Shown here piece after piece: positions 1 to 64,000 of a stretch of DNA of 64,000 bases. The stretch comes from Hyphomicrobiales bacterium. GTDB lineage: Bacteria > Pseudomonadota > Alphaproteobacteria > Rhizobiales > Rhizobiaceae. Below the pieces are notes generated by a model. That model ran no database searches, was not told the origin of the DNA, and saw only the letters and a list, made by a program, of their open reading frames with translations. Location of the stretch: NCBI GenBank assembly GCA_900473915.1, contig UCNG01000008.1, forward strand, positions 124,001 through 188,000. The letters run 5' to 3'. Numbering within the stretch: the first letter of the stretch is position 1; each line of letters opens with the position of its first letter. A program made the translations under genes and the position numbers.

Positions 1-1152
1 CATTTCTTCTGCCTGCGGTTCACGCTCGGAACGACCGATGAAGCCGCCGCCGAAGACGCGCGCAGTGTTGCTTTCATCGGAATAAAGCACGCAAGCCTGT
101 CCCGGAGCGATGCCGCTTTCGCCATCAACCAGTTCAACCCACGTCTGGCCATCGGCATGACGCAGCACGGCAGGACGCGGCGGCCGGGTCGAGCGGACCT
201 TGGCGAATACTTCCATTCCGGCTTCCGGCAGATCATTGATCGGCGCATCGCCGAGCCAGTTGATGTCGCGCAGGAAGACTTTGTGCGTTTCCAAAGCTTC
301 GCGGGGGCCGACGATAACCCGCGCATTGGCGGCATCAAGATGAACCACATAAAGCGGTTCGCCCGTAGCCACGCCAATGCCACGGCGCTGGCCGACCGTA
401 TAATGCACAATACCGTCATGGCGGCCGAGCGTGCGGCCATCAATATGAACAATATCGCCGGGATTGGCCGCTTCCGGCTTCAATTTGGAGATAATGTCCG
501 AATATTTGCCCTGCGGCACGAAGCAGATGTCCTGGCTGTCCTGTTTCTTGGCGACGGTCAGGCCCATTTCCTCGGCAATTTCGCGCACCTGCGCCTTTGG
601 CAGATGACCGAGCGGGAATCGCAGATAGTCGATCTGCTCCTGCGTGGTTGCAAAGAGGAAGTAGCTCTGGTCGCGATCCGTATCGACCGGGCGATAGAGC
701 GCACGATGCGCGCCATTGGCGCGGCTGCGGATATAGTGACCCGTCGCCAGTGCGTCGGCGCCAAGATCGCGCGCGGTCTGAAGAAGATCAGCGAACTTGA
801 CTGTCTGATTGCACGAAACACATGGAATCGGCGTTTCGCCGCTCACATAGGAGTTTGCAAAAGGATCGATCACGGCTTCGCGGAAGCGCGCTTCGTAATC
901 GAGAACATAATGCGGAATACCGAGACTTTCCGAAACGCGGCGGGCATCCTCGATGTCCTGTCCCGCACAGCAGGAACCGGCGCGATGAACGGCAGCGCCA
1001 TGATCGTAAAGCTGTAGCGTCACGCCAACGACATCGTAACCTTCACGTTTGAGAATCCCGGCCACAACAGATGAATCGACGCCGCCCGACATGGCGACGA
1101 CAACGCGCGTGTCTTCCGGCTTTCCCGGCAGATCGAGGCTGTTCAGGCTCAT
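1..1152 (-). CDS. mnmA: tRNA-specific 2-thiouridylase MnmA (3' end cut by window edge)
   Basis: This enzyme puts the 2-thio group on U34 of Lys, Glu and Gln tRNAs in the cytoplasm, using ATP and sulfur from a persulfide relay. The reading frame runs from an ATG at 1152 to the first base of the window, giving 384 residues; the last residues are off the edge. The PP-loop motif SGGVDSS is at residues 22-28. The two catalytic cysteines fit C114 (in PCVSCNQ) and C210 (in DSQDICF). The gene is divergent from sciP. The family assignment is firm; only the C-terminus is missing. Confidence 0.96.
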
Positions 1153-1454
1153 GATTGATTCCAGCTTCCGGGCAAACGCCCTGCTTCTCAAAATTTAGGT
1201 TTCTGCGCCCTATATAGGCCAAACTGCGGCAATTTGCCAAGGGTAAGCTAACAATCATTGTCATGATTAGCGCCACCAGCGCACACTTCCGCGTGAATTT
1301 TTCCGGCCTTATGCCTCGAAAAAGCCCGCAATAGGGCGAAAACGATTATTTTTCCAAGTCTTACCAGAGCGTTACCAGCTGCTTAGGTAATTTTTAAAGC
1401 TGTCGCGCTAGTCTCACACTCGATTAGGTCCTTGAGTGTTGTGTAGAGAGTACA
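1153..1454. promoter_or_regulatory. mnmA-sciP divergent intergenic region with a possible CtrA box
   Basis: No gene is seen in these 302 bases, which must hold the promoters of both mnmA and sciP. A TTAC-N7-TTAC arrangement lies at 1361-1375, close to the CtrA consensus TTAA-N7-TTAA, about 80 bases before the sciP start. CtrA control of sciP is known in Caulobacter; its presence here is inferred from this imperfect match. Confidence 0.35.
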
Positions 1455-1730
1455 ATGACCGATCTGGTAAGACCGCGTATAAAATATGTTATCGGTCCTG
1501 ATGGCAGCCCGCTGACCATCGCGGACCTCCCCCCCGCCAATACAAGGCGCTGGGTCATTCGCCGCAAGGCTGAAGTCGTCGCCGCAGTGCGTGGCGGGCT
1601 TCTGAGCCTTGAGGAGGCATGCCAGCGTTATACATTGACGGTGGAGGAATTCCTTTCCTGGCAATCCTCAATCGATGAGCATGGTCTCGCCGGCCTCAGG
1701 ACCACCAGAATTCAACAGTATCGTCACTAA
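1455..1730 (+). CDS. sciP: SciP-type CtrA inhibitor (DUF1153)
   Basis: A 91-residue DUF1153 protein that matches SciP, the small helix-turn-helix protein that represses CtrA-activated genes in Caulobacter by binding DNA and CtrA itself. The conserved core is visible: a basic N-terminal strand (PRIKYVIGPDGSPLT), then NTRRWVIRRKAEVVAAV and the helical SLEEACQRYTLTVEEFLSWQ. It starts at the ATG at 1455 and has the usual family length. ctrA itself lies 4 kb away in the same window. The family call is strong. That it inhibits CtrA here is inferred from Caulobacter. Confidence 0.9.
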   Translation: MTDLVRPRIKYVIGPDGSPLTIADLPPANTRRWVIRRKAEVVAAVRGGLLSLEEACQRYTLTVEEFLSWQSSIDEHGLAGLRTTRIQQYRH

Positions 1731-1742
1731 AGCCGTCTCCTC

Positions 1743-1760
1743 AAAACCGGGACCGGTTTT
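1743..1760. repeat. Small perfect inverted repeat after sciP
   Basis: AAAACCGG (1743-1750) and CCGGTTTT (1753-1760) form a perfect inverted repeat with a 2-base centre, 12 bases after the sciP stop. It may add to termination together with the stronger hairpin at 1820. Confidence 0.4.
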
Positions 1761-1819
1761 GGAAGGACGGGATCGGGCTCCTGCGGAACTCCGCGAACGG
1801 GTCATTGATCGACAAATCG

Positions 1820-1848
1820 AAAACCGGCCCACGTGGCCGGTTTTTATT
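1820..1848 (+). terminator. Rho-independent terminator downstream of sciP
   Basis: AAAACCGGCC (1820-1829), a 5-base loop and GGCCGGTTTT (1835-1844) form a perfect 10-bp stem followed by more T residues. It separates sciP from the GNAT gene. Confidence 0.85.
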
Positions 1849-1916
1849 TGCACATTCCGTTCCTATGTTGTGAACTTGGCGTGTTGATCCAGACACACAA
1901 TGTTCAGGAGGATGAC

Positions 1917-2213
1917 ATGAGCGGGACGATCGAGATTCGCAAGGAAGACAGCTCCGATGGCGGGCGTTATGCGGCTGTTCTCGACGGTAGCGAAGCCGAA
2001 ATGACCTATACGAAGCTTGGTCCCTCGCTGATATCCATCGACCATACTTTCGTGCCCGACGCGATGCGCGGCAAAGGCGTCGCGCAGGCGCTTGCCAAAA
2101 ACGCGGTTCTGGACGCACGCCGAAGCGGATGGAAGATCATCCCGCGCTGCAGCTTCATGCACGCGCAGGCCATGCGTCACCCTGACTGGGCGGATGTTTT
2201 CGGCAAGGAATAA
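1917..2213 (+). CDS. Small GNAT-fold N-acetyltransferase (YidJ/COG2388 type)
   Basis: A 98-residue single-domain protein. The segment ISIDHTFVPDAMRGKGVAQALAKNAVLDARR carries the acetyl-CoA binding signature (R-G-K-G-V-A) of minimal GNAT proteins, and the C-terminal PRCSFMHAQAMRHPDWADVF is typical of the COG2388 subgroup. The ATG at 1917 is chosen because AGGAGG lies at 1906-1911, five bases before it; upstream in-frame codons run into the terminator. The substrate is unknown for this subfamily. It stands alone between two terminator-like regions. Confidence 0.85.
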   Translation: MSGTIEIRKEDSSDGGRYAAVLDGSEAEMTYTKLGPSLISIDHTFVPDAMRGKGVAQALAKNAVLDARRSGWKIIPRCSFMHAQAMRHPDWADVFGKE

Positions 2214-2229
2214 TTGCCGGACGGACGAT

Positions 2230-3162
2230 CTATTGCAGGTCGCGGATGCGGCGCGCCAGGCTCTTGGGGCCGGCCTTCTTGCCTTTTCCCGCGCCGGATT
2301 TTTCCGCCGCCTCAAGAATGGAATGGATCGGCGAATCCGGCCCTTCTTTCGCAGCGGTTGCAGCCACCATGCGGGCGGCAAGCTCAGCCATTTCCTCGCG
2401 CAGCGCCGCGTTTTCCCGTTCAATCTCGGCTAGCTGAACGCTTGCATTCGCGCCTGCATTGCTGCGGCTATGGCGCTCGATTTTTTCCTGCGCGTCCGAA
2501 AGTTCCGATATCAGTTTTTCAAGCTTCTGCTGCAATTCGCTATTGCGTCGCTTTTCGCTTTTCAGTTCGGTCTGCGCCGAGGTCAGCTGGGTCGAAACTT
2601 CGTTGTAACGCGCTGTGGCTTCCTTGCGATCTCGACGCATTTCAGTCATTTCGTTTGTCAGACGGCTGTATTCCGTCTCGCTTCCACTTATTTCGATACG
2701 CAAGGTATCGGCTAATCCCTCAAGCGCGCTGTAGTGGCTTTGCATCCGTTCCAGTTCCGCCTGGAGGATTTGCGCCTTTTCCAGTGCTGCATTACGGGCC
2801 GTTTCGGCCTCTTTCGTCACCCGCTCGTGCTCTGCCAGCCGTTTCTCAATATCCGCCTGGCTTTCCTCAAGCAGTGGAATGCGTTTCAGCTCTTCATATT
2901 GGCGGGCGAGCGTTACTTTCTGCTCCGCTGTCTTCTGGCGCTCTAGCTTCAGCAACTGTTCCAACCGGCTGACCGCAACGGCATATTCCGCCCGAAGTCC
3001 ATCACGATCGGCTCGTATCTCTGCCAGAGTGATCGGCAATTCCGCCTGCACCTGCCGCCGCGCCAGAAAGAAGGCGCGTCGCCAGACCGAAGGGCCGAGC
3101 AGAATCACGACGAAAACCGTCACAAGAACGCCGAATATGAAAAAGAGAGCGGACTGGATCAC
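2230..3162 (-). CDS. Membrane-anchored coiled-coil protein, function unknown
   Basis: 310 residues. One hydrophobic segment at residues 4-22 (ALFFIFGVLVTVFVVILLG) is followed by a long charged helical region (about 40-265) rich in E/K/R/Q heptads, such as SEKRRNSELQQKLEKLISEL, and a basic lysine/glycine-rich tail. The start is a GTG at 3162; no ATG would keep the membrane anchor. This looks like a conserved hypothetical protein of Rhizobiales with its coiled coil in the cytoplasm. I recognise no named family. It is convergent with the GNAT gene and lies next to eipA, which is also an envelope protein. Confidence 0.75.
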   Translation of the reverse strand: MIQSALFFIFGVLVTVFVVILLGPSVWRRAFFLARRQVQAELPITLAEIRADRDGLRAEYAVAVSRLEQLLKLERQKTAEQKVTLARQYEELKRIPLLEESQADIEKRLAEHERVTKEAETARNAALEKAQILQAELERMQSHYSALEGLADTLRIEISGSETEYSRLTNEMTEMRRDRKEATARYNEVSTQLTSAQTELKSEKRRNSELQQKLEKLISELSDAQEKIERHSRSNAGANASVQLAEIERENAALREEMAELAARMVAATAAKEGPDSPIHSILEAAEKSGAGKGKKAGPKSLARRIRDLQ

Positions 3163-3277
3163 GGTTTCAAATGGGCCCGGGCGGTTTCAGACAAGCATCG
3201 ACTATTCTTAGCGCGCAGCCAGCCATCTTTCCAGCCGGGACAATCACAAGCTGAAAAGATGGCCAACCGCCATCAGG

Positions 3278-3874
3278 CTAGAATGGATTCCACGTCGGCG
3301 ATGGGGAAAGCTTCAGATAGCCGATATTCACGCCCAGCCGCGCACCCACGCCGGTACGGATCGGAACCAGCATGATGTTCTCGCGCTTGAGGACGTTGAA
3401 GCCCACGCCTGCAATGGCATAGGCAGAGCCTGCAACCCCGGCATAGCGGCCATAGAGGTTCTGGATGTCGTCGAGATTATAAACGAGCATCATCACACGG
3501 GAACCCTGCCCGCCGAAATCCCAGCCAAGCGAGGGGCCCTGCCAGAACGTCTTATGATCGCCCGCGTTCTTGGTATAAAGCGTTCCTTCGCCATAGGTCA
3601 GGCCGCCAATGAAGGCGCCGGAGCCCTCTTCACCAAGAATATAGCCGTTGGGCAGACCAAAACTCTGGAACGCCTTTTCGACGGCACTCGCGATGCCGCC
3701 CGAAGTCGACCCGAAGAACCTGTGACCAGATTGGACGATTTCCTCGGCAGTGTATGTGTTCTGTGCTCTCGCCTGATTTGGCAGAGCGATGAAAGAAACA
3801 AACAGCGCCGCAAAAAACGCAACGAAGCACGCCGCATTGCGGAACCTGATTTGCGACAGGGATTGTATGGCCAT
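3278..3874 (-). CDS. eipA: Periplasmic envelope integrity protein EipA (DUF1134)
   Basis: 198 residues with a signal peptide that probably ends after ALPNQARA (residues 30-37) and a DUF1134 domain behind it. The core has the family's glycine-rich strands: GSTSGGIASAVEKAFQ, GPSLGWDFGGQGSRVMMLVYNL and VPIRTGVGARLGVNIGYLKL. In Brucella abortus this periplasmic protein is needed for resistance to envelope stress and for virulence, and its gene lies next to chpT and ctrA, as here. The ATG at 3874 is preferred over the in-frame codon at 3949 because AAGGAA precedes it and the signal peptide then begins at residue 1. Confidence 0.92.
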   Translation of the reverse strand: MAIQSLSQIRFRNAACFVAFFAALFVSFIALPNQARAQNTYTAEEIVQSGHRFFGSTSGGIASAVEKAFQSFGLPNGYILGEEGSGAFIGGLTYGEGTLYTKNAGDHKTFWQGPSLGWDFGGQGSRVMMLVYNLDDIQNLYGRYAGVAGSAYAIAGVGFNVLKRENIMLVPIRTGVGARLGVNIGYLKLSPSPTWNPF

Positions 3875-4270
3875 GTAAAATTCCTTTTGGCTCTCCGCTC
3901 CTCTGTCTGACGGCCCTGTTAAAAGCCAGACCACGTCTCTTCCGGACATTTTGGTCGAATCGGGCCTATTTTAGACCTGAATTTATTGTCCAAACCTTTA
4001 AGCACCGAAATTGGCTTTACCAAGGCATGCAATTTCAGGCTTTTCTCACGCTGTTGTGAGGGAATGTTCGGGCGGAGCGGAACAAAAAGAGAGCTTTGTT
4101 GCGGCGGTCCGATGGCGCGTGTATCCAATTGAAACGATATTCGGGGCGATTCGCCCACCTTCATGCAGCACGCAAACCCTGGCTTTGCGGGCTGTCTCGT
4201 CAACCGATAACGGTCCGGTCATCCGACATGCGCGGCTGACGGGATCGATCCGCGTTCCGGAGAAAACGCC
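3875..4270. promoter_or_regulatory. eipA-chpT divergent intergenic region
   Basis: 396 bases without a supported gene. They must contain the promoters of eipA (minus strand) and chpT (plus strand). I looked for TTAA-N7-TTAA CtrA boxes and found only isolated TTAA half sites, near 3919 and 3999. A GGAG at 4259-4262 serves as the chpT ribosome binding site. Confidence 0.4.
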
Positions 4271-4900
4271 ATGCCAATGCCCGTTACCCTTTCCGCACTC
4301 GACCTCGGTGCGCTTCTGTGCAGCAGGATCTGTCATGACATCATTTCGCCGGTCGGCGCGATCAACAACGGTCTGGAACTGCTGGAAGAAGGCGGAGCCG
4401 ACGAAGACGCTATGGCGCTCATCAAGTCGAGCGCCCGCAACGCCTCCGCCCGCCTTCAGTTCGCCCGCATCGCTTTCGGTGCCGCAGGCTCGGCAGGCGT
4501 GCAGATCGACACCGGCGACGCGCAGAACGTTGCCACGGAATATTTCAAGAATGAAAAGCCGGAATTCACCTGGGAAGGCACGCGCGTCCTGCTGCCGAAG
4601 AACAAGGTCAAGCTGCTTTTGAACATGCTTCTGATCGGTAATGCGGCCATACCGCGTGGCGGCTCGCTGGCAGTGCGACTTGAAGGCGGCGATACCGAAC
4701 CGCGTTTCGTCATCACCGTGAAGGGCCGCATGCTGCGTGTTCCGCCGAAGTTCCTCGAACTTCACTCAGGGGCTGCCCCTGAAGAGCCGATCGACGCCCA
4801 TTCCGTCCAGCCTTATTATACGCTTCTGCTGGCCGAAGAGGCCGGCATGAAGATTTCCATCCACGCGACGGCGGAAGACATCGTATTTTCTGCTGAATAA
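4271..4900 (+). CDS. chpT: Histidine phosphotransferase ChpT
   Basis: 209 residues. ChpT passes phosphate from the hybrid kinase CckA to CtrA and to the proteolysis regulator CpdR. The dimerisation/phosphotransfer helix shows the expected SRICHDIISPVGAINNGLE, with the phospho-accepting H22, followed by a degenerate GHKL-like domain that lacks ATP-binding motifs. The start at 4271 follows a GGAG eight bases upstream. It is immediately followed by a receiver-domain gene and faces ctrA, so part of the phosphorelay is encoded in one place. The kinase is not in the window. Confidence 0.93.
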   Translation: MPMPVTLSALDLGALLCSRICHDIISPVGAINNGLELLEEGGADEDAMALIKSSARNASARLQFARIAFGAAGSAGVQIDTGDAQNVATEYFKNEKPEFTWEGTRVLLPKNKVKLLLNMLLIGNAAIPRGGSLAVRLEGGDTEPRFVITVKGRMLRVPPKFLELHSGAAPEEPIDAHSVQPYYTLLLAEEAGMKISIHATAEDIVFSAE

Positions 4901-4971
4901 GCGCGCTTGAGCGCGGGGCCAGCCCGCGCTCACATTGGCAACTGTCATCACATATATGCAAGGGGGACTGG

Positions 4972-5355
4972 ATGGTGGATGAACCAATGGCAGCTTATTG
5001 CCTGCTGGTGGATGACTCATCGGTCATTCGCAAGGTCGCCCGCCGCATCCTCTCCGAAACCATCGCAGAATTTGCTGAAGCCTCGACAGGCCGGGAAGCG
5101 CTCGAAGCCTGTTTTTCACGCATGCCCGACGTCGTTCTGCTCGACTACGACCTGCCGGACATGACGGCGCTGGAAGTCGTAACCGAATTGCGCGCCATGC
5201 CGGGCGGCGATCAGCCGCGCATCATCCTGTGTCTTTATGAACTCGACGTCACCCGCATCATGCGGGCAAAGCGCGCAGGCGCCAACGGCTATATTCTCAA
5301 GCCATTTGACCGTGCCTATCTCATCGAACAGTTGGCGGGCGTTTTGTCCGCCTGA
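4972..5355 (+). CDS. Orphan CheY-like receiver between chpT and ctrA
   Basis: 127 residues, a single receiver domain with no output domain. The acidic pair D14-D15, the phospho-acceptor D58 (in LLDYDLPDM) and K110 (in ILKPF) are present. The position normally held by the switch Thr/Ser is a leucine (L88, in IILCLYELD). It is not DivK or CpdR by sequence. AGGGGG at 4961-4966 precedes the ATG at 4972. Its place 71 bases after chpT suggests that ChpT or CckA is its partner; that is inference. Confidence 0.88.
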   Translation: MVDEPMAAYCLLVDDSSVIRKVARRILSETIAEFAEASTGREALEACFSRMPDVVLLDYDLPDMTALEVVTELRAMPGGDQPRIILCLYELDVTRIMRAKRAGANGYILKPFDRAYLIEQLAGVLSA

Positions 5356-5379
5356 AATCGGCAGCAATGTCCAAAAAGC

Positions 5380-5406
5380 AAAAGCTCCGCCGAAGCGGAG
5401 CTTTTT
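5380..5406. terminator. Bidirectional terminator between the receiver gene and ctrA
   Basis: AAAAGCTCCGC (5380-5390), loop CGAA, GCGGAGCTTTTT (5395-5406). It has an A-run on one side and a T-run on the other, so it can serve both converging genes. Confidence 0.9.
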
Positions 5407-5428
5407 ACATTCAAGATCGCGAAACCGA

Positions 5429-6127
5429 TCAGGCGCTTTCGCGCATTTCCGCATCCGGCTCACGCAGCACATAACCGCGACCCCAGACCGTCTCGATGTA
5501 GCTCTGGCTACCGGAAACGGCATCAAGCTTCTTGCGCAGCTTGCAGATGAAGACGTCGATGATCTTCAATTCCGGCTCATCCATGCCACCATAAAGATGG
5601 TTGAGGAACATTTCCTTGGTGAGCGTCGTCCCCTTGCGGAGCGAAAGAAGCTCCAGCATCTGGTATTCCTTGCCGGTCAGGTGAACGCGCTGGCCGGCGA
5701 CTTCCACCGTCTTCGCATCCAGGTTGACCACGAGGTCGCCCGTCGTGATGACCGACTGTGCATGTCCCTTCGAACGGCGCACGATCGCATGAATACGTGC
5801 GATCAGCTCGTCCTTGTGGAACGGCTTGGTCATGTAGTCGTCGGCGCCGAAGCCCAGACCGCGAACCTTGTCCTCGATGCCGGCCATGCCGGAAAGGATA
5901 AGGATCGGCGTCTTCACCTTGGACAGACGCAAGGTGCGAAGAACTTCGTAACCAGACATATCCGGCAGATTCAAATCCAGCAGGATGATGTCGTAATCAT
6001 ATAGCTTGCCGAGATCGATGCCTTCTTCGCCCAGATCGGTCGTGTAGACATTGAAACTCTCGGACTTGAGCATCAACTCGATGCTCTGTGCGATAGCACT
6101 GTCGTCTTCAATCAAAAGGACGCGCAT
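5429..6127 (-). CDS. ctrA: Cell-cycle response regulator CtrA
   Basis: 232 residues, an OmpR-type regulator. The receiver domain (about 1-118) has D8, D9, the phospho-acceptor D51 and K101; the winged-helix domain (about 125-225) ends with the typical [13 protein letters not shown] and [12 protein letters not shown]. CtrA binds TTAA-type boxes to control division, flagellar and envelope genes and, in Caulobacter, the replication origin. The ATG at 6127 is the only reasonable start and the length matches the family. The long upstream region carries methylation sites and CtrA-like boxes. Together with sciP and chpT this is a regulatory hub. Confidence 0.98.
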
Positions 6128-6656
6128 CTCTTATCCCCTTTCCGCAGCCGACCCGATGTCCCTCACGGCAGCACACGGAACTATCGTTGCCTTTGCATGA
6201 AGGTGCCAGCAAATGGTTAACAAAATATGATTCTGCTTGGCAAGCATATTTCTGCCCTGTTTAGAAAATTCTCTTACGCGCCTGAATCATAAAGACATTC
6301 TCGTCCTCACGACTCTAAAGCATCGCATTAAGAATCTTCGCTAAGCGATTCATCTGACTCTAGCTTTCGCCTGTTGCCGAAAAACCACACGAGGTTTACC
6401 GAGCCTTAAGTCCTAACGCGTATGATTAACTTCGCCGGTAAAGGAATGGTTACCAAACGAGCGAATTCTTAACTTTTTGTTTCGCTTGTTGAGCCATTTC
6501 GGAAGAACGGCTGCGATGATTTCCCCTTCAGGGGCTTGAATTCGCAAGGAGATTCGGGTGCAGGCCGGGCGCGTTTTGCTCGTTCACACCTGTTAATAAA
6601 GTCGGGGGGAACGCCCCAACACACGGAAGCTGGTTGGTGTTCAAGGAGTATTGCGT
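6128..6656. promoter_or_regulatory. ctrA-fliJ intergenic region rich in GAnTC methylation sites
   Basis: 529 bases with no supported gene. GAnTC sites, the target of the cell-cycle methylase CcrM, occur at 6229, 6284, 6311, 6332, 6347, 6356 and 6551. A CtrA half-site (reverse complement of TTAACCAT) is at 6213-6220, a near copy ATGGTTAC at 6446-6453, and further TTAA cores at 6406, 6426 and 6469. Both ctrA autoregulation and a CtrA effect on the flagellar gene fliJ would fit. Confidence 0.6.
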
Positions 6657-7049
6657 ATGAAGCCACGTGAAAGCCTAGTCAGGCTGAAACTGTTCCAGGT
6701 GAAGGAAAAACGCCGTCAACTGGGCCAGCTCGACCTGATGATCGGCGAGTTCGAACGGATGGCCGGAGAACTCGACGCCCAGATTCTATCGGAAGAGAAA
6801 AAAGCTGGCATCACTGACATCAATCATTTCGCTTATCCGACCTTCGCCAAGGCGGCACGCCAGCGCCGCGACAACCTCTTCGTATCGATTCGCGACCTGA
6901 TGTCCCAGAAGGAAGCCGCCGAAGCCGAATTGTCGGCTGCGGAAACCGAACTCACGAAAGCCGAAGCGCTTGAAGAACGGGATAACGGCAAGGCCCCGCG
7001 TGAGGTGATCGAACGGCCCGTCAATCAGCGCCGCGCCATGATCGGCTGA
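6657..7049 (+). CDS. fliJ: Flagellar export chaperone FliJ
   Basis: 130 residues, almost entirely helical and charged, matching the short coiled-coil FliJ of alphaproteobacteria: the start MKPRESLVRLKLFQVKEKRRQLGQL and the long MSQKEAAEAELSAAETELTKAEAL helix. FliJ sits in the flagellar type III export ATPase complex. The ATG at 6657 is chosen because AAGGAG (6643-6648) lies eight bases before it; an in-frame TTG at 6651 would be only two bases away. No other flagellar gene is in the window. It is divergent from ctrA, consistent with CtrA control. Confidence 0.88.
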   Translation: MKPRESLVRLKLFQVKEKRRQLGQLDLMIGEFERMAGELDAQILSEEKKAGITDINHFAYPTFAKAARQRRDNLFVSIRDLMSQKEAAEAELSAAETELTKAEALEERDNGKAPREVIERPVNQRRAMIG

Positions 7050-7090
7050 CTGAAAAACTGCCCGCCGAATTCAAGACGCTGCTTTTGTCA

Positions 7091-7112
7091 AAAAAGCGGC
7101 GTCTTGCCGCTT
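7091..7112 (-). terminator. Hairpin with a T-run on the minus strand
   Basis: AAGCGGC (7094-7100), five-base loop, GCCGCTT (7106-7112). On the minus strand it is followed by six T residues. No minus-strand gene ends here, so its role is unclear; it could block antisense transcription into fliJ or mark the fliJ end weakly. Confidence 0.4.
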
Positions 7113-7128
7113 GCTGCAAGCCTCGCTC

Positions 7129-7148
7129 AATATCAATATATTGATATT
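7129..7148. promoter_or_regulatory. Perfect 20-bp AT-rich palindrome
   Basis: The arms AATATCAATA and TATTGATATT are perfect reverse complements with no spacer, 71 bases before the AbrB-type gene. This looks like a dimeric regulator's operator; the regulator is not known. Confidence 0.6.
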
Positions 7149-7218
7149 TAGAAATCAACGTTGCCTGAATAAAATCGGATTTGCATCGCTGCTTCACCAG
7201 ATGTAGTGAAAAAAGGCA

Positions 7219-8340
7219 ATGCAGAAAACCTCCCCTTCCCGGCCCAAAGCGACCGCAAGCAAGTTCAGCTTCCAGACGAGATCCAAGCCACTCCAATGGG
7301 TCTTGCTATTCCTGTTTTCTGCTGTCCTGATCTTTGCGGGTGAAAAACTGCAATTGCCTGCCGCCATGCTTCTGGGCGCCATGCTTGGCGCAATCCTGAT
7401 GGCTGCGGGCGAAAGCACGTTGCGGGTCCACCGCTGGCTGTCACTCGCAGCACAAGGCGTCGTCGGCTGCCTCATCGCCCGCTCGATCACGGCAGAGTTT
7501 TTCACTAGCATGGGGCAACACCTGCCAGTCATCCTGCTATCCATTGGCTATGTACTTTTTGTCAGCACCTTCATCGGCTATCTGCTGGCGCGATTTCGCA
7601 TTCTGCCCGGAACAACCGCCGTATGGGGTTCTTCTCCGGGGGCCGCTACGGCAATGACGCTGATGGCCGAATCTCATGGAGCAGATGCCCGTCTCGTCGC
7701 TTTCATGCAATATCTGCGCGTGGTGCTAGTTGCGACAGCAGCTTCGCTTGTCCTGCGCCTTACCACGGGCGTGGAAACCGTTGCGCCTGCCGAAATCATA
7801 TGGTTTCCACCCATCGATTGGTTCACTCTCGGCCCGACACTGCTTCTGATCGCCGTCGGCTCGTTCCTCGGGGAAGTGCTTCGCATCCCGACCGGCGCAA
7901 TGCTCGTGCCGCTGATACTGGGCGCCTTGCTCCAGGACACAGGCTTCATCACCATCAACCTGCCTCCGTGGCTGCTCGCGGAGAGCTTTCTGCTTATCGG
8001 CTGGCGCATCGGCCTCGGCTTCTCGCGCGCCATCATTGCCCATGCCGCAAGGGCATTTCCGGCGGTGCTGACATCCACGCTATTCCTCATTGCCGTCTGC
8101 GGGCTGTTCGGCATGGCACTTGGTCACGTGCTGGGTCTCGACCCGTTGACCGCCTATCTCGCCACCAGTCCTGGCGGCGCCGACACGGTTGCGATCATCG
8201 CAGCATCAAGCAATGTCGATCTGCCTTTCATCATCGCAATGCAGACAAGCCGTTTCTTCATCGTTCTTCTGGCAGGCCCGGCCATCGCCCGCTTTGTCGC
8301 CGCGCGGATCAACAAGGGGGGCGCAAAAAAGAACCTGTAG
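7219..8340 (+). CDS. AbrB-family integral membrane protein
   Basis: 373 residues, nearly all hydrophobic, with about ten membrane segments arranged as two similar halves. The repeats LGAMLGAILMAAG and the paired motifs VWGSSPGAATAMTLMAESHGAD and YLATSPGGADTVAIIAASSNVD mark the duplicated AbrB family, often mis-annotated as ammonia monooxygenase. The transported substrate is unknown for most members. The ATG at 7219 follows AAAAGG. The palindrome at 7129-7148 may control it. It is followed after 44 bases by a VOC protein. Confidence 0.87.
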   Translation: MQKTSPSRPKATASKFSFQTRSKPLQWVLLFLFSAVLIFAGEKLQLPAAMLLGAMLGAILMAAGESTLRVHRWLSLAAQGVVGCLIARSITAEFFTSMGQHLPVILLSIGYVLFVSTFIGYLLARFRILPGTTAVWGSSPGAATAMTLMAESHGADARLVAFMQYLRVVLVATAASLVLRLTTGVETVAPAEIIWFPPIDWFTLGPTLLLIAVGSFLGEVLRIPTGAMLVPLILGALLQDTGFITINLPPWLLAESFLLIGWRIGLGFSRAIIAHAARAFPAVLTSTLFLIAVCGLFGMALGHVLGLDPLTAYLATSPGGADTVAIIAASSNVDLPFIIAMQTSRFFIVLLAGPAIARFVAARINKGGAKKNL

Positions 8341-8384
8341 CAGCCTGATTGCCGGAACCGGCGGAGCCATGTTAGGCTTTCGCC

Positions 8385-8777
8385 ATGACACAGGTTTGCA
8401 CCCATCTCATGTTTCAGGGCAGTGCAGGCGCGGCGCTGGAAACGTACCGCTCAATCTTTCCCGACTTTCTGATCGAGTCGATAAAAATCTATGACGAAGC
8501 GAGCGGCAGTCCCGGCAAGGTGCAGATTGCGCGCGTGACCTTCGCCGAACACCGGCTGATCGTGATCGACAGCCCCATTCCGCACCAGTTCGATTTCAAT
8601 CCATCCGTATCGCTGTTCGTCGATTTTCACGACGAAGAAAGCCTGACCAGCGTTTTTGAAAAGCTGTCAGAAGGCGGAGAGACACTGATGCCGCTCGACA
8701 ACTACGGTTTCAGCAAGCTTTTCGCGTGGATCAAGGACAAATATGGCGTTTCCTGGCAATTGAACCTGCAAGCCTGA
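8385..8777 (+). CDS. VOC-superfamily protein (PhnB-like)
   Basis: 130 residues with the beta-alpha-beta-beta-beta pattern of PhnB/3-demethylubiquinone methyltransferase-like VOC proteins: CTHLMFQGSAGAALETYRSIF at the N-terminus, LIVIDSPIPHQFDFNPSVSLFV in the middle and YGFSKLFAWIKDKYGVSWQLNL at the end. The substrate and any metal ion cannot be told from the sequence. Usual length for the family. A strong terminator follows at once. Confidence 0.85.
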   Translation: MTQVCTHLMFQGSAGAALETYRSIFPDFLIESIKIYDEASGSPGKVQIARVTFAEHRLIVIDSPIPHQFDFNPSVSLFVDFHDEESLTSVFEKLSEGGETLMPLDNYGFSKLFAWIKDKYGVSWQLNLQA

Positions 8778-8783
8778 CAAAAA

Positions 8784-8805
8784 AACCCGGCTTTCGCCGG
8801 GCTTT
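8784..8805. terminator. Bidirectional terminator
   Basis: CCCGGC (8786-8791), loop TTTC, GCCGGG (8796-8801), flanked by A and T runs, between the VOC gene and the converging aminotransferase gene. Confidence 0.85.
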
Positions 8806-8823
8806 TCGTAAACTCTATTTTGA

Positions 8824-9948
8824 TCAGGCTTTCTTGCCGTGGAAACCACGGATCGCGCCGATGATCTTGTCCTGGTCGGCTTCCGACAAATAAGGGTGCA
8901 TCGGCAGGCTCAGAATGCGGTTCGGCAGGCTTTCCGAAACCGGGAGGCCGCCCGGCGCAACCGGATAGTGCTTATATGCCGTCTGCTGATGCAGCGGCTT
9001 CACATAATAGACGACCGAAGGAACGCCTTCCGCTTGAAGATGCGCCTTCAGGCCGTCACGGTTATCGCTCTCGATGGAATACTGTGCCCAAGCCGAACGA
9101 TTGCCAGCCGGAAGTGCCGGAACCTTGACGACATCCTTCAACGCTTCATTGTAGCGCTTGGCGATACGGTCGCGTGCTTCCATTTCGTCTTCAAGGATTG
9201 CAAGCTTTTCCAGAAGAACAGCTGCCTGGATCGTGTCGAGACGCGAATTGAGCCCGATACGAACGTTGTCGTACTGGGTTTCGCCCTTGCCGTGGAACAG
9301 GACCGAACGCAGCGTGTCGGCCAGTTCGGCATCGTTGGTGAACATTGCGCCGCCGTCACCATAGCAGCCGAGCGGCTTGGCCGGATAGAAGCTCGTTGCA
9401 CCGACATGGCCGAAAGCACCGCACATGACGTTGTCGCGCTTGCCACCGATGGACTGCGCGGCGTCTTCGATCACGAACAGGCCTTCACGGTCAGCGATAG
9501 CGCTGATGCGGTTATAATCCGCAGCCAGGCCGAACAGGTCAACCGGGATGATCGCCTTCGGCTGCAGGCGGCCTTCCTTGCGGATGGCGGCGATGGCAGC
9601 TTCGAGCTGTTCTACATTCAGATTGTAGCTTTCCGCATCCACATCAACGAACACAGGCTCGGCGCCGACCAGCGCAACAACTTCCGCCGTGGCAGCGAAG
9701 GTGAAGGACGGAACGAACACCGCATCACCCGGACCGATGCCGCGTGCCATCAGAGGCATCTGCAAGGCGTCGGTGCCGTTGGCGCAGGCGATGACGTGTT
9801 CCACGCCCAGATATTCGCCCAGCTTCTTTTCAAACTCGGCCACTTCCGGTCCAAGGATATAACGGCCTTCCGCAACAACCTTGGAAATGGCGGCATTGAG
9901 ACGGTCTTCGATACGCGCGCGCTGCGCTCCAAGATCAATAAACTGCAT
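8824..9948 (-). CDS. DegT/DnrJ-type sugar aminotransferase, probable GnnB
   Basis: 374 residues, a PLP-dependent nucleotide-sugar aminotransferase. The PLP lysine is K191 in SFYPAKPLGCYGDGGA, with the family's CANGTDAL (55-62) and DLFGLAADYN. The ATG at 9948 (MQFIDLGAQ) is used because GGAG precedes it. It lies next to a Gfo/Idh/MocA oxidoreductase on the same strand. Brucella lipid A contains 2,3-diamino-2,3-dideoxyglucose, made by the oxidoreductase/aminotransferase pair GnnA/GnnB, and this pair fits that role. The alternative is a WbpE/WlbC-type enzyme of surface-sugar synthesis; the sequence alone does not decide. Confidence 0.88.
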   Translation of the reverse strand: MQFIDLGAQRARIEDRLNAAISKVVAEGRYILGPEVAEFEKKLGEYLGVEHVIACANGTDALQMPLMARGIGPGDAVFVPSFTFAATAEVVALVGAEPVFVDVDAESYNLNVEQLEAAIAAIRKEGRLQPKAIIPVDLFGLAADYNRISAIADREGLFVIEDAAQSIGGKRDNVMCGAFGHVGATSFYPAKPLGCYGDGGAMFTNDAELADTLRSVLFHGKGETQYDNVRIGLNSRLDTIQAAVLLEKLAILEDEMEARDRIAKRYNEALKDVVKVPALPAGNRSAWAQYSIESDNRDGLKAHLQAEGVPSVVYYVKPLHQQTAYKHYPVAPGGLPVSESLPNRILSLPMHPYLSEADQDKIIGAIRGFHGKKA

Positions 9949-10105
9949 GTTGGCTCCAATATATCTGGCCCGCACAAGTGGATATGCGAATCCTCGGCAA
10001 CCTGTTTATTCGCTTGCGCCCTGCCCCGCTATGGCCAGAGCGTTCAAAGTTTTGCGATTCCTGTAACACCGCTTGACGTAAATTACCCGGACCGCAGGCC
10101 CGCCT

Positions 10106-11062
10106 TTACCGCGGGTGCCTGACAGTACCTTCCGTCAGGATGCGCAGCACGCTGATTGCTTCCTTGCCGTCGGTCCGCGGCTTTTCGCGCGTCTCGATGC
10201 AATGCAGGAAATGCTGCAATTCGCGTGTCAGCGGCATGCCTTCCTCAATCGGGATGTAGACAGGCTCGACGGATTTGAAAGACCACTGGTCATTTTCCCG
10301 CCAGACCTCGTGGCTGTAGAGCGCAAGCTTGCGATCCCATGGCTCGCCGTCGTCGAATACAGCCATGCCCTTTGTGCCGGTGACGGTCAGGCGGCGCTCG
10401 CGATAGGCATTGAGGCGTGAGGCAAACAGGTGCCCACGGATACCGTTCGGAAAATCGAGATGGAGATGCGCGATATCGGTAAGGTGATCGAGCGTTGCAA
10501 CGCCCTCCCCGCGCACCGCGCTCGGTTCCTCTCCGGTGATGGCGAGAATCATCGACAGATCGTGCGGCGCGAGATCCCACAAGGCGTCGAACGTGTTGTG
10601 GAACTTGCCGAACCCGACGCGATGCGAATGAACGTAGCGGATGTCGCCGAGCTCGCCGCTTTTCACCATGTCGAGAAGTTTCTCAAAAGCCGGATGGAAA
10701 CGCAGCACATGGCCGACCATGAACACGCGGCCATGTTCGCGAGCGGCTTCCACTTCTGCTTCCGCAGCCGGAATGTCGAGCGCGATCGGCTTTTCGACCA
10801 GAACGTCCTTGCCGTTCTTCACTGCCTGAATGGCGTATTGTGAATGAAACTGCGCTGGCAGCGCCAGAACGATGCCGTCAATATCCGGACGTGCGAACAA
10901 TTCATCGACGGGAACGCTGGGAACATCGAACTCGGCCGCGAAGCGCTCCGCCTGCTCTGCTCTTGAATCCGAAACTGCCTGAAGGGCACCGAGGCTCTTC
11001 AAGGTACGAATGTGATTGCCGCCCCAATAGCCGCAACCCAAAACCGCAATACGAGGTGCCAT
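10106..11062 (-). CDS. Gfo/Idh/MocA oxidoreductase, probable GnnA
   Basis: 318 residues. An N-terminal NAD-binding fold (VLGCGYWGGNHIRTL, residues 7-21) is followed by the family's EKP motif with the catalytic lysine (K91 in VLVEKPIALD) and LWDLAPHDLSMIL, which supplies the catalytic His/Asp region. It would oxidise C3 of a UDP-sugar so that the neighbouring aminotransferase can add an amino group. The length equals that of known GnnA proteins. The two genes are on the same strand, 157 bases apart. The role in lipid A is inferred from the gene pair and the organism. Confidence 0.87.
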   Translation of the reverse strand: MAPRIAVLGCGYWGGNHIRTLKSLGALQAVSDSRAEQAERFAAEFDVPSVPVDELFARPDIDGIVLALPAQFHSQYAIQAVKNGKDVLVEKPIALDIPAAEAEVEAAREHGRVFMVGHVLRFHPAFEKLLDMVKSGELGDIRYVHSHRVGFGKFHNTFDALWDLAPHDLSMILAITGEEPSAVRGEGVATLDHLTDIAHLHLDFPNGIRGHLFASRLNAYRERRLTVTGTKGMAVFDDGEPWDRKLALYSHEVWRENDQWSFKSVEPVYIPIEEGMPLTRELQHFLHCIETREKPRTDGKEAISVLRILTEGTVRHPR

Positions 11063-11141
11063 AAAATTATGCCTTTGCTGATGCCACGTTCCTTATCGGT
11101 GCAAATGATAGAAAACAAGACGAAACCTATGCGAAGAGTGC

Positions 11142-11170
11142 TTGACAGCTTTTCATTCCGCACATATACC
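11142..11170 (+). promoter_or_regulatory. Sigma-70-like promoter of the tRNA gene
   Basis: A perfect -35 TTGACA at 11142-11147 and a TATACC -10 box at 11165-11170 are separated by 17 bases. It points toward the tRNA gene, which begins 78 bases after the -10 box. Confidence 0.65.
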
Positions 11171-11248
11171 GCCGCCATTCCTTGCAGGAACAATGATTTG
11201 TCCCACCGGAAACGGCGATCATGAAGTTGTCTCTGTAAAGCGACGCGT

Positions 11249-11325
11249 GGCGGAGTAGCTCAGTAGGTTAGAGCAGAGGAATCATAATCCTTGTGTCGGG
11301 GGTTCGAATCCCTCCTCCGCTACCA
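11249..11325 (+). tRNA. tRNA-Met (CAT anticodon)
   Basis: 77 bases that fold as a complete cloverleaf: acceptor GGCGGAG/CTCCGCT, D-stem GCTC/GAGC, anticodon stem GAGGA/TCCTT around the loop ATCATAA with anticodon CAT at 11283-11285, and T-stem GGGGG/CCCTC around TTCGAAT. CCA is encoded at 11323-11325. The paired 5' G rules out the usual unpaired initiator end, so an elongator Met is likely. An Ile2 tRNA with lysidine-modified CAT cannot be fully excluded. Confidence 0.93.
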
Positions 11326-11699
11326 TCATACAACCCCTTATCCTCATTAATGACGGTGGCGTTGTGATCTTCGCTGTAGCGTGACACACAGTTTGTGAGC
11401 AAATCAGAAATTCTAATTGGGTGTTTGGGGACCGCTCAAGAAGCGTTTAAGCCCCTCTTCTCATTCCATGAGCGCCTGATCGCGATACCGTTTGCCCTGG
11501 TAATGAATTTCATCATTGCCCTTCCGAGTACCGATGACCTCGGAAGCGAGTAGCCAAAGCGATTTCTGCACGGCGGTCGGCTGGGTGACGATTGCCGTTT
11601 CCATGCTGGCCGCAAAGGCGCCGTCAAAGCCGTTTCATGAGGACAAGCTACGCTTCAGCGCCCGACCATATATCGCGGTCAGCCACACATGAACGCCGG
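11326..11699. other. 374-base region after the tRNA, no intact gene
   Basis: Apart from the degenerate coding remnant described separately, no gene is seen. The stretch lies at a tRNA 3' end and before an AraC gene, a classic place for insertion and decay. I found no duplicated tRNA end that would mark an attachment site. Confidence 0.4.
11461..11634 (-). pseudogene. Possible gene remnant with an in-frame stop
   Basis: On the minus strand a 57-residue open stretch (ending IHYQGKRYRDQALME at the stop at 11461-11463) is preceded by an in-frame TGA at 11635-11637 and then by 21-27 more open codons. The segment VIGTRKGNDEIHYQGKRYRD faintly resembles the C-terminal beta-barrel of Mu-type transposases. 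The likeness is weak and this could be chance coding. It lies between a tRNA and an AraC gene. Confidence 0.25.
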
Positions 11700-12725
11700 T
11701 CAACGGCTTGCGCTCCATGTTTCCTGCAAATGACGCTGAAGCTGGAATAGTTGCCCCACGTTGCTTTCGTCTTCGGACGACCTTTTTAGTAGCTCGGTCG
11801 GAGAGATGGAAAACTCCTGTTGGAAGCTTTTTACGAACTGACCCGTATTTGAAAAGCCATATTTGAAGGCGATTTCCTTAACCCGCAACTGTTGGTTATC
11901 CTTGTAGCGAATAAGATCGTTTCGGGCCAGTTGCAGCCGCTGCTTTCTGATCAGGCTGGCTGCACCTCCATCCTGCTCCAGCAGTCGATAAAGATGCGAG
12001 CGCGATAAGGCAAATCGCTCGAGTATATGATTAACGTCCAATTTTGGATTATTGATGTTCTGGATTATAAAATCCAGCACCTGATTGCGGAGCTGTTCCG
12101 ACGGAGCACTATGGATATTGTCGTGATCGTGTTTGACAGTCGCAGCAAGCAAATTCAGCAACGCATCACCGCAGGCAACCCCGTCATTGAAGGAAAAACC
12201 GCCTGCCTCGCGATAGGCGCTGCCGAACAAACTCCCAATCAACTTTCCCATTGCGGTGTGAGCCCTAATGATACGGTCCTCCACTTGGGACTTCCCGCAA
12301 ATATATTCGAACTCTTCCTTCGCAAGCATGAGGGAGATTGTTGCCGTAGAGTTGCTGCACACGGCATCGACCTCGGTCATCACCGAAGTGATGTGAATAT
12401 CACCAGCGGAGACGACATCTTCTCGTCCACCGAACACACCCCGGGACCCACCGCTTACGAAAAGCTGAATATAGTAATAATCAATGGAGCGGCGCCTTAA
12501 CCATTCCTGGTTCCGTACGTTGCGATGCCGCCCAAATTCCGATCCTACGATCAGCCGCTCACCAAGGAGATGCGAACGGATGTCGGCGTCAATATGAGCG
12601 GCACCCTCAGAAGGAACTTCCAGCGCGTCATAAAGGGGGGAGACCGCTTCCCGCCAGAAATCCGTACGATCATTTTCTGGCAATGCCTTGTTTGAAAGGT
12701 AAACGCCCTTGGAAGAGTGCTCCAT
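11700..12725 (-). CDS. AraC-family transcriptional regulator
   Basis: 341 residues. The N-terminal half (from FWREAVSPLYDAL) has the AraC-binding-like domain common in this family; the C-terminal 100 residues hold the double helix-turn-helix: LDVNHILERFALSRSHLYRLLEQ and RVKEIAFKYGFSNTGQFVKSFQQEFSISPTELL. The base composition is visibly more AT-rich than its neighbours and the gene sits beside a tRNA and a remnant, so acquisition by transfer is plausible. No adjacent structural gene points to a target. Confidence 0.9.
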   Translation of the reverse strand: MEHSSKGVYLSNKALPENDRTDFWREAVSPLYDALEVPSEGAAHIDADIRSHLLGERLIVGSEFGRHRNVRNQEWLRRRSIDYYYIQLFVSGGSRGVFGGREDVVSAGDIHITSVMTEVDAVCSNSTATISLMLAKEEFEYICGKSQVEDRIIRAHTAMGKLIGSLFGSAYREAGGFSFNDGVACGDALLNLLAATVKHDHDNIHSAPSEQLRNQVLDFIIQNINNPKLDVNHILERFALSRSHLYRLLEQDGGAASLIRKQRLQLARNDLIRYKDNQQLRVKEIAFKYGFSNTGQFVKSFQQEFSISPTELLKRSSEDESNVGQLFQLQRHLQETWSASR

Positions 12726-13009
12726 TTATGTCTTCAGTTCCCGCCGCATTGTTCATTAGCCAATGGTTGTTTAGCACCCTCCTACGGACTATGTCAGCAG
12801 GGGGTTGGCTATCGTCAAGATAAAAATAGCATATGACATGCGCGGATGGCTCCCTGCCGTCCTCTAAGGCACGAAGCGTACCACGGTTCGCGAGCCCTCC
12901 TCTGCCGTTATCCTACCCATGCGGCAACGCTTCACTGGATTGTGGTCAAGCCTGCAATTATATCCAAACCAAAATCCGCCTACCGACAAAAGGCACTCGA
13001 CAAGCGATC

Positions 13010-13429
13010 ATGACCGTTCTCATCAATCAGCCTCACCCGTCCATCGATCCAGCCTCTATTGAAAAGCTGGTGACAACCTTCTACGGACGCGCGCGCGAAG
13101 ATGCCGCCATCGGGCCGATTTTTGCCGAGGCGGTCGATGATTGGGATCATCACATCTCGCAGATCACCGCGTTCTGGTCGTCGGTTATTCTCAAGACCGG
13201 CAATTATGAAGGCCGCCCCATGGCCCCGCATCTGAAACTTGGGCTGAAGAACGAACATTTCGACCGCTGGCTCGATCTTTTCGAAAAGACCACGCGCGAA
13301 ATCTTTCCCCCGGAAGCTGCCATCATTTTCATCGACAGGGCACGTCGCATTGCCGACAGTTTTGAAATGGCAATCGCCACCAATACGGGACAGATCTCCG
13401 CGCCCCGGCATTCCCGACGTGCTCTTTAA
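13010..13429 (+). CDS. Group III truncated haemoglobin
   Basis: 139 residues with the short 2-on-2 globin fold: IEKLVTTFYGRAREDAAIGPIF (helices A-B), HISQITAFWSSVILKTGNYEGRPMAPH (helix E region) and the proximal histidine H83 in LKNEHFDRWLDLF. Group III members bind O2 or NO and may act in stress or microaerobic redox chemistry. The ATG at 13010 is taken because the globin fold starts soon after it; the in-frame codons upstream look non-coding. No clear ribosome binding site is visible. It is divergent from the AraC gene. Confidence 0.88.
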   Translation: MTVLINQPHPSIDPASIEKLVTTFYGRAREDAAIGPIFAEAVDDWDHHISQITAFWSSVILKTGNYEGRPMAPHLKLGLKNEHFDRWLDLFEKTTREIFPPEAAIIFIDRARRIADSFEMAIATNTGQISAPRHSRRAL

Positions 13430-13743
13430 CCAAAAGATCACGCAACTCTTGCGGGCAATATCGCATATCTTGTCATCGAATATTTAACTATATAAGCATG
13501 TCTGCAGAATAGCAGGACTGCAATGTCCCTACGTCAACAGAAAATAAAGGCTTGCGGGAGCAGAAAAAGCCGGACGCACCCTGATGTGTTTGCGATGTTG
13601 CTAACATTCACAACTTATCACTTGCGTAAAGAGACAGAATTTCGAACAGTCGCCGCAGCTTTTTGAGAAGCTTGAGAGATCGTACCGCCGCATCAACCCA
13701 CACGCGAACCTTCGGCTCGGGCGAATAAGCAGGGAGTTAGATT
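13430..13743. other. Intergenic region before the carrier-protein cassette
   Basis: 314 bases with no gene. An AT-rich part around 13470-13500 could hold the promoter for the cassette, but no convincing -35/-10 pair was found. AGGGAG just upstream of 13744 is the carrier-protein ribosome binding site. Confidence 0.35.
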
Positions 13744-13995
13744 ATGAATGAATCCATTCGCGAACTTTTGGCCAAGGTCGGTGGTCTGCCTGGCCCCGTA
13801 ACCGACGTTGCCGATGATGCCGATCTTTACAGCGCAGGCCTGTCCTCTTTTGCCTCGGTTCAGCTCATGCTCGGCCTGGAAGACAAGTTCGATATCGAAT
13901 TTCCGGACCAGTATCTCAACCGCAAGTCTTTCGCGAGCATCAAGGCCATTGAACAGACGGTCACTCAGATACTCAAGGACAAAGAGGCCGCATAA
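13744..13995 (+). CDS. Stand-alone acyl/aminoacyl carrier protein
   Basis: 83 residues with the four-helix carrier-protein pattern. The phosphopantetheine site is S35 in DLYSAGLSSFASVQ; the usual DSL triad reads SSF. The following LGLEDKFDIEFPDQYLNRKSF is typical helix II-III. Its stop overlaps the ATG of the next gene (TAATG), and an amino acid:carrier-protein ligase lies two genes on. In Agrobacterium and Bradyrhizobium, ligases of this type load glycine or alanine onto such stand-alone carriers. This protein is therefore probably an aminoacyl carrier rather than the fatty-acid ACP. Confidence 0.9.
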   Translation: MNESIRELLAKVGGLPGPVTDVADDADLYSAGLSSFASVQLMLGLEDKFDIEFPDQYLNRKSFASIKAIEQTVTQILKDKEAA

Positions 13996-15167
13996 TGAAT
14001 GCCGGAGCGGGGAACAGTCTTTTGGAGCGCGCAGGCCGCGTAGCGGCCATAGCGGGTAAATTTTCCGATAGCGTCGATAAGGAAGGCCGCTTCCCGCGCG
14101 AAGCAATCGATGCGATGAAAGCCGAAGGTTTGCTTGGCATTCAGGTGCCGAGCGAGCTCGGCGGCGAGAGCGCGGAGATCGACCAGATTGCCGAACTGTG
14201 CTGCATTCTGGGCCAGTCCTGCGCGTCGAGCGCCATGATTTTCGCCATGCATCATATCAAGCTTTCTAGCCTGGTGGAGCACGGCCAGACGGTTGGATGG
14301 CACCGGGATTTCATGCACAAGGTTGCGAAGGAGCAGCTGCTGCTGGCCTCGGCAACCACCGAAGGCGGCATTGGCGGCGATCTGCGCAATTCGATCTGCG
14401 CTGTCGAAGTCGAAGGCGACAAGTGCCGTCTGGAAAAGAACGCCACGGTCATCTCTTATGGCTCCCACGCGGATGCCATTCTGATCACATCGCGCTCCCA
14501 CAAGGACGCCGCATCGTCGGATCAGGTGATGACGGTGTTTACGAAAGACCAGTACACGCTCGAAAAGACCCATGATTGGGACACGCTCGGCATGCGCGGA
14601 ACCTGCTCTGAAGGGTTTGTGTTCCGTGGCGAGGCCGACAAAGTACAGATCCTGCCGCATCCTTTCGCGGAAATCGCCGCGCAGTCCATGCTGGCACAAT
14701 CGCATACGCTGTGGAGCTCGCTCTGGTATGGCATTGCCGTTGATGCGGTCAACCGGGCGCAAGCATTCGTGCGTGCCGCCGCAAAGCGCAATCCGGGTGC
14801 GCCACAGCCGGGCGCTCTGCGCGTTGCCGAAGCATCCAACATGCTGCAGATGCTGAAGTCCGAAATCGTTGCCTGCCTCAAGACTTATCGCGAGGCGAAG
14901 CACGATCCCGACAAGCTGGCCTCGATGGGCTTTGCGATTGCGATGAACAATCTCAAGGTTGCCGCTTCGCAGACGATCCTTCAGATCATCAATCACGCCA
15001 TGCTGGTCTGCGGCATCATGGGCTACAAAAACGGTACGCCTTTCAGCCTCGGACGCCATCTGCGCGACGCGCATTCCGCGCAGCTGATGATTTCAAACGA
15101 GCGCATCCTCGGCAATACGGCTACCATGCTGCTCATCCACAAACAGAACACCAGCCTTTTGGGATAA
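13995..15167 (+). CDS. Acyl-CoA dehydrogenase-like flavoprotein of the carrier-protein cassette
   Basis: 390 residues with the acyl-CoA dehydrogenase fold: N-terminal helical domain ([19 protein letters not shown]), the flavin-binding middle strand region ([19 protein letters not shown]) and a C-terminal helical domain ending [19 protein letters not shown]. The standard catalytic glutamate position near the C-terminus is not obvious. The R-x-x-R-D-A-H pattern recalls DszC/HpaB-type flavin monooxygenases of the same fold, so oxidation or hydroxylation of a carrier-bound amino acid is possible. Start and carrier stop overlap by one base, so translation is coupled. Confidence 0.85.
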
Positions 15168-15172
15168 TTGCC

Positions 15173-16081
15173 ATGGATGCTCAGAGATCCTTTCTCGACC
15201 GGCTTTTCGATTCCGGTCTCCTGATCGACACCGGCGTGGAAGGTCTTTACGGACGCTCCGGCCAGTTCGAAGATGTCATCCAGGCATTTGAACGCCTGAT
15301 CGACCGCACCGGAGGCAATGACGGCGCCGAAGCGATCCGCTTCCCGCCCGGCATGAACCGCGCTTTTTTTGAAAAAAGCGGCTACATGAAAAGTTTCCCG
15401 CAGCTGGCTGGCACCGTGCACAGCTTCTGCGGCTGCGAGCTTGACCATATCAATCTGATCAAATGCATGGATGAAGGCAAGGATTGGACGCTGGAGCAGA
15501 AGGCAACGGACATCGTTCTGACGCCGGCCGCCTGCTATCCGCTCTATCCGACCGTCGCCAAGCGCGGGCCGCTGCCGCAGGGCGGCGGGCTTTACGACCT
15601 GCAATCCTATTGCTTCCGCCACGAACCATCGGTCGACCCTGCCCGCCAGCAGCTGTTCCGCATGCGCGAATATGTGCGCATGGGCACGGAAGCCGATGTG
15701 ATGGCGTTCCGCCAGCTCTGGATCGACCGTGGCACGGAAATGATGAAGAAGGTCGGGCTGCCGGTTGAAATCGACGTCGCCAACGATCCGTTCTTCGGGC
15801 GTGCTGGCAAGATGCTGGTCAACAACCAGCGCGACCAGAACCTGAAGTTCGAACTGCTGATCCCGATCACCAGCGTCGAAAAGCCGACCGCCTGCATGAG
15901 CTTCAACTATCATCAGGATCAGTTTGGCTTGAAATGGGGCCTCTCGCTCGATGACGGTTCTGTGGCGCACACCGCTTGCGTCGGGTTCGGACTGGAGCGC
16001 ATCGCGCTGGCGCTCTTCCATCATCACGGTCTGGATGTTGAAATCTGGCCGGAAAATATACGCAAGGAATTGTGGGGCTGA
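15173..16081 (+). CDS. Amino acid:[carrier protein] ligase (class II aaRS-like)
   Basis: 302 residues. It resembles only the catalytic core of the atypical seryl-tRNA synthetase and has no tRNA-binding arm. Class II motif 2 is at [26 protein letters not shown] (residues 146-171) and motif 3 at [16 protein letters not shown] (271-286). C121, E166 and C269 are placed like the zinc ligands of this enzyme group. Known homologues activate glycine or alanine with ATP and attach it to the phosphopantetheine arm of a stand-alone carrier protein. The presumed carrier is two genes upstream. Confidence 0.92.
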
Positions 16082-16089
16082 TCGCACTC

Positions 16090-17070
16090 ATGCAGGCTGT
16101 CTTTCCGAACATCGCGCCCGACCGTTACACGCCGCACGCTTTGCATGCCCAGACGCGTATCTGGCCGGAAACCAACTGCTATGTGGATCTGTGGATCGAA
16201 GTGCTGGCGACCTTGGACGTTGCCCCGGAAGCCATGCTCGGCTTCACGCTGACACAGGATTTTGAGGGCGACCAGTTCACCTTCTTCAAGGTGCCGCTGG
16301 AAGACCTCGAAGCCCTTTATGGCGTACGGGCGACAGAGCTTGCGATTTTCGACCACGTGGAAAGCCATGTCGCCGAGCAGATCGCACGCGGACGGCTGTG
16401 CATGGTTGAGATGGATAGCTACTTCATGCCGGATACGCATGGCGTCAGCTATCGCACCGAACATGGCAAGACCACCATCGCCATCAACCGCATGGACGTC
16501 GAACATCGCCAGCTCGATTATTTCCATAATGGCGGATTCTATCATCTGGAGGGTGAGGATTTCGACGGGGTCTTCCAGCGTCATCTGACTGACGCCGACC
16601 TCCCCTTCCTGCCCTATACGGAATTTGCCAAGTTTCCCAAGCATATGCCGGATGAAGCGCATCAGCGACGCGTTGCTGAAATCCTTCTGCCGCGCCATTT
16701 TGCCCGCAGGCCGAAGGAAAACCCGATCCGCGCCTTTGCGAGCGCGTTCCCCGCTCAGGTGGAAGCAATCGCAGAACGTCCGTTCGGCTTCTTCCATAAA
16801 TATGCATTCAATACGCTGCGCCAGCTCGGCGCCAATTTTGAACTTGCGGCAAGTCATCTTGAGTGGCTCGGACAAGGCAAGCGCTTTGCAACAGCCTCCG
16901 CAGATGCCTTGCAAATCGCGGAAACGGCAAAGGCCGTTCAGTTCCAGCTTGCCCGTGCCGTCATGCGCAAGAAGTTCGACGCATTGGCTGGCACGCTTCA
17001 CCCCGCAGCAGATGCCTGGGATCGGCTGATGGCAGCGCTTGCCACGGAACTTGGTCGCGATGCCGCTTGA
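16090..17070 (+). CDS. DUF1839 family protein
   Basis: 326 residues. The sequence matches DUF1839: ETNCYVDLWIEVL (residues ~25-37), LTQDFEGDQFTFFKVPLEDLEALYG, and VEMDSYFMPDTHGVSYRTEHGKTTIAINRMD. The function is unknown; the last part has a papain-like or C39-like feel (Cys early, His/Asp later) but the catalytic residues are not proven. The ATG at 16090, eight bases after the ligase stop, is preferred; a GTG at 16072 is possible. The GH2 gene starts inside its last codons. Confidence 0.82.
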   Translation: MQAVFPNIAPDRYTPHALHAQTRIWPETNCYVDLWIEVLATLDVAPEAMLGFTLTQDFEGDQFTFFKVPLEDLEALYGVRATELAIFDHVESHVAEQIARGRLCMVEMDSYFMPDTHGVSYRTEHGKTTIAINRMDVEHRQLDYFHNGGFYHLEGEDFDGVFQRHLTDADLPFLPYTEFAKFPKHMPDEAHQRRVAEILLPRHFARRPKENPIRAFASAFPAQVEAIAERPFGFFHKYAFNTLRQLGANFELAASHLEWLGQGKRFATASADALQIAETAKAVQFQLARAVMRKKFDALAGTLHPAADAWDRLMAALATELGRDAA

Positions 17071-19510
17071 AATCAATCCGACGCGCCGCCTGCTCTCGAC
17101 CGGCTGGCGGCTTGTTCTCAGCGGCCCGGATGCAGCGCAAGCACCGCATCACGTCAAGTCCGATGACAGCATCAATGATGCTCCCGTACCCGGAACGGTC
17201 GCGGAGGCTTTGGAAAGTGCCGGACGTTTCGACCGAAAGAACCCCGCGCCCCTCGACAATCAGGACGCCTGGTATTTCCTCGATATCGAGGAAACATCCG
17301 GTCCTGCCACACTCCATTTCGATGGGCTTGCCACCATCTGCGACGTCTTTTTCAACGGCGAATTGCTGTTGCAAACTGACAGCATGTTTCTCAAGCATGA
17401 TCTGCCCGTGACGCTGACCGGCAAGGACGAACTTGCGCTCTGTTTTCGTGCACTCGCGCCCCGTCTTAATCAGAAAGGCCCGCGGGCCCGCTGGCGCACG
17501 CAGCTGATGAACACGCAGGGCTTGCGTCTCGTCCGCACGACCGCGCTTGGCTATATGCCGGGCTGGTGTCCGGAAGTTCATGCCGTGGGTCCATGGCGTC
17601 CGGTTTCAATCAGCCGTCCCGATGCTGAAACCATATCCGGTATCGCAATTCGGGCAAGATTGAGCGAAACAGGTGATGGCGAACTCGAAGCCAGTTTCAG
17701 CTACAGCGGCGAGGCCGAAATACTCACCCTCCATTGCGCAGGGCAACAGGCCACTTGCGAACACCAGAACGGCGATCAGTGGATTGCGAGGCTGACACTT
17801 TCCAATATCGAACCATGGTGGCCACACACCCACGGTAATCCGACGCTTCATGACGTTGAACTTTCGCTCGACGGCGAACTACGCCTGCTGGGGCGCACCG
17901 GCTTTCGCCGCATCGAGGTCGATCGGGGGCCGGACGGCAAGGGTTTTGCACTCAGGATCAATGGCGAGAAGATCTTCTGTCGCGGTGCCGTATGGAGTTC
18001 AGCCGATATCGTTCGCCTTCCCGCCACGCGCCGCGACTACGAACCATGGCTGAAGCTCGCGCAGGAAGCGGGCATGAACATGCTGCGATTGAGCGGCATC
18101 ACCGCCTATGAAACACCGGATTTCTACGCACTTTGCGATGAGCTGGGCATCATGGTCTGGCAGGACTTCATGTTCGCCAATTTCGATTATCCGGTGAAGG
18201 ACGAGGCATTTGTCGGGAACGTACAGGCCGAAGCGCGTCAGCTTCTCACCGTCATCGGACATGCGCCATCGCTGACGGTTCTTTGCGGTGGCAGCGAAAT
18301 CTACCAGCAGGGCGCGATGATGGGCTTGCCGGAAGCAACCTGGAAAGGCCCGCTTTCCGAGGAAATCCTGCCCGGCATCGCAAACGCGCTTTGCCCAAAT
18401 ATCCCCTATGTGCCGAATTCGCCCTGCGATGGCGCGCTGCCCTTCATCAGCAATGAAGGTGTCAGCCATTATTATGGCGTCAGCGCCTATTGCCGTCCGC
18501 TGGAAGATGCACGGCGGGCCGAAGTGCGGTTTGCGACCGAATGCCTCGCCTTCGCCAACGTGCCGGAAGCACGCACGCTGAAAACCCATCTCGATGTGCC
18601 GCCGGTTCACGATCCGCGCTGGAAAGCACGCGTGCCACGTGATCGCGGCGTGTCCTGGGATTTCGAGGATGTGCGCGACGCCTATCTGGAGATGTTATAC
18701 GGTTACGATCCGGCGCGGCTACGACGCGAGGACGTGGAACAATATCTCCACCTTTCCCGCGCCGTTACGGCGGAAGTGATGGAAGCGACCTTTGCCGAAT
18801 GGAGGCGTCCGGGAAGCATCTGCTTCGGCGGGCTTGTCTGGATGTTTCAGGACCTCCTGCCCGGTGCCGGGTGGGGCATGATCGATGCGACCGGCGAGCC
18901 CAAGCCCTCGTGGCACGGCCTCAAGCGCGCCTTCCGTCCGCAGCAGGTCGCCTTGACCGACGAAGGCGTCAACGGCCTTGCGATTCATGTTCTGAACGAA
19001 CGGGCAGAATCCGCTGACTTTTCGCTTGAATTAGCGTGTCTGCGTGCTGGTGTGCAGCCGGTGGTTTCGGGCCGTCGTGAACTTTCGATTGGCGGTCGTT
19101 CAGCGATCACCATCCCGGCAACTGATCTGTTCGGCGCGTTCTTCGATATCACCTACGCCTATCGCTTCGGCCCCCCGGCGCATGACGTGACAGTGGCGCG
19201 ATTGAAACGTAATGATATTACTATCGCCGAAGCCTTTCACTTTCCGCTTGGGCGGAAAGAAGCCTTTCATGACGCCGCTGTCGAAGCCGTCATTGTCGAA
19301 GAAAACGGCAACTGGTTCCTTAATCTCACAGCGCCGGTTCTGGCTCAATCCGTCAGCATCGATGCGGGCGATTGGCACGCAGCGGAGAACTGGTTTCACC
19401 TTGCGCCCAACGCAACCAAACGCGTCGCCCTTCTCCCCCGTACCGAAACACCGGAGAAGCCAACGGGGGAAATTCGCATCGCTGGTTCGTCGCGGATCGT
19501 CTGGTTCTGA
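17060..19510 (+). CDS. GH2 beta-mannosidase-like glycoside hydrolase
   Basis: 816 residues with the GH2 order: N-terminal sugar-binding jelly roll (about 1-170, with AWYFLDIEE and FDGLATICDVFFNGELL), an Ig-like domain, a TIM barrel and C-terminal beta domains. The acid/base glutamate fits E413 (in CGGSEIYQQ) and the nucleophile E494 (in FATECLAFANVPE), as in beta-mannosidases. There is no signal peptide, so it acts in the cytoplasm. The ATG at 17060 overlaps the DUF1839 stop by 11 bases. It is unusual company for carrier-protein chemistry and may act on a glycosylated product or precursor. Confidence 0.88.
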   Translation: MPLEINPTRRLLSTGWRLVLSGPDAAQAPHHVKSDDSINDAPVPGTVAEALESAGRFDRKNPAPLDNQDAWYFLDIEETSGPATLHFDGLATICDVFFNGELLLQTDSMFLKHDLPVTLTGKDELALCFRALAPRLNQKGPRARWRTQLMNTQGLRLVRTTALGYMPGWCPEVHAVGPWRPVSISRPDAETISGIAIRARLSETGDGELEASFSYSGEAEILTLHCAGQQATCEHQNGDQWIARLTLSNIEPWWPHTHGNPTLHDVELSLDGELRLLGRTGFRRIEVDRGPDGKGFALRINGEKIFCRGAVWSSADIVRLPATRRDYEPWLKLAQEAGMNMLRLSGITAYETPDFYALCDELGIMVWQDFMFANFDYPVKDEAFVGNVQAEARQLLTVIGHAPSLTVLCGGSEIYQQGAMMGLPEATWKGPLSEEILPGIANALCPNIPYVPNSPCDGALPFISNEGVSHYYGVSAYCRPLEDARRAEVRFATECLAFANVPEARTLKTHLDVPPVHDPRWKARVPRDRGVSWDFEDVRDAYLEMLYGYDPARLRREDVEQYLHLSRAVTAEVMEATFAEWRRPGSICFGGLVWMFQDLLPGAGWGMIDATGEPKPSWHGLKRAFRPQQVALTDEGVNGLAIHVLNERAESADFSLELACLRAGVQPVVSGRRELSIGGRSAITIPATDLFGAFFDITYAYRFGPPAHDVTVARLKRNDITIAEAFHFPLGRKEAFHDAAVEAVIVEENGNWFLNLTAPVLAQSVSIDAGDWHAAENWFHLAPNATKRVALLPRTETPEKPTGEIRIAGSSRIVWF

Positions 19511-19515
19511 CTATT

Positions 19516-21303
19516 TCAAGGCCAAGGATATTTCAGGGACAGGGAACGGATCGCGTCGATATATATTTTGCGCGAATGCTCCGGCGTCAGATTATGATCA
19601 GCATCGGGAACAATGGCTACCGACACATTGTCGAAGCCTTGCACGCCGCTGCCAGCCTGATCGAAATAGAAATTGAAATGTTCGCGTCCGGTATCCTTTT
19701 CAGCATAGACCAGCGCCAGCGGCACCTCGCGCTGCTTCAATTCGCCAAAGGCTGAATAAACCGCCCTCCCTTCCGGCGAGCGGCTGCGCAGAAGCTTGCG
19801 TGCCAGCCCGCGAACACGCCCGACAACCCCGCGCGCAAGATTGCGCAGGATGGCGCGGATATCCAGTTCACCACGGAACAGACGCAGGAATGTTTCGACG
19901 CGGAGTGCGCGGCTGCCATAATCCTCCAGCGTGCGATTGCCTTCACGAACGGCATCGTCGACCGAACGTCCCGGTGCCCAGTAAAACGTAACCGGATTGA
20001 CCAGAACCGCGCCGGAAATGCGCTCATCCTTGACGGCACAGTGGAAGCCCATAAACGCACCGCTGCACCGCCCTGCCACAATGGGCCGCCCCCAGCCAAG
20101 AGCGTCGAGATAATCAAGGGCTTCGGCAACATCGGCCTCTGGAGCCTGGGTGTAGAGCACCTGTTCCGGCATGCCCGGATTGGGCGGGCTATCGCCAGCA
20201 TTGGCAATATCGAAGCGCAGGGATGCTATCCCGTCCCGCGCGAGCTTGCGCGCCATATCGACGGTGGTGCGGCCCCACCCGATCCGCCGGTCATAGGATG
20301 AGGACAGGAACATGACCGTCCGGCCCCGACGCTGGCCCTGAGGCGCACAGAGAACGCCGGAAAGACGATTGCCCGAGCCGAAAGAAACGGGCGTCTCGAC
20401 AAAGCCATCGCCGGTTAAGGTGCCGCCGAGAGCGCTTTCGTCCGGCCTGTTTTGCGGGGGCCTGGAGCCAGCAAGACCAGCCACCCAATCGACAAGCCGG
20501 TCCGCGACCTCCAGCGGCAGGCGCGAGATAACGGGGTTCGAAATCAGCTTGTCGTAATCGGCAAAAGCCTCAACCGTCACCTCCGCGCCGAGCTTCTCCA
20601 GATGCGCCGCGAGTTCGGCATCGTTCGGGCGATCTGTGCGCGCCAGCAGAAGACATTGCGGTGCAGGCGCCACTTCCAATGACAGAAGATTGATCTTCTT
20701 CACATCGGCAGCCACCTCCGGCTGCATCGTCAACGACGCGATGGAAACACTGTTCTTGATTCTTTGCTCGTCCGTCAGCCCCAGATCGGCATCGACCATG
20801 CTCGACCAGACAGCCAGTTCGCGCGTGTAGAACCGTCCGGAAATAACCGGAGCCAGGAGCGCCAATGCCGCAATGCCGTCGATCCGGGCTGCGGTTTCGG
20901 CGGCAACCGCCGCACCAAGGCTTTGCCCGATAATAACGACGCGGCTTGCCCCTGAAAGGGCGCGTGCTTTCCGGGCGGCCTCGACCAGCGTAACGCGCCA
21001 GAGGTCCATACCTTTTGAAAAATCGATATCGTCGCGTCCGTCGCCGGTGCCGGGCCAGTCAAAACGGAAGGACCCTATGCCCCGCGCCGAAAGCCTATCA
21101 GCGATGATGCGCCAGAACTTTCGCGTCGTGCAAAGTTCCTCAAGCCCCCAGGGGCTTGCAAACAGGACAACCGTATCGAGGGCTTGCCCCGCGGGCCGCT
21201 CATAAAGCCCGAGCGTATCGCAGAAAACGACAGGGCTGGCGGCAGGCCGCATGATATTTGCCGATTGCCCGAAGGATGTCGTGTTTTCCACCCTGTCATC
21301 CAT
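19516..21303 (-). CDS. Double-domain alpha/beta hydrolase
   Basis: 595 residues with two alpha/beta-hydrolase domains in tandem. The first has the nucleophile elbow GQSLG (S128) after FRFDWPGTGDG; the second has GRCSG (S414) after LRFDIANAGDSP, and ends with PDADHNLTPEHS carrying a probable catalytic His. Similar domains occur in exopolysaccharide-associated esterases. The ATG at 21303 is chosen; an upstream GTG at 21408 is possible. It converges on the carrier-protein cassette with only five bases between stops, so it could be the thioesterase or deacylase of that pathway. That link is inference. Confidence 0.82.
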   Translation of the reverse strand: MDDRVENTTSFGQSANIMRPAASPVVFCDTLGLYERPAGQALDTVVLFASPWGLEELCTTRKFWRIIADRLSARGIGSFRFDWPGTGDGRDDIDFSKGMDLWRVTLVEAARKARALSGASRVVIIGQSLGAAVAAETAARIDGIAALALLAPVISGRFYTRELAVWSSMVDADLGLTDEQRIKNSVSIASLTMQPEVAADVKKINLLSLEVAPAPQCLLLARTDRPNDAELAAHLEKLGAEVTVEAFADYDKLISNPVISRLPLEVADRLVDWVAGLAGSRPPQNRPDESALGGTLTGDGFVETPVSFGSGNRLSGVLCAPQGQRRGRTVMFLSSSYDRRIGWGRTTVDMARKLARDGIASLRFDIANAGDSPPNPGMPEQVLYTQAPEADVAEALDYLDALGWGRPIVAGRCSGAFMGFHCAVKDERISGAVLVNPVTFYWAPGRSVDDAVREGNRTLEDYGSRALRVETFLRLFRGELDIRAILRNLARGVVGRVRGLARKLLRSRSPEGRAVYSAFGELKQREVPLALVYAEKDTGREHFNFYFDQAGSGVQGFDNVSVAIVPDADHNLTPEHSRKIYIDAIRSLSLKYPWP

Positions 21304-21438
21304 GCCCGATGCATCCCTAATCACAGAAGTACCATCCTGCAATAATGGAAATCGTGCACAGCACCAAGGATTTATCGCAACGTTTGCGAAAGCATAGCCC
21401 TGCCGCACATCGGGCGCGGCAGGAGTGCAGTCTGAAGA

Positions 21439-22515
21439 TCAGGCCGCTGGCTTGGTCTTTTCACCCTCAAGCAGCTTCTCGTGGCGGAGCAGCATGCCAT
21501 AGAGATCGCGCGGTTCGTCCGGATCGGCCAGCAGATCCAGCTGTTCGTAAAGGCCGGTATCCTTCAGCTTGTCACGCACATAGCGTAGAGCCGAAAAATC
21601 TTCCGTGGCGAAACCGACGGAATCGAACAGCGTTATCTGGCGGGCATCCTTGCGGCCCAAAGTCTTGCCGGTGATGACTTCCCAAAGCTCATTGACCGGA
21701 TAATCTTCCGGCAATTGCTGGATTTCGCCTTCGATGCGGGTCTGCGGCGGATATTCAACGAAAATATCGGAACGGCGCAGGATATCGCCATGCAGTTCGG
21801 TCTTGCCGGGGCAATCGCCGCCAACCGCGTTGATGTGCACGCCGGCGCCGACCATATTGTCGGTGAGGATCGTCGCATTAGCCTTGTCGGCTGTGACGGT
21901 GGTGATGATGTCCGCTCCCTCGACGGCTTCCTCCACGCTCTTGCAGGCGACGATGTCGAAACCGGCGCCCTGCAGGTTGCGCATGCACTTGGCAGTCGCT
22001 TCTCCGTCAAGATCGTAAAGGCGCAGCTTGTCCACACCCAGGATCGCCTTGAACGCCAGCGCCTGAAATTCGCTCTGCGCGCCATTGCCGATAATCGCCA
22101 TGGTGCGGGCATTCTTCGGTGCCAGATGTTTTGCGGCAACTGCCGAAGTCGCGGCGGTGCGCAGCGCGGTCAGGATGGTCATTTCGGTCAAAAGCATCGG
22201 ATAGCCGCTGCCGACATCGGCAAGCACGCCGAAAGCCGTAACGGTCTGAAGTCCCTCACGCGTATTTTTCGGGTGGCCGTTGACATATTTGAAGCCGTAA
22301 AGCGTGCCATCGCTCGTCGGCATCAGCTCAATCACGCCTTCCTTCGAGTGCGACGCCACACGCGGCGTCTTGTCGAAATTTTCCCAGCGGCGGAAATCTT
22401 CTTCGACATAATCGGCGAGCTCCTTGAGGAAGGTCTCGACGCCGACGGAAAGCACCAGCTTCATCATGTGATCGACGCTGACGAAGGGGACGATATTGAG
22501 GTTCGGTTGGGTCAT
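21439..22515 (-). CDS. Ornithine cyclodeaminase
   Basis: 358 residues of the ornithine cyclodeaminase/mu-crystallin family, which converts ornithine to proline and ammonia using bound NAD. The dinucleotide fold is visible in MAIIGNGAQSEFQALAF, preceded by TALRTAATSAVAAKHLAP. Of two adjacent ATGs, the one at 22515 has the better spacing from AAGGAG. It lies 38 bases after the arginase gene, so arginine would be taken through ornithine to proline by one operon, controlled by the Lrp-type regulator on the other side. Confidence 0.93.
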   Translation of the reverse strand: MTQPNLNIVPFVSVDHMMKLVLSVGVETFLKELADYVEEDFRRWENFDKTPRVASHSKEGVIELMPTSDGTLYGFKYVNGHPKNTREGLQTVTAFGVLADVGSGYPMLLTEMTILTALRTAATSAVAAKHLAPKNARTMAIIGNGAQSEFQALAFKAILGVDKLRLYDLDGEATAKCMRNLQGAGFDIVACKSVEEAVEGADIITTVTADKANATILTDNMVGAGVHINAVGGDCPGKTELHGDILRRSDIFVEYPPQTRIEGEIQQLPEDYPVNELWEVITGKTLGRKDARQITLFDSVGFATEDFSALRYVRDKLKDTGLYEQLDLLADPDEPRDLYGMLLRHEKLLEGEKTKPAA

Positions 22516-22553
22516 CATTGCTCCTTGAGCATTTGGCAGCCAGACGCGCTGCA

Positions 22554-23474
22554 TCAGTAACTGATGGTCGGACGATCCATGACGCTGCGGCCCAGAAGGC
22601 TCGCCATCAGGTCCACCATGACGGTGGCAGTGCGCCCGCGCTCATCGAGAAAAGGATTGAGTTCCACCAGATCGAGGCTCGTCACCAGCCCGCTATCATG
22701 CAGCATCTCCATGATGAGATGCGCTTCGCGGAAGGTTGCGCCACCCGGTACCGTGGTGCCGACGGCGGGCGCGATGGAAGGATCGAGGAAATCGACGTCG
22801 AGACTGACATGCAGAAGTCCGTTTTCGGCCTTCACGCGCTCAAGGAAACGGCGCAGCAGGGCGGCAACGCCGTGCTCGTCGATCAGACGCATGTCATAGA
22901 CGGCAACTTCCGTTTTCTTGATTGCCTCGCGTTCGGCAGGATCGACGCTGCGAATGCCCAGCATGCAGACATTTTGCGGATCGACTGGTGCGGCGAGCTT
23001 CGGGAAGTAGCCTTCAAAGCCCTTCTGGCCGGTATAGTAAGCGACAGGCGTGCCATGCAGGTTGCCGCTCGTCGTCGTATCCAGTGTGTGGAAATCCGTG
23101 TGCGCATCGAGCCACAGCACGAATTGCTTGCGGCCCATTTCAGCCGCTCGGCGCGCGATTCCCGGAACCGTGCCCGCCGCCAGCAGGTGGTCGCCACCAA
23201 GAAAGATCGGAAATCCGTCCGCGCTTTCGCGATAGGCTGCCTCGCTGATGGCCTCGATCCAGGCGACAGCCTGCGGAAGCGCCTTGATCGCAGGATTTGG
23301 GTGCTCCTGCGGATGCTGCGCGGCAGGCGCCAGATTGCCCAGATCGGTAAACGAGTGGCCAAGTTCCTCGATAGCCGACGCAATACCAGCAGCCCGATAG
23401 GAATCGGGGCCCATATTGCAGCCCACGCGGCCAGTGCCTTCCTGAACGGGCAGTCCCAGAATCTTGCAATGCAT
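22554..23474 (-). CDS. Arginase
   Basis: 306 residues. The manganese-binding motifs of the ureohydrolase family are present: GGDH (in FLGGDHLLAAG), DAHTDFHT and DVDFLDPSIAP. It hydrolyses arginine to ornithine and urea in the cytoplasm. The ATG at 23474 (MHCKILGLPV) is preferred because AAGGA lies just before it; an in-frame ATG at 23495 would place that site inside the gene. It is the first gene of the operon with ornithine cyclodeaminase. Confidence 0.95.
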   Translation of the reverse strand: MHCKILGLPVQEGTGRVGCNMGPDSYRAAGIASAIEELGHSFTDLGNLAPAAQHPQEHPNPAIKALPQAVAWIEAISEAAYRESADGFPIFLGGDHLLAAGTVPGIARRAAEMGRKQFVLWLDAHTDFHTLDTTTSGNLHGTPVAYYTGQKGFEGYFPKLAAPVDPQNVCMLGIRSVDPAEREAIKKTEVAVYDMRLIDEHGVAALLRRFLERVKAENGLLHVSLDVDFLDPSIAPAVGTTVPGGATFREAHLIMEMLHDSGLVTSLDLVELNPFLDERGRTATVMVDLMASLLGRSVMDRPTISY

Positions 23475-23531
23475 AAATTGGATTCCTTCTAACATCTGTA
23501 TCGAGATTCATCATTTATGCTTGGCGATGTG

Positions 23532-23565
23532 AACCAACCGGATTGGCAATTTTAACGGTTTGGTT
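23532..23565. promoter_or_regulatory. Inverted repeat between arginase and its Lrp-type regulator
   Basis: AACCAACCG (23532-23540) and CGGTTTGGTT (23556-23565) are inverted copies with one extra T. They lie in the 130-base divergent promoter region and are a likely operator for the regulator. Confidence 0.45.
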
Positions 23566-23604
23566 TATCAGAATGTCGGATTGGCTTTTCAAAATGGAGA
23601 AAAC

Positions 23605-24042
23605 ATGGACGATCTGGACGAAAAGCTGATTACGCTTTTGCGCCATAACGGGCGACGCAGCATCTCTGATATCGCAATCGATCTTGGCGTTTCACGCGCG
23701 ACTGTGCGCTCACGCATGGAGCGGCTCGAACAGTCTGGAGACATCATCGGCTATACGGTGATCCTGCGCTCTGACGCTGTCGATCTGCCGGTGCGCGGCA
23801 TCATGATGATCGAAATTGAAGGCAATGTCGCCGACCGTGTCGTCAAGGCACTTGGCGGCTTCTCGGAGGTTTCAGCCGTCCACACCACCAATGGCCGTTT
23901 CGACCTGGTGGTGGAGCTGGGCGCTGCCACACTCACCGATTTCGATGCGGTGCTGCGCCGTATCCGGCTGGTGCCGGGCATCAAGGCCAGCGAAACCAAT
24001 CTGCTGCTGGCAACGCCGCGCTCGACGCGGGCAAGGCTCTGA
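23605..24042 (+). CDS. Lrp/AsnC-family regulator of arginine catabolism
   Basis: 145 residues. N-terminal helix-turn-helix (DEKLITLLRHNGRRSISDIAIDLGVSRATVRSRMERLE) and C-terminal RAM ligand-binding domain (VSAVHTTNGRFDLVVELGA). The ATG at 23605 aligns with the family start. It is divergent from arginase and probably activates that operon with arginine or ornithine as signal, as ArcR/PutR-type proteins do. The specific effector is not shown by sequence. Confidence 0.92.
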   Translation: MDDLDEKLITLLRHNGRRSISDIAIDLGVSRATVRSRMERLEQSGDIIGYTVILRSDAVDLPVRGIMMIEIEGNVADRVVKALGGFSEVSAVHTTNGRFDLVVELGAATLTDFDAVLRRIRLVPGIKASETNLLLATPRSTRARL

Positions 24043-24048
24043 TTACAA

Positions 24049-24071
24049 AACCCGGCATTTGGTGCCGGGTT
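24049..24071. terminator. Terminator between the Lrp gene and the old yellow enzyme gene
   Basis: AACCCGGCA (24049-24057) and TGCCGGGTT (24063-24071) form a 9-bp stem between converging genes; the T-run is interrupted. Confidence 0.7.
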
Positions 24072-24084
24072 CTGCATTTCATGA

Positions 24085-25200
24085 TCAGGCAAGCACCGGA
24101 TAATCTGTATAGCCCTTCGCGCCGCCGCCATACATATGCTGCTGGTCGAGTTCGTTCAGCGGCGCATTGTCCTTCAGGCGGCGTACCAGATCGGGATTGG
24201 CGATGAAGGGCTTGCCGAAAGCAACAACGTCAGCGCGACCGCTTTCAACTTCCACTTCGGCCAGTGCACGGTCATACCCGTTATTGACCATCCATGCAGC
24301 CTTGCCGCCCGCATCGCGATAGACCTGCTTGAGACGCGCATAATCAAAAGGCTGCGGTCCCTGCTGGAAATCACGCGGGCCGCCGGTCGCACCTTCGATG
24401 ATGTGGATATAGGCCAACCCGTAACCTGCCAGTCTCTCGATCACATAGTCGAAAAGCGGTTGCGGATCGGGATCGGAAGCGTCATTGGCGGGCGTGACCG
24501 GAGACAGACGAATGCCGACCTTTCCGGCACCGGCGGCCTTCGTGACGGCGTCCACGACTTCGAACAGGAAACGGGCGCGATTTTCAATCGAGCCGCCGTA
24601 TTCATCGGTGCGGTGATTGCTGCCCGAACGCAGGAACTGGTCGATCAGATAGCCGTTTGCAGCATGGATTTCCACGCCGTCGAACCCCGCCACTTCAACC
24701 GCATCCTTAGCAGCCTTGCCGTAGGTGGCGACGATTTCCGGCAATTCGCTCTTGTCCAGCGCACGCGGTTCCGAGGTCGGCGCGAATTCGCCCGTCCCGT
24801 CCGGATGGACCAGATAGGTCTTCGACTTCGCCGTGATCGCGGAAGGCGCGACCGGCTGGCCACCATTCGGCTGCAAGGTGGTGTGCGAAATGCGGCCCAC
24901 ATGCCACATCTGCACGACGATCTTGCCGCCTGCGCTGTGCACGGCATCGGTCACGCGCTTCCAGCCAGCGAGCTGTTCAGCGGAATAAAGACCCGGAACA
25001 TCGGCATAGCCCTGTCCCTGATGGCTGATCGGCGTTGCCTCGGTAATAATGAGACCCGCACTGGCGCGCTGCTCGTAATAGGTGACGTTAAGATCATTTG
25101 GCACGGCGCGCGGCGAGCGATTGCGCGTCAGCGGCGCCATGACAATGCGGTTCGCAAGCTTCAGATCGCCTATGGTAACGGGATCGAACAATGAGGCCAT
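24085..25200 (-). CDS. Old yellow enzyme family alkene reductase (NemA-like)
   Basis: 371 residues. FMN-dependent ene reductase: MAPLTRNRSP near the N-terminus, VQMWHVGRIS, the substrate-anchoring His and Asn in VEIHAANGYLIDQFLRSGSNHRTDEYGGS, and the C-terminal FGKPFIANPDL. These enzymes reduce enones, maleimides and nitro compounds with NADPH and often serve in detoxification. An ArsR-type repressor lies 43 bases upstream on the same strand and probably controls it. Confidence 0.94.
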   Translation of the reverse strand: MASLFDPVTIGDLKLANRIVMAPLTRNRSPRAVPNDLNVTYYEQRASAGLIITEATPISHQGQGYADVPGLYSAEQLAGWKRVTDAVHSAGGKIVVQMWHVGRISHTTLQPNGGQPVAPSAITAKSKTYLVHPDGTGEFAPTSEPRALDKSELPEIVATYGKAAKDAVEVAGFDGVEIHAANGYLIDQFLRSGSNHRTDEYGGSIENRARFLFEVVDAVTKAAGAGKVGIRLSPVTPANDASDPDPQPLFDYVIERLAGYGLAYIHIIEGATGGPRDFQQGPQPFDYARLKQVYRDAGGKAAWMVNNGYDRALAEVEVESGRADVVAFGKPFIANPDLVRRLKDNAPLNELDQQHMYGGGAKGYTDYPVLA

Positions 25201-25243
25201 GGATACTTTTCCTTCAAGTGGGAAAGATCGGTTGCAGGATGGA

Positions 25244-25552
25244 TTAAAGATCGGACACAGCTTTGATGAAGGCTGCTATTGCTTCCTCATCGCGCTTGTA
25301 GAAGGTCCATTGGCCGACACGATGAGGCCTGATCAGCCCCGCCTTTGTCAGCACGGACAAGTGAGCTGAAACGGACGACTGGGAGAGGCCGCACCGTTCG
25401 AACTGGCCCGCGCACACGCCCATCTCCAGAGGCATGTGCTGGCCGGAGAAATGGTTCTCCGGTTCCTTGAGCCAGCTCAAAATGTCGAGGCGCACCGGAT
25501 TTGCGAGCGCCTTGAGTATCTCGTCCAGAGGTATGGGCTGAACATCCGACAT
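25244..25552 (-). CDS. ArsR-family regulator upstream of the old yellow enzyme gene
   Basis: 102 residues with the ArsR winged helix: ILKALANPVRLDILSWLKE, the recognition helix LSQSSVSAHLSVLTKAGLI and wing VGQWTFYKRDE. C47 and C54 (in GVCAGQFERCGLSQ) sit just before the recognition helix, which suggests sensing of electrophiles or oxidants by thiol modification, in keeping with the reductase it precedes. The ATG at 25552 follows GAGG; earlier in-frame codons look non-coding. Confidence 0.88.
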   Translation of the reverse strand: MSDVQPIPLDEILKALANPVRLDILSWLKEPENHFSGQHMPLEMGVCAGQFERCGLSQSSVSAHLSVLTKAGLIRPHRVGQWTFYKRDEEAIAAFIKAVSDL

Positions 25553-25745
25553 CGCAGTCACCTCGCTGATCTTCCGATGCATATCGTCATTTCCCGATAT
25601 AAGTATTGCTTGAATCCGATTTATAAAGATGCATCCCAATCACATCGCCGTGAACCGCCTTTCCTGTGGAACATCGCCCCTGCCTTGATTGCGCCCGAGA
25701 AGCATCCGACTATGTTCGCCGTAATCGTGTAGAATTGGGAAGCAT

Positions 25746-28049
25746 ATGGCGGATATTACCAAGCGCATTGCCGGGATCATCGCGGCAGAAATCAACGCAA
25801 AACCTGATCAGGCAATTGCGGCTATAAGCCTGCTGGATGAAGGTGCGACCGTGCCCTTTGTCGCGCGCTACCGCAAGGAAGTCACCGGAGGCCTTGATGA
25901 TACGCAGTTGCGCCAGCTTTCCGAACGCCTCGCCTATCTGCGCGAACTGGAGTCCCGCCGCGCATCGATCCTGGAATCGATCCGCGGTCAGGGCAAACTG
26001 ACGCCCGAACTCGAACTCAAGATCGCAGGCGTCGAAACCAAGGCCGAGCTGGAAGACCTTTATCTGCCCTACAAGCCAAAGCGCCGCACCAAAGCGGAAA
26101 TCGCCCGCGAGCGTGGATTGGGGCCGCTTGCTGAGGCAATCCTTGCCGACCGCAGCCTCGTGCCAGCCGAAATCGCCACGCAATACATCACCGCCGATGT
26201 TGCCGATGTGAAGGCTGCACTGGATGGCGCGCGCGACATTATCGCAGAAGGTTTTGCGGAAAATGCCGAACTGATCGGCAATCTGCGAAATTACCTGAAG
26301 GAGAAGGCCGTTCTGCGCTCGCGTGTCGTGGATGGTAAGCAGGAGGCGGGCGCGAAATTCTCCGATTATTTCGATCATGCCGAGCGCTGGGCGACCGTGG
26401 CCGGCCACCGTGCGCTGGCCATGCTGCGCGGGCGCAATGAGGATTTCCTGTCGCTCGACATTGAAATCGACGCCGACGACACCTCGCCTATAAAGCCGGT
26501 CGAACGCAAGATCGCTGCCGCCTATAATATCGGCGCAACACTTCCGGGCGACCGTTGGCTGATGGAAGTTGCAGGCTGGGCATGGCGCGTGAAATTGTCG
26601 CTTTCCCTGTCGCTCGATCTGATGCGCGACCTGCGTGAGCGCGCCGAAGAAGAAGCCATCAACGTCTTCGCCCGTAACCTCAAGGATCTGCTGCTCGCAG
26701 CCCCTGCGGGTTCGCGCGCCACCATGGGACTTGACCCCGGTATCCGCACCGGCGTCAAGGTCGCGGTGGTTGACGGTACGGGCAAGCTGCTCGACACAAC
26801 GACGGTTTATTCTTTCCCGCCGAAGAACGATGTGCGCGGCACGCAGGCCGAACTCGCAAGCCTCGTCCGCAAGCACAAAATAGAATTGATCGCCATCGGC
26901 AATGGCACCGGAAGCCGCGAAACCGAACGGCTTGTCGTGGACATGCTTTCCGACATGCCAGCGCCAAAGCCGCTGAAAGTCATCGTGTCGGAGGCGGGCG
27001 CGTCGGTCTATTCGGCGTCCGAAACCGCAGCCGCCGAATTCCCGCAGCTCGACGTATCGCTGCGTGGCGCCGTTTCCATCGCGCGCCGTTTGCAGGACCC
27101 GCTCGCGGAACTGGTCAAGATCGAACCGAAATCGATCGGCGTCGGCCAGTATCAGCACGACGTCGATCAATCCCGCCTGGCGCGTTCGCTCGATGCGGTG
27201 GTCGAAGACGCGGTGAACGCTGTCGGCGTCGATCTCAACACGGCTTCCGCCTCGCTGCTGGCGCGTGTTTCGGGACTTGGAAAATCTCTCGCCGAAGCAA
27301 TCGTTGCGCATCGCGATGAAGCCGGGGCCTTCAAGAACCGCAAGGAGCTTTTGAAAGTCGCGCGCCTCGGCAACCGCGCTTTCGAACAATGCGCAGGCTT
27401 CCTGCGTATTGCAAACGGCACCGAGCCGCTGGACGCCTCCGCCGTTCACCCGGAAGCCTATGGCGTGGCGAAGAAGATCGTTGCCGCCTGCGGGCGCGAT
27501 GTGCGCAGCCTCATGGGCGATAGCGCGGCGCTCAAAAGCCTTGATCCGCGCATCTTCGTGGACGAACGTTTCGGCCTGCCGACCGTGCGCGACATCATTG
27601 CCGAATTGGACAAGCCAGGCCGCGATCCGCGTCCGGAGTTCAAGACCGCGACCTTTGCCGATGGCATCGACGACATCAAGGACCTGAAACCCGGCATGAT
27701 GCTGGAAGGAACCGTGACCAATGTTGCGGCCTTCGGCGCTTTCGTGGATATCGGCGTGCATCAGGACGGGCTTGTCCATGTTTCACAGCTTGCCGACCGT
27801 TTCGTGAAGGACCCGCATGAAGTGGTGAAAGCAGGCGATGTGGTGAAGGTGCGCGTGACGGAAGTGGATGTGCCACGCAAGCGCATCGGCCTCACCATGC
27901 GCAAGGATGGTGGCGAAGCTCCAGCCCCGCGTGGCCCTGCAAGCCGCGACCAACGGCCCGCTAAAAACTTCGCGCCGCAACGCAAACAGGAACAGCCATC
28001 AACCGGTGGTTTCGGCGCTGCTCTGCTGGAAGCGATGAAGAAGAAATAA
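25746..28049 (+). CDS. tex: Tex-family RNA-binding protein
   Basis: 767 residues with the Tex order: N-terminal helical domain, YqgF-like RNase H fold ([24 protein letters not shown], about 329-352), two helix-hairpin-helix segments ([32 protein letters not shown]) and a C-terminal S1 domain ([35 protein letters not shown], about 650-685), then a basic tail. Tex binds nucleic acid and influences transcription; its exact task is unsettled. It is a single gene, with GGGAAG just ahead of the ATG. Confidence 0.96.
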
Positions 28050-28061
28050 GCCGGACGCTTC

Positions 28062-28106
28062 CCCTCGCCCTCACCCTGAGCTTGTCGAAGGGTCGAAGGG
28101 CGAGGG
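28062..28106. repeat. Palindromic intergenic repeat after tex
   Basis: CCCTCGCCCT (28062-28071) and AGGGCGAGGG (28097-28106) are perfect inverted copies around a CCCTGAGCTTGTCGAAGGG core. A second, imperfect arm with CTCAAGGAGCC follows at 28120-28185. This core is common between genes in alphaproteobacteria and may be a transcript end or a REP-like element. Confidence 0.7.
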
Positions 28107-28221
28107 AAAACGCAAAAACCGCCCCTCTCCTTCGAGACGGCTCCTTTCGCAAAGCTCAAGGAGCCTCTCAGGATGAGGGACTGGGCTGAGCCAAGCTCAC
28201 GATCAGCCTGTTGGAGTTAAG

Positions 28222-29337
28222 TTAGATCTTGTTGCCGATCGGAAAGCCCGTCGACACCTTGCGCACCGGCATATCATCGGTCGGAATGATCCAGCCATTG
28301 TGGATGGCAATGCGAACTTCGTCGCCTTCTTCCAGCCGCACGGGATCGCGCACTTCAAAATGCAGGTGAACATCCGGCTTTGCGAGGGGTGCTGCCTCTA
28401 TCCGCGAATTACCGCCCCGATAGACGGAGCGTTTGACCCGAACGGGGATGCCGCCCGCTTCGACCAGTTTCATATCTTCTGATCGCACACAGAGCTGCGC
28501 ATTGGCACGCGGCATTTCCGTACCCGAACACCGTACTTGCGCGCGGCTTCCCAGCACCAGCGCTTCGCAGTGTCCCCCGTGAGCAAAAGACACCACTTCC
28601 GCAGGCAGCACCATGCCATGTGCGATGAAGGACGCGACCATTTCGCTGGCCGGTTCCTCATAGAGCTTGCGCGGCGTGTCGAACTGCTGAAGCTTTCCAT
28701 GGTCCAGCACCGCGATACGGTCGGCCAGCGCCATGGCTTCCGCCTGATCGTGGGTGATATAAATGATCGTTGTGCCGGTGCGCTTGTGAAACGCGGCGAA
28801 CTCGTCTTCCATCGAGGCGCGCAGATGCACGTCGAGATTGGCGAGCGGCTCATCGAACAGAACCAGCGAAGGCGCTGCCACCAGACAGCGTGCAAGTGCC
28901 ACGCGCTGGCGCTGCCCGCCGGAAAGATTGGCCGGACGGCGGTCACCGAAACCTTCAAGATCGACCAGCGCCAGCGCTTCCTTCACGCGGCGTTCGCGCT
29001 CAACCTTCGCAACTTTTGCCACCCGCAAACTGTAGCCGACATTTTCCGCCACCGTCATATGCGGCCAGAGCGCATAATTCTGGAAGACGATACCGACCTG
29101 CCGTTTCTCGGGCGGCACGCTGCCGTCAACATGGGAAACACGCGTTTCGCCAATATGGATTTCTCCGCCGTCGACGTCTTCAAATCCCGCGATCATACGA
29201 AGAAGCGTGGTCTTGCCGCAACCCGATGGTCCGAGAATGGCAACAAACTCGCCATCCTTCACATCGAGAGACACTTGGGACAAGGCCTGAAACTCATTGA
29301 AGGTTTTGGAAACCTGGTCGATTTTCAGTCGCGCCAT
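28222..29337 (-). CDS. ABC importer ATP-binding protein (Fe/phosphonate/polyamine group)
   Basis: 371 residues. Walker A GPSGCGKTT, Q-loop VFQNYALWPHM, signature LSGGQRQRVALARC, Walker B LVLFDEPLANLD, and a C-terminal TOBE-like domain (about 280-365). The ATG at 29337 overlaps the permease stop by 13 bases, so the two are translated together. The frame stays open upstream to 29880, but that part only shadows the permease gene. It energises uptake with the permease and binding protein that follow. Confidence 0.94.
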   Translation of the reverse strand: MARLKIDQVSKTFNEFQALSQVSLDVKDGEFVAILGPSGCGKTTLLRMIAGFEDVDGGEIHIGETRVSHVDGSVPPEKRQVGIVFQNYALWPHMTVAENVGYSLRVAKVAKVERERRVKEALALVDLEGFGDRRPANLSGGQRQRVALARCLVAAPSLVLFDEPLANLDVHLRASMEDEFAAFHKRTGTTIIYITHDQAEAMALADRIAVLDHGKLQQFDTPRKLYEEPASEMVASFIAHGMVLPAEVVSFAHGGHCEALVLGSRAQVRCSGTEMPRANAQLCVRSEDMKLVEAGGIPVRVKRSVYRGGNSRIEAAPLAKPDVHLHFEVRDPVRLEEGDEVRIAIHNGWIIPTDDMPVRKVSTGFPIGNKI

Positions 29338-31025
29338 GGCAGGACTCCATTTGGAAGACGCCGCGCAAACAGATTGGTTGCAAGCATCAGCAAGAATGTC
29401 ACCGCGACGGCCAGAATGGATATGGCCGCAGCATAGGCGGAATCGCCCGCCTGTTCGAAAGAAAACATCACCACCCCCAGCGTTTCCGATCCAGACGCCC
29501 AGAGGAGCGCCGAAACCGTCAACTCGCAGAACGCGGTCATGAAAATCAGCACACCGCCCGCAAGCGTTGCAGGTGCGACCAGAGGAAATATAATCGTGCG
29601 CAGCCGATAGAAAAGCCCCGCGCCCGCAACACGCGCGGCCTCTTCCATCGCACGGTCGATCTGATGCAGCCCGGCGACCGTCGGCCGCAGCGCCAGAACA
29701 AAGAAGCGTGCGAGGTAAGCGAACAGGATGATCCAGAGCGTATTGTAGAGGCTGACGCCGACAACCGGCAGCGGCTTGAGGAACATCAACAGGCAGGCAA
29801 TGGCCAGCACGACGCCCGGCAGAGCATAAGGCATTTCGGCTGCGAAATTGAGCACCGGCGTCCAGCGACGCTTGCACCATGCCAGCATATAAGCAAGCGG
29901 GACCGCGATCAGGACAGCAAACAACGCTGCCGACAAAGACAGGACCACACTATTGCCAAATGCGCGCGCAGCACCGGCATGTTCCAAAAGGACGAAGCGG
30001 AAATTCTCGACCGTCGCCGTCGCAAACGTCAGCGGCACACCATAGGCTGGAACCAGAGCGGAAAGCGTGAGCCCGATCAGCGGCAAGAAGAGCACGACAA
30101 CGATCAGCAGCCAGGCGGCCGCTTCCACCGTCACACGCCAGCGGCCAAGCGCAAAGGGAGCCGCTGGCAAAGACGTCGAAACAATACGGAAATCACGTCT
30201 GCGGGACGCATATTCCTGTGCAGCAATCCCTGCCGTGGCGATCAGACCGATCAGCACCGACAGCACGGCAACGCTGGACAGTACGGCTGGTCCTCCACCC
30301 GCAAGACGCTGATAGATCAGCGTCGGCAGGACGAGATAGTTCGACGGAATGCCCAGAAAGGCAGGAATGCCGAAGTTGCCGACGCAGGAAACAAAGGCAA
30401 GTGCTGCCGCACCGATGATCGATGGGGTCATCAGCGGCAGAATGATGGTACGCAGCACCGTCCATTTGCTGGCGCCGGCGCTAAGGCCCGCTTCCACCAA
30501 CTCGCGCGGCAGTTTGCGCAGGCCAGCACGCACGATGAGGAAAACCAGCGGTCCATATTGCACGCCGAGCAGAAAGATAATGCCCCAGACGGAATAGAGC
30601 GGATTGCGGCTGCCAAGCGGCGGAGCCATGCCGATGATCTTGAGGAACTGGCTCGACGGACCGAAAAGCTGGAGCCAAGCCAGAGCTGTTACCTGCGGAG
30701 CGATCAAAAGCGGGGTAACATAGAAAAGCACGAAGACATTGCGCCCGCGCATATTCGTCAGCCCAACGAGCAAAGCTGCAACAATGCCGAACACCAGCGC
30801 CAGCAACGTGCCACCAATACCGATCTGCAGCGAATGCCATGTCGCCACCCAGGTCGACTGACTTCCAAGTGTTTCCACCAGCGCCGAAGCCGAAAGCTGT
30901 CCTTGTGGCGCGACCAGTTCAACCAGCAGCCTGCCCATCGGCAGAAGCGACAGAACCGCCACAATCAGTGTTACGCCAGCAATCAGGGCCGCATCGCGGC
31001 CCTGAAGGTCTTTTAGGATGCGCAT
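29325..31025 (-). CDS. ABC importer permease with two fused transmembrane domains (FbpB-like)
   Basis: 566 residues and about 12 membrane segments. Two EAA-type loops are visible: VEAGLSAGASKWTVLRTIILPLM in the first half and MEEAARVAGAGLFYRLRTIIFPLV in the second, showing that two permease units are fused in one chain as in ferric-iron and some phosphonate or thiamine importers. It starts nine bases after the binding-protein gene and overlaps the ATPase gene. Confidence 0.93.
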   Translation of the reverse strand: MRILKDLQGRDAALIAGVTLIVAVLSLLPMGRLLVELVAPQGQLSASALVETLGSQSTWVATWHSLQIGIGGTLLALVFGIVAALLVGLTNMRGRNVFVLFYVTPLLIAPQVTALAWLQLFGPSSQFLKIIGMAPPLGSRNPLYSVWGIIFLLGVQYGPLVFLIVRAGLRKLPRELVEAGLSAGASKWTVLRTIILPLMTPSIIGAAALAFVSCVGNFGIPAFLGIPSNYLVLPTLIYQRLAGGGPAVLSSVAVLSVLIGLIATAGIAAQEYASRRRDFRIVSTSLPAAPFALGRWRVTVEAAAWLLIVVVLFLPLIGLTLSALVPAYGVPLTFATATVENFRFVLLEHAGAARAFGNSVVLSLSAALFAVLIAVPLAYMLAWCKRRWTPVLNFAAEMPYALPGVVLAIACLLMFLKPLPVVGVSLYNTLWIILFAYLARFFVLALRPTVAGLHQIDRAMEEAARVAGAGLFYRLRTIIFPLVAPATLAGGVLIFMTAFCELTVSALLWASGSETLGVVMFSFEQAGDSAYAAAISILAVAVTFLLMLATNLFARRLPNGVLPWRD

Positions 31026-31034
31026 CGAAATGCC

Positions 31035-32015
31035 TTATCCGCCAAACAGCTCGGAGAACTGCTTCTTGTCGGCATCAGTCTGATCAAGAACCTTCTGGGT
31101 GTCGATAGACATAATGTTGATCTTGGTGCCTTCCGGCAGCCATGCCGGGCGACCGACACCTTCCTTGGCAGGCAGATACCCCTGCTCCAGCGCCAGCTTC
31201 TGGCCGTCATCCGACAGGATGAAGTCCACGAACTTCTTGGCGCCATCGACATTCTTGGCGGTCGCCATGATCGCAACCGGTTCAGTCACCGCAGGCACGC
31301 CTTCCGAGGGGAAGACAAACTCGATCGGCGAGCCCTTGGCCTTTGCGTTGAGCGCCATGAAGTCAACGAGAATGCCGTATGGCTTTTCGCCGCTGGCGAC
31401 AGACTTCAGCACCGCGCCATTGCCCTTCACACTTGCCAGTTCATTGGCCTTGAGGTTCTTGAAATAGTCCCAACCAAGGTCCTTGTTGAGCGCAAAGCCG
31501 CTCAGGAGATAGGCGGCAGCACCTGAATAAAGCGGGTTCGGCATAACCACCTGCCCCTTGTAGTCGGCCTTGGCGAGATCGGCCCAATGTTCTGGCTTCT
31601 GCGCGGCACCGGTATTGTAGGCGATGCCGGTGGTAATCAGCTTGGAGCCGAAATAGGTCTTGTCGGCGTCATAGGCATCAGCAGCAAAGCCATCGATCTT
31701 GGCTTCCGGATAGGCGAGCAGGCGCTTGTCCTTCTTGAGACCTTCCATCGTTACCGCGTCGGCGATGAGGAGAACGTCGGGCTGCGGTGCGCCAGCGGAG
31801 AATTCGGCGGCAAGCTTGGTGAGGAGTTCGCTCGTGCCGGAACGGAAAATCTGCACTTCCGTTTCCGGATTGGCCTTACGGAAAGCTTCGACCGTCCGGG
31901 TCGCATCCGCTTCCGGCTGCGAGGTATAGAGCGTCAGCGTATCGGCCTGCGCTACGGCGATGGAAAGAGCAAGAAGCGCAGGTACGGCGATGGCCCGCTT
32001 CAGCATCTTGTTCAT
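31035..32015 (-). CDS. Periplasmic substrate-binding protein of the ABC importer
   Basis: 326 residues with a signal peptide (MNKMLKRAIAVPALLALSIA, cleaved after VAQA). The mature part has LTLYTSQPEADATRTVEAFRKANPETEV, typical of the FbpA/phosphonate/thiamine group of solute-binding proteins. The ATG at 32015 is used because GAGGAG precedes it and the signal peptide starts there. It is the first gene of the three-gene operon. The ligand (ferric iron, 2-aminoethylphosphonate or other) is undecided; no tyrosine pair typical of iron sites could be assigned. Confidence 0.92.
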   Translation of the reverse strand: MNKMLKRAIAVPALLALSIAVAQADTLTLYTSQPEADATRTVEAFRKANPETEVQIFRSGTSELLTKLAAEFSAGAPQPDVLLIADAVTMEGLKKDKRLLAYPEAKIDGFAADAYDADKTYFGSKLITTGIAYNTGAAQKPEHWADLAKADYKGQVVMPNPLYSGAAAYLLSGFALNKDLGWDYFKNLKANELASVKGNGAVLKSVASGEKPYGILVDFMALNAKAKGSPIEFVFPSEGVPAVTEPVAIMATAKNVDGAKKFVDFILSDDGQKLALEQGYLPAKEGVGRPAWLPEGTKINIMSIDTQKVLDQTDADKKQFSELFGG

Positions 32016-32359
32016 GGGGTTTGCTCCTCGGATTTCGGTGTAATGCTCGCCAGCATGACCGGCTATGCCGGCACAGTCCTGCCGCGTGCGAACTGATAGC
32101 GCACAGATGGTGTCATGGCGAGAGGCACGATCATTTCCCTTCATGGTGCACCTGTCAAACATCCTGCGCTCTGAAACACGGAAAGCAGAAAGCCTTCCGG
32201 CGGAATCACGTCCAGCGGAAGGCTTTTAAGGCATTGAATATTCATGGCCATCAGCAATCCGCATCCCTCCTGCATGGAGAAGATGCGCATCGCAATAGAG
32301 GAATTGCACTGCGGTTTTATGACAACCGCAAACGCATTCCCGGTAAAAAGATCAACACA
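32016..32359. promoter_or_regulatory. Intergenic region upstream of the ABC importer operon
   Basis: 344 bases with no gene. It contains the probable terminator of the amaA-like gene (32189-32227) and must hold the importer promoter in its left part. No operator-like repeat was recognised. Confidence 0.4.
32189..32227 (-). terminator. Hairpin downstream of the amaA-like gene
   Basis: AAAGCCTTCCG (32189-32199) and CGGAAGGCTTTT (32216-32227) form an 11-bp stem with a 16-base loop. On the minus strand it lies 130 bases past the amaA-like stop. Confidence 0.6.
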
Positions 32360-33643
32360 TCAGATAACCATCCCGGCCACATGGGCGATCTGCGCGCCCG
32401 CCTCGTAATAGGCTTCGCGCACACTGCGGAAATTCTGTTCCTTCGGATCGCTCACCGGCAGCGGCAGATCGGCCTCGGTTATCTCGCCCGATACAAGTTT
32501 CGCAAGATGCTTACCGAAAACCGTTCCGGGCGCAATGCCGCGGCCATTGTAGCCGGAGAAGCCAACCACATTACGGGCAAGGCGATGGAATTTCGGCAGG
32601 CTGTCATTGGTCATGCCGATCTTGCCGTACCATTCGGTTTCGAACTCGACTTCGCCAATCTGCGGGAATATCCGCCTGAGCGCTTTTTTCGCCCAAGCCT
32701 TGTGCACCGCAGCGCCCGTATTGCGCAGCGCACCGACGCTTCCGAAGACAAGGCGGCCCTGCTGATCGAAACGGAAGGACGAGAGGACTTCCTTCGTGTC
32801 CCAGACGCCCTGCCTTTCCGGTAGGATGCTCTTCTTCAGATTGTCGGAGAGCGGCTGTGTAGCCATGTTGAAATATGGCAAGTGCACCAGTTCGGCGCGC
32901 ACTTCCGGCCATGGCGCATTGGTATAGGCATTCGTTGCCACAACCACCCAATTGGCCGTTACGGACCCCTTTGCGGTCTTCACGACCCACTTGCCGTTCT
33001 TTTCCTCGGCCCCGATCACCGGGCTACCCGTAAATACGGTTGCGCCAGCGGCAATGGCGGCATGGGCAAGCCCGCGCACATAGGCAAGCGGCTGGATGGT
33101 ACCGGCGCGCAGATCGAGAAGCGAACCCGCATAGGCTTTCGTGCCAACCTTGGCCTCGGTTTCCTTCGCATCCAGCAGCTTCACGTTGGCGCCGCGACGC
33201 GCCCACTGTTCATAACGATCTTCGAGTTCTTTCAGCCCCTTTTTGCCAACGGCACAATGGAGCGTACCCTGCTTCTCAACTTCGCAGGCGATCTTGTGTT
33301 TTTCGATGATCTCGAAGACGAGCTTCGGCGCATTGCCCAGAACGTCGAGCAGGCGATCACCATATTTCTGGCCAAGCACGCCGGGCAGATCATCCGGCAT
33401 GACCCACATGCCCGCATTCACCAGACCGACATTGCGGCCCGAACCGCCATAGCCGATCTCGACCCCTTCGAGAACGATGGCTCGGGTGCCTTTTTCGGCC
33501 AGATGCAATGCCGTCGAGAGACCGGTGAAGCCGCCGCCCACAATCACCACATCCGCAGTCAGGTCCCCTTGCAGCGCAGTCGTCTTGGGAGCGGCAGGAG
33601 CGGTCTTTTCCCAAAGACCATGAGAGCGCGGATCGTTCAGCAT
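32360..33643 (-). CDS. amaA: FAD-dependent amine oxidase, probable L-pipecolate oxidase AmaA
   Basis: 427 residues of the DadA/PuuB-type flavoprotein family. The FAD site VVIVGGGFTGLSTALHLAEKG is near the N-terminus, followed by GYGGSGRNVGLVNAG; the C-terminal NVVGFSGYNGRGIAPGTVFGK closes the flavin fold. The LysR, hglS and amaB genes beside it are the same set found with the pipecolate oxidase gene in Pseudomonas putida, which supports L-pipecolate as substrate. Gamma-glutamylputrescine is the alternative. The ATG at 33643 is chosen because the one at 33670 falls in a repeat element. Confidence 0.85.
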   Translation of the reverse strand: MLNDPRSHGLWEKTAPAAPKTTALQGDLTADVVIVGGGFTGLSTALHLAEKGTRAIVLEGVEIGYGGSGRNVGLVNAGMWVMPDDLPGVLGQKYGDRLLDVLGNAPKLVFEIIEKHKIACEVEKQGTLHCAVGKKGLKELEDRYEQWARRGANVKLLDAKETEAKVGTKAYAGSLLDLRAGTIQPLAYVRGLAHAAIAAGATVFTGSPVIGAEEKNGKWVVKTAKGSVTANWVVVATNAYTNAPWPEVRAELVHLPYFNMATQPLSDNLKKSILPERQGVWDTKEVLSSFRFDQQGRLVFGSVGALRNTGAAVHKAWAKKALRRIFPQIGEVEFETEWYGKIGMTNDSLPKFHRLARNVVGFSGYNGRGIAPGTVFGKHLAKLVSGEITEADLPLPVSDPKEQNFRSVREAYYEAGAQIAHVAGMVI

Positions 33644-33664
33644 CGAGAGCAACCATTTCAAACC

Positions 33665-33735
33665 GAGCATTTCCGGCAAAAGTGTGAAGCGGTTTTGCGT
33701 TCGGAAATGCGTAAAAACAAACAGTTAGAGCGGTT
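33665..33735. repeat. REP-like palindromic element, copy 1
   Basis: GCATTTCCG (33667-33675) and CGGAAATGC (33702-33710) are perfect inverted copies, with an inner CAAAA/TTTTG pair. A close copy lies at 59731. Both run on into AACAAA(C/T)AGTTAGA. Confidence 0.75.
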
Positions 33736-33842
33736 CCCGGTCTTTTAGCGATCGACCGCCCACGTGGAATACAGGCACACTGCCTGGCTGTTTCTATTTC
33801 ACGCTGCGAAAGCCGGTTGGACAGCGTTATTTGCGCAACAAT

Positions 33843-34775
33843 TCATTCCGGTTTGGAATGAACCAGCGGTGAATAATCGGTATTTCCAACCTGCCCGGCA
33901 ATCCATTGACAGAACACCTGCGTCAGCGGATTTTCCAGTTTCCCTTCCGGCACCACGAGATAATATTCATTTTCCGTGCGCATTGGCTTTTCAAAAAGCA
34001 GCACCAATTCGCCACTCCGCAATTCCTGCTCGATCAGGTAAAGCGGCAGAAGCGCAAACCCCATACCCGCCAACGCCGCGCCGATTACCATCGAGAACTG
34101 GTCGAACCTGTGCCCGCGATAAGCCGACTGGCCTTCGACCCCGCAGCTTTCAAACCATTGCGCCCACATTTTGGGCCGCGTCGCAAGATGCAGCAGGGGC
34201 TCGCTTTCAAGCTCTTCCGGCGCGGACGGGTGACGGGCCTTCAACAGGCTCGGACTGGCGACCGGAACGATCACTTCGCTGCACAGGAACGAACAAGTAG
34301 CATGTGCCCAGACCGGCTGTCCATAATGGATCGCCAGGTCAAAAGGCTGTTCCTCAAAGTCGAAGACGCCGGAACGGGACGCGACATTGAGCGCAATTCC
34401 GGGGTGTTTTTCAACGAAGTCGGGAATGCGGGGCATCAGCCATCGGGTGCCGAAAGTTGGCAGGGTGGCAATGCTGAATGACGAGGTTGACTGCGCCGAG
34501 GCCATGGCCCTCAGCATCGTGTCCTCGGTCTGGTTCAAAAGGCGCCGCACTTCCGGCAGGAATTTCCGGCCGGCATCGGACAAAAGGATTCGCTGACGAA
34601 TACGCTCGAACAGCAGAACGCCAAGCTGGCTTTCAAGATCCTTGATCTGGCGGCTCACCGCGCTTTGGGTGAGATTGAGCTCATGTGCGGCCTGCGTGAA
34701 ACTTCCGTGGCGCGCAGCGCATTCGAAGGCCTGCAACGTGGCGATGTCCGGGATCAATCTCCTGCTCAGCTTCAT
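33843..34775 (-). CDS. LysR-family regulator of the lysine/pipecolate genes
   Basis: 310 residues. N-terminal winged helix (LQAFECAARHGSFTQAAHELNLTQSAVSRQIKDLE) and a GcvA-type effector domain. It lies between amaA and the divergent hglS gene, as does the LysR gene in the equivalent P. putida cluster, so the whole set is its likely target. The effector could be 2-aminoadipate, pipecolate or a related acid. A TTGC-N7-GCAA site lies in its promoter region. Confidence 0.93.
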   Translation of the reverse strand: MKLSRRLIPDIATLQAFECAARHGSFTQAAHELNLTQSAVSRQIKDLESQLGVLLFERIRQRILLSDAGRKFLPEVRRLLNQTEDTMLRAMASAQSTSSFSIATLPTFGTRWLMPRIPDFVEKHPGIALNVASRSGVFDFEEQPFDLAIHYGQPVWAHATCSFLCSEVIVPVASPSLLKARHPSAPEELESEPLLHLATRPKMWAQWFESCGVEGQSAYRGHRFDQFSMVIGAALAGMGFALLPLYLIEQELRSGELVLLFEKPMRTENEYYLVVPEGKLENPLTQVFCQWIAGQVGNTDYSPLVHSKPE

Positions 34776-34796
34776 TCCATTCTCGCATTAACATAG

Positions 34797-34811
34797 TTGC
34801 TTTCGTCGCAA
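34797..34811. promoter_or_regulatory. T-N11-A type LysR site
   Basis: TTGC (34797-34800), seven bases, GCAA (34808-34811): a perfect interrupted dyad of LysR type in the region shared by the LysR gene and hglS. Confidence 0.45.
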
Positions 34812-34922
34812 GCATAACCGCAAAACGGTCTATATGATACATTTTCATCATAATCCATGCATGTTCCTCCCAAGCACGACATGCATCGCCCCAAGATGCC
34901 CCATTCGACGGAAATTTTCGCA

Positions 34923-36323
34923 ATGAAAGACCAGAAATTCGTTTCGCCGGATGCCATTCGCTCCGCTTTCTCGGCAGCAATGTCGGCCATGTACAAGGAA
35001 GAAGTGCCCGCCTATGGCACATTGATGGAACTCGTCGCCTATGTGAATGCCAAGGTGCTGGCGGATGACAGCCACTTGCATGAACGCCTGACCGAAACGG
35101 ATTCGCTCGAGCGCATTTCGGAAGAACGCCATGGGGCGATCCGCCTCGGCACCGCCGCCGAGCTTTCCATGATGCGCCGCGTCTTCGCGGTCATGGGCAT
35201 GTTCCCGGTCGGCTATTACGATCTGAGCGCCGCTGGAGTGCCTGTCCACTCCACCGCCTTCCGCCCCGTCGATGACGCCGCCTTGAAACACAATCCGTTC
35301 CGTGTCTTCACCTCGCTGTTGCGTCTCGACCTCATTGCCGATGAAAAGCTGCGCGCAGAATCGGAAGAAGTTCTGTCGAAGCGCAATATCTTCACCGCCG
35401 GAGCCGTCGCTTTAGTGGAGAAGGCCGAAGCCGAAGGCGGCCTCAACGATGACGACGCCAAAACCTTCGTCGCTGAAGTGCTGGAAACCTTCCGCTGGCA
35501 CGACCGCGCCAATGTCAGCGCCGAACTTTATCATCGCCTGCATGACGCACACCGCCTGATCGCCGATGTCGTGTCGTTCAAGGGCCCGCATATCAACCAC
35601 CTGACGCCGCGCACGCTCGACATCGACGCCGTGCAGGCCCAGATGCCGGAACGCGGCATCAACCCGAAGGCAGTCGTGGAAGGTCCGCCGACCCGCAACT
35701 GCCCGATCCTTTTGCGCCAGACCTCGTTCAAGGCGCTGGAAGAGGAAGTCTCCTTCATCGGCAGCAATGGCGAATGGACACCCGGCTCGCATACCGCCCG
35801 TTTCGGCGAGATCGAGCAGCGCGGCGTGGCGCTGACGCCGAAGGGTCGTGCGCTTTACGACAAGCTTCTCAACGACACTCGCGCAATTGCCCGCCCTGCT
35901 CCCGATGGCTCCAATGCGGCTGAGTATGTAAAGGCTCTGGGCGACACGTTCGCCGCTTTCCCCGACACGTGGGCAGGCATTCGCGAACAGGGCCTTGGCT
36001 ACTTCGCCTATTCGGTCAAGGATGCTGCAAAGCTTGAAGCTTTCAAGCCGGGTACCGATATCGAGGTTCTGATTGAAGCTGGCGCCGTCCAGTTCGACCC
36101 GATCATCTATGAGGACTTCCTGCCGGTCAGCGCTGCCGGTATATTCCAGTCCAATCTGGGTGACGATGAAACACAGGAATTTGTCGAAAGCCCCAACCAG
36201 AAGCGTTTCGAGGATGATCTGGGCGCGAAAGTGCTCAATGAATTCGAGCACTATGCCCGCATCGAACGCGAATCCATCGAAGCCGTACAGGCAGGCCTGA
36301 AGGGCCTCGAAGCGGCAGAATAA
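34923..36323 (+). CDS. hglS: 2-oxoadipate dioxygenase/decarboxylase HglS (DUF1338/YdcJ)
   Basis: 466 residues of the DUF1338 family. HglS turns 2-oxoadipate, O2 and iron(II) into D-2-hydroxyglutarate, a late step of lysine breakdown. The probable metal ligands are H70 (EERHGAIRLG), H226 (GPHINHLTPR) and E296 (ARFGEIEQRG). The first two sit at the residue numbers known in the Pseudomonas enzyme if translation starts at the ATG at 34923, which supports this start over the ATG at 34857. It is followed 73 bases later by amaB. Confidence 0.92.
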   Translation: MKDQKFVSPDAIRSAFSAAMSAMYKEEVPAYGTLMELVAYVNAKVLADDSHLHERLTETDSLERISEERHGAIRLGTAAELSMMRRVFAVMGMFPVGYYDLSAAGVPVHSTAFRPVDDAALKHNPFRVFTSLLRLDLIADEKLRAESEEVLSKRNIFTAGAVALVEKAEAEGGLNDDDAKTFVAEVLETFRWHDRANVSAELYHRLHDAHRLIADVVSFKGPHINHLTPRTLDIDAVQAQMPERGINPKAVVEGPPTRNCPILLRQTSFKALEEEVSFIGSNGEWTPGSHTARFGEIEQRGVALTPKGRALYDKLLNDTRAIARPAPDGSNAAEYVKALGDTFAAFPDTWAGIREQGLGYFAYSVKDAAKLEAFKPGTDIEVLIEAGAVQFDPIIYEDFLPVSAAGIFQSNLGDDETQEFVESPNQKRFEDDLGAKVLNEFEHYARIERESIEAVQAGLKGLEAAE

Positions 36324-36396
36324 ACGCATACCCCTGAAGAGTTGCAGACTTTTCGGACTGGATTATGCGCAAACAACTCAGACAGAGAGGAAAGCC

Positions 36397-37929
36397 ATGA
36401 ACACCGCTGTTAGAAAAATCGACGTGAAGAAGGAAGCAGCAGAACTGCTTTCCAAGCTTGGTGTCGATGCTTCCGCCTATACGGGCGGCGACCTTGCCGG
36501 TTTCAGCCCTGTTTCAGGCGAACAGATTGCTGCGGTCAAGACCCACAGCAAGGACGACGCAGTCAAGATCATCGATAAGGCTGACGAAGCTTTCCGCGCA
36601 TGGCGCACTGTTCCGGCACCGAAGCGCGGCGAACTGATCCGTCTTCTCGGCGAAGAACTGCGCGCTTCCAAGGAAGACCTTGGCCGCCTTGTTTCGCTCG
36701 AAGCCGGTAAGATTCCTTCTGAAGGCCTCGGCGAAGTGCAGGAAATGATCGACATCTGCGATTTCGCAGTCGGTCTGTCGCGCCAGCTCTACGGCCTCAC
36801 CATCGCCACCGAACGCGCCGGCCATCGCATGATGGAAACCTGGCATCCGCTCGGTGTTGTCGGCGTTATCTCGGCCTTCAACTTCCCCGTAGCCGTATGG
36901 TCGTGGAACGCCGCCCTTGCAATCGTCTGCGGCAACTCCGTTGTCTGGAAGCCGTCTGAAAAGACCCTCCTGACCGCTCTTGCCTGCGATGCGATCTTCA
37001 AGCGCGCGCTGAAGCGCTTCGGCGAAGCACCGGAAGGCATCTCGCTGCTTCTGCTCGGTGATCGTGAAATCGGTGAAGTCCTCGTCGACAGCCCGAAGGT
37101 TCCTGTCGTTTCGGCAACCGGTTCGACCCGCATGGGCCGCGAAGTCGGTCCGCGCCTTGCCAAGCGTTTTGCGCGCGCAATCCTTGAACTCGGCGGCAAC
37201 AATGCTGGCATCGTCTGCCCGTCGGCCGATCTCGACATGGCGCTGCGCGCAATCGCTTTCGGCGCAATGGGCACCGCTGGCCAGCGTTGCACCACGCTGC
37301 GTCGTCTCTTCGTACATGAAAGCGTTTACGACGCTCTCGTCCCGCGTCTCCAGAAGGCATATGCCAGCGTCACCGTTGGTTCGCCGCTCGAAACCAGCGC
37401 TCTGGTCGGTCCGCTGATCGACAAGGTTGCCTTCGACAACATGCAGAAGGCGCTCAAGGAAGCAGCTGCACACGGCGGCAAGGTACAGGGCGGCGAACGG
37501 GTCGATGCTGGCCATGAAAACGCTTACTACGTGCGTCCGGCTATCGTCGAAATGCCGAAGCAGGAAGGCCCGGTTCTCGAAGAAACCTTCGCCCCGATCC
37601 TCTACGTCATGAAGTATTCCGACTTTGATGATGTTCTGGCTCAGCACAATGCGGTTGGCGCAGGCCTGTCGTCTTCGATCTTCACGCTCAACCTGCAGGA
37701 AGCAGAACGCTTCCTTTCGGTTGAAGGTTCGGATTGCGGCATTGCAAACGTCAATATCGGCACGTCTGGTGCTGAAATCGGCGGCGCATTCGGCGGCGAA
37801 AAAGAAACCGGCGGTGGTCGTGAATCGGGTTCGGATGCGTGGAAGGCCTATATGCGCCGCGCAACCAACACCATCAACTACTCGAAGGCTCTGCCGCTCG
37901 CACAGGGCGTTTCCTTCGACATCGACTGA
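36397..37929 (+). CDS. amaB: 2-aminoadipate semialdehyde / piperideine-6-carboxylate dehydrogenase (AmaB, ALDH7 family)
   Basis: 510 residues, an NAD-dependent aldehyde dehydrogenase of the ALDH7A1 type. The catalytic cysteine is C298 in GTAGQRCTTLRR and the general base E264 in LELGGNNAGIV. It oxidises 2-aminoadipate semialdehyde, formed from piperideine-6-carboxylate, to 2-aminoadipate. A good ribosome site (GAGAGGAAAG) precedes the ATG. The codon use looks highly optimised, suggesting strong expression. It follows hglS and ends at a strong terminator. Confidence 0.94.
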   Translation: MNTAVRKIDVKKEAAELLSKLGVDASAYTGGDLAGFSPVSGEQIAAVKTHSKDDAVKIIDKADEAFRAWRTVPAPKRGELIRLLGEELRASKEDLGRLVSLEAGKIPSEGLGEVQEMIDICDFAVGLSRQLYGLTIATERAGHRMMETWHPLGVVGVISAFNFPVAVWSWNAALAIVCGNSVVWKPSEKTLLTALACDAIFKRALKRFGEAPEGISLLLLGDREIGEVLVDSPKVPVVSATGSTRMGREVGPRLAKRFARAILELGGNNAGIVCPSADLDMALRAIAFGAMGTAGQRCTTLRRLFVHESVYDALVPRLQKAYASVTVGSPLETSALVGPLIDKVAFDNMQKALKEAAAHGGKVQGGERVDAGHENAYYVRPAIVEMPKQEGPVLEETFAPILYVMKYSDFDDVLAQHNAVGAGLSSSIFTLNLQEAERFLSVEGSDCGIANVNIGTSGAEIGGAFGGEKETGGGRESGSDAWKAYMRRATNTINYSKALPLAQGVSFDID

Positions 37930-37947
37930 TCGGTCTCATTATAGATC

Positions 37948-37977
37948 AAAACCCCGCTTCGGCGGGGTTTTTTTTTA
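37948..37977 (+). terminator. Terminator after amaB
   Basis: AAAACCCCGC (37948-37957), loop TTCG, GCGGGG followed by a run of nine or more T. One of the strongest terminators in the window. Confidence 0.93.
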
Positions 37978-38082
37978 TGAGTCGCAACGTATTGACCGGT
38001 TGAGATTTTAAGGTACATGAGCACCGGAAGCGCAGAGAAACGCCATTTGCAGACCGTCAGTGCGTAAATATCGACCGGTCAA

Positions 38083-38967
38083 TCACCCCATGCGTTCGGA
38101 GGCGAACGACCCTGGGCTAGCAGGGAATACGACGGTGCGATTGCCGTTGAGGAATGAGCGGTGATGGATATGCGCGTGGACTGCACGCGCCAGAACCTGC
38201 GCTTCCACGTCGCGTCCGATCGACACGTAATCAGCCGCGCTCTGTGCGTGCGTGATGCGCGCCACGTCCTGCTCGATGATCGGACCTTCATCGAGGTCTG
38301 CGGTCACATAATGCGCTGTCGCGCCAATCAGCTTAACGCCACGCTCATAAGCCTGTTTATACGGGTTTGCCCCCTTGAAGGACGGCAGGAACGAGTGGTG
38401 GATATTGATGATCCTGCCCGACATCTTCTGGCAAAGCTGGTCGGACAGAACCTGCATGTAACGCGCAAGAACCACCAATTCCGTGCCAGTATCTTCCACT
38501 ATATCCATGAGGCGCTGCTCGGCCTCCGGCTTGTCGGCCTTGGTGACGGCGATGTGGTGGAAAGGAATGTCGTGATTGACGACAACCTTCTGATAATCGA
38601 AATGGTTCGAGACCACACCGACAATATCGATCGGCAGCGCGCCGATCTTCCAGCGATACAGAAGATCGTTCAGGCAATGGCCGAAACGTGAGACCATCAG
38701 CAATGTCTTGGTGCGGTGGGCGTTATCATGGAATTCGAAATTCATTTCAAACGGAGCTGCCACCGGTGCAAAGCCGTCACGCAGCACGTCAAGCGCTACG
38801 CCTTCTTCGGAAATAAAGCTAACGCGCATGAAGAAGCGACCGGTGTCCAGATCGTCGAACTGGGCGCTATCGATGATGTTGCAACCCTTGCCGGCAAGAT
38901 AACCCGAAATCGCGGCAACGATACCGCGCGTGGACTTGCAGGTGACGGTCAGGACAAAATTATGCAT
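38083..38967 (-). CDS. purU: Formyltetrahydrofolate deformylase PurU
   Basis: 294 residues. An N-terminal ACT domain (VTCKSTRGIVAAISGYLAGKGCNIIDSAQ) is followed by the formyl-transferase fold with the catalytic histidine and asparagine region RIINIHHSFLPSFKGANPY and the aspartate in VTADLDEGPIIEQDV. It hydrolyses 10-formyl-THF to THF and formate and balances the one-carbon pool. It stands alone, convergent with amaB. Confidence 0.95.
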   Translation of the reverse strand: MHNFVLTVTCKSTRGIVAAISGYLAGKGCNIIDSAQFDDLDTGRFFMRVSFISEEGVALDVLRDGFAPVAAPFEMNFEFHDNAHRTKTLLMVSRFGHCLNDLLYRWKIGALPIDIVGVVSNHFDYQKVVVNHDIPFHHIAVTKADKPEAEQRLMDIVEDTGTELVVLARYMQVLSDQLCQKMSGRIINIHHSFLPSFKGANPYKQAYERGVKLIGATAHYVTADLDEGPIIEQDVARITHAQSAADYVSIGRDVEAQVLARAVHAHIHHRSFLNGNRTVVFPASPGSFASERMG

Positions 38968-39154
38968 CGGACTTCCTCAAATTTTCGAAGGCGCAAGCCA
39001 GGGCGACCACACCGCGAACCTAATCCACGAAGCGGCCTCGGCCATGCCAGAATGCGTAATGCACTGACGGGATTGCGCTATCAAGCGACTTTGGAAGAAA
39101 GATTGTCCGATTTTGTTCCGGGCCGCATCCCGAGTTCCGGAATGCGGGCCAGCT

Positions 39155-39883
39155 TCAAAGATGCGGGTTGCGGTTACGATAACGGGCGACCAGCGAACGG
39201 TTCACATCGCCGGAACCCGGCATGTTGGCGCTGAGATAAATCGGTGCATCGCCCTCCCCTACCAGCCTTGCCGCCACATCTGCAAAAATGGCGTTGAGAA
39301 TGGTCACACCAAGCGCGGTTGAAACCGGGCCGACTTTCAACGCGCTGCCTTCCACTTCCAGCACCGCATCGCCCGCTGGCGCGTTATTGTCCAGAACGAC
39401 ATCGGCCAGAGAAAGCAATTGCGTGCGCCCCTTGGCGATGGCGTTGGAATAGGTGACGGAGGTGACCGCAATAACGGCAGCTCCCCTCTCACGCGCAAAG
39501 CGTGCTGCCTCGATGGGAGCGGCATTGACGCCGGAATTCGACACGACGATCAGCACGTCTCCCTCACGAATGCCATAGCGCTCGAGAATTGGCAGCACAG
39601 CCCCTTCGATCCGCTCGAAATGCGAGCTTGCCACTGCACCATCCTGCAGCATGATAGCCCCGCAAAGAATAGGCACAGTAATCGCCAATCCGCCTGCACG
39701 ATAATGCAACTCTTCCGCCATCATATGCGAATGGCCGGTGCCGAACACATAAACCCGGTGATCCGACTTGGCCGCAGTGGTAATGAGTTCCGCGGCCTTG
39801 GCCATCGGATCGGCAAGACGATCCCGCAGACCGGAGAGCCGGGCGATCAGATCATTGAAATAACGATCGGTGATTTCCGTCAT
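39155..39883 (-). CDS. SIS-domain phosphosugar-binding protein (UPF0309 type)
   Basis: 242 residues, a single SIS domain: [22 protein letters not shown] near the start and [35 protein letters not shown] in the middle. It is the last gene of the amino-sugar operon, five bases after nagA. Proteins of this type bind or isomerise sugar phosphates; a role with N-acetylglucosamine or N-acetylmannosamine phosphates is inferred from position. The exact reaction is unknown. Confidence 0.87.
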
Positions 39884-39888
39884 CGGCT

Positions 39889-41055
39889 TTACCCCGCGAT
39901 CTGCTTTTCACCCGAAAGCCACGTGGCTTTCGCAAACAACCCGTCGTCAAGATGGACCGCATCCATTCGCATGCCGGGGCGGAACGTACCGCGATCATCG
40001 AGACGCAGATAGCGTGCGGGGTAGTGGCTCGCCATGCGCAGTGCCTCGGCCAGCGTCAACTCCAGTTCGGCCACGCCAAAACGGATAGCCGACGCCATGT
40101 CGAGATCGGAACCGGCTATGGTGCCATCCGCCAGCACGAGCTTGGAGCAGATGCCGCCCGGCACCCGACGAACGGCACGCCCGTTGATCTCGAAGCTTTC
40201 AGAGTCCGAGCCGACCAGGGCCATCGCATCCGTCACGAAAAACAGATGCGCGTCGCCGCGCTTTGCCCTGAGCGCAAGCCGCAGCGCCATCGGGTCGACA
40301 TGGTGACCATCGGCAATGATGCCGCACCAGATGTCGGGATGATCAAGCGCCGCGCCCGCAAGCCCCGGCGCTCGGTGGCCGATCTGGCTCATGGCATTGA
40401 AAAGATGGGTGACGCTGCGCGCACCCGCATCGAAGCGCTTGAACGCTTCCTCGGCGGTCGTGTCGCTGTGGCCGATGCTGACGATCACCCCCGCATCGCT
40501 CAACCGCCGCACCTGATCTGGCGTGACCTGCTCGGCTGCAAGCGTAACCAGCAAGGTGCCAACCTGTTTGGCTGTATGGCTATAGAGCGCAATATCGGCA
40601 TCATTGACGGGGCGCATCAGCTCCGCCAGATGCGCTCCCTTCCGCGCCGGGGCCAGATGCGGCCCCTCAAGATGCAGGCCGGCAACGCCCTTGTCGGCCT
40701 TGACCGCTTCAATCGCCGCTTCGATGGCGCGGTCGCGCACCGGCATGGTATCGGTGATGAGGGTCGGCAGAAGGCTCGTCGTTCCATATTTGCGATGCCC
40801 CTTGGCAATCGTGAACATGGTTTCAGGCGTCGGCTCGTCATTGAGCATGCGCCCGCCGCCCCCATTGACCTGCGCATCGATGAAGCCGGGCGCAAGAACG
40901 CCGCCATTCAGACGCTCAACATCATGTGCCTCGCCCAGCGAGGCTTCCGGCACAATGGCTTCGATCCGGCCATCGCTGAACACCAGCGCGCTCTGGTCGT
41001 GAAAGCGCTCGCCGTCGAAGATGCGCGCCCCGGCTATTGCTGATTTTTTCGTCAT
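39889..41055 (-). CDS. nagA: N-acetylglucosamine-6-phosphate deacetylase NagA
   Basis: 388 residues of the amidohydrolase superfamily. Metal and catalytic motifs: GLHLEGPHL (Glu), [13 protein letters not shown] (His), [17 protein letters not shown] (His) and [12 protein letters not shown] (catalytic Asp). It removes acetate from GlcNAc-6-phosphate in the cytoplasm. Its ATG overlaps the stop of the upstream SIS deaminase gene (ATGA), showing translational coupling. Confidence 0.95.
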
Positions 41056-42083
41056 ACCGTCACCGTAACCTTGTTGAGATTGCGCGGCTTGTCAGGATCA
41101 AATCCCTTGCGGCGCGTCACCGCTTCGATAACGCGGTAATAGTTGATGAGGGAAACCAGAGGATCGAGATGGGCATTGCCTGTGCTCGCCGATGGCAGCC
41201 GGAAACCCGGCGTTTCCGCATCGGACAGCGACACGATGCTCGCCCCGAATGAATGCAGCCGCTTCAGCGCCTGCATGTTCGTGTCGAAGGCTTCATCGCG
41301 CGGCAGGAAGGAAACGATCGGGAACCCCTCTTCCACCAGCCGCATCGGGCCGTGCATCAGTTCGGCCAGAGAGAAGGCTTCGGCGTGGATATTCGCGGTT
41401 TCCTTTGCTTTCAGAGCAGCTTCGAGTGCAATCGCAAAGGCCGTGCCCCGGCCGCCGGTATAGAGTGAACGCGCATTGAACAGAAGGTTTTCAACCGCTT
41501 CGCGACCATCGGGCCGTGTTGCGGCAAGCGCTTCCGGCAGGCGTTGCAGTCCAGCCTGCAGGTTTGTGTCACCGCTGGCCGACCCGACCACGCCCGACAG
41601 GGCGGCGACTGCGGCAATAAACGATTTGGTCGCAGCAACGCTTTTTTCTTCACCGGCATGGAGCGCCAGCACAACATCGGCGGCGTTACCAAGCGGGCTA
41701 TCGACGACGTTCACGACGGCAATTGTCGTTGCACCGCCCTTTTTGGCAGCTTCCTGCGCCGCGACAATATCGGGGCTGGCACCTGACTGCGACACGGTGA
41801 AGTGCAGTCCGTTCTTGAGCTTCAGCTTGGAACCATAGACAGACGCCACCGAAGGTCCGATGGAAGCCACCGGAATACCCATCGTGATTTCCATCAGATA
41901 TTTGAAGAATGTTGCCGCGTGGTCGGACGAACCGCGCGCGGCGGTAGTGATGACGGCAGGTTCGCTTTTCTGGAAAATGCGCGCGATTTCCGCGAATGTG
42001 CCTGCCTCCTTTTCAAGCAGACCGGCGACAACGGCTGGCGATTGTTCGGTTTCCTGCAGCATCAGGGAGGAAGGGCTGTTCAT
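41052..42083 (-). CDS. SIS-type glucosamine-6-phosphate deaminase (NagB-II/GlmS-like)
   Basis: 343 residues with two SIS domains: VITTAARGSSDHAATFFKYLME with LHFTVSQSGASPDIV in the first and LYTGGRGTAFAIALEAALKAKETANIHAEAFS in the second. It lacks the glutaminase domain of GlmS, which marks NagB-II deaminases. It would convert glucosamine-6-phosphate to fructose-6-phosphate after NagA. The ATG at 42083 has the better spacing from GGAG; the ATG at 42089 would overlap the regulator stop. Confidence 0.9.
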   Translation of the reverse strand: MNSPSSLMLQETEQSPAVVAGLLEKEAGTFAEIARIFQKSEPAVITTAARGSSDHAATFFKYLMEITMGIPVASIGPSVASVYGSKLKLKNGLHFTVSQSGASPDIVAAQEAAKKGGATTIAVVNVVDSPLGNAADVVLALHAGEEKSVAATKSFIAAVAALSGVVGSASGDTNLQAGLQRLPEALAATRPDGREAVENLLFNARSLYTGGRGTAFAIALEAALKAKETANIHAEAFSLAELMHGPMRLVEEGFPIVSFLPRDEAFDTNMQALKRLHSFGASIVSLSDAETPGFRLPSASTGNAHLDPLVSLINYYRVIEAVTRRKGFDPDKPRNLNKVTVTV

Positions 42084-42085
42084 GG

Positions 42086-42862
42086 TCATTCTCCAATTTT
42101 CAGTTCCGCGACGAAGTCATAGGCATCGGCGCGATAATGCGAACGGGTATATTCGACGATCCGGTCGTCTTCGAGATGCGAGACGCGCTCGATCAAAAGT
42201 GCAGGCGCTCCGCGATGCACGCCAAGGAGGCGGGCTATGCCGGGATCGAGTGTAACGGCTGTCAGGCGCTGCAAGGCGCGAACCGGCTTGTGGCCGCGCC
42301 GTGCCAAAGCGCCATAAAGCGAGGTTTCATCGACGCGATCCTGATCCAGAAAATGGCGAGGAACCACCGCGCGCTCAAAAGCCATCGGCACACCATCGGC
42401 AAGGCGCAGACGATCCAGCCGCACCACAGTCGTATCGACACCGATCCCCAGCCGGAAGGCTTCGTCTGGCGATGGCCTATCGATTTTATTGGTGACGACA
42501 CGGGCACCCGGCTCCTTGCCGCGTGACAGCATGTCCTCTGAAAACGAGGTCAGGCGCCACAAATGCTGGCTGATGCGTGCCGGGCGCTCCGCGACGAAGG
42601 TGCCGCTGCCGCGCCGCGCTTCCACCACGCCCTGTGTCAGCAATTCCTTATAGGCATTGCGAACGGTGATACGGCCGACGCCAAGCTGCTCTGCCAGATC
42701 GCGCTCCGGCGGGAGCCCCACAGCGGGCGCAAGCTGCCCCTCCTCGATCAGTTCACCGAGAATCCGCGCAAGGTTCCGGTAAAGCGGCCCTGTCAGCTGC
42801 GGATCGTGCAAACCGCGCTCTTCAATGGCCGTGATCAATGTGGTTCTATTCATGACTGACAT
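42086..42862 (-). CDS. GntR/HutC-family regulator of the amino-sugar operon
   Basis: 258 residues. GntR winged helix (LPPERDLAEQLGVGRITVRNAYKELLTQGVVEARRGSGTFV) and a UTRA effector domain. It is the first gene of the operon with the deaminase, nagA and the SIS protein, like NagR/DasR-type repressors that respond to amino-sugar phosphates. Copies of ATAGAACC around its own start suggest autoregulation. The ATG at 42862 is used; 42853 is possible. Confidence 0.93.
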   Translation of the reverse strand: MSVMNRTTLITAIEERGLHDPQLTGPLYRNLARILGELIEEGQLAPAVGLPPERDLAEQLGVGRITVRNAYKELLTQGVVEARRGSGTFVAERPARISQHLWRLTSFSEDMLSRGKEPGARVVTNKIDRPSPDEAFRLGIGVDTTVVRLDRLRLADGVPMAFERAVVPRHFLDQDRVDETSLYGALARRGHKPVRALQRLTAVTLDPGIARLLGVHRGAPALLIERVSHLEDDRIVEYTRSHYRADAYDFVAELKIGE

Positions 42863-42883
42863 AATAGAACCTATATAGAACCA
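42841..42883. promoter_or_regulatory. Operator repeats at the start of the amino-sugar operon
   Basis: ATAGAACC occurs at 42864-42871 and 42875-42882 as 11-base tandem copies, and inverted as GGTTCTAT at 42842-42849. The inverted copy lies inside the first codons of the regulator gene. This is a good candidate for the regulator's own operator. Confidence 0.6.
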
Positions 42884-42904
42884 ATAGCAAGTGACAATCT
42901 CATG

Positions 42905-42932
42905 AAAAAAGCCCGGTCGGAACCGGGCTTTT
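42905..42932 (-). terminator. Terminator of the RND efflux operon
   Basis: AAAAGCCCGGT (42907-42917), loop of four, ACCGGGCTTTT (42922-42932). On the minus strand a T-run follows, three bases past the pump stop codon. Confidence 0.88.
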
Positions 42933-42934
42933 CG

Positions 42935-45900
42935 TCAGTGCGATTGCGGAGCTGCATGCGCCTCGGCTGGCGGCGCATCCTCGTTGTGCTCCGGCTCCTT
43001 GATCCGGAACCAGGCGACATAAAGCGCTGGCAGGAAGAGGAGCGTGATTGCCGTACCCGCAATGATACCCCCCATCATGGCGTAGGCCATCGGGCCCCAG
43101 AATACTTCGCGCGCGATGGGGATGAGTGCCAGGCTTGCCGCTGCCGCCGTCAGCGCGATGGGGCGCATTCGGTGTTGGCTGGCCTGCATCACCGCATCCC
43201 ATGGGTGCATGCCCTCCGCGATATGCTCCTCAACTTGCACGATCAGGATGACCGAGTTACGGATGAGAATGCCAACCAGCGCCAGCACGCCGAGGATCGC
43301 CACGAAACCGAGTGGCTTGCCGCTTGGCAGCAAGGCCGCCACAACGCCGATCAAGCCCAGCGGCGCCACGGCCACCACAAGGAACAGGCGTTGGAAGCTC
43401 TGGAGCTGAACCATAAGGACGGTCGCCATGACGAACAGCATCAGCGGAACCACCGCAGCAATCGGTCCCTGGCTCTTGCCGCTTTCCTCCACCGTACCTG
43501 CCGTCTGGATGGAATATCCTGCCGGTAGCTTATCGGCGAAGGTTTTGATGGCTGGCGTCAAATCCTTGACGATCGTGTCCGGCATCGTCTTGTCGATGAT
43601 GCCAACAGCCACGGTAATCGTCGGAATACGCGAACGGCGATAGATGACCGGCTGTTCCAGCTCATACCGGAAATTGGCTATCGCCGCCAATGGCACCGAC
43701 GTCCCGTTGCCGGTTGCGATCTGCAAGCTTTGCAGCGTGTCGATCGAGTCGCGTTCCTGTTTCTGCGCCCGCGCAATGACATTGATCAGATAGATCGAAT
43801 CCCGCACCTGCGTAATCGTGATCCCGCCAACAATGCCATTGAGGGTGGTTGCAATATCCTTGGAGGAAATACCGAGTTTTCTCGCCTTGTCCTGCATCAC
43901 ATCGACGCGAATGACACGGCCCGGCTCGTTCCAGTTATAGCTGACGACGCCGAGTCGCTTGTCCGCACTCAATATACCGGCAAAATCCTGCGCAACACCG
44001 CGCAGCGTCTGAATGTCCGGCCCCGAGATACGGTACTGGATCGGACGACCGACAGGCGGGCCAAGCTCCAGATATTTCACATAGACATCGGTCCCGACGT
44101 AATCCTTGCGGAGCACCTCATTGAACTTCTGCTTGAGCCTGTCTCGCGCTTGCAGATCCTTCGCAACGACGACCATCTGCCCGAAATACGGATTTGCGGG
44201 CTGCACGTCGAAGGAGAGAATGAAGCGGATGGCACCCTGCCCGATATAGGTACTCCAATGATCGATATCCGGATTGCCTTCGAGCATTGTCGCCTCGAAT
44301 TTCTCCATCTGGGCCTTGGTGTCGGTGATGGAACTGTTTTGCGGCAGCGTCCAGTCGAGCACCAGTTCCGGACGATCAGATTCCGGGAAGAACTGTCGTT
44401 CGATAAAGCCCATGCCAAAAACGGATACGAGGAAGAGCGCGATTGTCGTAGCGATCGTGATCCATTTGTGCCGCATGGATGCGAGCAGAACCTGCGAGAA
44501 GATCGTGAAGAACCGGCTGCGCTTTTCTTCATGAGCCTTCATCTTCTTGGGCAGGAAGGTGACACCCAGCAATGGCGCGAACAGAACCGCCACGATCCAT
44601 GACACGATCAGGGAAACCGCAATCACCACGAACAATGTGTAGGTGTACTCGCCGGCCTGACTGCTGTTCAATCCGATCGGGATGAAGCCAGCAATGGTCA
44701 CGAGCGTACCCGTCAACATGGGAAAGGCGGTGCTCGTATAAACGTAAGTCGCCGCCTTGTGGATGGGATCGCCTGCCTCTAGCCGTGCCACCATCATTTC
44801 AACAGCAATCATCGCATCATCGACCAGAAGACCGAGCGCGATGATGAGCGCGCCCAATGACACGCGCTGCAAGGAAATATCCATCAACGACATGATCAGG
44901 AAGGTGATGGCCAACACCAGCGGTATCGACAGCGAGACAACAAAACCAGCCCGCACGCCCAGACTGACAAAGCTCACGGCCAGCACAATGATGACGGCCT
45001 CGAACAGCGCTTCCGTGAAACCAGAAACCGCATCCTTGACGACTTCAGGCTGGTCGGCAACCTTGAAAACATTGATACCGAGCGGAAGTTCCGCCGTCAC
45101 CTGGCTCATCATCTTGTCGAGTGCCGCGCCGAACTCAAGCAGGTTGCCGTTTGGCTTCATGCCTATGCCGAGGCCGATTGCATCCTGTCCCTTCACGCGG
45201 AAGATGGATGTCGGCGGGTCTATATAGCCACGCGTGATCGTTGCCACATCCGACAGGCGAAAGAAACGGTCATTCACGCGCAGGTTTACCGCCCGCAGAT
45301 CGGCTTCCGAGGTGAATTGCCCGCTGACGCGCACGCTAATGCGCTCCGGTCCGGCTTCCACGACACCGGAAGGCGTGATTGCGTTCTGATCCTGCAAGGC
45401 TTGCAGGATTGCCTGCTGATCCAGCCCGAGCGCCGCGACCTGGCGCGTGGAGAACTCCAGATAAATGGCTTCGTCCTGCGCGCCGATCAATTCAACCTTG
45501 CCCGCATTGGGCAGTGTCAGGATTTTCGTTCGCGTACTCTCGGCATAGTCCCGCAACTGCCGCATGGAAAGACCATCCGACGTGAAGGCATAGACGTTAC
45601 CGTAAACGTCACCGAACTGGTCGTTGAAATACGGTCCGAGAACGCCTTGCGGCAGCGTAGTCTGGATATCGTTCAGGAAGTGGCGCACTTCCGTCCACGA
45701 CTTTTTGACCTGTTCGGCCCGCGTCGTATCTTTCAGGAATACGAACACGATCGACTTGCCTGCCGTGGTTATGCTGCGCGTATAGTCGAGCGTATCGAGT
45801 TCCTCGAGCTTCTTTTCCAGCCGGTCGGTAACCTGATTCAGCGTTTCCTCAACAGACGCACCCGGCCAATTGGCCTGCACAACCATTGTCTTGATTGTGA

Positions 45901-46030
45901 ATTCCGGGTCTTCCTCCCGTCCGAGATCGATATAGGAAATGAAGCCCGCGACAAGAAAGACGAGCATGAAGTACCAGACCAGGGACCGATGATTCAGAGC
46001 CCAGTCAGACAGATTGAATCCTTTTTTCAC
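42935..46030 (-). CDS. RND efflux pump inner-membrane subunit
   Basis: 1031 residues with the RND plan: a membrane helix at the N-terminus (SLVWYFMLVFLVAGFISYI), a large periplasmic loop, a membrane block with the proton-relay aspartates (LGLLVDDAMIAVEMMVARLE), a second loop and a second membrane block. It pumps hydrophobic compounds out of the periplasm or inner membrane using protons. The start is a GTG that overlaps the adaptor stop (GTGA). Two different adaptor genes precede it. No outer-membrane channel gene is present. Confidence 0.95.
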   Translation of the reverse strand: MKKGFNLSDWALNHRSLVWYFMLVFLVAGFISYIDLGREEDPEFTIKTMVVQANWPGASVEETLNQVTDRLEKKLEELDTLDYTRSITTAGKSIVFVFLKDTTRAEQVKKSWTEVRHFLNDIQTTLPQGVLGPYFNDQFGDVYGNVYAFTSDGLSMRQLRDYAESTRTKILTLPNAGKVELIGAQDEAIYLEFSTRQVAALGLDQQAILQALQDQNAITPSGVVEAGPERISVRVSGQFTSEADLRAVNLRVNDRFFRLSDVATITRGYIDPPTSIFRVKGQDAIGLGIGMKPNGNLLEFGAALDKMMSQVTAELPLGINVFKVADQPEVVKDAVSGFTEALFEAVIIVLAVSFVSLGVRAGFVVSLSIPLVLAITFLIMSLMDISLQRVSLGALIIALGLLVDDAMIAVEMMVARLEAGDPIHKAATYVYTSTAFPMLTGTLVTIAGFIPIGLNSSQAGEYTYTLFVVIAVSLIVSWIVAVLFAPLLGVTFLPKKMKAHEEKRSRFFTIFSQVLLASMRHKWITIATTIALFLVSVFGMGFIERQFFPESDRPELVLDWTLPQNSSITDTKAQMEKFEATMLEGNPDIDHWSTYIGQGAIRFILSFDVQPANPYFGQMVVVAKDLQARDRLKQKFNEVLRKDYVGTDVYVKYLELGPPVGRPIQYRISGPDIQTLRGVAQDFAGILSADKRLGVVSYNWNEPGRVIRVDVMQDKARKLGISSKDIATTLNGIVGGITITQVRDSIYLINVIARAQKQERDSIDTLQSLQIATGNGTSVPLAAIANFRYELEQPVIYRRSRIPTITVAVGIIDKTMPDTIVKDLTPAIKTFADKLPAGYSIQTAGTVEESGKSQGPIAAVVPLMLFVMATVLMVQLQSFQRLFLVVAVAPLGLIGVVAALLPSGKPLGFVAILGVLALVGILIRNSVILIVQVEEHIAEGMHPWDAVMQASQHRMRPIALTAAAASLALIPIAREVFWGPMAYAMMGGIIAGTAITLLFLPALYVAWFRIKEPEHNEDAPPAEAHAAPQSH

Positions 46031-47136
46031 AGGCCCGTTCCTTTCGCGTCCAGGCGGACTTTCTGTCCCTCCTTCAACTCATTCACCCCGGCAATCGCAA
46101 CATAACTGCCGATATCGACCCCTCCGGCGACAAAACTGCCGCCGCGCCGTTCGATAACCTGCACATCGTGAAGGGAAACCGTCTGCTTGTGCGGGTCGAT
46201 GACCCAGATGCCGGTCTTGCCGTTTTCCTCGCGCAAGGATTGGATCGGCATCGTCACAAGGTTTTGCTCAGGAGCCGCCATGGCGGCACGGATGGTCGCG
46301 CCGAGACGAAAGCCGTCAGGCGGATTGTCCAGCGCGATTCGTACGCGGCGGGTCCGCGTCTGCGCATCCGCCTGCGGAGCGACTTCACGCACTGTGCCCT
46401 GTCCTGTTACGGTTGAATCAGCCTGAAGCTGCACATTGAAGGGCGTGCCCTGCTCAAAATACTGCGTCATGCGGTCGGGAATATCGACAACTGCTTCGCG
46501 AATATCCGGGCGTGCCACCGTCATTACGGTCTGCCCGGCCGCCACCACCTGCCCCACTTCGGCATTCGTTGTGGAAATGACCCCATCGTAATCCGGGCGC
46601 AGCACAGCATAGCTGCGCTGATCCTGCGCCTTCTTCAGCCCCGCCTGGGCCTTTTCAAGCCCCGCCTGAGCGCTGTCGCGCGCCTGCCTCGCCGCATCAT
46701 AATCGGCTTGAGACACATTATTGCCTTTCAGCAGGGTGCGCTGGCGCTCCTCGCTTGCCGAGGCATTGGCAAACTGTGCTTCGGCGCTTGCCAGATCCGC
46801 CCTTGCCGACTGAACGGCAAGGTCGAGATTGGAAGGATCGAGCATTGCAACCATCTCGTCCTTCTTCACAAGATCGCCCACCTGGACAGGCCGATTGATG
46901 ATGCGTCCGAGCACCCGGAACGCCAGATCGGTGGAGTAGCGCGGCTCGATCGTGCCAGCAAAGCCTGTCTGCGTGACGGGCTTGGGCTCGACGACCATGT
47001 AAAGAACCGGGCGCACCGCGTCCGCGTTCGCTTGCTTGTCTTCTTCCTTGCCGCAGGCAGTGAGCAGAACTGCCGCGCCGAACGCCGCGACATATCCTAT
47101 CGACCGGATCGCGGGAAACTGGATTGCCGTCTTCAT
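46027..47136 (-). CDS. RND periplasmic adaptor subunit, lipoprotein
   Basis: 369 residues. The N-terminus has a lipobox (VLLTACGKEED, lipidated Cys about 28), then the barrel-sandwich and long hairpin (LDLAVQSARADLASAEAQFANASASEERQRTLLKGNNVSQADYDAAR) and beta-barrel domains of membrane fusion proteins. It links the pump to an outer-membrane channel. The ATG overlaps the preceding adaptor's stop (ATGA). Having a second adaptor next to it suggests a pump of the TriABC type. Confidence 0.94.
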   Translation of the reverse strand: MKTAIQFPAIRSIGYVAAFGAAVLLTACGKEEDKQANADAVRPVLYMVVEPKPVTQTGFAGTIEPRYSTDLAFRVLGRIINRPVQVGDLVKKDEMVAMLDPSNLDLAVQSARADLASAEAQFANASASEERQRTLLKGNNVSQADYDAARQARDSAQAGLEKAQAGLKKAQDQRSYAVLRPDYDGVISTTNAEVGQVVAAGQTVMTVARPDIREAVVDIPDRMTQYFEQGTPFNVQLQADSTVTGQGTVREVAPQADAQTRTRRVRIALDNPPDGFRLGATIRAAMAAPEQNLVTMPIQSLREENGKTGIWVIDPHKQTVSLHDVQVIERRGGSFVAGGVDIGSYVAIAGVNELKEGQKVRLDAKGTGL

Positions 47137-48290
47137 TGTGCAACAAGCCCTTCCTGTTCCTCGATAACCTCGGCCACTTCGCCTGAACGCAACATCTGCG
47201 CGCCTTTCGTGACGATCAGCTCGCCTTCCTGTAGTCCACCCTCAACGAGGACCCGGCCTTTCTCGTAAGCGAGGACGCTGATCGGAACCAGCGTTGCTAC
47301 CTTGGAATCCTTCGATAGCCTCCAGACCGCGGTCCGCCCCGCATCCGAGGTAATCGCGCTCCATGGCAGAACGACAATTTTCACGCTGTCCATATGAACC
47401 GTGCCTGTCACAGTGGCTCCGAGAGCCATCTGGGGCGGCGTTTGCGCTATCGCGACCTTCACCCGTACGGTTCCTGTCTGTGCATCGACCACCGGCGAAA
47501 TCTCGCGGATCTTGCCTTCCGCGCTTATCGAGGCGTCGGAAAGCAATGCAATCGTTACGCCCATGCCGATCTTGGCGTGGTTCACCAGCGTCTCCTGAAC
47601 GTCGAAGACCGCATCGCGTGGGCCGTCCTCGGCAATCGAGAATGCCGTCTGCGCGGCCTGCACAACCTGACCGGCCTCGACATTGCGCGCTGTAATCACG
47701 CCGGAAACAGGTGCCTGCAATTCAGTATAGGACAGCTGATCGCGAGCATCGTTCAACTGGCTTTCGGCGCTGGCAAGGGCGCTCTGCGCCGTTTGCAGGT
47801 TCTGGTTGGCCTGATCATAGGTGCTGCGTGTCGTAAAGCCTTGCGCCAGCAATGCCTTCTGTCGTGCAAAATTCGCTTGCGCCTGCACGAGCTGCGCGTG
47901 TGCAGCATCCTTGGAGGCCTGCGCGACGCGCAGATTGGCCTGCTGTTCGACATCATCGATGCTGGCCAGCGGCTGGCCTTTTTTCACGTGCTGGCCTATC
48001 TCGACCAGACGCTGCACAACCTGACCGTTCAAACGGAACGATACATTGACAAGCGATCGCGCCGCTATCGCACCGGATAAAGTCAGTTTCGGCTGATAGT
48101 CGCTCGCGACCGCTTTCACCGCCGCTACCGGGACAAGCGAACCCGCCAGAGCCGGAGATCCGGCGCCAGGGGCCAATAGCCCCAGACAGATGAATAATAT
48201 GCCGTGCCTTCTGACATGGGCAGCAGCGGGCTGGCTCGCAGCGCGCTTCCATCCATTTCGCAATCCGTAAATGAGTGATTTTACTGGCAT
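47133..48290 (-). CDS. Second RND periplasmic adaptor subunit
   Basis: 385 residues. A membrane segment or signal peptide around residues 30-49 (GILFICLGLLAPGAGSPALA) is followed by the usual adaptor domains (GQHVKKGQPLASIDDVEQQANLRVAQASKDAAHAQLVQ and APVSGVITARNVEAGQVVQ). Unlike its neighbour it has no lipobox. It is the first gene of the three-gene pump operon. Confidence 0.93.
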   Translation of the reverse strand: MPVKSLIYGLRNGWKRAASQPAAAHVRRHGILFICLGLLAPGAGSPALAGSLVPVAAVKAVASDYQPKLTLSGAIAARSLVNVSFRLNGQVVQRLVEIGQHVKKGQPLASIDDVEQQANLRVAQASKDAAHAQLVQAQANFARQKALLAQGFTTRSTYDQANQNLQTAQSALASAESQLNDARDQLSYTELQAPVSGVITARNVEAGQVVQAAQTAFSIAEDGPRDAVFDVQETLVNHAKIGMGVTIALLSDASISAEGKIREISPVVDAQTGTVRVKVAIAQTPPQMALGATVTGTVHMDSVKIVVLPWSAITSDAGRTAVWRLSKDSKVATLVPISVLAYEKGRVLVEGGLQEGELIVTKGAQMLRSGEVAEVIEEQEGLVAQ

Positions 48291-48524
48291 CTACACGATT
48301 CTCACTGGTTACGTTCTATTGAGATGCAATTAAAGCCGCGCAGAGAAAAGCGACTTCGTAAAAGAAGTGAAATCATAGCTATCATGGGTCAAAATCTTTT
48401 CGGAAACGCTTATTGAAATAATTGGCGCTATTGGCCTGTTTACCGACGCATTGAGAAGAAGAAGTGTAATAAATGCTGAATTTTGCGAAAAACTCCAAGA
48501 ATACGAAATATTATATTCGACCTT

Positions 48525-48824
48525 CTAACCCTTGGCCTCCTCGACAAATCTTAAACCTGCTGCATTCAATTCATAACGCGTGCGTTGCGTGCGTGAATCG
48601 CGCTGCCTGATCCGCACATAACCCTGATCCTGACCGAGCAGTGAAATCTCGCGAAGAACCAGCGCGTGAGCGACGCCAAGCAGCCGCGCGAAGGTTCGGC
48701 TGTCTGACGCGATATCCAGCGCCAGTGCTGCGATAATTCCCGCGCCAAGCCCCGAAAGACTGCTGGACGCGGTGAGGAGAGCATCGACCAACGCCATATA
48801 TTCCGCCTCACCTTCATCCATCAT
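48525..48824 (-). CDS. Small winged-helix protein coupled to the FdhF/YdeP gene
   Basis: 99 residues. The C-terminal half reads like a winged helix: SRTFARLLGVAHALVLREISLLGQDQGYVRI with a wing RDSRTQRTRYELNAAG. The start ATG overlaps the stop of the upstream molybdoenzyme gene (ATGA), so both are made together. I do not recognise a named family. It may be a local regulator or a protein partner of the molybdoenzyme. Confidence 0.75.
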   Translation of the reverse strand: MMDEGEAEYMALVDALLTASSSLSGLGAGIIAALALDIASDSRTFARLLGVAHALVLREISLLGQDQGYVRIRQRDSRTQRTRYELNAAGLRFVEEAKG

Positions 48825-51133
48825 GCGGCAGCCGATTTCACGGGGCGGAACGAAACAACCACCGATTTGGAGGTCGGCGTATAGCTTTCATCACCGGAAC
48901 TGGCGAGCGGTACCAACACATTCATTTCCGGGTAATAGCCCGCGATACAACCGCGCGGAATGTCATAAGGCACAAAACGAAAATCCCGGGCGATCCGCTC
49001 TACACCATCGTCGAACTCGCCCACAATATCGGCCCGGTCGCCCGCTTCGACGCCAAGATCGGCCATGTCAGCCGCATTCATGAAGACGACCTGCCGTTCG
49101 CCATAGACCCCGCGATAGCGATCATCCATGCCATAAATGGTCGTATTGTACTGATCATGACTACGGAAGGTCTGCAGCACATAACGCCCCGGCTTGCCAC
49201 GTGCCTGCTGATGCTCGACCGCTTCCGGCAAAGCGCCAGTCCAGAACGTCGCCTTGCCCTCTGTCGTATTCCATTCCAGTTCACGGGCAGAGTTGCGCAA
49301 ATGGAAACCGCGAGGAACCCGTACGCGCTTGTTGAAATCGTAGAAGTCCGGCAATACGCGAGCAATGCGGTCGCGAATGAGATCATAATCGTCGGCAAGT
49401 TCCAGCCAATTGACCGGCTGCGGCCCAAGCGTCGCCTGCGCCATGCCTGCAATGATCGCCACTTCCGAGCGCAGATGCGGGGAGGCTGGCGCATTGATGC
49501 CGCCCGAACCGTGCACCATGCTCATGGAATCCTCAACCGTCACGATCTGCGCAACGCCCTTGGAATTGAGATCAATTTCAGTGCGTCCCAGGCACGGCAG
49601 AATGAAAGAATCCTCTCCCGGAACCAGATGCGAATGATTGAGCTTGGTCGCGATATGAACCGTCAGGCGCTGGCTTGAAAGCGCTTTCGCGATAAGCGGG
49701 CTGTCCGGGGTAGCCCGCGCGAAATTGCCCCCGAGACCGATGAATGCCTGAGCCGACCCGTCGAGCATGGCGCCGATGGCCCCCAGAACATTGTGCCCCG
49801 GCTCTCGTGGAACTTCGAAGCCAAACTCCTTTTCCAGCGCATCAAGAAATGCAACGGGAGGCCGTTCATTGATGCCGACAGTGCGATCACCCTGCACGTT
49901 GGAATGGCCGCGAACCGGACAAAGCCCGGCACCCGGCCTGCCGATATTGCCGCGCAGCAGCATGAAGTTTGTGATTTCGCGGATCGTAATGACCGAATGG
50001 CGGTGCTGGGTGATCCCCATCGCCCAGGTGCAGATGACCCGCTCCGACTGCATATATATCTGCGCCGCGCGCTCCAATGATTGTCGGGGCAGACCGGACT
50101 GATCCTCGATTTCTTCCCATGAGGTCGCATCGACTGCGGCGCGATAAGCCGCCAGCTCTGCCGTATGTGTTTGGAGAAAATCCCGGTCGAGGATCGATGG
50201 CTTGCCAGCGGCGGTTGCCGCGTCATCCGCCGCAAAAACCGCCTTGGCCATGCCGCGGAAAGCGGCAAGATCGCCGCCAAGACGCGGCTGGAAATAGTCG
50301 CTTGCTATGGCTTCACTGCCGCCATGCAGCATTTCAAGCTTGTTCTGCGGATCGGCAAATCTTTCCAGCCCGCGCTCGCGGATCGGATTGAAAACGACGA
50401 TCCGTGCGCCGCGCTCGGCTGCACGACGCAAATCGCCCAGCATGCGCGGGTGGTTGGTGCCCGGATTCTGGCCGACGACGAAAATGGCATCGGCCATTTC
50501 GAAATCTTCCAGCAGCACGGTCCCCTTGCCGACACCGACCGACTGTTTCAGTGCGACACCGCTTGCCTCGTGGCACATATTGGAACAATCAGGGAAGTTA
50601 TTGGTCCCGTAGGCACGCACAAACAACTGGTAGAGAAATGCGGCCTCGTTCGAAGCGCGACCTGAAGTATAGAATTCAACCCGGTTTGGACTGTCGAAAC
50701 TCTTCAGAATACCGCCTATAGTTCTGAAAGCCTCGTCCCATTCGATGGCTTCATACTGATCAGTCGAAGCATTGTACCGCATGGGATGGGTCAGGCGACC
50801 GGTGTTTTCCAGATCGTAATCCGTCCAGTTGCGCAGCTTCGAAACCGTATGCTCGCGGAAAAAAGCAGGCGTCGTGCGCCGGTCAGTCGCCTCCCAGGCG
50901 ACCGCCTTCACACCATTCTCGCAAAATTCGAACGAAGAACCATGTTCCGGATCACCCCAGGCGCAACCGGGACAATCAAACCCGTCGGGCTGGTTGGCCT
51001 TGAGAAGCGTGCGCGCGCCGGAGAGAGGAGCGCCGCTTGCCAGCAATTGCTTGCCGCAGCTTTTCAATGCACCCCATCCGCCTGCTGCGGCAGATCGCTT
51101 GCCGATGAAACCGGTTTTGATGGCTTTGCTCAT
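48821..51133 (-). CDS. FdhF/YdeP-family molybdopterin oxidoreductase
   Basis: 770 residues. It has the FdhF/YdeP signature of a DMSO-reductase-type enzyme: an N-terminal DGFDCPGCAWGD region that can hold an iron-sulfur cluster with few cysteines, NMCHEASGVALKQSVGVGKGT for the cofactor, GAGLCPVRGHSNVQGDRTVGI and a C-terminal molybdopterin-binding domain. No Tat signal is seen, so it is cytoplasmic. The substrate is not established for this subfamily; E. coli YdeP is linked to acid resistance. It is followed by the small winged-helix gene. Confidence 0.92.
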   Translation of the reverse strand: MSKAIKTGFIGKRSAAAGGWGALKSCGKQLLASGAPLSGARTLLKANQPDGFDCPGCAWGDPEHGSSFEFCENGVKAVAWEATDRRTTPAFFREHTVSKLRNWTDYDLENTGRLTHPMRYNASTDQYEAIEWDEAFRTIGGILKSFDSPNRVEFYTSGRASNEAAFLYQLFVRAYGTNNFPDCSNMCHEASGVALKQSVGVGKGTVLLEDFEMADAIFVVGQNPGTNHPRMLGDLRRAAERGARIVVFNPIRERGLERFADPQNKLEMLHGGSEAIASDYFQPRLGGDLAAFRGMAKAVFAADDAATAAGKPSILDRDFLQTHTAELAAYRAAVDATSWEEIEDQSGLPRQSLERAAQIYMQSERVICTWAMGITQHRHSVITIREITNFMLLRGNIGRPGAGLCPVRGHSNVQGDRTVGINERPPVAFLDALEKEFGFEVPREPGHNVLGAIGAMLDGSAQAFIGLGGNFARATPDSPLIAKALSSQRLTVHIATKLNHSHLVPGEDSFILPCLGRTEIDLNSKGVAQIVTVEDSMSMVHGSGGINAPASPHLRSEVAIIAGMAQATLGPQPVNWLELADDYDLIRDRIARVLPDFYDFNKRVRVPRGFHLRNSARELEWNTTEGKATFWTGALPEAVEHQQARGKPGRYVLQTFRSHDQYNTTIYGMDDRYRGVYGERQVVFMNAADMADLGVEAGDRADIVGEFDDGVERIARDFRFVPYDIPRGCIAGYYPEMNVLVPLASSGDESYTPTSKSVVVSFRPVKSAAA

Positions 51134-51337
51134 CCGTTACCCTCTGCCCCTGTTGCAAGACCGCCTTCTTCAATTGGCACGAACTTGCCTGGGCGGGTGC
51201 CAATATCATAAGAGGAACTGCGCGGTTCTTCAATTAACTGCGAGGCAATTGTTATCCGATACTTGTTCGTACTTGATTTCAGTCGCACGATCCGTCATGC
51301 GATTGGTCAAGAAAAATTACCACAAGGGGTGGGATAG

Positions 51338-52483
51338 ATGCCCAACATCGTTGAAATCGCCGATCTGAAGCGGCTTGCCCGGCGCCGCGTCCCCAAGATG
51401 TTCTTTGATTACGCGGATTCTGGCGCCTGGACTGAGTCGACCTATCGCGCCAACGAAGACGACTTTAAGAAGATCAAATTGCGCCAGCGCGTTCTCGTCG
51501 ACATGACGAACCGTTCGCTGGAAACGACGATGATCGGCGAAAAAGTGGCGATGCCGGTGGCTCTCGCCCCGACCGGCCTGACCGGCATGCAGCACGCTGA
51601 CGGCGAAATGCTGGCGGCACAGGCAGCCGAAGCCTTCGGCGTTCCTTTCACCCTTTCGACCATGAGCATCTGCTCCATCGAAGACGTTGCTTCGGTCACC
51701 AAGAAGCCGTTCTGGTTCCAGCTTTACGTGATGAAGGACCGCGATTTCGTGAAGAACCTGATCGACCGCGCCAAGGCGGCGGGTTGCTCGGCGTTGGTGC
51801 TGACGCTTGATCTCCAGATTCTCGGCCAGCGCCACAAGGATATCCGCAACGGCCTTTCCGCCCCGCCGAAATTCACCCCGAAGCATATCTGGCAGATGGC
51901 GACGCGTCCCGGCTGGTGCCTTGGCATGATGGGCACCCAGCGCCGCACCTTCCGCAACATTGCCGGTCACGCAAAGAACGTCACCGACCTTTCGTCGCTT
52001 TCTTCCTGGACGGCGGAACAGTTCGACCCGCAGCTCAACTGGAACGACGTGGCCTGGATCAAGGAACAGTGGGGCGGCAAGCTCATCCTCAAGGGCATTC
52101 TCGATGTCGAGGACGCGAAGATGGCAGCCAAGTCAGGCGCCGACGCGATCATCGTGTCGAACCATGGCGGTCGCCAGCTTGACGGCGCGCCGTCTTCCAT
52201 TTCCATGCTGCAGCCGATCGTTGAGGCTGTCGGCGACAAGATCGAAGTTCACGTCGACGGCGGCATTCGTTCCGGTCAGGACGTACTGAAAGCCCGCGCG
52301 CTCGGCGCGCAGGGCGTGTTCATCGGGCGCCCGTTCCTCTACGGTCTCGGCGCAATGGGCAAGGACGGCGTGACGCTGGCGCTTGAAATCATCCGCAAGG
52401 AGCTGGATGTCACCATGGCGCTCTGCGGCAAGCGCGATATCAACGATATCGACAAGTCGATCATCCATTCCATAAACTTTTGA
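51338..52483 (+). CDS. lldD: FMN-dependent L-lactate dehydrogenase LldD
   Basis: 381 residues of the alpha-hydroxy-acid oxidase family. It has the FMN-site and catalytic residues in IIVSNHGGRQLDGAPSS (catalytic His), VHVDGGIRSGQDVLKA and VFIGRPFLYGLGAMGKDGV. It oxidises L-lactate to pyruvate at the membrane and passes electrons to the respiratory chain. AAGGGGTGGGA precedes the ATG. It stands alone; another 2-hydroxy acid as substrate cannot be excluded. Confidence 0.9.
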   Translation: MPNIVEIADLKRLARRRVPKMFFDYADSGAWTESTYRANEDDFKKIKLRQRVLVDMTNRSLETTMIGEKVAMPVALAPTGLTGMQHADGEMLAAQAAEAFGVPFTLSTMSICSIEDVASVTKKPFWFQLYVMKDRDFVKNLIDRAKAAGCSALVLTLDLQILGQRHKDIRNGLSAPPKFTPKHIWQMATRPGWCLGMMGTQRRTFRNIAGHAKNVTDLSSLSSWTAEQFDPQLNWNDVAWIKEQWGGKLILKGILDVEDAKMAAKSGADAIIVSNHGGRQLDGAPSSISMLQPIVEAVGDKIEVHVDGGIRSGQDVLKARALGAQGVFIGRPFLYGLGAMGKDGVTLALEIIRKELDVTMALCGKRDINDIDKSIIHSINF

Positions 52484-52633
52484 CGCTGTTTGGAGTCGGC
52501 CCCGTGTCGGCTCCTTACTTTAGCTATTACTTAAAAAGTATCGCGCTATACGTGAGTTTCGACGGAAAATACACCGCAAAGTTACTTAATAATAACTAAC
52601 TGTTAAACATATCTCTTTACCATATCCGGCAAT

Positions 52634-52653
52634 ACGGCTTTTGAGCCGTTTTT
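52634..52653 (+). terminator. Hairpin with T-run just before the outer-membrane protein gene
   Basis: ACGGCT (52634-52639), loop TTTG, AGCCGT (52644-52649), then TTTT. It lies 26 bases before the omp start codon and 150 bases after lldD. It is either the lldD terminator or a leader attenuator. Confidence 0.6.
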
Positions 52654-52678
52654 CTGTTCGGATTTGGAGTAGAAACCG

Positions 52679-53536
52679 ATGAAGCGCATTTCCGCCATTG
52701 CCATCGTGGCTGTCAGTCTGATGGCGGGATCAAATGCGGCATTCGCCGCTGATATAATTGCAGACCCTGTCATTGAACCAATGCCGGAACCGGTCAATGC
52801 CTCCGGCTGGTATATTCGTGGCGACCTCGGTTACAATTTCAAATCCAGCACGGATGGTGAGTGGAATTTCTGGAACCAGTTCGATCCGCCTCATCGCGGC
52901 ATTGACGACACGCTGCGTTACAACGATTTCGACCTCAAGGCAGGCGCGACCTACGGCGTGGGTGTGGGTTACCGCTTCACCGACATGTTCCGCGCCGACG
53001 CCACGCTCGACTATTTCCGTGCGGGCATCAACGGACGCACCCCTTGTCCGAGCTATGTGAAGTCCGGGAAGGGTTTCAATCCGGTCGAAAACAACTGCAA
53101 CTACGAGGATTCGTCCACCGCCAATATCTGGACAGCCATGGCCAACGCCTATGTCGACCTGCCGCGCACGGGGCCTGTGACGCCTTATCTCGGCGCCGGA
53201 CTTGGCGCTGCCTATGTCAGATATGACGACTGGAAAAGCCACGAAGTCTGCGCTGGCTGCACCTATTCCAGCGAAAAGGGCGGACTGGACAGCTGGCGTT
53301 TTGCCATGGCTCTCATGGCCGGTGTCAGCTATGACCTGACCGAACAGCTCAAGCTCGATGTCGGTTATCGCTATATGCGCATCAATGGCGGCAAGGCCTA
53401 CGGATATGATGCTGACGACCGCAGCACGAACCCTTACGGCAATGCCGAGGGACCGGGCGCGACCGGAACGCAGGCCAAGGACAATGGCTTCAACATGCAT
53501 ACGATCCGCGCCGGTCTTCGTTACGAATTCCGGTAG
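52679..53536 (+). CDS. Outer-membrane beta-barrel protein
   Basis: 285 residues. The signal peptide MKRISAIAIVAVSLMAGSNA ends near AFAA|D. The rest is an eight-stranded-barrel pattern of alternating residues (GWYIRGDLGYNFKSS, GVGVGYRFTDMFRADATLDYF, LDVGYRYMRINGG) and ends in an aromatic/basic strand, RAGLRYEFR, as porin-like Omp25/Omp31-family proteins do. Two cysteines pairs (CPSY/NCNY and CAGC) could form disulfides in loops. The exact role is unknown; such proteins are abundant surface antigens in Brucella. Confidence 0.87.
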   Translation: MKRISAIAIVAVSLMAGSNAAFAADIIADPVIEPMPEPVNASGWYIRGDLGYNFKSSTDGEWNFWNQFDPPHRGIDDTLRYNDFDLKAGATYGVGVGYRFTDMFRADATLDYFRAGINGRTPCPSYVKSGKGFNPVENNCNYEDSSTANIWTAMANAYVDLPRTGPVTPYLGAGLGAAYVRYDDWKSHEVCAGCTYSSEKGGLDSWRFAMALMAGVSYDLTEQLKLDVGYRYMRINGGKAYGYDADDRSTNPYGNAEGPGATGTQAKDNGFNMHTIRAGLRYEFR

Positions 53537-53556
53537 AGCGGTTCGTATTTTAACAG

Positions 53557-53583
53557 AAAAGCCCGACCGAGCCGGGCTTTTTT
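53557..53583. terminator. Terminator between the outer-membrane gene and dadR
   Basis: AAAAGCCCG (53557-53565) and CGGGCTTTT (53573-53581) with T residues on both strands, between converging genes. Confidence 0.87.
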
Positions 53584-53587
53584 CATT

Positions 53588-54055
53588 TCAGCCGCGTGAA
53601 GTCGGCGCTTTCGACAGCAGTACCGTCCGGATTGCGAAACTGGAGTGGATGCGCGCGACACCGGGCAGCCGGGACAGGATTTCCTTGTGGATGATTTCAT
53701 AGGCCGCCGCATTTTCGGCCTCGACGCGGAGAATATAATCCGCATCACCCGTCATGAGATAGCATTCCTGCACTTCCGGGTGCCGCCGCACGGCTTCCTC
53801 GAAACGGTTCAGAAACTCCTCGGTCTGCCGGTCCAGCGTGATGCGCACAATGGCGACCAGCCGTTCATCGCCATCGGATGAACCGACAATGGCCGTATAG
53901 CCGCGGATAACGCCGCTTTCCTCCAATATCTGCACCCGCCGCAGGCAAGCGGACTGCGAAAGCCCCACTTCGCCGGCAAGTTGGCTGTTGGTCATGCGCC
54001 CATCACGGCGCAGGCAACGAATGATATTGCGGTCTATGCTGTCGAGCGTTGACAT
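53588..54055 (-). CDS. dadR: Lrp/AsnC-family regulator of alanine catabolism (DadR-like)
   Basis: 155 residues: N-terminal helix-turn-helix (LDSIDRNIIRCLRRDGRMTNSQLAGEVGLSQSACLRRVQILEE) and a RAM domain (EVQECYLMTGDADYILRVEAENA). It is divergent from dadX-dadA. In related bacteria the equivalent regulator activates those genes when alanine is present, so the name follows from position and family. Confidence 0.9.
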   Translation of the reverse strand: MSTLDSIDRNIIRCLRRDGRMTNSQLAGEVGLSQSACLRRVQILEESGVIRGYTAIVGSSDGDERLVAIVRITLDRQTEEFLNRFEEAVRRHPEVQECYLMTGDADYILRVEAENAAAYEIIHKEILSRLPGVARIHSSFAIRTVLLSKAPTSRG

Positions 54056-54296
54056 GAATTTTCTTCAATCCACGAGCTAAAATATGCGCAAGATGTGCGA
54101 AAATTCGCACAATATACGACAAATAGCAAAAACATTCGAATAGTCTTCAATTAATATATGAGCAAGCTTTAGGGTGAGGAATAGCAAGGTTTCTCTCCCC
54201 GAATTTTATATGCTTCGGTCGGCAGCCAATCCACACGGACAGCGACCCTCCAAGCGTTCTCGCAGGATAGCGGCCAGTCTGGAAAGAACCGTATAA

Positions 54297-55448
54297 ATGG
54301 TTGATATGTCGATGCAATTTTCACAAGGTGAACGCGACCTTGCTGCCGGTGGCATCCTGACCATCGATCTTTCAGCCTTGCGTCACAATTATTCGGCCAT
54401 TGCCCGCCGCATCGCTCCCACCCGTGCCGCTGCCGTCGTCAAGGCGGATGCCTATGGGCTTGGCGCCTGCCGCGTCGCGCCTGCATTTTACGATGCCGGT
54501 TGCCGCGATTTCTTTGTCGCCCATCTCGGCGAAGCCGTTGCGCTCAAGCCTTTCCTGCAGCCCGATGCGACGCTTTACGTTCTGAACGGTCTTCAGCCTG
54601 GAACGGAAGCTGCCTGCGCTCGCGAAGGCATTTTGCCAGTGCTCAACTCGCTCGAACAGGTTGAAAACTGGGTGGCGCTCGTCGCCAGACAAGGCAGGAA
54701 GCTGCCTGCCCTGCTCCAGCTCGATACCGGCATGTCGCGTCTTGGCCTTTCGGCCAGTGAATTCGACCGCCTGACGGCCAATCCTGCGCTACTTGACGGC
54801 ATTGACGTAAAATTCGTCATCAGCCATCTGGCCAGCGGCGACGAGCCGGAAAATGCGGCAAACGCGCGCCAGCTTGCCAATATGACGGCCCTGCTGGCGC
54901 GACTACCGAAACTTCCGGTTGCCTTTGCCAATTCCGGCGGCAGCTTCCTCGACAAGACCTATCATTTCGACCTGGCCCGCCCCGGCATCGCGCTCTATGG
55001 CGTTGGTCCAGAGACTGGAGAAAACCCGATACTTCCGGTTCTCACCCTTTCGGCACGTGTCATCCAGGTACGTGACATCGATAAGGGTGCGGCGGTCGGC
55101 TATGGCGGCACCTATGTCGCCAAAGGTCCGATGCGGGTTGCAACAATTGCTGTCGGTTATGCCGATGGCTGGTTCCGTTCCCTCAGCAACAAGGGGTCGG
55201 CCTTCTTCGGCGAGACGCGCCTGCCGATTATCGGACGCGTATCGATGGATTCGATCACGCTCGACGTCAGCGCATTGCCGGCGGGCACGCTGAAACTCGG
55301 CAGCCTTGTGGAACTGATCGGTCCGCACCAGCGTCTTGAAGACGTGGCACGCGACTGCGACACCATTCCCTATGAAATCCTGACTGCGCTCGGCAACCGT
55401 TATGCCCGTGTCTACGTGGACAGCGGCGCGGGCGACATAAAAGCATAA
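54297..55448 (+). CDS. dadX: Catabolic alanine racemase DadX
   Basis: 383 residues. The PLP lysine lies in [13 protein letters not shown] and the catalytic tyrosine in [28 protein letters not shown]. It interconverts L- and D-alanine, here to feed DadA, whose gene starts 14 bases downstream. The ATG at 54297 is used; ATGs at 54306 and 54312 are in frame and cannot be excluded. Confidence 0.94.
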
Positions 55449-55462
55449 GACAAGAGGCGAAC

Positions 55463-56713
55463 ATGCAGATCACCATCCTCGGCAGCGGCGTCATCGGCGT
55501 TACGACCGCTTACTACCTCGCCAAGCTCGGTCATGAGGTAACCGTTGTCGACCGTGAAGAAGGCCCGGCGCTGGAAACGAGCTTCGCCAATGCGGGTCAG
55601 GTCTCGCCGGGCTATGCATCGCCCTGGGCAGCACCCGGCATTCCGTTCAAGGCCGCAAAATGGCTGTTCCAGAAGCATGCCCCGCTTGTTCTGCGCCCCA
55701 CCTGCGACCCGGTTCAATATAGCTGGCTCCTGCAGATGCTCGCCAACTGCACCGACAGCCGCTACAAGGTCAACAAGACCCGCATGGTGCGCGTGGCCGA
55801 ATATGCGCGCGATTGCCTTGTCGACCTGCGCAAGGAAACCGGTATCGAATATGACCAGCGCATGCAGGGCACGCTCCAGTTGTTCCGCGAGCAGTATCAG
55901 CTTGACGGCATCGGCAAGGACATAGAGGTGCTGCGTCAGGACGGCGTGCCGTTCGAAGTGCTTGACCGCGACGGCTGCGTGAAGGTGGAGCCGGCCCTTG
56001 CCCATGCGAAGGACAAGTTCGTCGGTGGCCTGCGCCTGCCACATGACGAAACCGGCGATTGCTTTAAGTTCACCAATGCGCTTGCGAAAATCGCCGAAGG
56101 ACTTGGCGTGAAATTCCGTTTCGGCGTCAACATCAAGTCGCTGCTGATGTCCGGCGGCAAGGTTTCCGGCGTCGAGACGTCCGAAGGCGTTCTGACCGCC
56201 GACCGCTATGTCGTTGCGCTTGGCAGCTATACGCCCGCGCTCGTCAAATCGCTCGGCCTCAACGCGCCGATCTATCCGGTGAAAGGCTATTCCATCACCG
56301 CTCCGATCATCGATGAAAGCCGCGCGCCGGTTTCAACCGTTCTCGATGAGAGCTACAAGATCGCCATCACCCGTCTTGGCGACCGCATCCGCGTTGGCGG
56401 CATGGCGGAAGTGTCGGGCTTCACCAAGGATCTGCCTGCCGCACGCCGCGCAACGCTCGACCTGTCGGTCACCGACCTGTTCCCCGGCGGCGACCTCAAG
56501 GCAGCGACCTTCTGGTCGGGCCTGCGTCCGATGACACCGGATTCCACGCCGATCATCGGTGCAACGCGCTACGACAACGTGTTCATCAATGCCGGTCATG
56601 GAACGCTTGGCTGGACCATGTCCTGCGGTTCCGGCAAACTGCTCGCAGACCTTATTTCCGGCAACAAGCCGGATATCCGTGCCGACGATCTCGGCATTTC
56701 CCGCTACGAATAA
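55463..56713 (+). CDS. dadA: D-amino acid dehydrogenase DadA
   Basis: 416 residues. The N-terminal FAD motif [20 protein letters not shown] and the flavin-contacting [20 protein letters not shown] are typical of DadA; the C-terminus has [22 protein letters not shown]. It oxidises D-alanine to pyruvate and ammonia at the inner membrane. AGAGG lies before the ATG. It forms one transcription unit with dadX. Confidence 0.96.
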
Positions 56714-56719
56714 GAGAAT

Positions 56720-56755
56720 GCCTGTACGCCGTCAAAAACTTGGCGGCGTGCAGGC
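56720..56755. terminator. Hairpin at the dadA end, overlapping the cupin regulator gene
   Basis: GCCTG(T)ACGCCG (56720-56731) and CGGCGT(G)CAGGC (56744-56755) form a 12-bp stem with one T-G pair. There is no T-run, and the right half lies in the end of the converging gene. Confidence 0.45.
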
Positions 56756-57280
56756 GCTGACGATTTCGCATGGCACCGGCCCGACACAACGGAACCGGTG
56801 CGGCAGCTTGCTCGAAAAGTAATAGGCATCACCCGGCCCCAATATGCGGCGCTCGGCTCCAACCGTCACTTCAATGCGGCCTGAAATGACGATACCTCCC
56901 TCCTCGCCCTCGTGCATCAGCAGCACTTTTCCCGTGTCTGAGCCCGGCTCGTACCGCTCCTTCAACATCTGCAAAGCGCGCGAAAACAGGTGGTCGCCCA
57001 CCTGCCGATAGGATATCGGCCCCTTGCCGATTTCCACCAGCTCCTCCGCCTGATAGAATACCTTGTGCGGCGCATCCGGTTCGAGCGCGAAAAACTCGGC
57101 CATACCGATGGGAATGCCGTCGAGAATGCGCTTCAATGCGCCGACGGACGGATTGGACTGATTGGCTTCGATAAGGGAAATGGTCGAATTGGTCACGCCT
57201 GCCCTTTTGGCAAGCTCGCGCTGCGACAGATTCTGCCGCATGCGCACATAACGAAGCCTCCCGCCGATATCGATGCTCAT
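56732..57280 (-). CDS. XRE-cupin transcriptional regulator (PuuR-like)
   Basis: 182 residues. The N-terminal lambda-repressor helix-turn-helix (LRYVRMRQNLSQRELAKRAGVTNSTISLIEANQSNPSV) is joined to a C-terminal cupin (MLMHEGEEGGIVISGRIEVTVGAERRILGPGDAYYFSSKLPHRFRC), like PuuR. It is divergent from the omega-aminotransferase gene and probably senses its amine or amino-acid substrate. The ATG at 57280 is used; the codon before it is TTG. Confidence 0.92.
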   Translation of the reverse strand: MSIDIGGRLRYVRMRQNLSQRELAKRAGVTNSTISLIEANQSNPSVGALKRILDGIPIGMAEFFALEPDAPHKVFYQAEELVEIGKGPISYRQVGDHLFSRALQMLKERYEPGSDTGKVLLMHEGEEGGIVISGRIEVTVGAERRILGPGDAYYFSSKLPHRFRCVGPVPCEIVSACTPPSF

Positions 57281-57425
57281 CAAACCTTCCCTTCCTGTTT
57301 ATGATGTTCGATATAGCACAAACTTGATGATTCCCCTACATGAAAACAATGACTTAATATTTTGAAGAAAAGGACTTGTTGCCCTTCGCAAAGCGTGTCC
57401 TGCTACCCCCAAATAGGAGGACACA

Positions 57426-58754
57426 ATGCTCACCAAAACCAACGCGCCAAGCCTTGAGAATTTCTGGATGCCGTTCACCGCGAACCGGCAGTTCAAGGCG
57501 GCGCCTCGTCTGCTCGCAAGTGCTTCGGGCATGTATTACACCGACACTGACGGCAATCAGGTTCTGGACGGCACGGCAGGTCTTTGGTGCTGCAACGCCG
57601 GTCATGGCCGCAAGCGCATTACCGAAGCTGTCGAGCGCCAGATTTCCACCATGGATTTCGCGCCCACCTTCCAGATGGGCCACAATGTGGCTTTCGACTT
57701 TGCCGAAAAACTCGCAGCCATTGCGCCCGGCGGGCCGGACGCGAAGCTCGACCGCGTGTTTTTCACCAATTCCGGCTCGGAATCGGTCGACACCGCACTG
57801 AAGATCGCCATCGCCTATCAGCGCGCCATCGGCCAGGGCACCCGCACCATGGTTCTGGGCCGCGAGAAGGGCTATCACGGCGTCGGTTTCGGCGGCATTT
57901 CTGTCGGTGGCCTTGTCAATAATCGCCGCGTCTTCCCGCAGATCCCCGCCGATCATATGCGTCATACGCTCGACATTGAAAAGAACGCCTTCTCCAAGGG
58001 CCTGCCCGCGCATGGCATTGAGCTTGCCGACGATCTGGAACGCCTCGTCCAGCTGCATGGCGCAGAAAAGATCGCCGCCGTCATCGTTGAACCCATGTCC
58101 GGTTCGGCTGGCGTCGTTCTGCCGCCGAAGGGCTATCTGGAGCGCCTCCGCGCCACGGCAGACAAGCACGGCATCCTCCTGATCTTCGACGAAGTCATCA
58201 CCGGTTTCGGCCGTCTCGGTACGCCGTTCGCGGTTGATTATTTCGGCGTCGTTCCTGACCTCGTGACCACCGCCAAGGGCCTGACCAACGGCGCCATCCC
58301 GATGGGCGCGGTCTTCGCCAGCCGCAAGGTGCATGACGGCCTGATGACCGGTCCGGAAAATGCCATCGAGCTGTTCCACGGCTATACCTATTCCGGCCAT
58401 CCGGTTGCCTCCGCCGCCGGTCTCGCCACGCTGGAAATCTACGCCGAAGAAGGTCTCCTGACCCGCGGCGCGGGTCTTGCCGATCATTGGCAGGAGGCGT
58501 TGCACTCGCTCAAGGGCGTTTCGAACGTCATCGACATCCGCAACCTCGGTCTGGTTGGTGCCATCGAACTGTCGTCGCGCAAGGATGCACCGGGCGCCCG
58601 CGCCTATGACGTCTTCGTGGATTGCTTCAAGAAGGGCCTGCTCATCCGCGTGACCGGCGACGTGATCGCACTGTCGCCGCCGCTGATCGTGGAAAAGGAA
58701 CAGATCGACACGATCGTTTCCGTCCTCGGCGACGCCATCAAACGCGCAGCCTGA
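57426..58754 (+). CDS. Omega-amino acid:pyruvate aminotransferase
   Basis: 442 residues, a class III PLP aminotransferase. The start LENFWMPFTANRQFKAAPRL, the cofactor region GTAGLWCCNAGHGR, LLIFDEVITGFGRLG and the PLP lysine in LVTTAKGLTNGAIPMGAV match beta-alanine:pyruvate transaminases, including the amine transaminases of Ochrobactrum. It moves an amino group from beta-alanine or primary amines to pyruvate, giving alanine. AGGAGG precedes the ATG. The regulator on the other strand is PuuR-like. Confidence 0.94.
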   Translation: MLTKTNAPSLENFWMPFTANRQFKAAPRLLASASGMYYTDTDGNQVLDGTAGLWCCNAGHGRKRITEAVERQISTMDFAPTFQMGHNVAFDFAEKLAAIAPGGPDAKLDRVFFTNSGSESVDTALKIAIAYQRAIGQGTRTMVLGREKGYHGVGFGGISVGGLVNNRRVFPQIPADHMRHTLDIEKNAFSKGLPAHGIELADDLERLVQLHGAEKIAAVIVEPMSGSAGVVLPPKGYLERLRATADKHGILLIFDEVITGFGRLGTPFAVDYFGVVPDLVTTAKGLTNGAIPMGAVFASRKVHDGLMTGPENAIELFHGYTYSGHPVASAAGLATLEIYAEEGLLTRGAGLADHWQEALHSLKGVSNVIDIRNLGLVGAIELSSRKDAPGARAYDVFVDCFKKGLLIRVTGDVIALSPPLIVEKEQIDTIVSVLGDAIKRAA

Positions 58755-58780
58755 CCAGCACCCGGGTCACGCTGCTTTTA

Positions 58781-58832
58781 GGGGCAGGACCTATAATTTG
58801 ACGGAAATGGCACCTTAGCAGGTCCTGACCCC
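58781..58832. repeat. Long inverted repeat after the aminotransferase gene
   Basis: GGGGCAGGACCT (58781-58792) and AGGTCCTGACCCC (58820-58832) are inverted copies with one extra base, around a 27-base AT-rich centre. It may be a miniature mobile element or REP-type repeat. Confidence 0.6.
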
Positions 58833-58864
58833 AGCCGCCGCTGTTCCCCTGCGGCGGCTTTTTT
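58833..58864 (+). terminator. Terminator before the ECF sigma gene
   Basis: AGCCGCCGC (58833-58841), nine-base loop, GCGGCGGCT (58851-58859) and six T residues. Confidence 0.9.
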
Positions 58865-58989
58865 CTGATGCAATTCACCCACGGCTATCGGGAAATACGA
58901 AACCGCGATAATATTCAAATCGCATATTGTTTTGTTCGGGAACCTTTTGCCCTCGCATACATCCAATGGACTCCACAGGAGTTTGAACC

Positions 58990-59685
58990 ATGCGTGCAAA
59001 AACCGCCGTACCAACCATCTCTCCGATATTTCAGGGTGATCTCGTCCTCGCGCAATGCGCAAAAATGCACGATCTGGAAGCGTTGCGCAAAATCATGCAA
59101 ACCAACAACCGGCGGCTCTATCGTTTGGCCCGCGGCATTCTGCGTAATGATGCCGAAGCGGAAGATGTGGTTCAGGAGACCTATCTCCTAGCCTTCAGAA
59201 ACCTTGACCGCTTTCGCGGACAGTCCAGCCTGACCACGTGGCTGTCGCGCATCGCAATTCACGAAGCACTCGGTCGCCTGCGCAAGACCCGGAAGGCCGA
59301 GAAACTTCTCGACACATTACCCGACACATCGGCGGACAACATCATCCCGTTCCCCTCCGCCATAAGCACGGACGATCCCGAACGCGGTTATGCACAGCGC
59401 CAGATATTGCAACTGGTCGAACAGGCGACGGACAATCTGCCGGAAATTTTCCGCCTCGTATTTGTCGCACGGGTTATCGAAGGCCTGAGCGTGGAAGAAA
59501 CCGCCGAATTATTGAACCTGCGCCCGCAGACGGTGAAGACACGCCTTCACCGCGCCCGATATTTGCTGCGCAAACAACTGGACGAACAGATCGGCCCTGT
59601 CTTGCTGGATGCCTTTCCCTTCGCAGGCAAGCGCTGCGAACGGATTATAACCGGCGTTCTGGCGAGATTGGGCAAACAGGCATAA
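58990..59685 (+). CDS. ECF-type RNA polymerase sigma factor
   Basis: 231 residues. Region 2 (YRLARGILRNDAEAEDVVQETYLLAFRNLDRFRGQSSLTTWLSRIAIHEALGRLR) and region 4 (LPEIFRLVFVARVIEGLSVEETAELLNLRPQTVKTRLHRARYLLRKQL) are complete. AGGAG precedes the ATG. The usual anti-sigma gene is not next to it. Instead a DUF4142 protein and a cupredoxin follow, which may be its targets or partners. The stimulus is not known; copper or redox stress is a guess from the neighbours. Confidence 0.93.
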   Translation: MRAKTAVPTISPIFQGDLVLAQCAKMHDLEALRKIMQTNNRRLYRLARGILRNDAEAEDVVQETYLLAFRNLDRFRGQSSLTTWLSRIAIHEALGRLRKTRKAEKLLDTLPDTSADNIIPFPSAISTDDPERGYAQRQILQLVEQATDNLPEIFRLVFVARVIEGLSVEETAELLNLRPQTVKTRLHRARYLLRKQLDEQIGPVLLDAFPFAGKRCERIITGVLARLGKQA

Positions 59686-59730
59686 TGTCAGGAACCTTTT
59701 GAATTCTCCCGCATCCAATGATCGTAGCCA

Positions 59731-59777
59731 GAGCATTTCCAGCAAAAGCGTGAAGCGGTTTTGCGTTGGAAAATTTG
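59731..59777. repeat. REP-like palindromic element, copy 2
   Basis: GAGCATTTCC then AAAAGCGTGAAGCGGTTTTGCG, with ATTTCCA (59735-59741) facing TGGAAAAT (59767-59774). It is nearly identical to the element at 33665. Here its right flank supplies the sequence just before the DUF4142 ribosome site. Confidence 0.75.
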
Positions 59778-59806
59778 GCGGAACAAATAGTTAGAAGGAG
59801 AGTTCC

Positions 59807-60334
59807 ATGTCTGTTCGTTCAGTTGTATCCGTTGCCGCAATTTGCATTTGCGGCAGTCTGTCTCTGGCAATCGCCCAGGACGGAAAATTAAGCGATCCGG
59901 CGATTGCCCATATTGCTTACACGGCAGGCGCCATCGACGTCGCAGCTGCCAAGCAGGCGCTTGAAAAATCCAAGAACAAAACTGTACTTGAATTTGCCCA
60001 GACCATGATGCGCGATCATGAAGCCGTCAATCAGCAGGCGCTCGCCCTGGTCAAGAAGCTGAAGGTCACGCCCGAGGATAATGACACAAGCAAAGCCTTG
60101 TCCAAAGCGGCTACGGACGAGCTGGCCAAACTCAGCAAGCTCGAGGGCGCAGCTTTCGACAAATCCTATGTCGATAACGAGGTTGCCTATCATAAGGAAG
60201 TCAACAAGGCGCTGAAAACCACGCTCATCCCCGCCGCCAGCAATGCCGAGTTGAAGAGCCTGCTCGAGACCGGCCTCAAACTGTTCCAGAGCCATGAGCA
60301 ACATGCCGAACACATCGCCGCGTCTTTGAAATAG
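59807..60334 (+). CDS. Periplasmic DUF4142 protein
   Basis: 175 residues. The signal peptide (MSVRSVVSVAAICICGSLSL) is probably cleaved near AIAQ|D. The mature protein is helical and has the ferritin-like DUF4142 pattern: KTVLEFAQTMMRDHEAVNQQAL early and LFQSHEQHAEHIAASLK at the end, with conserved histidines and glutamates. The function is not established. AAGGAG precedes the ATG. It is followed ten bases later by a cupredoxin. Confidence 0.87.
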   Translation: MSVRSVVSVAAICICGSLSLAIAQDGKLSDPAIAHIAYTAGAIDVAAAKQALEKSKNKTVLEFAQTMMRDHEAVNQQALALVKKLKVTPEDNDTSKALSKAATDELAKLSKLEGAAFDKSYVDNEVAYHKEVNKALKTTLIPAASNAELKSLLETGLKLFQSHEQHAEHIAASLK

Positions 60335-60344
60335 GAGCAGTCCG

Positions 60345-60656
60345 ATGAGCTATGTTCAGGCGGTCACGATACTTGCCGGGCTTCTGGTTATCAGTGTCCC
60401 GGCACAGGCCAAAACGATCCAGGTGACGGTCGAGAAACTCGCTTTTTCGCCGTCCAATATCGAAGCGAATGTGGGCGATGTGATCGAATGGAACAACAAG
60501 GACCCCATGCAGCACACCGCGACCGTAAAGGGGGGATGGGAGATTCTGCTACCACCCAAAAAGGTGACGAAGCAGGTTCTCAATTCGCCGGAAGCCGTCA
60601 ACTATTACTGCCGTTTCCATCCGGATATGGTCGGAAAACTGACGGTTAAACCATAA
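60345..60656 (+). CDS. Small periplasmic cupredoxin (amicyanin/plastocyanin type)
   Basis: 103 residues. The signal peptide ends about at PAQA|K (residue 22). The type I copper ligands are visible: H57 (in MQHTATV), C89 and H92 (in YYCRFHPDM) and M95. This is one of the shortest blue-copper folds and would carry electrons in the periplasm or bind copper. AGGAG precedes the ATG. It is in line with the DUF4142 and ECF sigma genes. Confidence 0.92.
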   Translation: MSYVQAVTILAGLLVISVPAQAKTIQVTVEKLAFSPSNIEANVGDVIEWNNKDPMQHTATVKGGWEILLPPKKVTKQVLNSPEAVNYYCRFHPDMVGKLTVKP

Positions 60657-60658
60657 CG

Positions 60659-60687
60659 AAAAGCCTGCCGATGGTGCGCAGGCTTTT
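60659..60687. terminator. Terminator between the cupredoxin gene and hutC
   Basis: AAAAGCCTGC (60659-60668) and GCAGGCTTTT (60678-60687) form a 10-bp stem between converging genes. Confidence 0.87.
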
Positions 60688-61433
60688 CATCCTCCCTGCG
60701 ACGGCGTGAAGTTCGCCACCAGCGCATGGCTGTCGCCGGGATAGGTGAAGCGCACATGCGTTACCGGCTGGTCGGCGTTCCATGTCTGGCGTTCGATCAC
60801 CAGACAGGGCGAGCCCACCGGGATACCGAGCATGCCCGCATTCTCCGGCGTGGCGGCGATTGCGCGTATCGAATGTTTTGCGCTGCTCCAAGGCACGCAG
60901 GCAACCAGCCACGGCCCCGGAGAGTTTTCGGCAAAATCCGTCTGAGCCGCCGCCGGAACAGCATCCAGACTGATGATGCGCTCTTCCAGGGCGAAGACGC
61001 GCTTGCCCGCAAAGTGACGGCAGACGAGTTCGACCAGCGGCGTGTGGCGCGGCATATCGATATGCCTTGCATCGGCAGGCCCGCTCAATCGTTCGCGCCG
61101 ACTTGTCAGTTCGAACCGATAGGCAACGCCAAGCGCTGCCACCTCATCGCGAATATCGTGGATTTCGAGGATTGCCGCCTGCGATTGCGGAAAGGAAACA
61201 AAGCTGCCCGACCGGCGCTTGCGCTCGATCAGGCCCGCTTTGGCAAGCTGGGTCAGCGCCTTGTTCACGGTCATGCGCGAACAGCCGTACTGTTCCGTCA
61301 GTTCGTGCTCGAACGGAATGCGATGACCGGGCAGCCATTCTCCCGACAGGATGCGCGATTCTATATCGTCCAGAATACGCTGATGCAGCGAAAGCACCGG
61401 TGCGTCCTTTGCGATCGAATCTTCGCCAGCCAT
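60687..61433 (-). CDS. hutC: Histidine utilisation repressor HutC
   Basis: 248 residues. GntR winged helix (IPFEHELTEQYGCSRMTVNKALTQLAKAGLIERKRRSGSFV) and UTRA domain for the inducer urocanate. It lies 11 bases after hutF on the same strand. The operator it should bind, TGTATATACA, is between hutF and hutI. The assignment rests on the family and on the hut genes next to it. Confidence 0.94.
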   Translation of the reverse strand: MAGEDSIAKDAPVLSLHQRILDDIESRILSGEWLPGHRIPFEHELTEQYGCSRMTVNKALTQLAKAGLIERKRRSGSFVSFPQSQAAILEIHDIRDEVAALGVAYRFELTSRRERLSGPADARHIDMPRHTPLVELVCRHFAGKRVFALEERIISLDAVPAAAQTDFAENSPGPWLVACVPWSSAKHSIRAIAATPENAGMLGIPVGSPCLVIERQTWNADQPVTHVRFTYPGDSHALVANFTPSQGG

Positions 61434-61444
61434 GCCGTCTCCTG

Positions 61445-62812
61445 TCAGGCGAGTAATTCGCCGATCGTTTTCTGGAAAGCACGCTCGGCCTCATCGCGCA
61501 AGCGGTGACGCCCGCCTTCCACCTGTTTAACACCGCGCACCCACACATCACTCACGCGGGCGCGACCGCCGAAAATCCAGCCGTCCAGCACCGCGTCGCC
61601 TTTTGCATGCGGCAGGCGCGCCGCATCAAGCGCAACAAAATCGGCTGATGCGCCAACTTTCAAGCCATCGCCTGCGCGTCCCATGGCGATATTGCCGCCC
61701 GTAACCGCGCCGTCGAACAATGCACGTCCGGTCGATCCTTCGTTTTCGGCCAGCACATTGCGGGCGCGGTGGTGAAGACGCTGCGAATATTCGAGCTGGC
61801 GCAACTCATCGCCAATGCCAATCAGCACATTCGAATCGGAGCCCACGCCAAACTTGCCGCCAGCGGCGGCAAACACCGTCGCATTGAAAGTACCGTCGCC
61901 AAGATTGGCTTCCGTCACCGGGCAGAGACCGGCAATTGCGCCCGCCTTGGCCATGCGTTTCGTTTCGTCGTCAGTCATGTGGGTTGCATGAATGAGGCAC
62001 CAGCGCGAAGACAGGTCCTGATTATCGAGAAGCCATTCAACCGGGCGCTTGCCTGACCAGGCAATGCAGTCTTCCACTTCCTTTACCTGCTCGGCCACAT
62101 GAATATGCACCGGCGCATCGGGCAGCAACCGCGTTACAACGGCAAGCTCATCCGGTGTCACGGCGCGCAAACTGTGCGGCGCAACACCCAGAACCGCGCC
62201 ATCAAAACCGGCCAGCGCTTTTTTGCAGCCTTCGAGCAGCAGTGCGAAGCGATCGGGATCATTGATGAACCGGCGCTGACCGTCATTGGGAGCGGCACCG
62301 CCAAAGGTCGAATGCGCATAAAAGACCGGCAGCAGTGTCAGGCCCATGCCCGCTGCCCTGGCAGCTGCAACAATGCGGTCCGCCATTTCGGAAAGGTTGG
62401 CGTAGGGCGCGCCATCGCGGTCATGATGCAGATAATGGAACTCGCCGACACGGGTGAAACCGGCCTCCAGCATGTCGACATAGAGCCGCAGCGCCACGGC
62501 TTCCGCCTGTTCCGGCGACATGGTGAGCGCAAATTTATACATGATCTCGCGCCAGCTCCAGAACGAGTCAGCAGACGGTCCGCGCCGCTCGGCAAGCCCC
62601 GCCATCCCATATTGAAAAGCGTGGCTGTGCAGGTTCGGCATGCCCGCGACAATGACCGCATGGCGCTCGTCGTCAGGCTTCGCCGAAGCACCGGCTTCAA
62701 GCGACACGATCTTTCCAGCAGCAATGCCGATCCGCACGTCGTCGGTCCAGCCGCTCTCAAGGAGTGCCTGACCGGCATGGACAAAACGTGTTTTGAGCGG
62801 GGCATCTGACAT
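61445..62812 (-). CDS. hutF: N-formimidoyl-L-glutamate deiminase HutF
   Basis: 455 residues, amidohydrolase fold. Metal motif PNLHSHAFQYGMAG, then the histidines in VHIHVAEQVKEVEDC and CLIHATHMTDDE and the aspartate in FGVGSDSNVLIG. It converts formimino-glutamate to formyl-glutamate and ammonia, so this organism uses the deiminase branch of histidine breakdown. The ATG at 62812 follows GGAG; upstream in-frame codons are not needed. Confidence 0.95.
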   Translation of the reverse strand: MSDAPLKTRFVHAGQALLESGWTDDVRIGIAAGKIVSLEAGASAKPDDERHAVIVAGMPNLHSHAFQYGMAGLAERRGPSADSFWSWREIMYKFALTMSPEQAEAVALRLYVDMLEAGFTRVGEFHYLHHDRDGAPYANLSEMADRIVAAARAAGMGLTLLPVFYAHSTFGGAAPNDGQRRFINDPDRFALLLEGCKKALAGFDGAVLGVAPHSLRAVTPDELAVVTRLLPDAPVHIHVAEQVKEVEDCIAWSGKRPVEWLLDNQDLSSRWCLIHATHMTDDETKRMAKAGAIAGLCPVTEANLGDGTFNATVFAAAGGKFGVGSDSNVLIGIGDELRQLEYSQRLHHRARNVLAENEGSTGRALFDGAVTGGNIAMGRAGDGLKVGASADFVALDAARLPHAKGDAVLDGWIFGGRARVSDVWVRGVKQVEGGRHRLRDEAERAFQKTIGELLA

Positions 62813-62918
62813 GGATAGGCTCTCCTCGACTTTGTTCTCATGCATTTCGACGCAGAGCAGTTTCCGCTTTTGGATCGAAAATGCTGCGGCGCATTTTTTT
62901 CTTTGCTGTTCCGTTAAT

Positions 62919-62930
62919 ATGTATATACAT
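62919..62930. promoter_or_regulatory. HutC operator between hutF and hutI
   Basis: ATGTATATACAT (62919-62930) is a perfect palindrome with the TGTATATACA core known for HutC sites, placed in the divergent promoter region. Confidence 0.8.
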
Positions 62931-62962
62931 TATCTCAAAACAGGGGAAGCGAGAAAACGCTC

Positions 62963-64000
62963 ATGCTCAAGAATTCAAGCACCGTTTTCACCAACGCGCG
63001 CATCGCGACGCTGGAGGAAAATGCCGTAAATCTCGGATTGATCGAACAGGCGGCGCTCGCTGTCAAAGACGGCAGGATTGTCTATGTCGGGCCTGAAAAG
63101 GCGCTGCCGGGTGAATATGCTTCCTTCGACAGAATAGATTGCGGCAACCGGCTCATCACGCCGGGCCTGGTCGATTGCCACACGCATCTTGTCCATGCGG
63201 GCAATCGCGCACACGAGTTTGAACTGCGTCTCAACGGCGCAACCTATGAGGAAGTGGCCCGGGCCGGTGGCGGCATTGTTTCCTCGGTGAAAAACCTGCG
63301 TGCCGCCAGCGAAGACGATCTGGTGCGCCAAACCCTGCCGCGTCTCGACGCGCTGATTGCGGAGGGTGTCACCACAGTCGAGGTCAAATCCGGTTACGGT
63401 CTTGACCGCGACAGCGAAATCAAGTCGCTCAAAGCTGCCCGTCGTCTTGGCGAAGAGCGCGACGTGGCAATCCGCACGACCTTTCTCGGCGCACACGCCC
63501 TGCCGCCGGAAATGAACGGCGACAAGGCCGCCTATATCGACCGCATCATCAATGACATGCTGCCCGCCATTGCCGCTGAGGGACTGGCCGATGCGGTTGA
63601 TGGTTTCTGCGAAGGCATTGCCTTCCTGCCCGATGAAATCGCTCGTGTGTTCGATGCGGCCAAGACGCACAATATCCCGGTCAAGCTTCACGCCGATCAG
63701 TTGTCCAACCTGCACGGCGCAGCACTTGCCGCTTCCTATGGCGCGCTGTCAGCCGACCATCTGGAATATACGGATGCCGATGGCGCTGCCGCCATGGCAA
63801 AGGCCGGAACTGTGGCTGTGCTGCTGCCCGGTGCCTATTACTTCATTCGCGAAACGCAAAAGCCGCCGGTCGAAGCCTTCCGCGCGGCAGGCACCAAGAT
63901 GGCGCTGGCCACCGACAACAATCCCGGCACTTCGCCGCTGACTTCGCTGCTGCTGACCATGAACATGGGCGCAACGCTTTTCCGCATGACGGTAGACGAG
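62963..64000 (+). CDS. hutI: Imidazolonepropionase HutI (3' end cut by window edge)
   Basis: 346 codons from the ATG at 62963 to the window end; the family has about 405 residues, so roughly the last 60 are missing. The amidohydrolase metal motif [16 protein letters not shown], the conserved EVKSGYGLD, the metal histidine in [10 protein letters not shown] and [15 protein letters not shown] are present. It opens the imidazolone ring to formimino-glutamate, the substrate of the divergent hutF product. The HutC operator lies just upstream. Confidence 0.95.

Follow-up and report, generated by a model that had tools for sequence, protein, structure and literature searches.

Five to six linked genes probably serve to modify a surface polysaccharide: an amino acid, most likely glycine, would be oxidised while bound to a carrier protein and then joined to one of the polymer's sugars. 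The genes lie in the window, the whole stretch of 64,000 nucleotides analysed here. The favored reading, with a rough probability of 0.5, is a pathway built on a carrier protein in the cytoplasm, by which a modified amino acid is added to a sugar, most likely on the precursor of an exported surface polysaccharide.

The neighborhood has been described before. A note added in proof in 2010 (Biol Direct 2010 5:48, PMC2922099) reported it, with the prediction that an amino acid is ligated to a surface sugar. The genes given there with Atu2574 are the same: ligase, carrier, redox enzyme, conserved ORF, glycosidase and polysaccharide genes. The conserved ORF is taken here to be DUF1839, because DUF1839 follows the ligase in A. 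tumefaciens (loci L035 and L058). A 2023 paper (PMC10318531) assigned DUF1839 to the papain fold. The initial annotation presented the block as its best candidate for an undescribed system, which in light of these two papers cannot be maintained. The section of PMC2922099 concerned does not mention a fold or catalytic residue, counts, a sixth gene, a fusion to the flippase or a link to the Bep locus. New here are a candidate transfer enzyme and a proposed tie to polysaccharide assembly, both stated clearly enough to test. In the accessible parts of the open-access literature, Atu2573 appears in transcriptome work only, and hardly anything is found on DUF1839 beyond the papain-fold placement.

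Organization of the gene block

All five ORFs are found in the ORF list of the window at 13744–19510 on the + strand. The features are as follows.

11700–12725, − strand: AraC-family regulator, upstream (PF12833, 51.8 bits)
13744–13995, + strand: stand-alone carrier protein, 83 aa (PF00550, NF005480)
13995–15167, + strand: acyl-CoA-dehydrogenase-fold flavoprotein, 390 aa (Acyl-CoA_dh profiles, alignment)
15173–16081, + strand: SerRS-like amino acid–[carrier protein] ligase, 302 aa (NF005479; PDB 4h2w, 3mey)
16072–17070, + strand: DUF1839, predicted papain-fold carrier-protein-dependent aminoacyl transferase or amide synthase (PF08893; start GTG 16072 or ATG 16090)
17060–19510, + strand: GH2 beta-mannosidase-like glycosidase (PF22666, alignment)
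19516–21408, − strand: sixth gene, tandem alpha/beta-hydrolase, 630 aa, TIGR03100/TIGR03101-like (profiles, linkage counts)

The carrier protein, flavoprotein, ligase, DUF1839 and GH2 genes form one tight operon. The stop of the carrier gene and the start of the flavoprotein gene have one base in common (13995), and 5 bases lie between the flavoprotein and ligase genes. The ligase and DUF1839 genes overlap by 10 bases if the latter starts at GTG 16072, or are separated by 8 bases if it starts at ATG 16090, the position equal to the start of the Phyllobacterium homologue. DUF1839 and GH2 overlap by 11 bases with the GH2 start at ATG 17060; the ORF list places this start at TTG 17039. These junctions agree with the initial description of genes packed with overlaps or gaps under 10 bases. 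The AraC-family regulator is only possibly tied to the cassette. No glycosyltransferase, flavin reductase or electron-transfer flavoprotein gene is present in the block.

Conservation of the block

Among 297 sampled genomes of the order, DUF1839 is located directly 3′ of the ligase in all 49 genomes that contain it; the same is seen in 15/15 DUF1839 genomes among 349 sampled from the phylum. The block is present in about one-sixth of the sampled genomes of the order (49/297), plant-associated rhizobia among them. Of 80 loci on genome contigs, 78 have the complete five-gene order, and all five genes are complete in 20/20 divergent loci of the order; in both counts, related genomes contribute loci that are not independent of one another. 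Chance co-location is ruled out by the counts of 49/49 and 20/20. Together with the 15/15 of the phylum, they bear out the earlier proposal that the genes act as one unit. Separate genes in most relatives, named at the outset as what would speak against it, are not what is found; the block is kept.

One of the two exceptions, L069, opens at a contig start within the flavoprotein gene. The other, L076 (R. leguminosarum Vaf-46), lacks the carrier and flavoprotein genes despite about 4 kb of covered upstream DNA, and retains only residues 140–302 of the ligase and part of GH2; it is therefore a decayed copy.

A second DUF1839 copy stands apart in Cupriavidus-type genomes.

DUF1839 as the candidate transferase

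The DUF1839 protein matches PF08893 with 473.7 bits (cut-off 22.5). In its structural model, compared using VIA-align, the overall fold is the same as that of CcbD/CtaG-type amide synthases, a papain core with C-terminal helices. Identity to the lincosamide condensation enzyme CcbD/LmbD, CtaG, AziU3 and BtrH is 10–13%. Cys36 (codon 16177–16179) opens the helix 36–47 of the model and thus occupies the nucleophile site at the helix N-terminus. It is kept in 123 of 130 covered rows of the alignment; the seven exceptions come from three genomes, each with an intact second copy. His152 is seen in 131/131 rows and His131 in 130/131. The site given in the accessible text of PMC10318531 is Cys-Thr/Ser-His, which differs from the catalytic Cys-His-Glu of CcbD. 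DUF1839 also differs from CcbD/LmbD-type systems in that its donor would be loaded by a SerRS-like ligase, with a flavoprotein and GH2 alongside.

Membership in BtrH_N (PF14399) by sequence was considered and is ruled out: hmmscan gives no match to three DUF1839 proteins up to E 10, and hhalign gives a probability of 2.4%, with 7 of 12 BtrH_N loci fetched. The best match of the DUF1839 profile to PDB sequences has an E-value of 0.14. Based on the modelled fold, DUF1839, to which the initial annotation gave no role, is the leading candidate for disposal of the loaded amino acid.

The sixth gene and the polysaccharide neighborhood

The initial annotation counted five genes. These are linked as proposed, and the tandem alpha/beta-hydrolase belongs to the block as a sixth gene. 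It is part of the operon itself in Azospirillum and Mycetohabitans, and is not within the flanks in 32/80 genome-contig loci and 9/20 divergent loci. Its scores against the exosortase-associated TIGR03100 and TIGR03101 are under the curated cut-offs (74 vs 168 and 66 vs 203 bits), which marks it as a tandem relative of these families by profile, not a member. The second domain has a Cys nucleophile (GRCSG, Cys447).

Ten polysaccharide marker genes, whose queries were taken from cassette loci, are enriched around divergent loci (10/20 vs 1/40). None of them is present in the window, none accompanies the loci of Ochrobactrum type or of Agrobacterium in the set of 80, and no marker is seen in the covered flanks of 10/20 divergent loci. 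In 53/80 genome-contig loci, too, the covered flanks are free of markers, as would be expected if the polysaccharide genes were neighbors only in some lineages and the block made a diffusible small molecule. Such a product would consist of an oxidised aminoacyl group and an amino-sugar-like acceptor, held as a glycoside and released by GH2 or the hydrolase. CcbD works, according to the accessible part of its literature, in a small-molecule pathway; AziU3, CtaG and BtrH also serve such pathways. An MFS exporter adjoins the Phyllobacterium cassette. A Priestia plasmid cluster, in which the carrier-flavoprotein-ligase trio occurs with ATP-grasp, alanine racemase and D-Ala-D-Ala ligase genes, looks like an antimetabolite cluster. 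At L193, a ligase-like gene (28% identity) is in the same run as a gene whose BtrH_N match is marginal (30.4 vs 29.7 bits) and, judged by eye, an apparent ketosynthase. Against this stand the marker enrichment, the fusion of the hydrolase to a flippase in 11/80 loci (in some rhizobia), and a block without a consistent exporter, resistance gene or acceptor-making gene. A small molecule is therefore considered a rather unlikely product.

The proposed decoration of a polysaccharide precursor would resemble the Dlt system, which D-alanylates teichoic acids, in modifying a surface polymer with an amino acid supplied by a stand-alone carrier protein. The block differs in lacking the MBOAT protein DltB and DltD, and a Cys enzyme is predicted to make the transfer in the cytoplasm, ahead of export. 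By NCBIfam profile the carrier is similar to DltC (E 2e-7, under cut-off), and PMC2922099, in the section concerned, likens the system to the mycothiol, bacillithiol and EF-P pathways. A lipid or protein acceptor, aminoacylated in the Dlt, EF-P or mycothiol manner, is nevertheless improbable: the block contains no MBOAT, lipid or target protein gene, and a glycan is suggested by the GH2 gene, constant in the block, and by the fusion to the flippase.

Carrier protein, ligase and flavoprotein

The carrier matches NF005480 with 120 bits (cut-off 72) and PF00550 with 32.6 bits. Its phosphopantetheine serine is most likely Ser35 in GLSSF, an assignment for which we assume the motif of DltC. The ligase scores 513.7 bits against NF005479, above the curated cut-off of 357, and matches PDB 4h2w (4e-96) and 3mey (6e-91). 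Its earlier assignment to the amino acid:carrier-protein ligase family is supported by these similarities. Cys121, Glu166 and Cys269 are invariant in 11 sequences and may correspond to the metal-binding Cys/Glu/Cys of the family. Glycine is the main substrate of this family. Carrier loading is reported for a relative in PMC2922099, as far as its section on these enzymes goes. No report on the fate of the loaded amino acid was found in the open-access literature, and nothing pertinent connects carrier-loaded amino acids with exopolysaccharide among the matches listed, by title and abstract.

The flavoprotein matches Acyl-CoA_dh_N and Acyl-CoA_dh_1 above cut-off and the middle domain under cut-off, in line with the acyl-CoA dehydrogenase-like flavoprotein of the initial annotation. 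The reading as an ordinary acyl-CoA dehydrogenase is rejected on the alignment. In 24/24 sequences the usual position of the catalytic Glu is Ile/Val, and the alternative position is Ser/Ala/Thr/Cys, with no acidic residue; the two are taken to be the MCAD-type and IVD-type sites. His237 and Trp240 are invariant. The closest single structure is butyryl-CoA dehydrogenase (1.7e-22), and nitrososynthase-type matches follow (DnmZ 7e-21, KijD3-type 7e-20), with no clear choice between them. It is very improbable that the flavoprotein acts as a normal dehydrogenase on carrier-bound acyl groups and that the block makes a dehydroamino acid (e.g., from alanine) for a peptide-like product: this top structure match, the presence of RedW, an L-prolyl-carrier dehydrogenase, among the NCBIfam matches and an Asp/Glu three residues past the usual base position in 23/24 sequences favor it, but neither known base position is acidic, glycine has no beta-carbon and cannot be alpha,beta-desaturated, and the block has no condensation enzyme of peptide-synthetase type.

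Proposed pathway

The polysaccharide-decorating pathway can be considered as five steps. First, the ligase would adenylate a small amino acid, probably glycine, and load it onto the phosphopantetheine of the carrier, as shown for relatives. Second, the flavoprotein may oxidise the carrier-bound aminoacyl group at the nitrogen or C-alpha, yielding an imine/glyoxylyl or an N-hydroxyl/oxime group; alpha,beta-desaturation is not proposed, because glycine lacks the beta-carbon and the enzyme the dehydrogenase glutamate. Third, DUF1839 would take the acyl group onto Cys36 and hand it to a sugar amino (or hydroxyl) group in a CcbD-like manner, a step suggested by the fold, the conserved Cys and the gene order. 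Fourth, the tandem hydrolase with its Cys nucleophile, which in some loci is fused to the flippase, could act close to the export step, either as an editing thioesterase or as a second acyltransferase. Several observations count against the pathway: many loci, the window included, have no marker in the covered flanks; the hydrolase is not always linked; the reported Bep repeat carries neither an amino sugar nor an amino acid; DUF1839 is not significantly similar to BtrH_N in sequence, and its published site differs from that of CcbD; and neither a glycosyltransferase nor a flavin reductase or electron-transfer flavoprotein is encoded in the block.

The fifth and weakest step is trimming or recycling of a beta-linked glycoside intermediate in the cytoplasm, which might be performed by GH2. 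This enzyme matches PF22666 with 51.5 bits and 5n6u with 5e-84 across profile positions 34–797. Glu413 and Glu494, which we take to be the catalytic glutamates, are invariant in 14 sequences; the acid/base motif is GGSE, with the usual NE replaced. No signal peptide is evident by eye. Action on a glycosylated product appears compatible with the intact glutamates.

Since 2010, ligases that charge carrier proteins with amino acids have been known. Should DUF1839 prove to be the transferase, what becomes of the amino acid could be asked in a simple two-protein assay.

Relation to the Bep locus of Burkholderia

Based on the gene order in B. stagnalis, the cassette sits between the likely berB and berA. 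The Bep exopolysaccharide locus of Burkholderia cenocepacia (bepA–L, berA, berB) holds a TIGR03100 hydrolase, Bcam1334. In the part of PMC3584217 concerned, bepA–L and the regulators are given and the genes between berB and berA are unnamed; nothing on Bcam1343–Bcam1348 or I35_5194–I35_5198 was found in the open-access literature. The reported Bep repeat has neither an amino sugar nor an amino acid, and the polymer was extracted in 0.3 M NaOH (PMC7084887). Since this removes esters and not amides, ester groups on Bep could be lost, and an ester-linked group would go unnoticed.

It can be speculated, as a tentative possibility, that the papain-fold Cys transferase attaches the carrier-bound amino acid, oxidised by the glutamate-less flavoenzyme, to a lipid-linked repeat unit in the cytoplasm, just before the flippase that is fused to the next enzyme in some rhizobia. 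The target in Burkholderia would then be the c-di-GMP-controlled biofilm polysaccharide, with an ester-linked group that was missed, and the block would represent an uncharacterised decoration route. Because the block occurs in about one-sixth of the sampled genomes of the order and in a Burkholderia biofilm locus, biofilm or host-facing polysaccharides may gain from it a possibly charged group that has been overlooked.

Distant ligase-like genes

Viral contigs searched with the ligase gave three matches only, at 25% identity. Distant ligase-like genes at L194–L201 score under the family cut-off and are located in mixed contexts.

Organization and conservation of the cassette

In the window, ORFs and profile matches delimit one cassette:

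13744–19510, all on one strand: carrier protein, acyl-CoA-dehydrogenase-fold flavoprotein, amino acid:carrier-protein ligase, DUF1839 and GH2

Three of the junctions overlap, by 1, 10 and 11 bases (the second may instead be an 8-base gap), and the remaining one is a 5-base gap. The tight packing claimed in the initial annotation is thus borne out by ORFs, profile matches and junctions of 11 bases or less. Among 80 genome contigs, the closest is from Brucella (Ochrobactrum-type) pseudintermedia, whose DUF1839 is 96% identical to that of the window; an Ochrobactrum-type species is therefore the probable source of the window. A small ORF upstream of the cassette (12833–13429, +) has no match in Pfam or NCBIfam; by eye we take it to be globin-like. 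At 53588–56713, an Lrp-type regulator adjoins two amino-acid-metabolism genes, presumably, by eye, alanine racemase- and D-amino-acid dehydrogenase-like. This is an ordinary dad-type locus without a link to the cassette.

Among 349 genomes sampled across the phylum, 15 contain DUF1839 and 25 contain a ligase above the family cut-off. All 15 have the ligase on one side of DUF1839 and GH2 on the other; the other 10 ligase genomes have ligase and flavoprotein without DUF1839. Of 297 genomes of the order, 49 have DUF1839 and 64 have the ligase. In 49/49 the ligase is immediately followed, in the same orientation, by DUF1839, with 30–454 bases between the matched stretches; one of the 49 (G536) has its DUF1839 match in two parts. 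DUF1839 without a ligase in the same genome was found in none of these 349 and 297 genomes. The five genes are complete and in order at 78 of 80 genome-contig loci and at 20/20 divergent loci of the order, picked by low DUF1839 scores. The conservation as a block across Rhizobiales that had been proposed for checking is therefore observed, and the cassette is a real, widely kept gene block. Among plasmid records, 94 match the ligase and 59 DUF1839, the latter from Rhizobium, Azospirillum, Mycetohabitans, Caballeronia, Cupriavidus, Burkholderia, Shinella, Methylobacterium and Phyllobacterium. Carrier, flavoprotein and ligase thus form a separate module, to which DUF1839 and GH2 were joined as a pair.

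Decayed copies are present in R. leguminosarum Vaf strains (L076 and NZ_CP018229.1), where only residues 140–302 of the ligase are left. L076 also lacks the carrier protein and flavoprotein, and its GH2 is partial.

Predicted activities of the components

The best solved-structure match of the flavoprotein is butyryl-CoA dehydrogenase (1.7e-22), closely followed by amino-sugar N-oxygenases that we take to be DnmZ (7e-21) and KijD3-type (7e-20). At what is presumably the usual catalytic-glutamate position, 23 of 24 sequences have Ile and one has Val, and the alternative base position is Ser, Ala or Thr. Two residues, His237 and Trp240, do not vary. Asp or Glu three residues past the first base position (23/24) could serve instead of the glutamate. 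Orthologous ligases are presumably specific for glycine, whose thioester lacks a beta-carbon and so cannot undergo the ordinary dehydrogenase reaction. The likely alternative is oxidation at N or C-alpha.

Of 130 rows that cover Cys36, the predicted nucleophile of DUF1839, 123 have the Cys; some genomes account for more than one row. The other seven rows, with Arg or Gln, trace back to three genomes (G257, G330 and Cupriavidus campinensis). Each genome with a Cys36-less copy in the cassette (Cupriavidus-type loci L008, L151 and L152) has a second, Cys-bearing copy apart from the block, about 4–8 kb away or on a different contig. The in-cassette loss thus appears confined to genomes where a second DUF1839 could supply the activity. 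In Cupriavidus metallidurans, DUF1839 is likewise found at two places.

Both GH2 glutamates presumed from their motif to be catalytic are invariant (14/14), and beta-mannosidases are matched by the family profile along its length (5n6u, 5e-84). We therefore expect GH2 to be active as a cytoplasmic beta-glycosidase, but of all the steps in the pathway its contribution is the least certain.

A sixth gene after GH2 encodes a tandem alpha/beta-hydrolase; it converges on the cassette in the window and likewise in Phyllobacterium, and is part of the operon in Azospirillum and Mycetohabitans. It lies within the flanks of 48/80 genome-contig loci, and in 11/20 divergent loci against 0/40 control segments. 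Its second domain has Cys at the nucleophile position (G-x-C-x-G) in 13/13 sequences, while the usual Ser of the first domain is kept in the window protein alone (1/13). It resembles the exosortase-associated TIGR03100 and TIGR03101, with scores below cut-off.

Association with polysaccharide loci

The best reading of the cassette, to which we give about even odds, is that it would transfer a carrier-bound, oxidised aminoacyl group onto a sugar in the precursor of a surface polysaccharide. At least one polysaccharide-assembly marker occurs in 10/20 divergent cassette loci against 1/40 control segments of similar length, which were drawn from 19 of these 20 genomes, a comparison biased toward the cassette set by marker queries taken from cassette loci, and in which related genomes are not independent. 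Ligase-only loci have none (0/10). Hydrolase and flippase share a single open frame at 11/80 loci (Rhizobium-type), and the flippase is beside the hydrolase on the same strand at 11 further loci. Altogether 27/80 loci have a flippase or glycosyltransferase marker and 53/80 have no marker; Pfam names of markers were checked on single representatives. At five divergent loci (L176–L180), the cassette is followed by the hydrolase and then a WbaP-like initiating transferase. In Tsukamurella, ligase, carrier and a weak hydrolase relative lie within a polysaccharide cluster. Against the polysaccharide reading, none of ten marker genes is seen anywhere in the 64,000-nt window, nor was any marker found in the flanks of Ochrobactrum-type and Agrobacterium loci. 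In Rhizobium records NZ_CP034999.1 (547352–552957) and NZ_CP092353.1, the annotation under the match at the cassette is "exopolysaccharide production repressor protein".

In B. stagnalis, the cassette has a CRP/FNR-type gene on one side and a VpsR-type sigma-54 activator on the other. Also in this 33-kb stretch are the tandem hydrolase (30% identity, 91% query coverage) and genes of the WbaP-like, ManC and Wzc-like kinds. According to the accessible parts of PMC3584217, PMC5552954 and PMC9684580, the B. cenocepacia exopolysaccharide genes bep are Bcam1330–1341, including the TIGR03100 hydrolase Bcam1334, and the regulator genes berB and berA are Bcam1342 and Bcam1349. From the CRP/FNR gene through GH2, the B. 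stagnalis stretch has a counterpart in B. cenocepacia DNA, which matches it at 85% over 98%. Going by gene order rather than by locus tags, the cassette most likely occupies Bcam1343–1348 (six tags for five genes). The published Bep repeat unit, which consists only of Gal, Glc and Man (PMC7084887), also speaks against the polysaccharide reading. Bep was extracted with 0.3 M NaOH and analysed in NaOD, conditions that would strip esters; an amide on an amino sugar would survive.

The initial annotation regarded the cassette as undescribed. This does not stand, since the accessible part of a 2010 note added in proof (Biol Direct 2010 5:48, PMC2922099) already reports the neighbourhood. There, the conserved ORF Atu2574 was predicted to ligate an amino acid to the amino group of a sugar, and a redox enzyme to modify the amino acid. 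In the portions of the open-access literature available, no earlier account was found of the CcbD-type fold match, the compensated Cys loss, the sixth gene and its fusion to a flippase, the association with polysaccharide genes relative to controls or the Bep position. The outline was foreseen earlier; the present analysis turns a question open since 2010 into a directly testable one.

Other settings of the core trio

On a Priestia megaterium plasmid (L005, 2869–16692), the trio is accompanied by its own holo-ACP synthase, ATP-grasp, alanine permease and alanine racemase, with a D-Ala-D-Ala ligase nearby. By its gene content it resembles an antimetabolite cluster for an alanine analogue that also carries copies for self-resistance. 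In genome G298 (L193, 5216–8551), one run of genes comprises a ligase-like gene (28% identity, scoring under the family cut-off), a gene resembling a transporter and a marginal BtrH_N gene, and lies near a gene that by eye resembles a ketosynthase. Perhaps the same loading-and-transfer logic operates there within a natural-product cluster. At L148–L150, flavoprotein-ligase pairs lie near a homoserine O-succinyltransferase-like gene, and L148 and L150 also have a Cys/Met-metabolism PLP enzyme (Pfam check: L150). These loci may represent another use of the core module.
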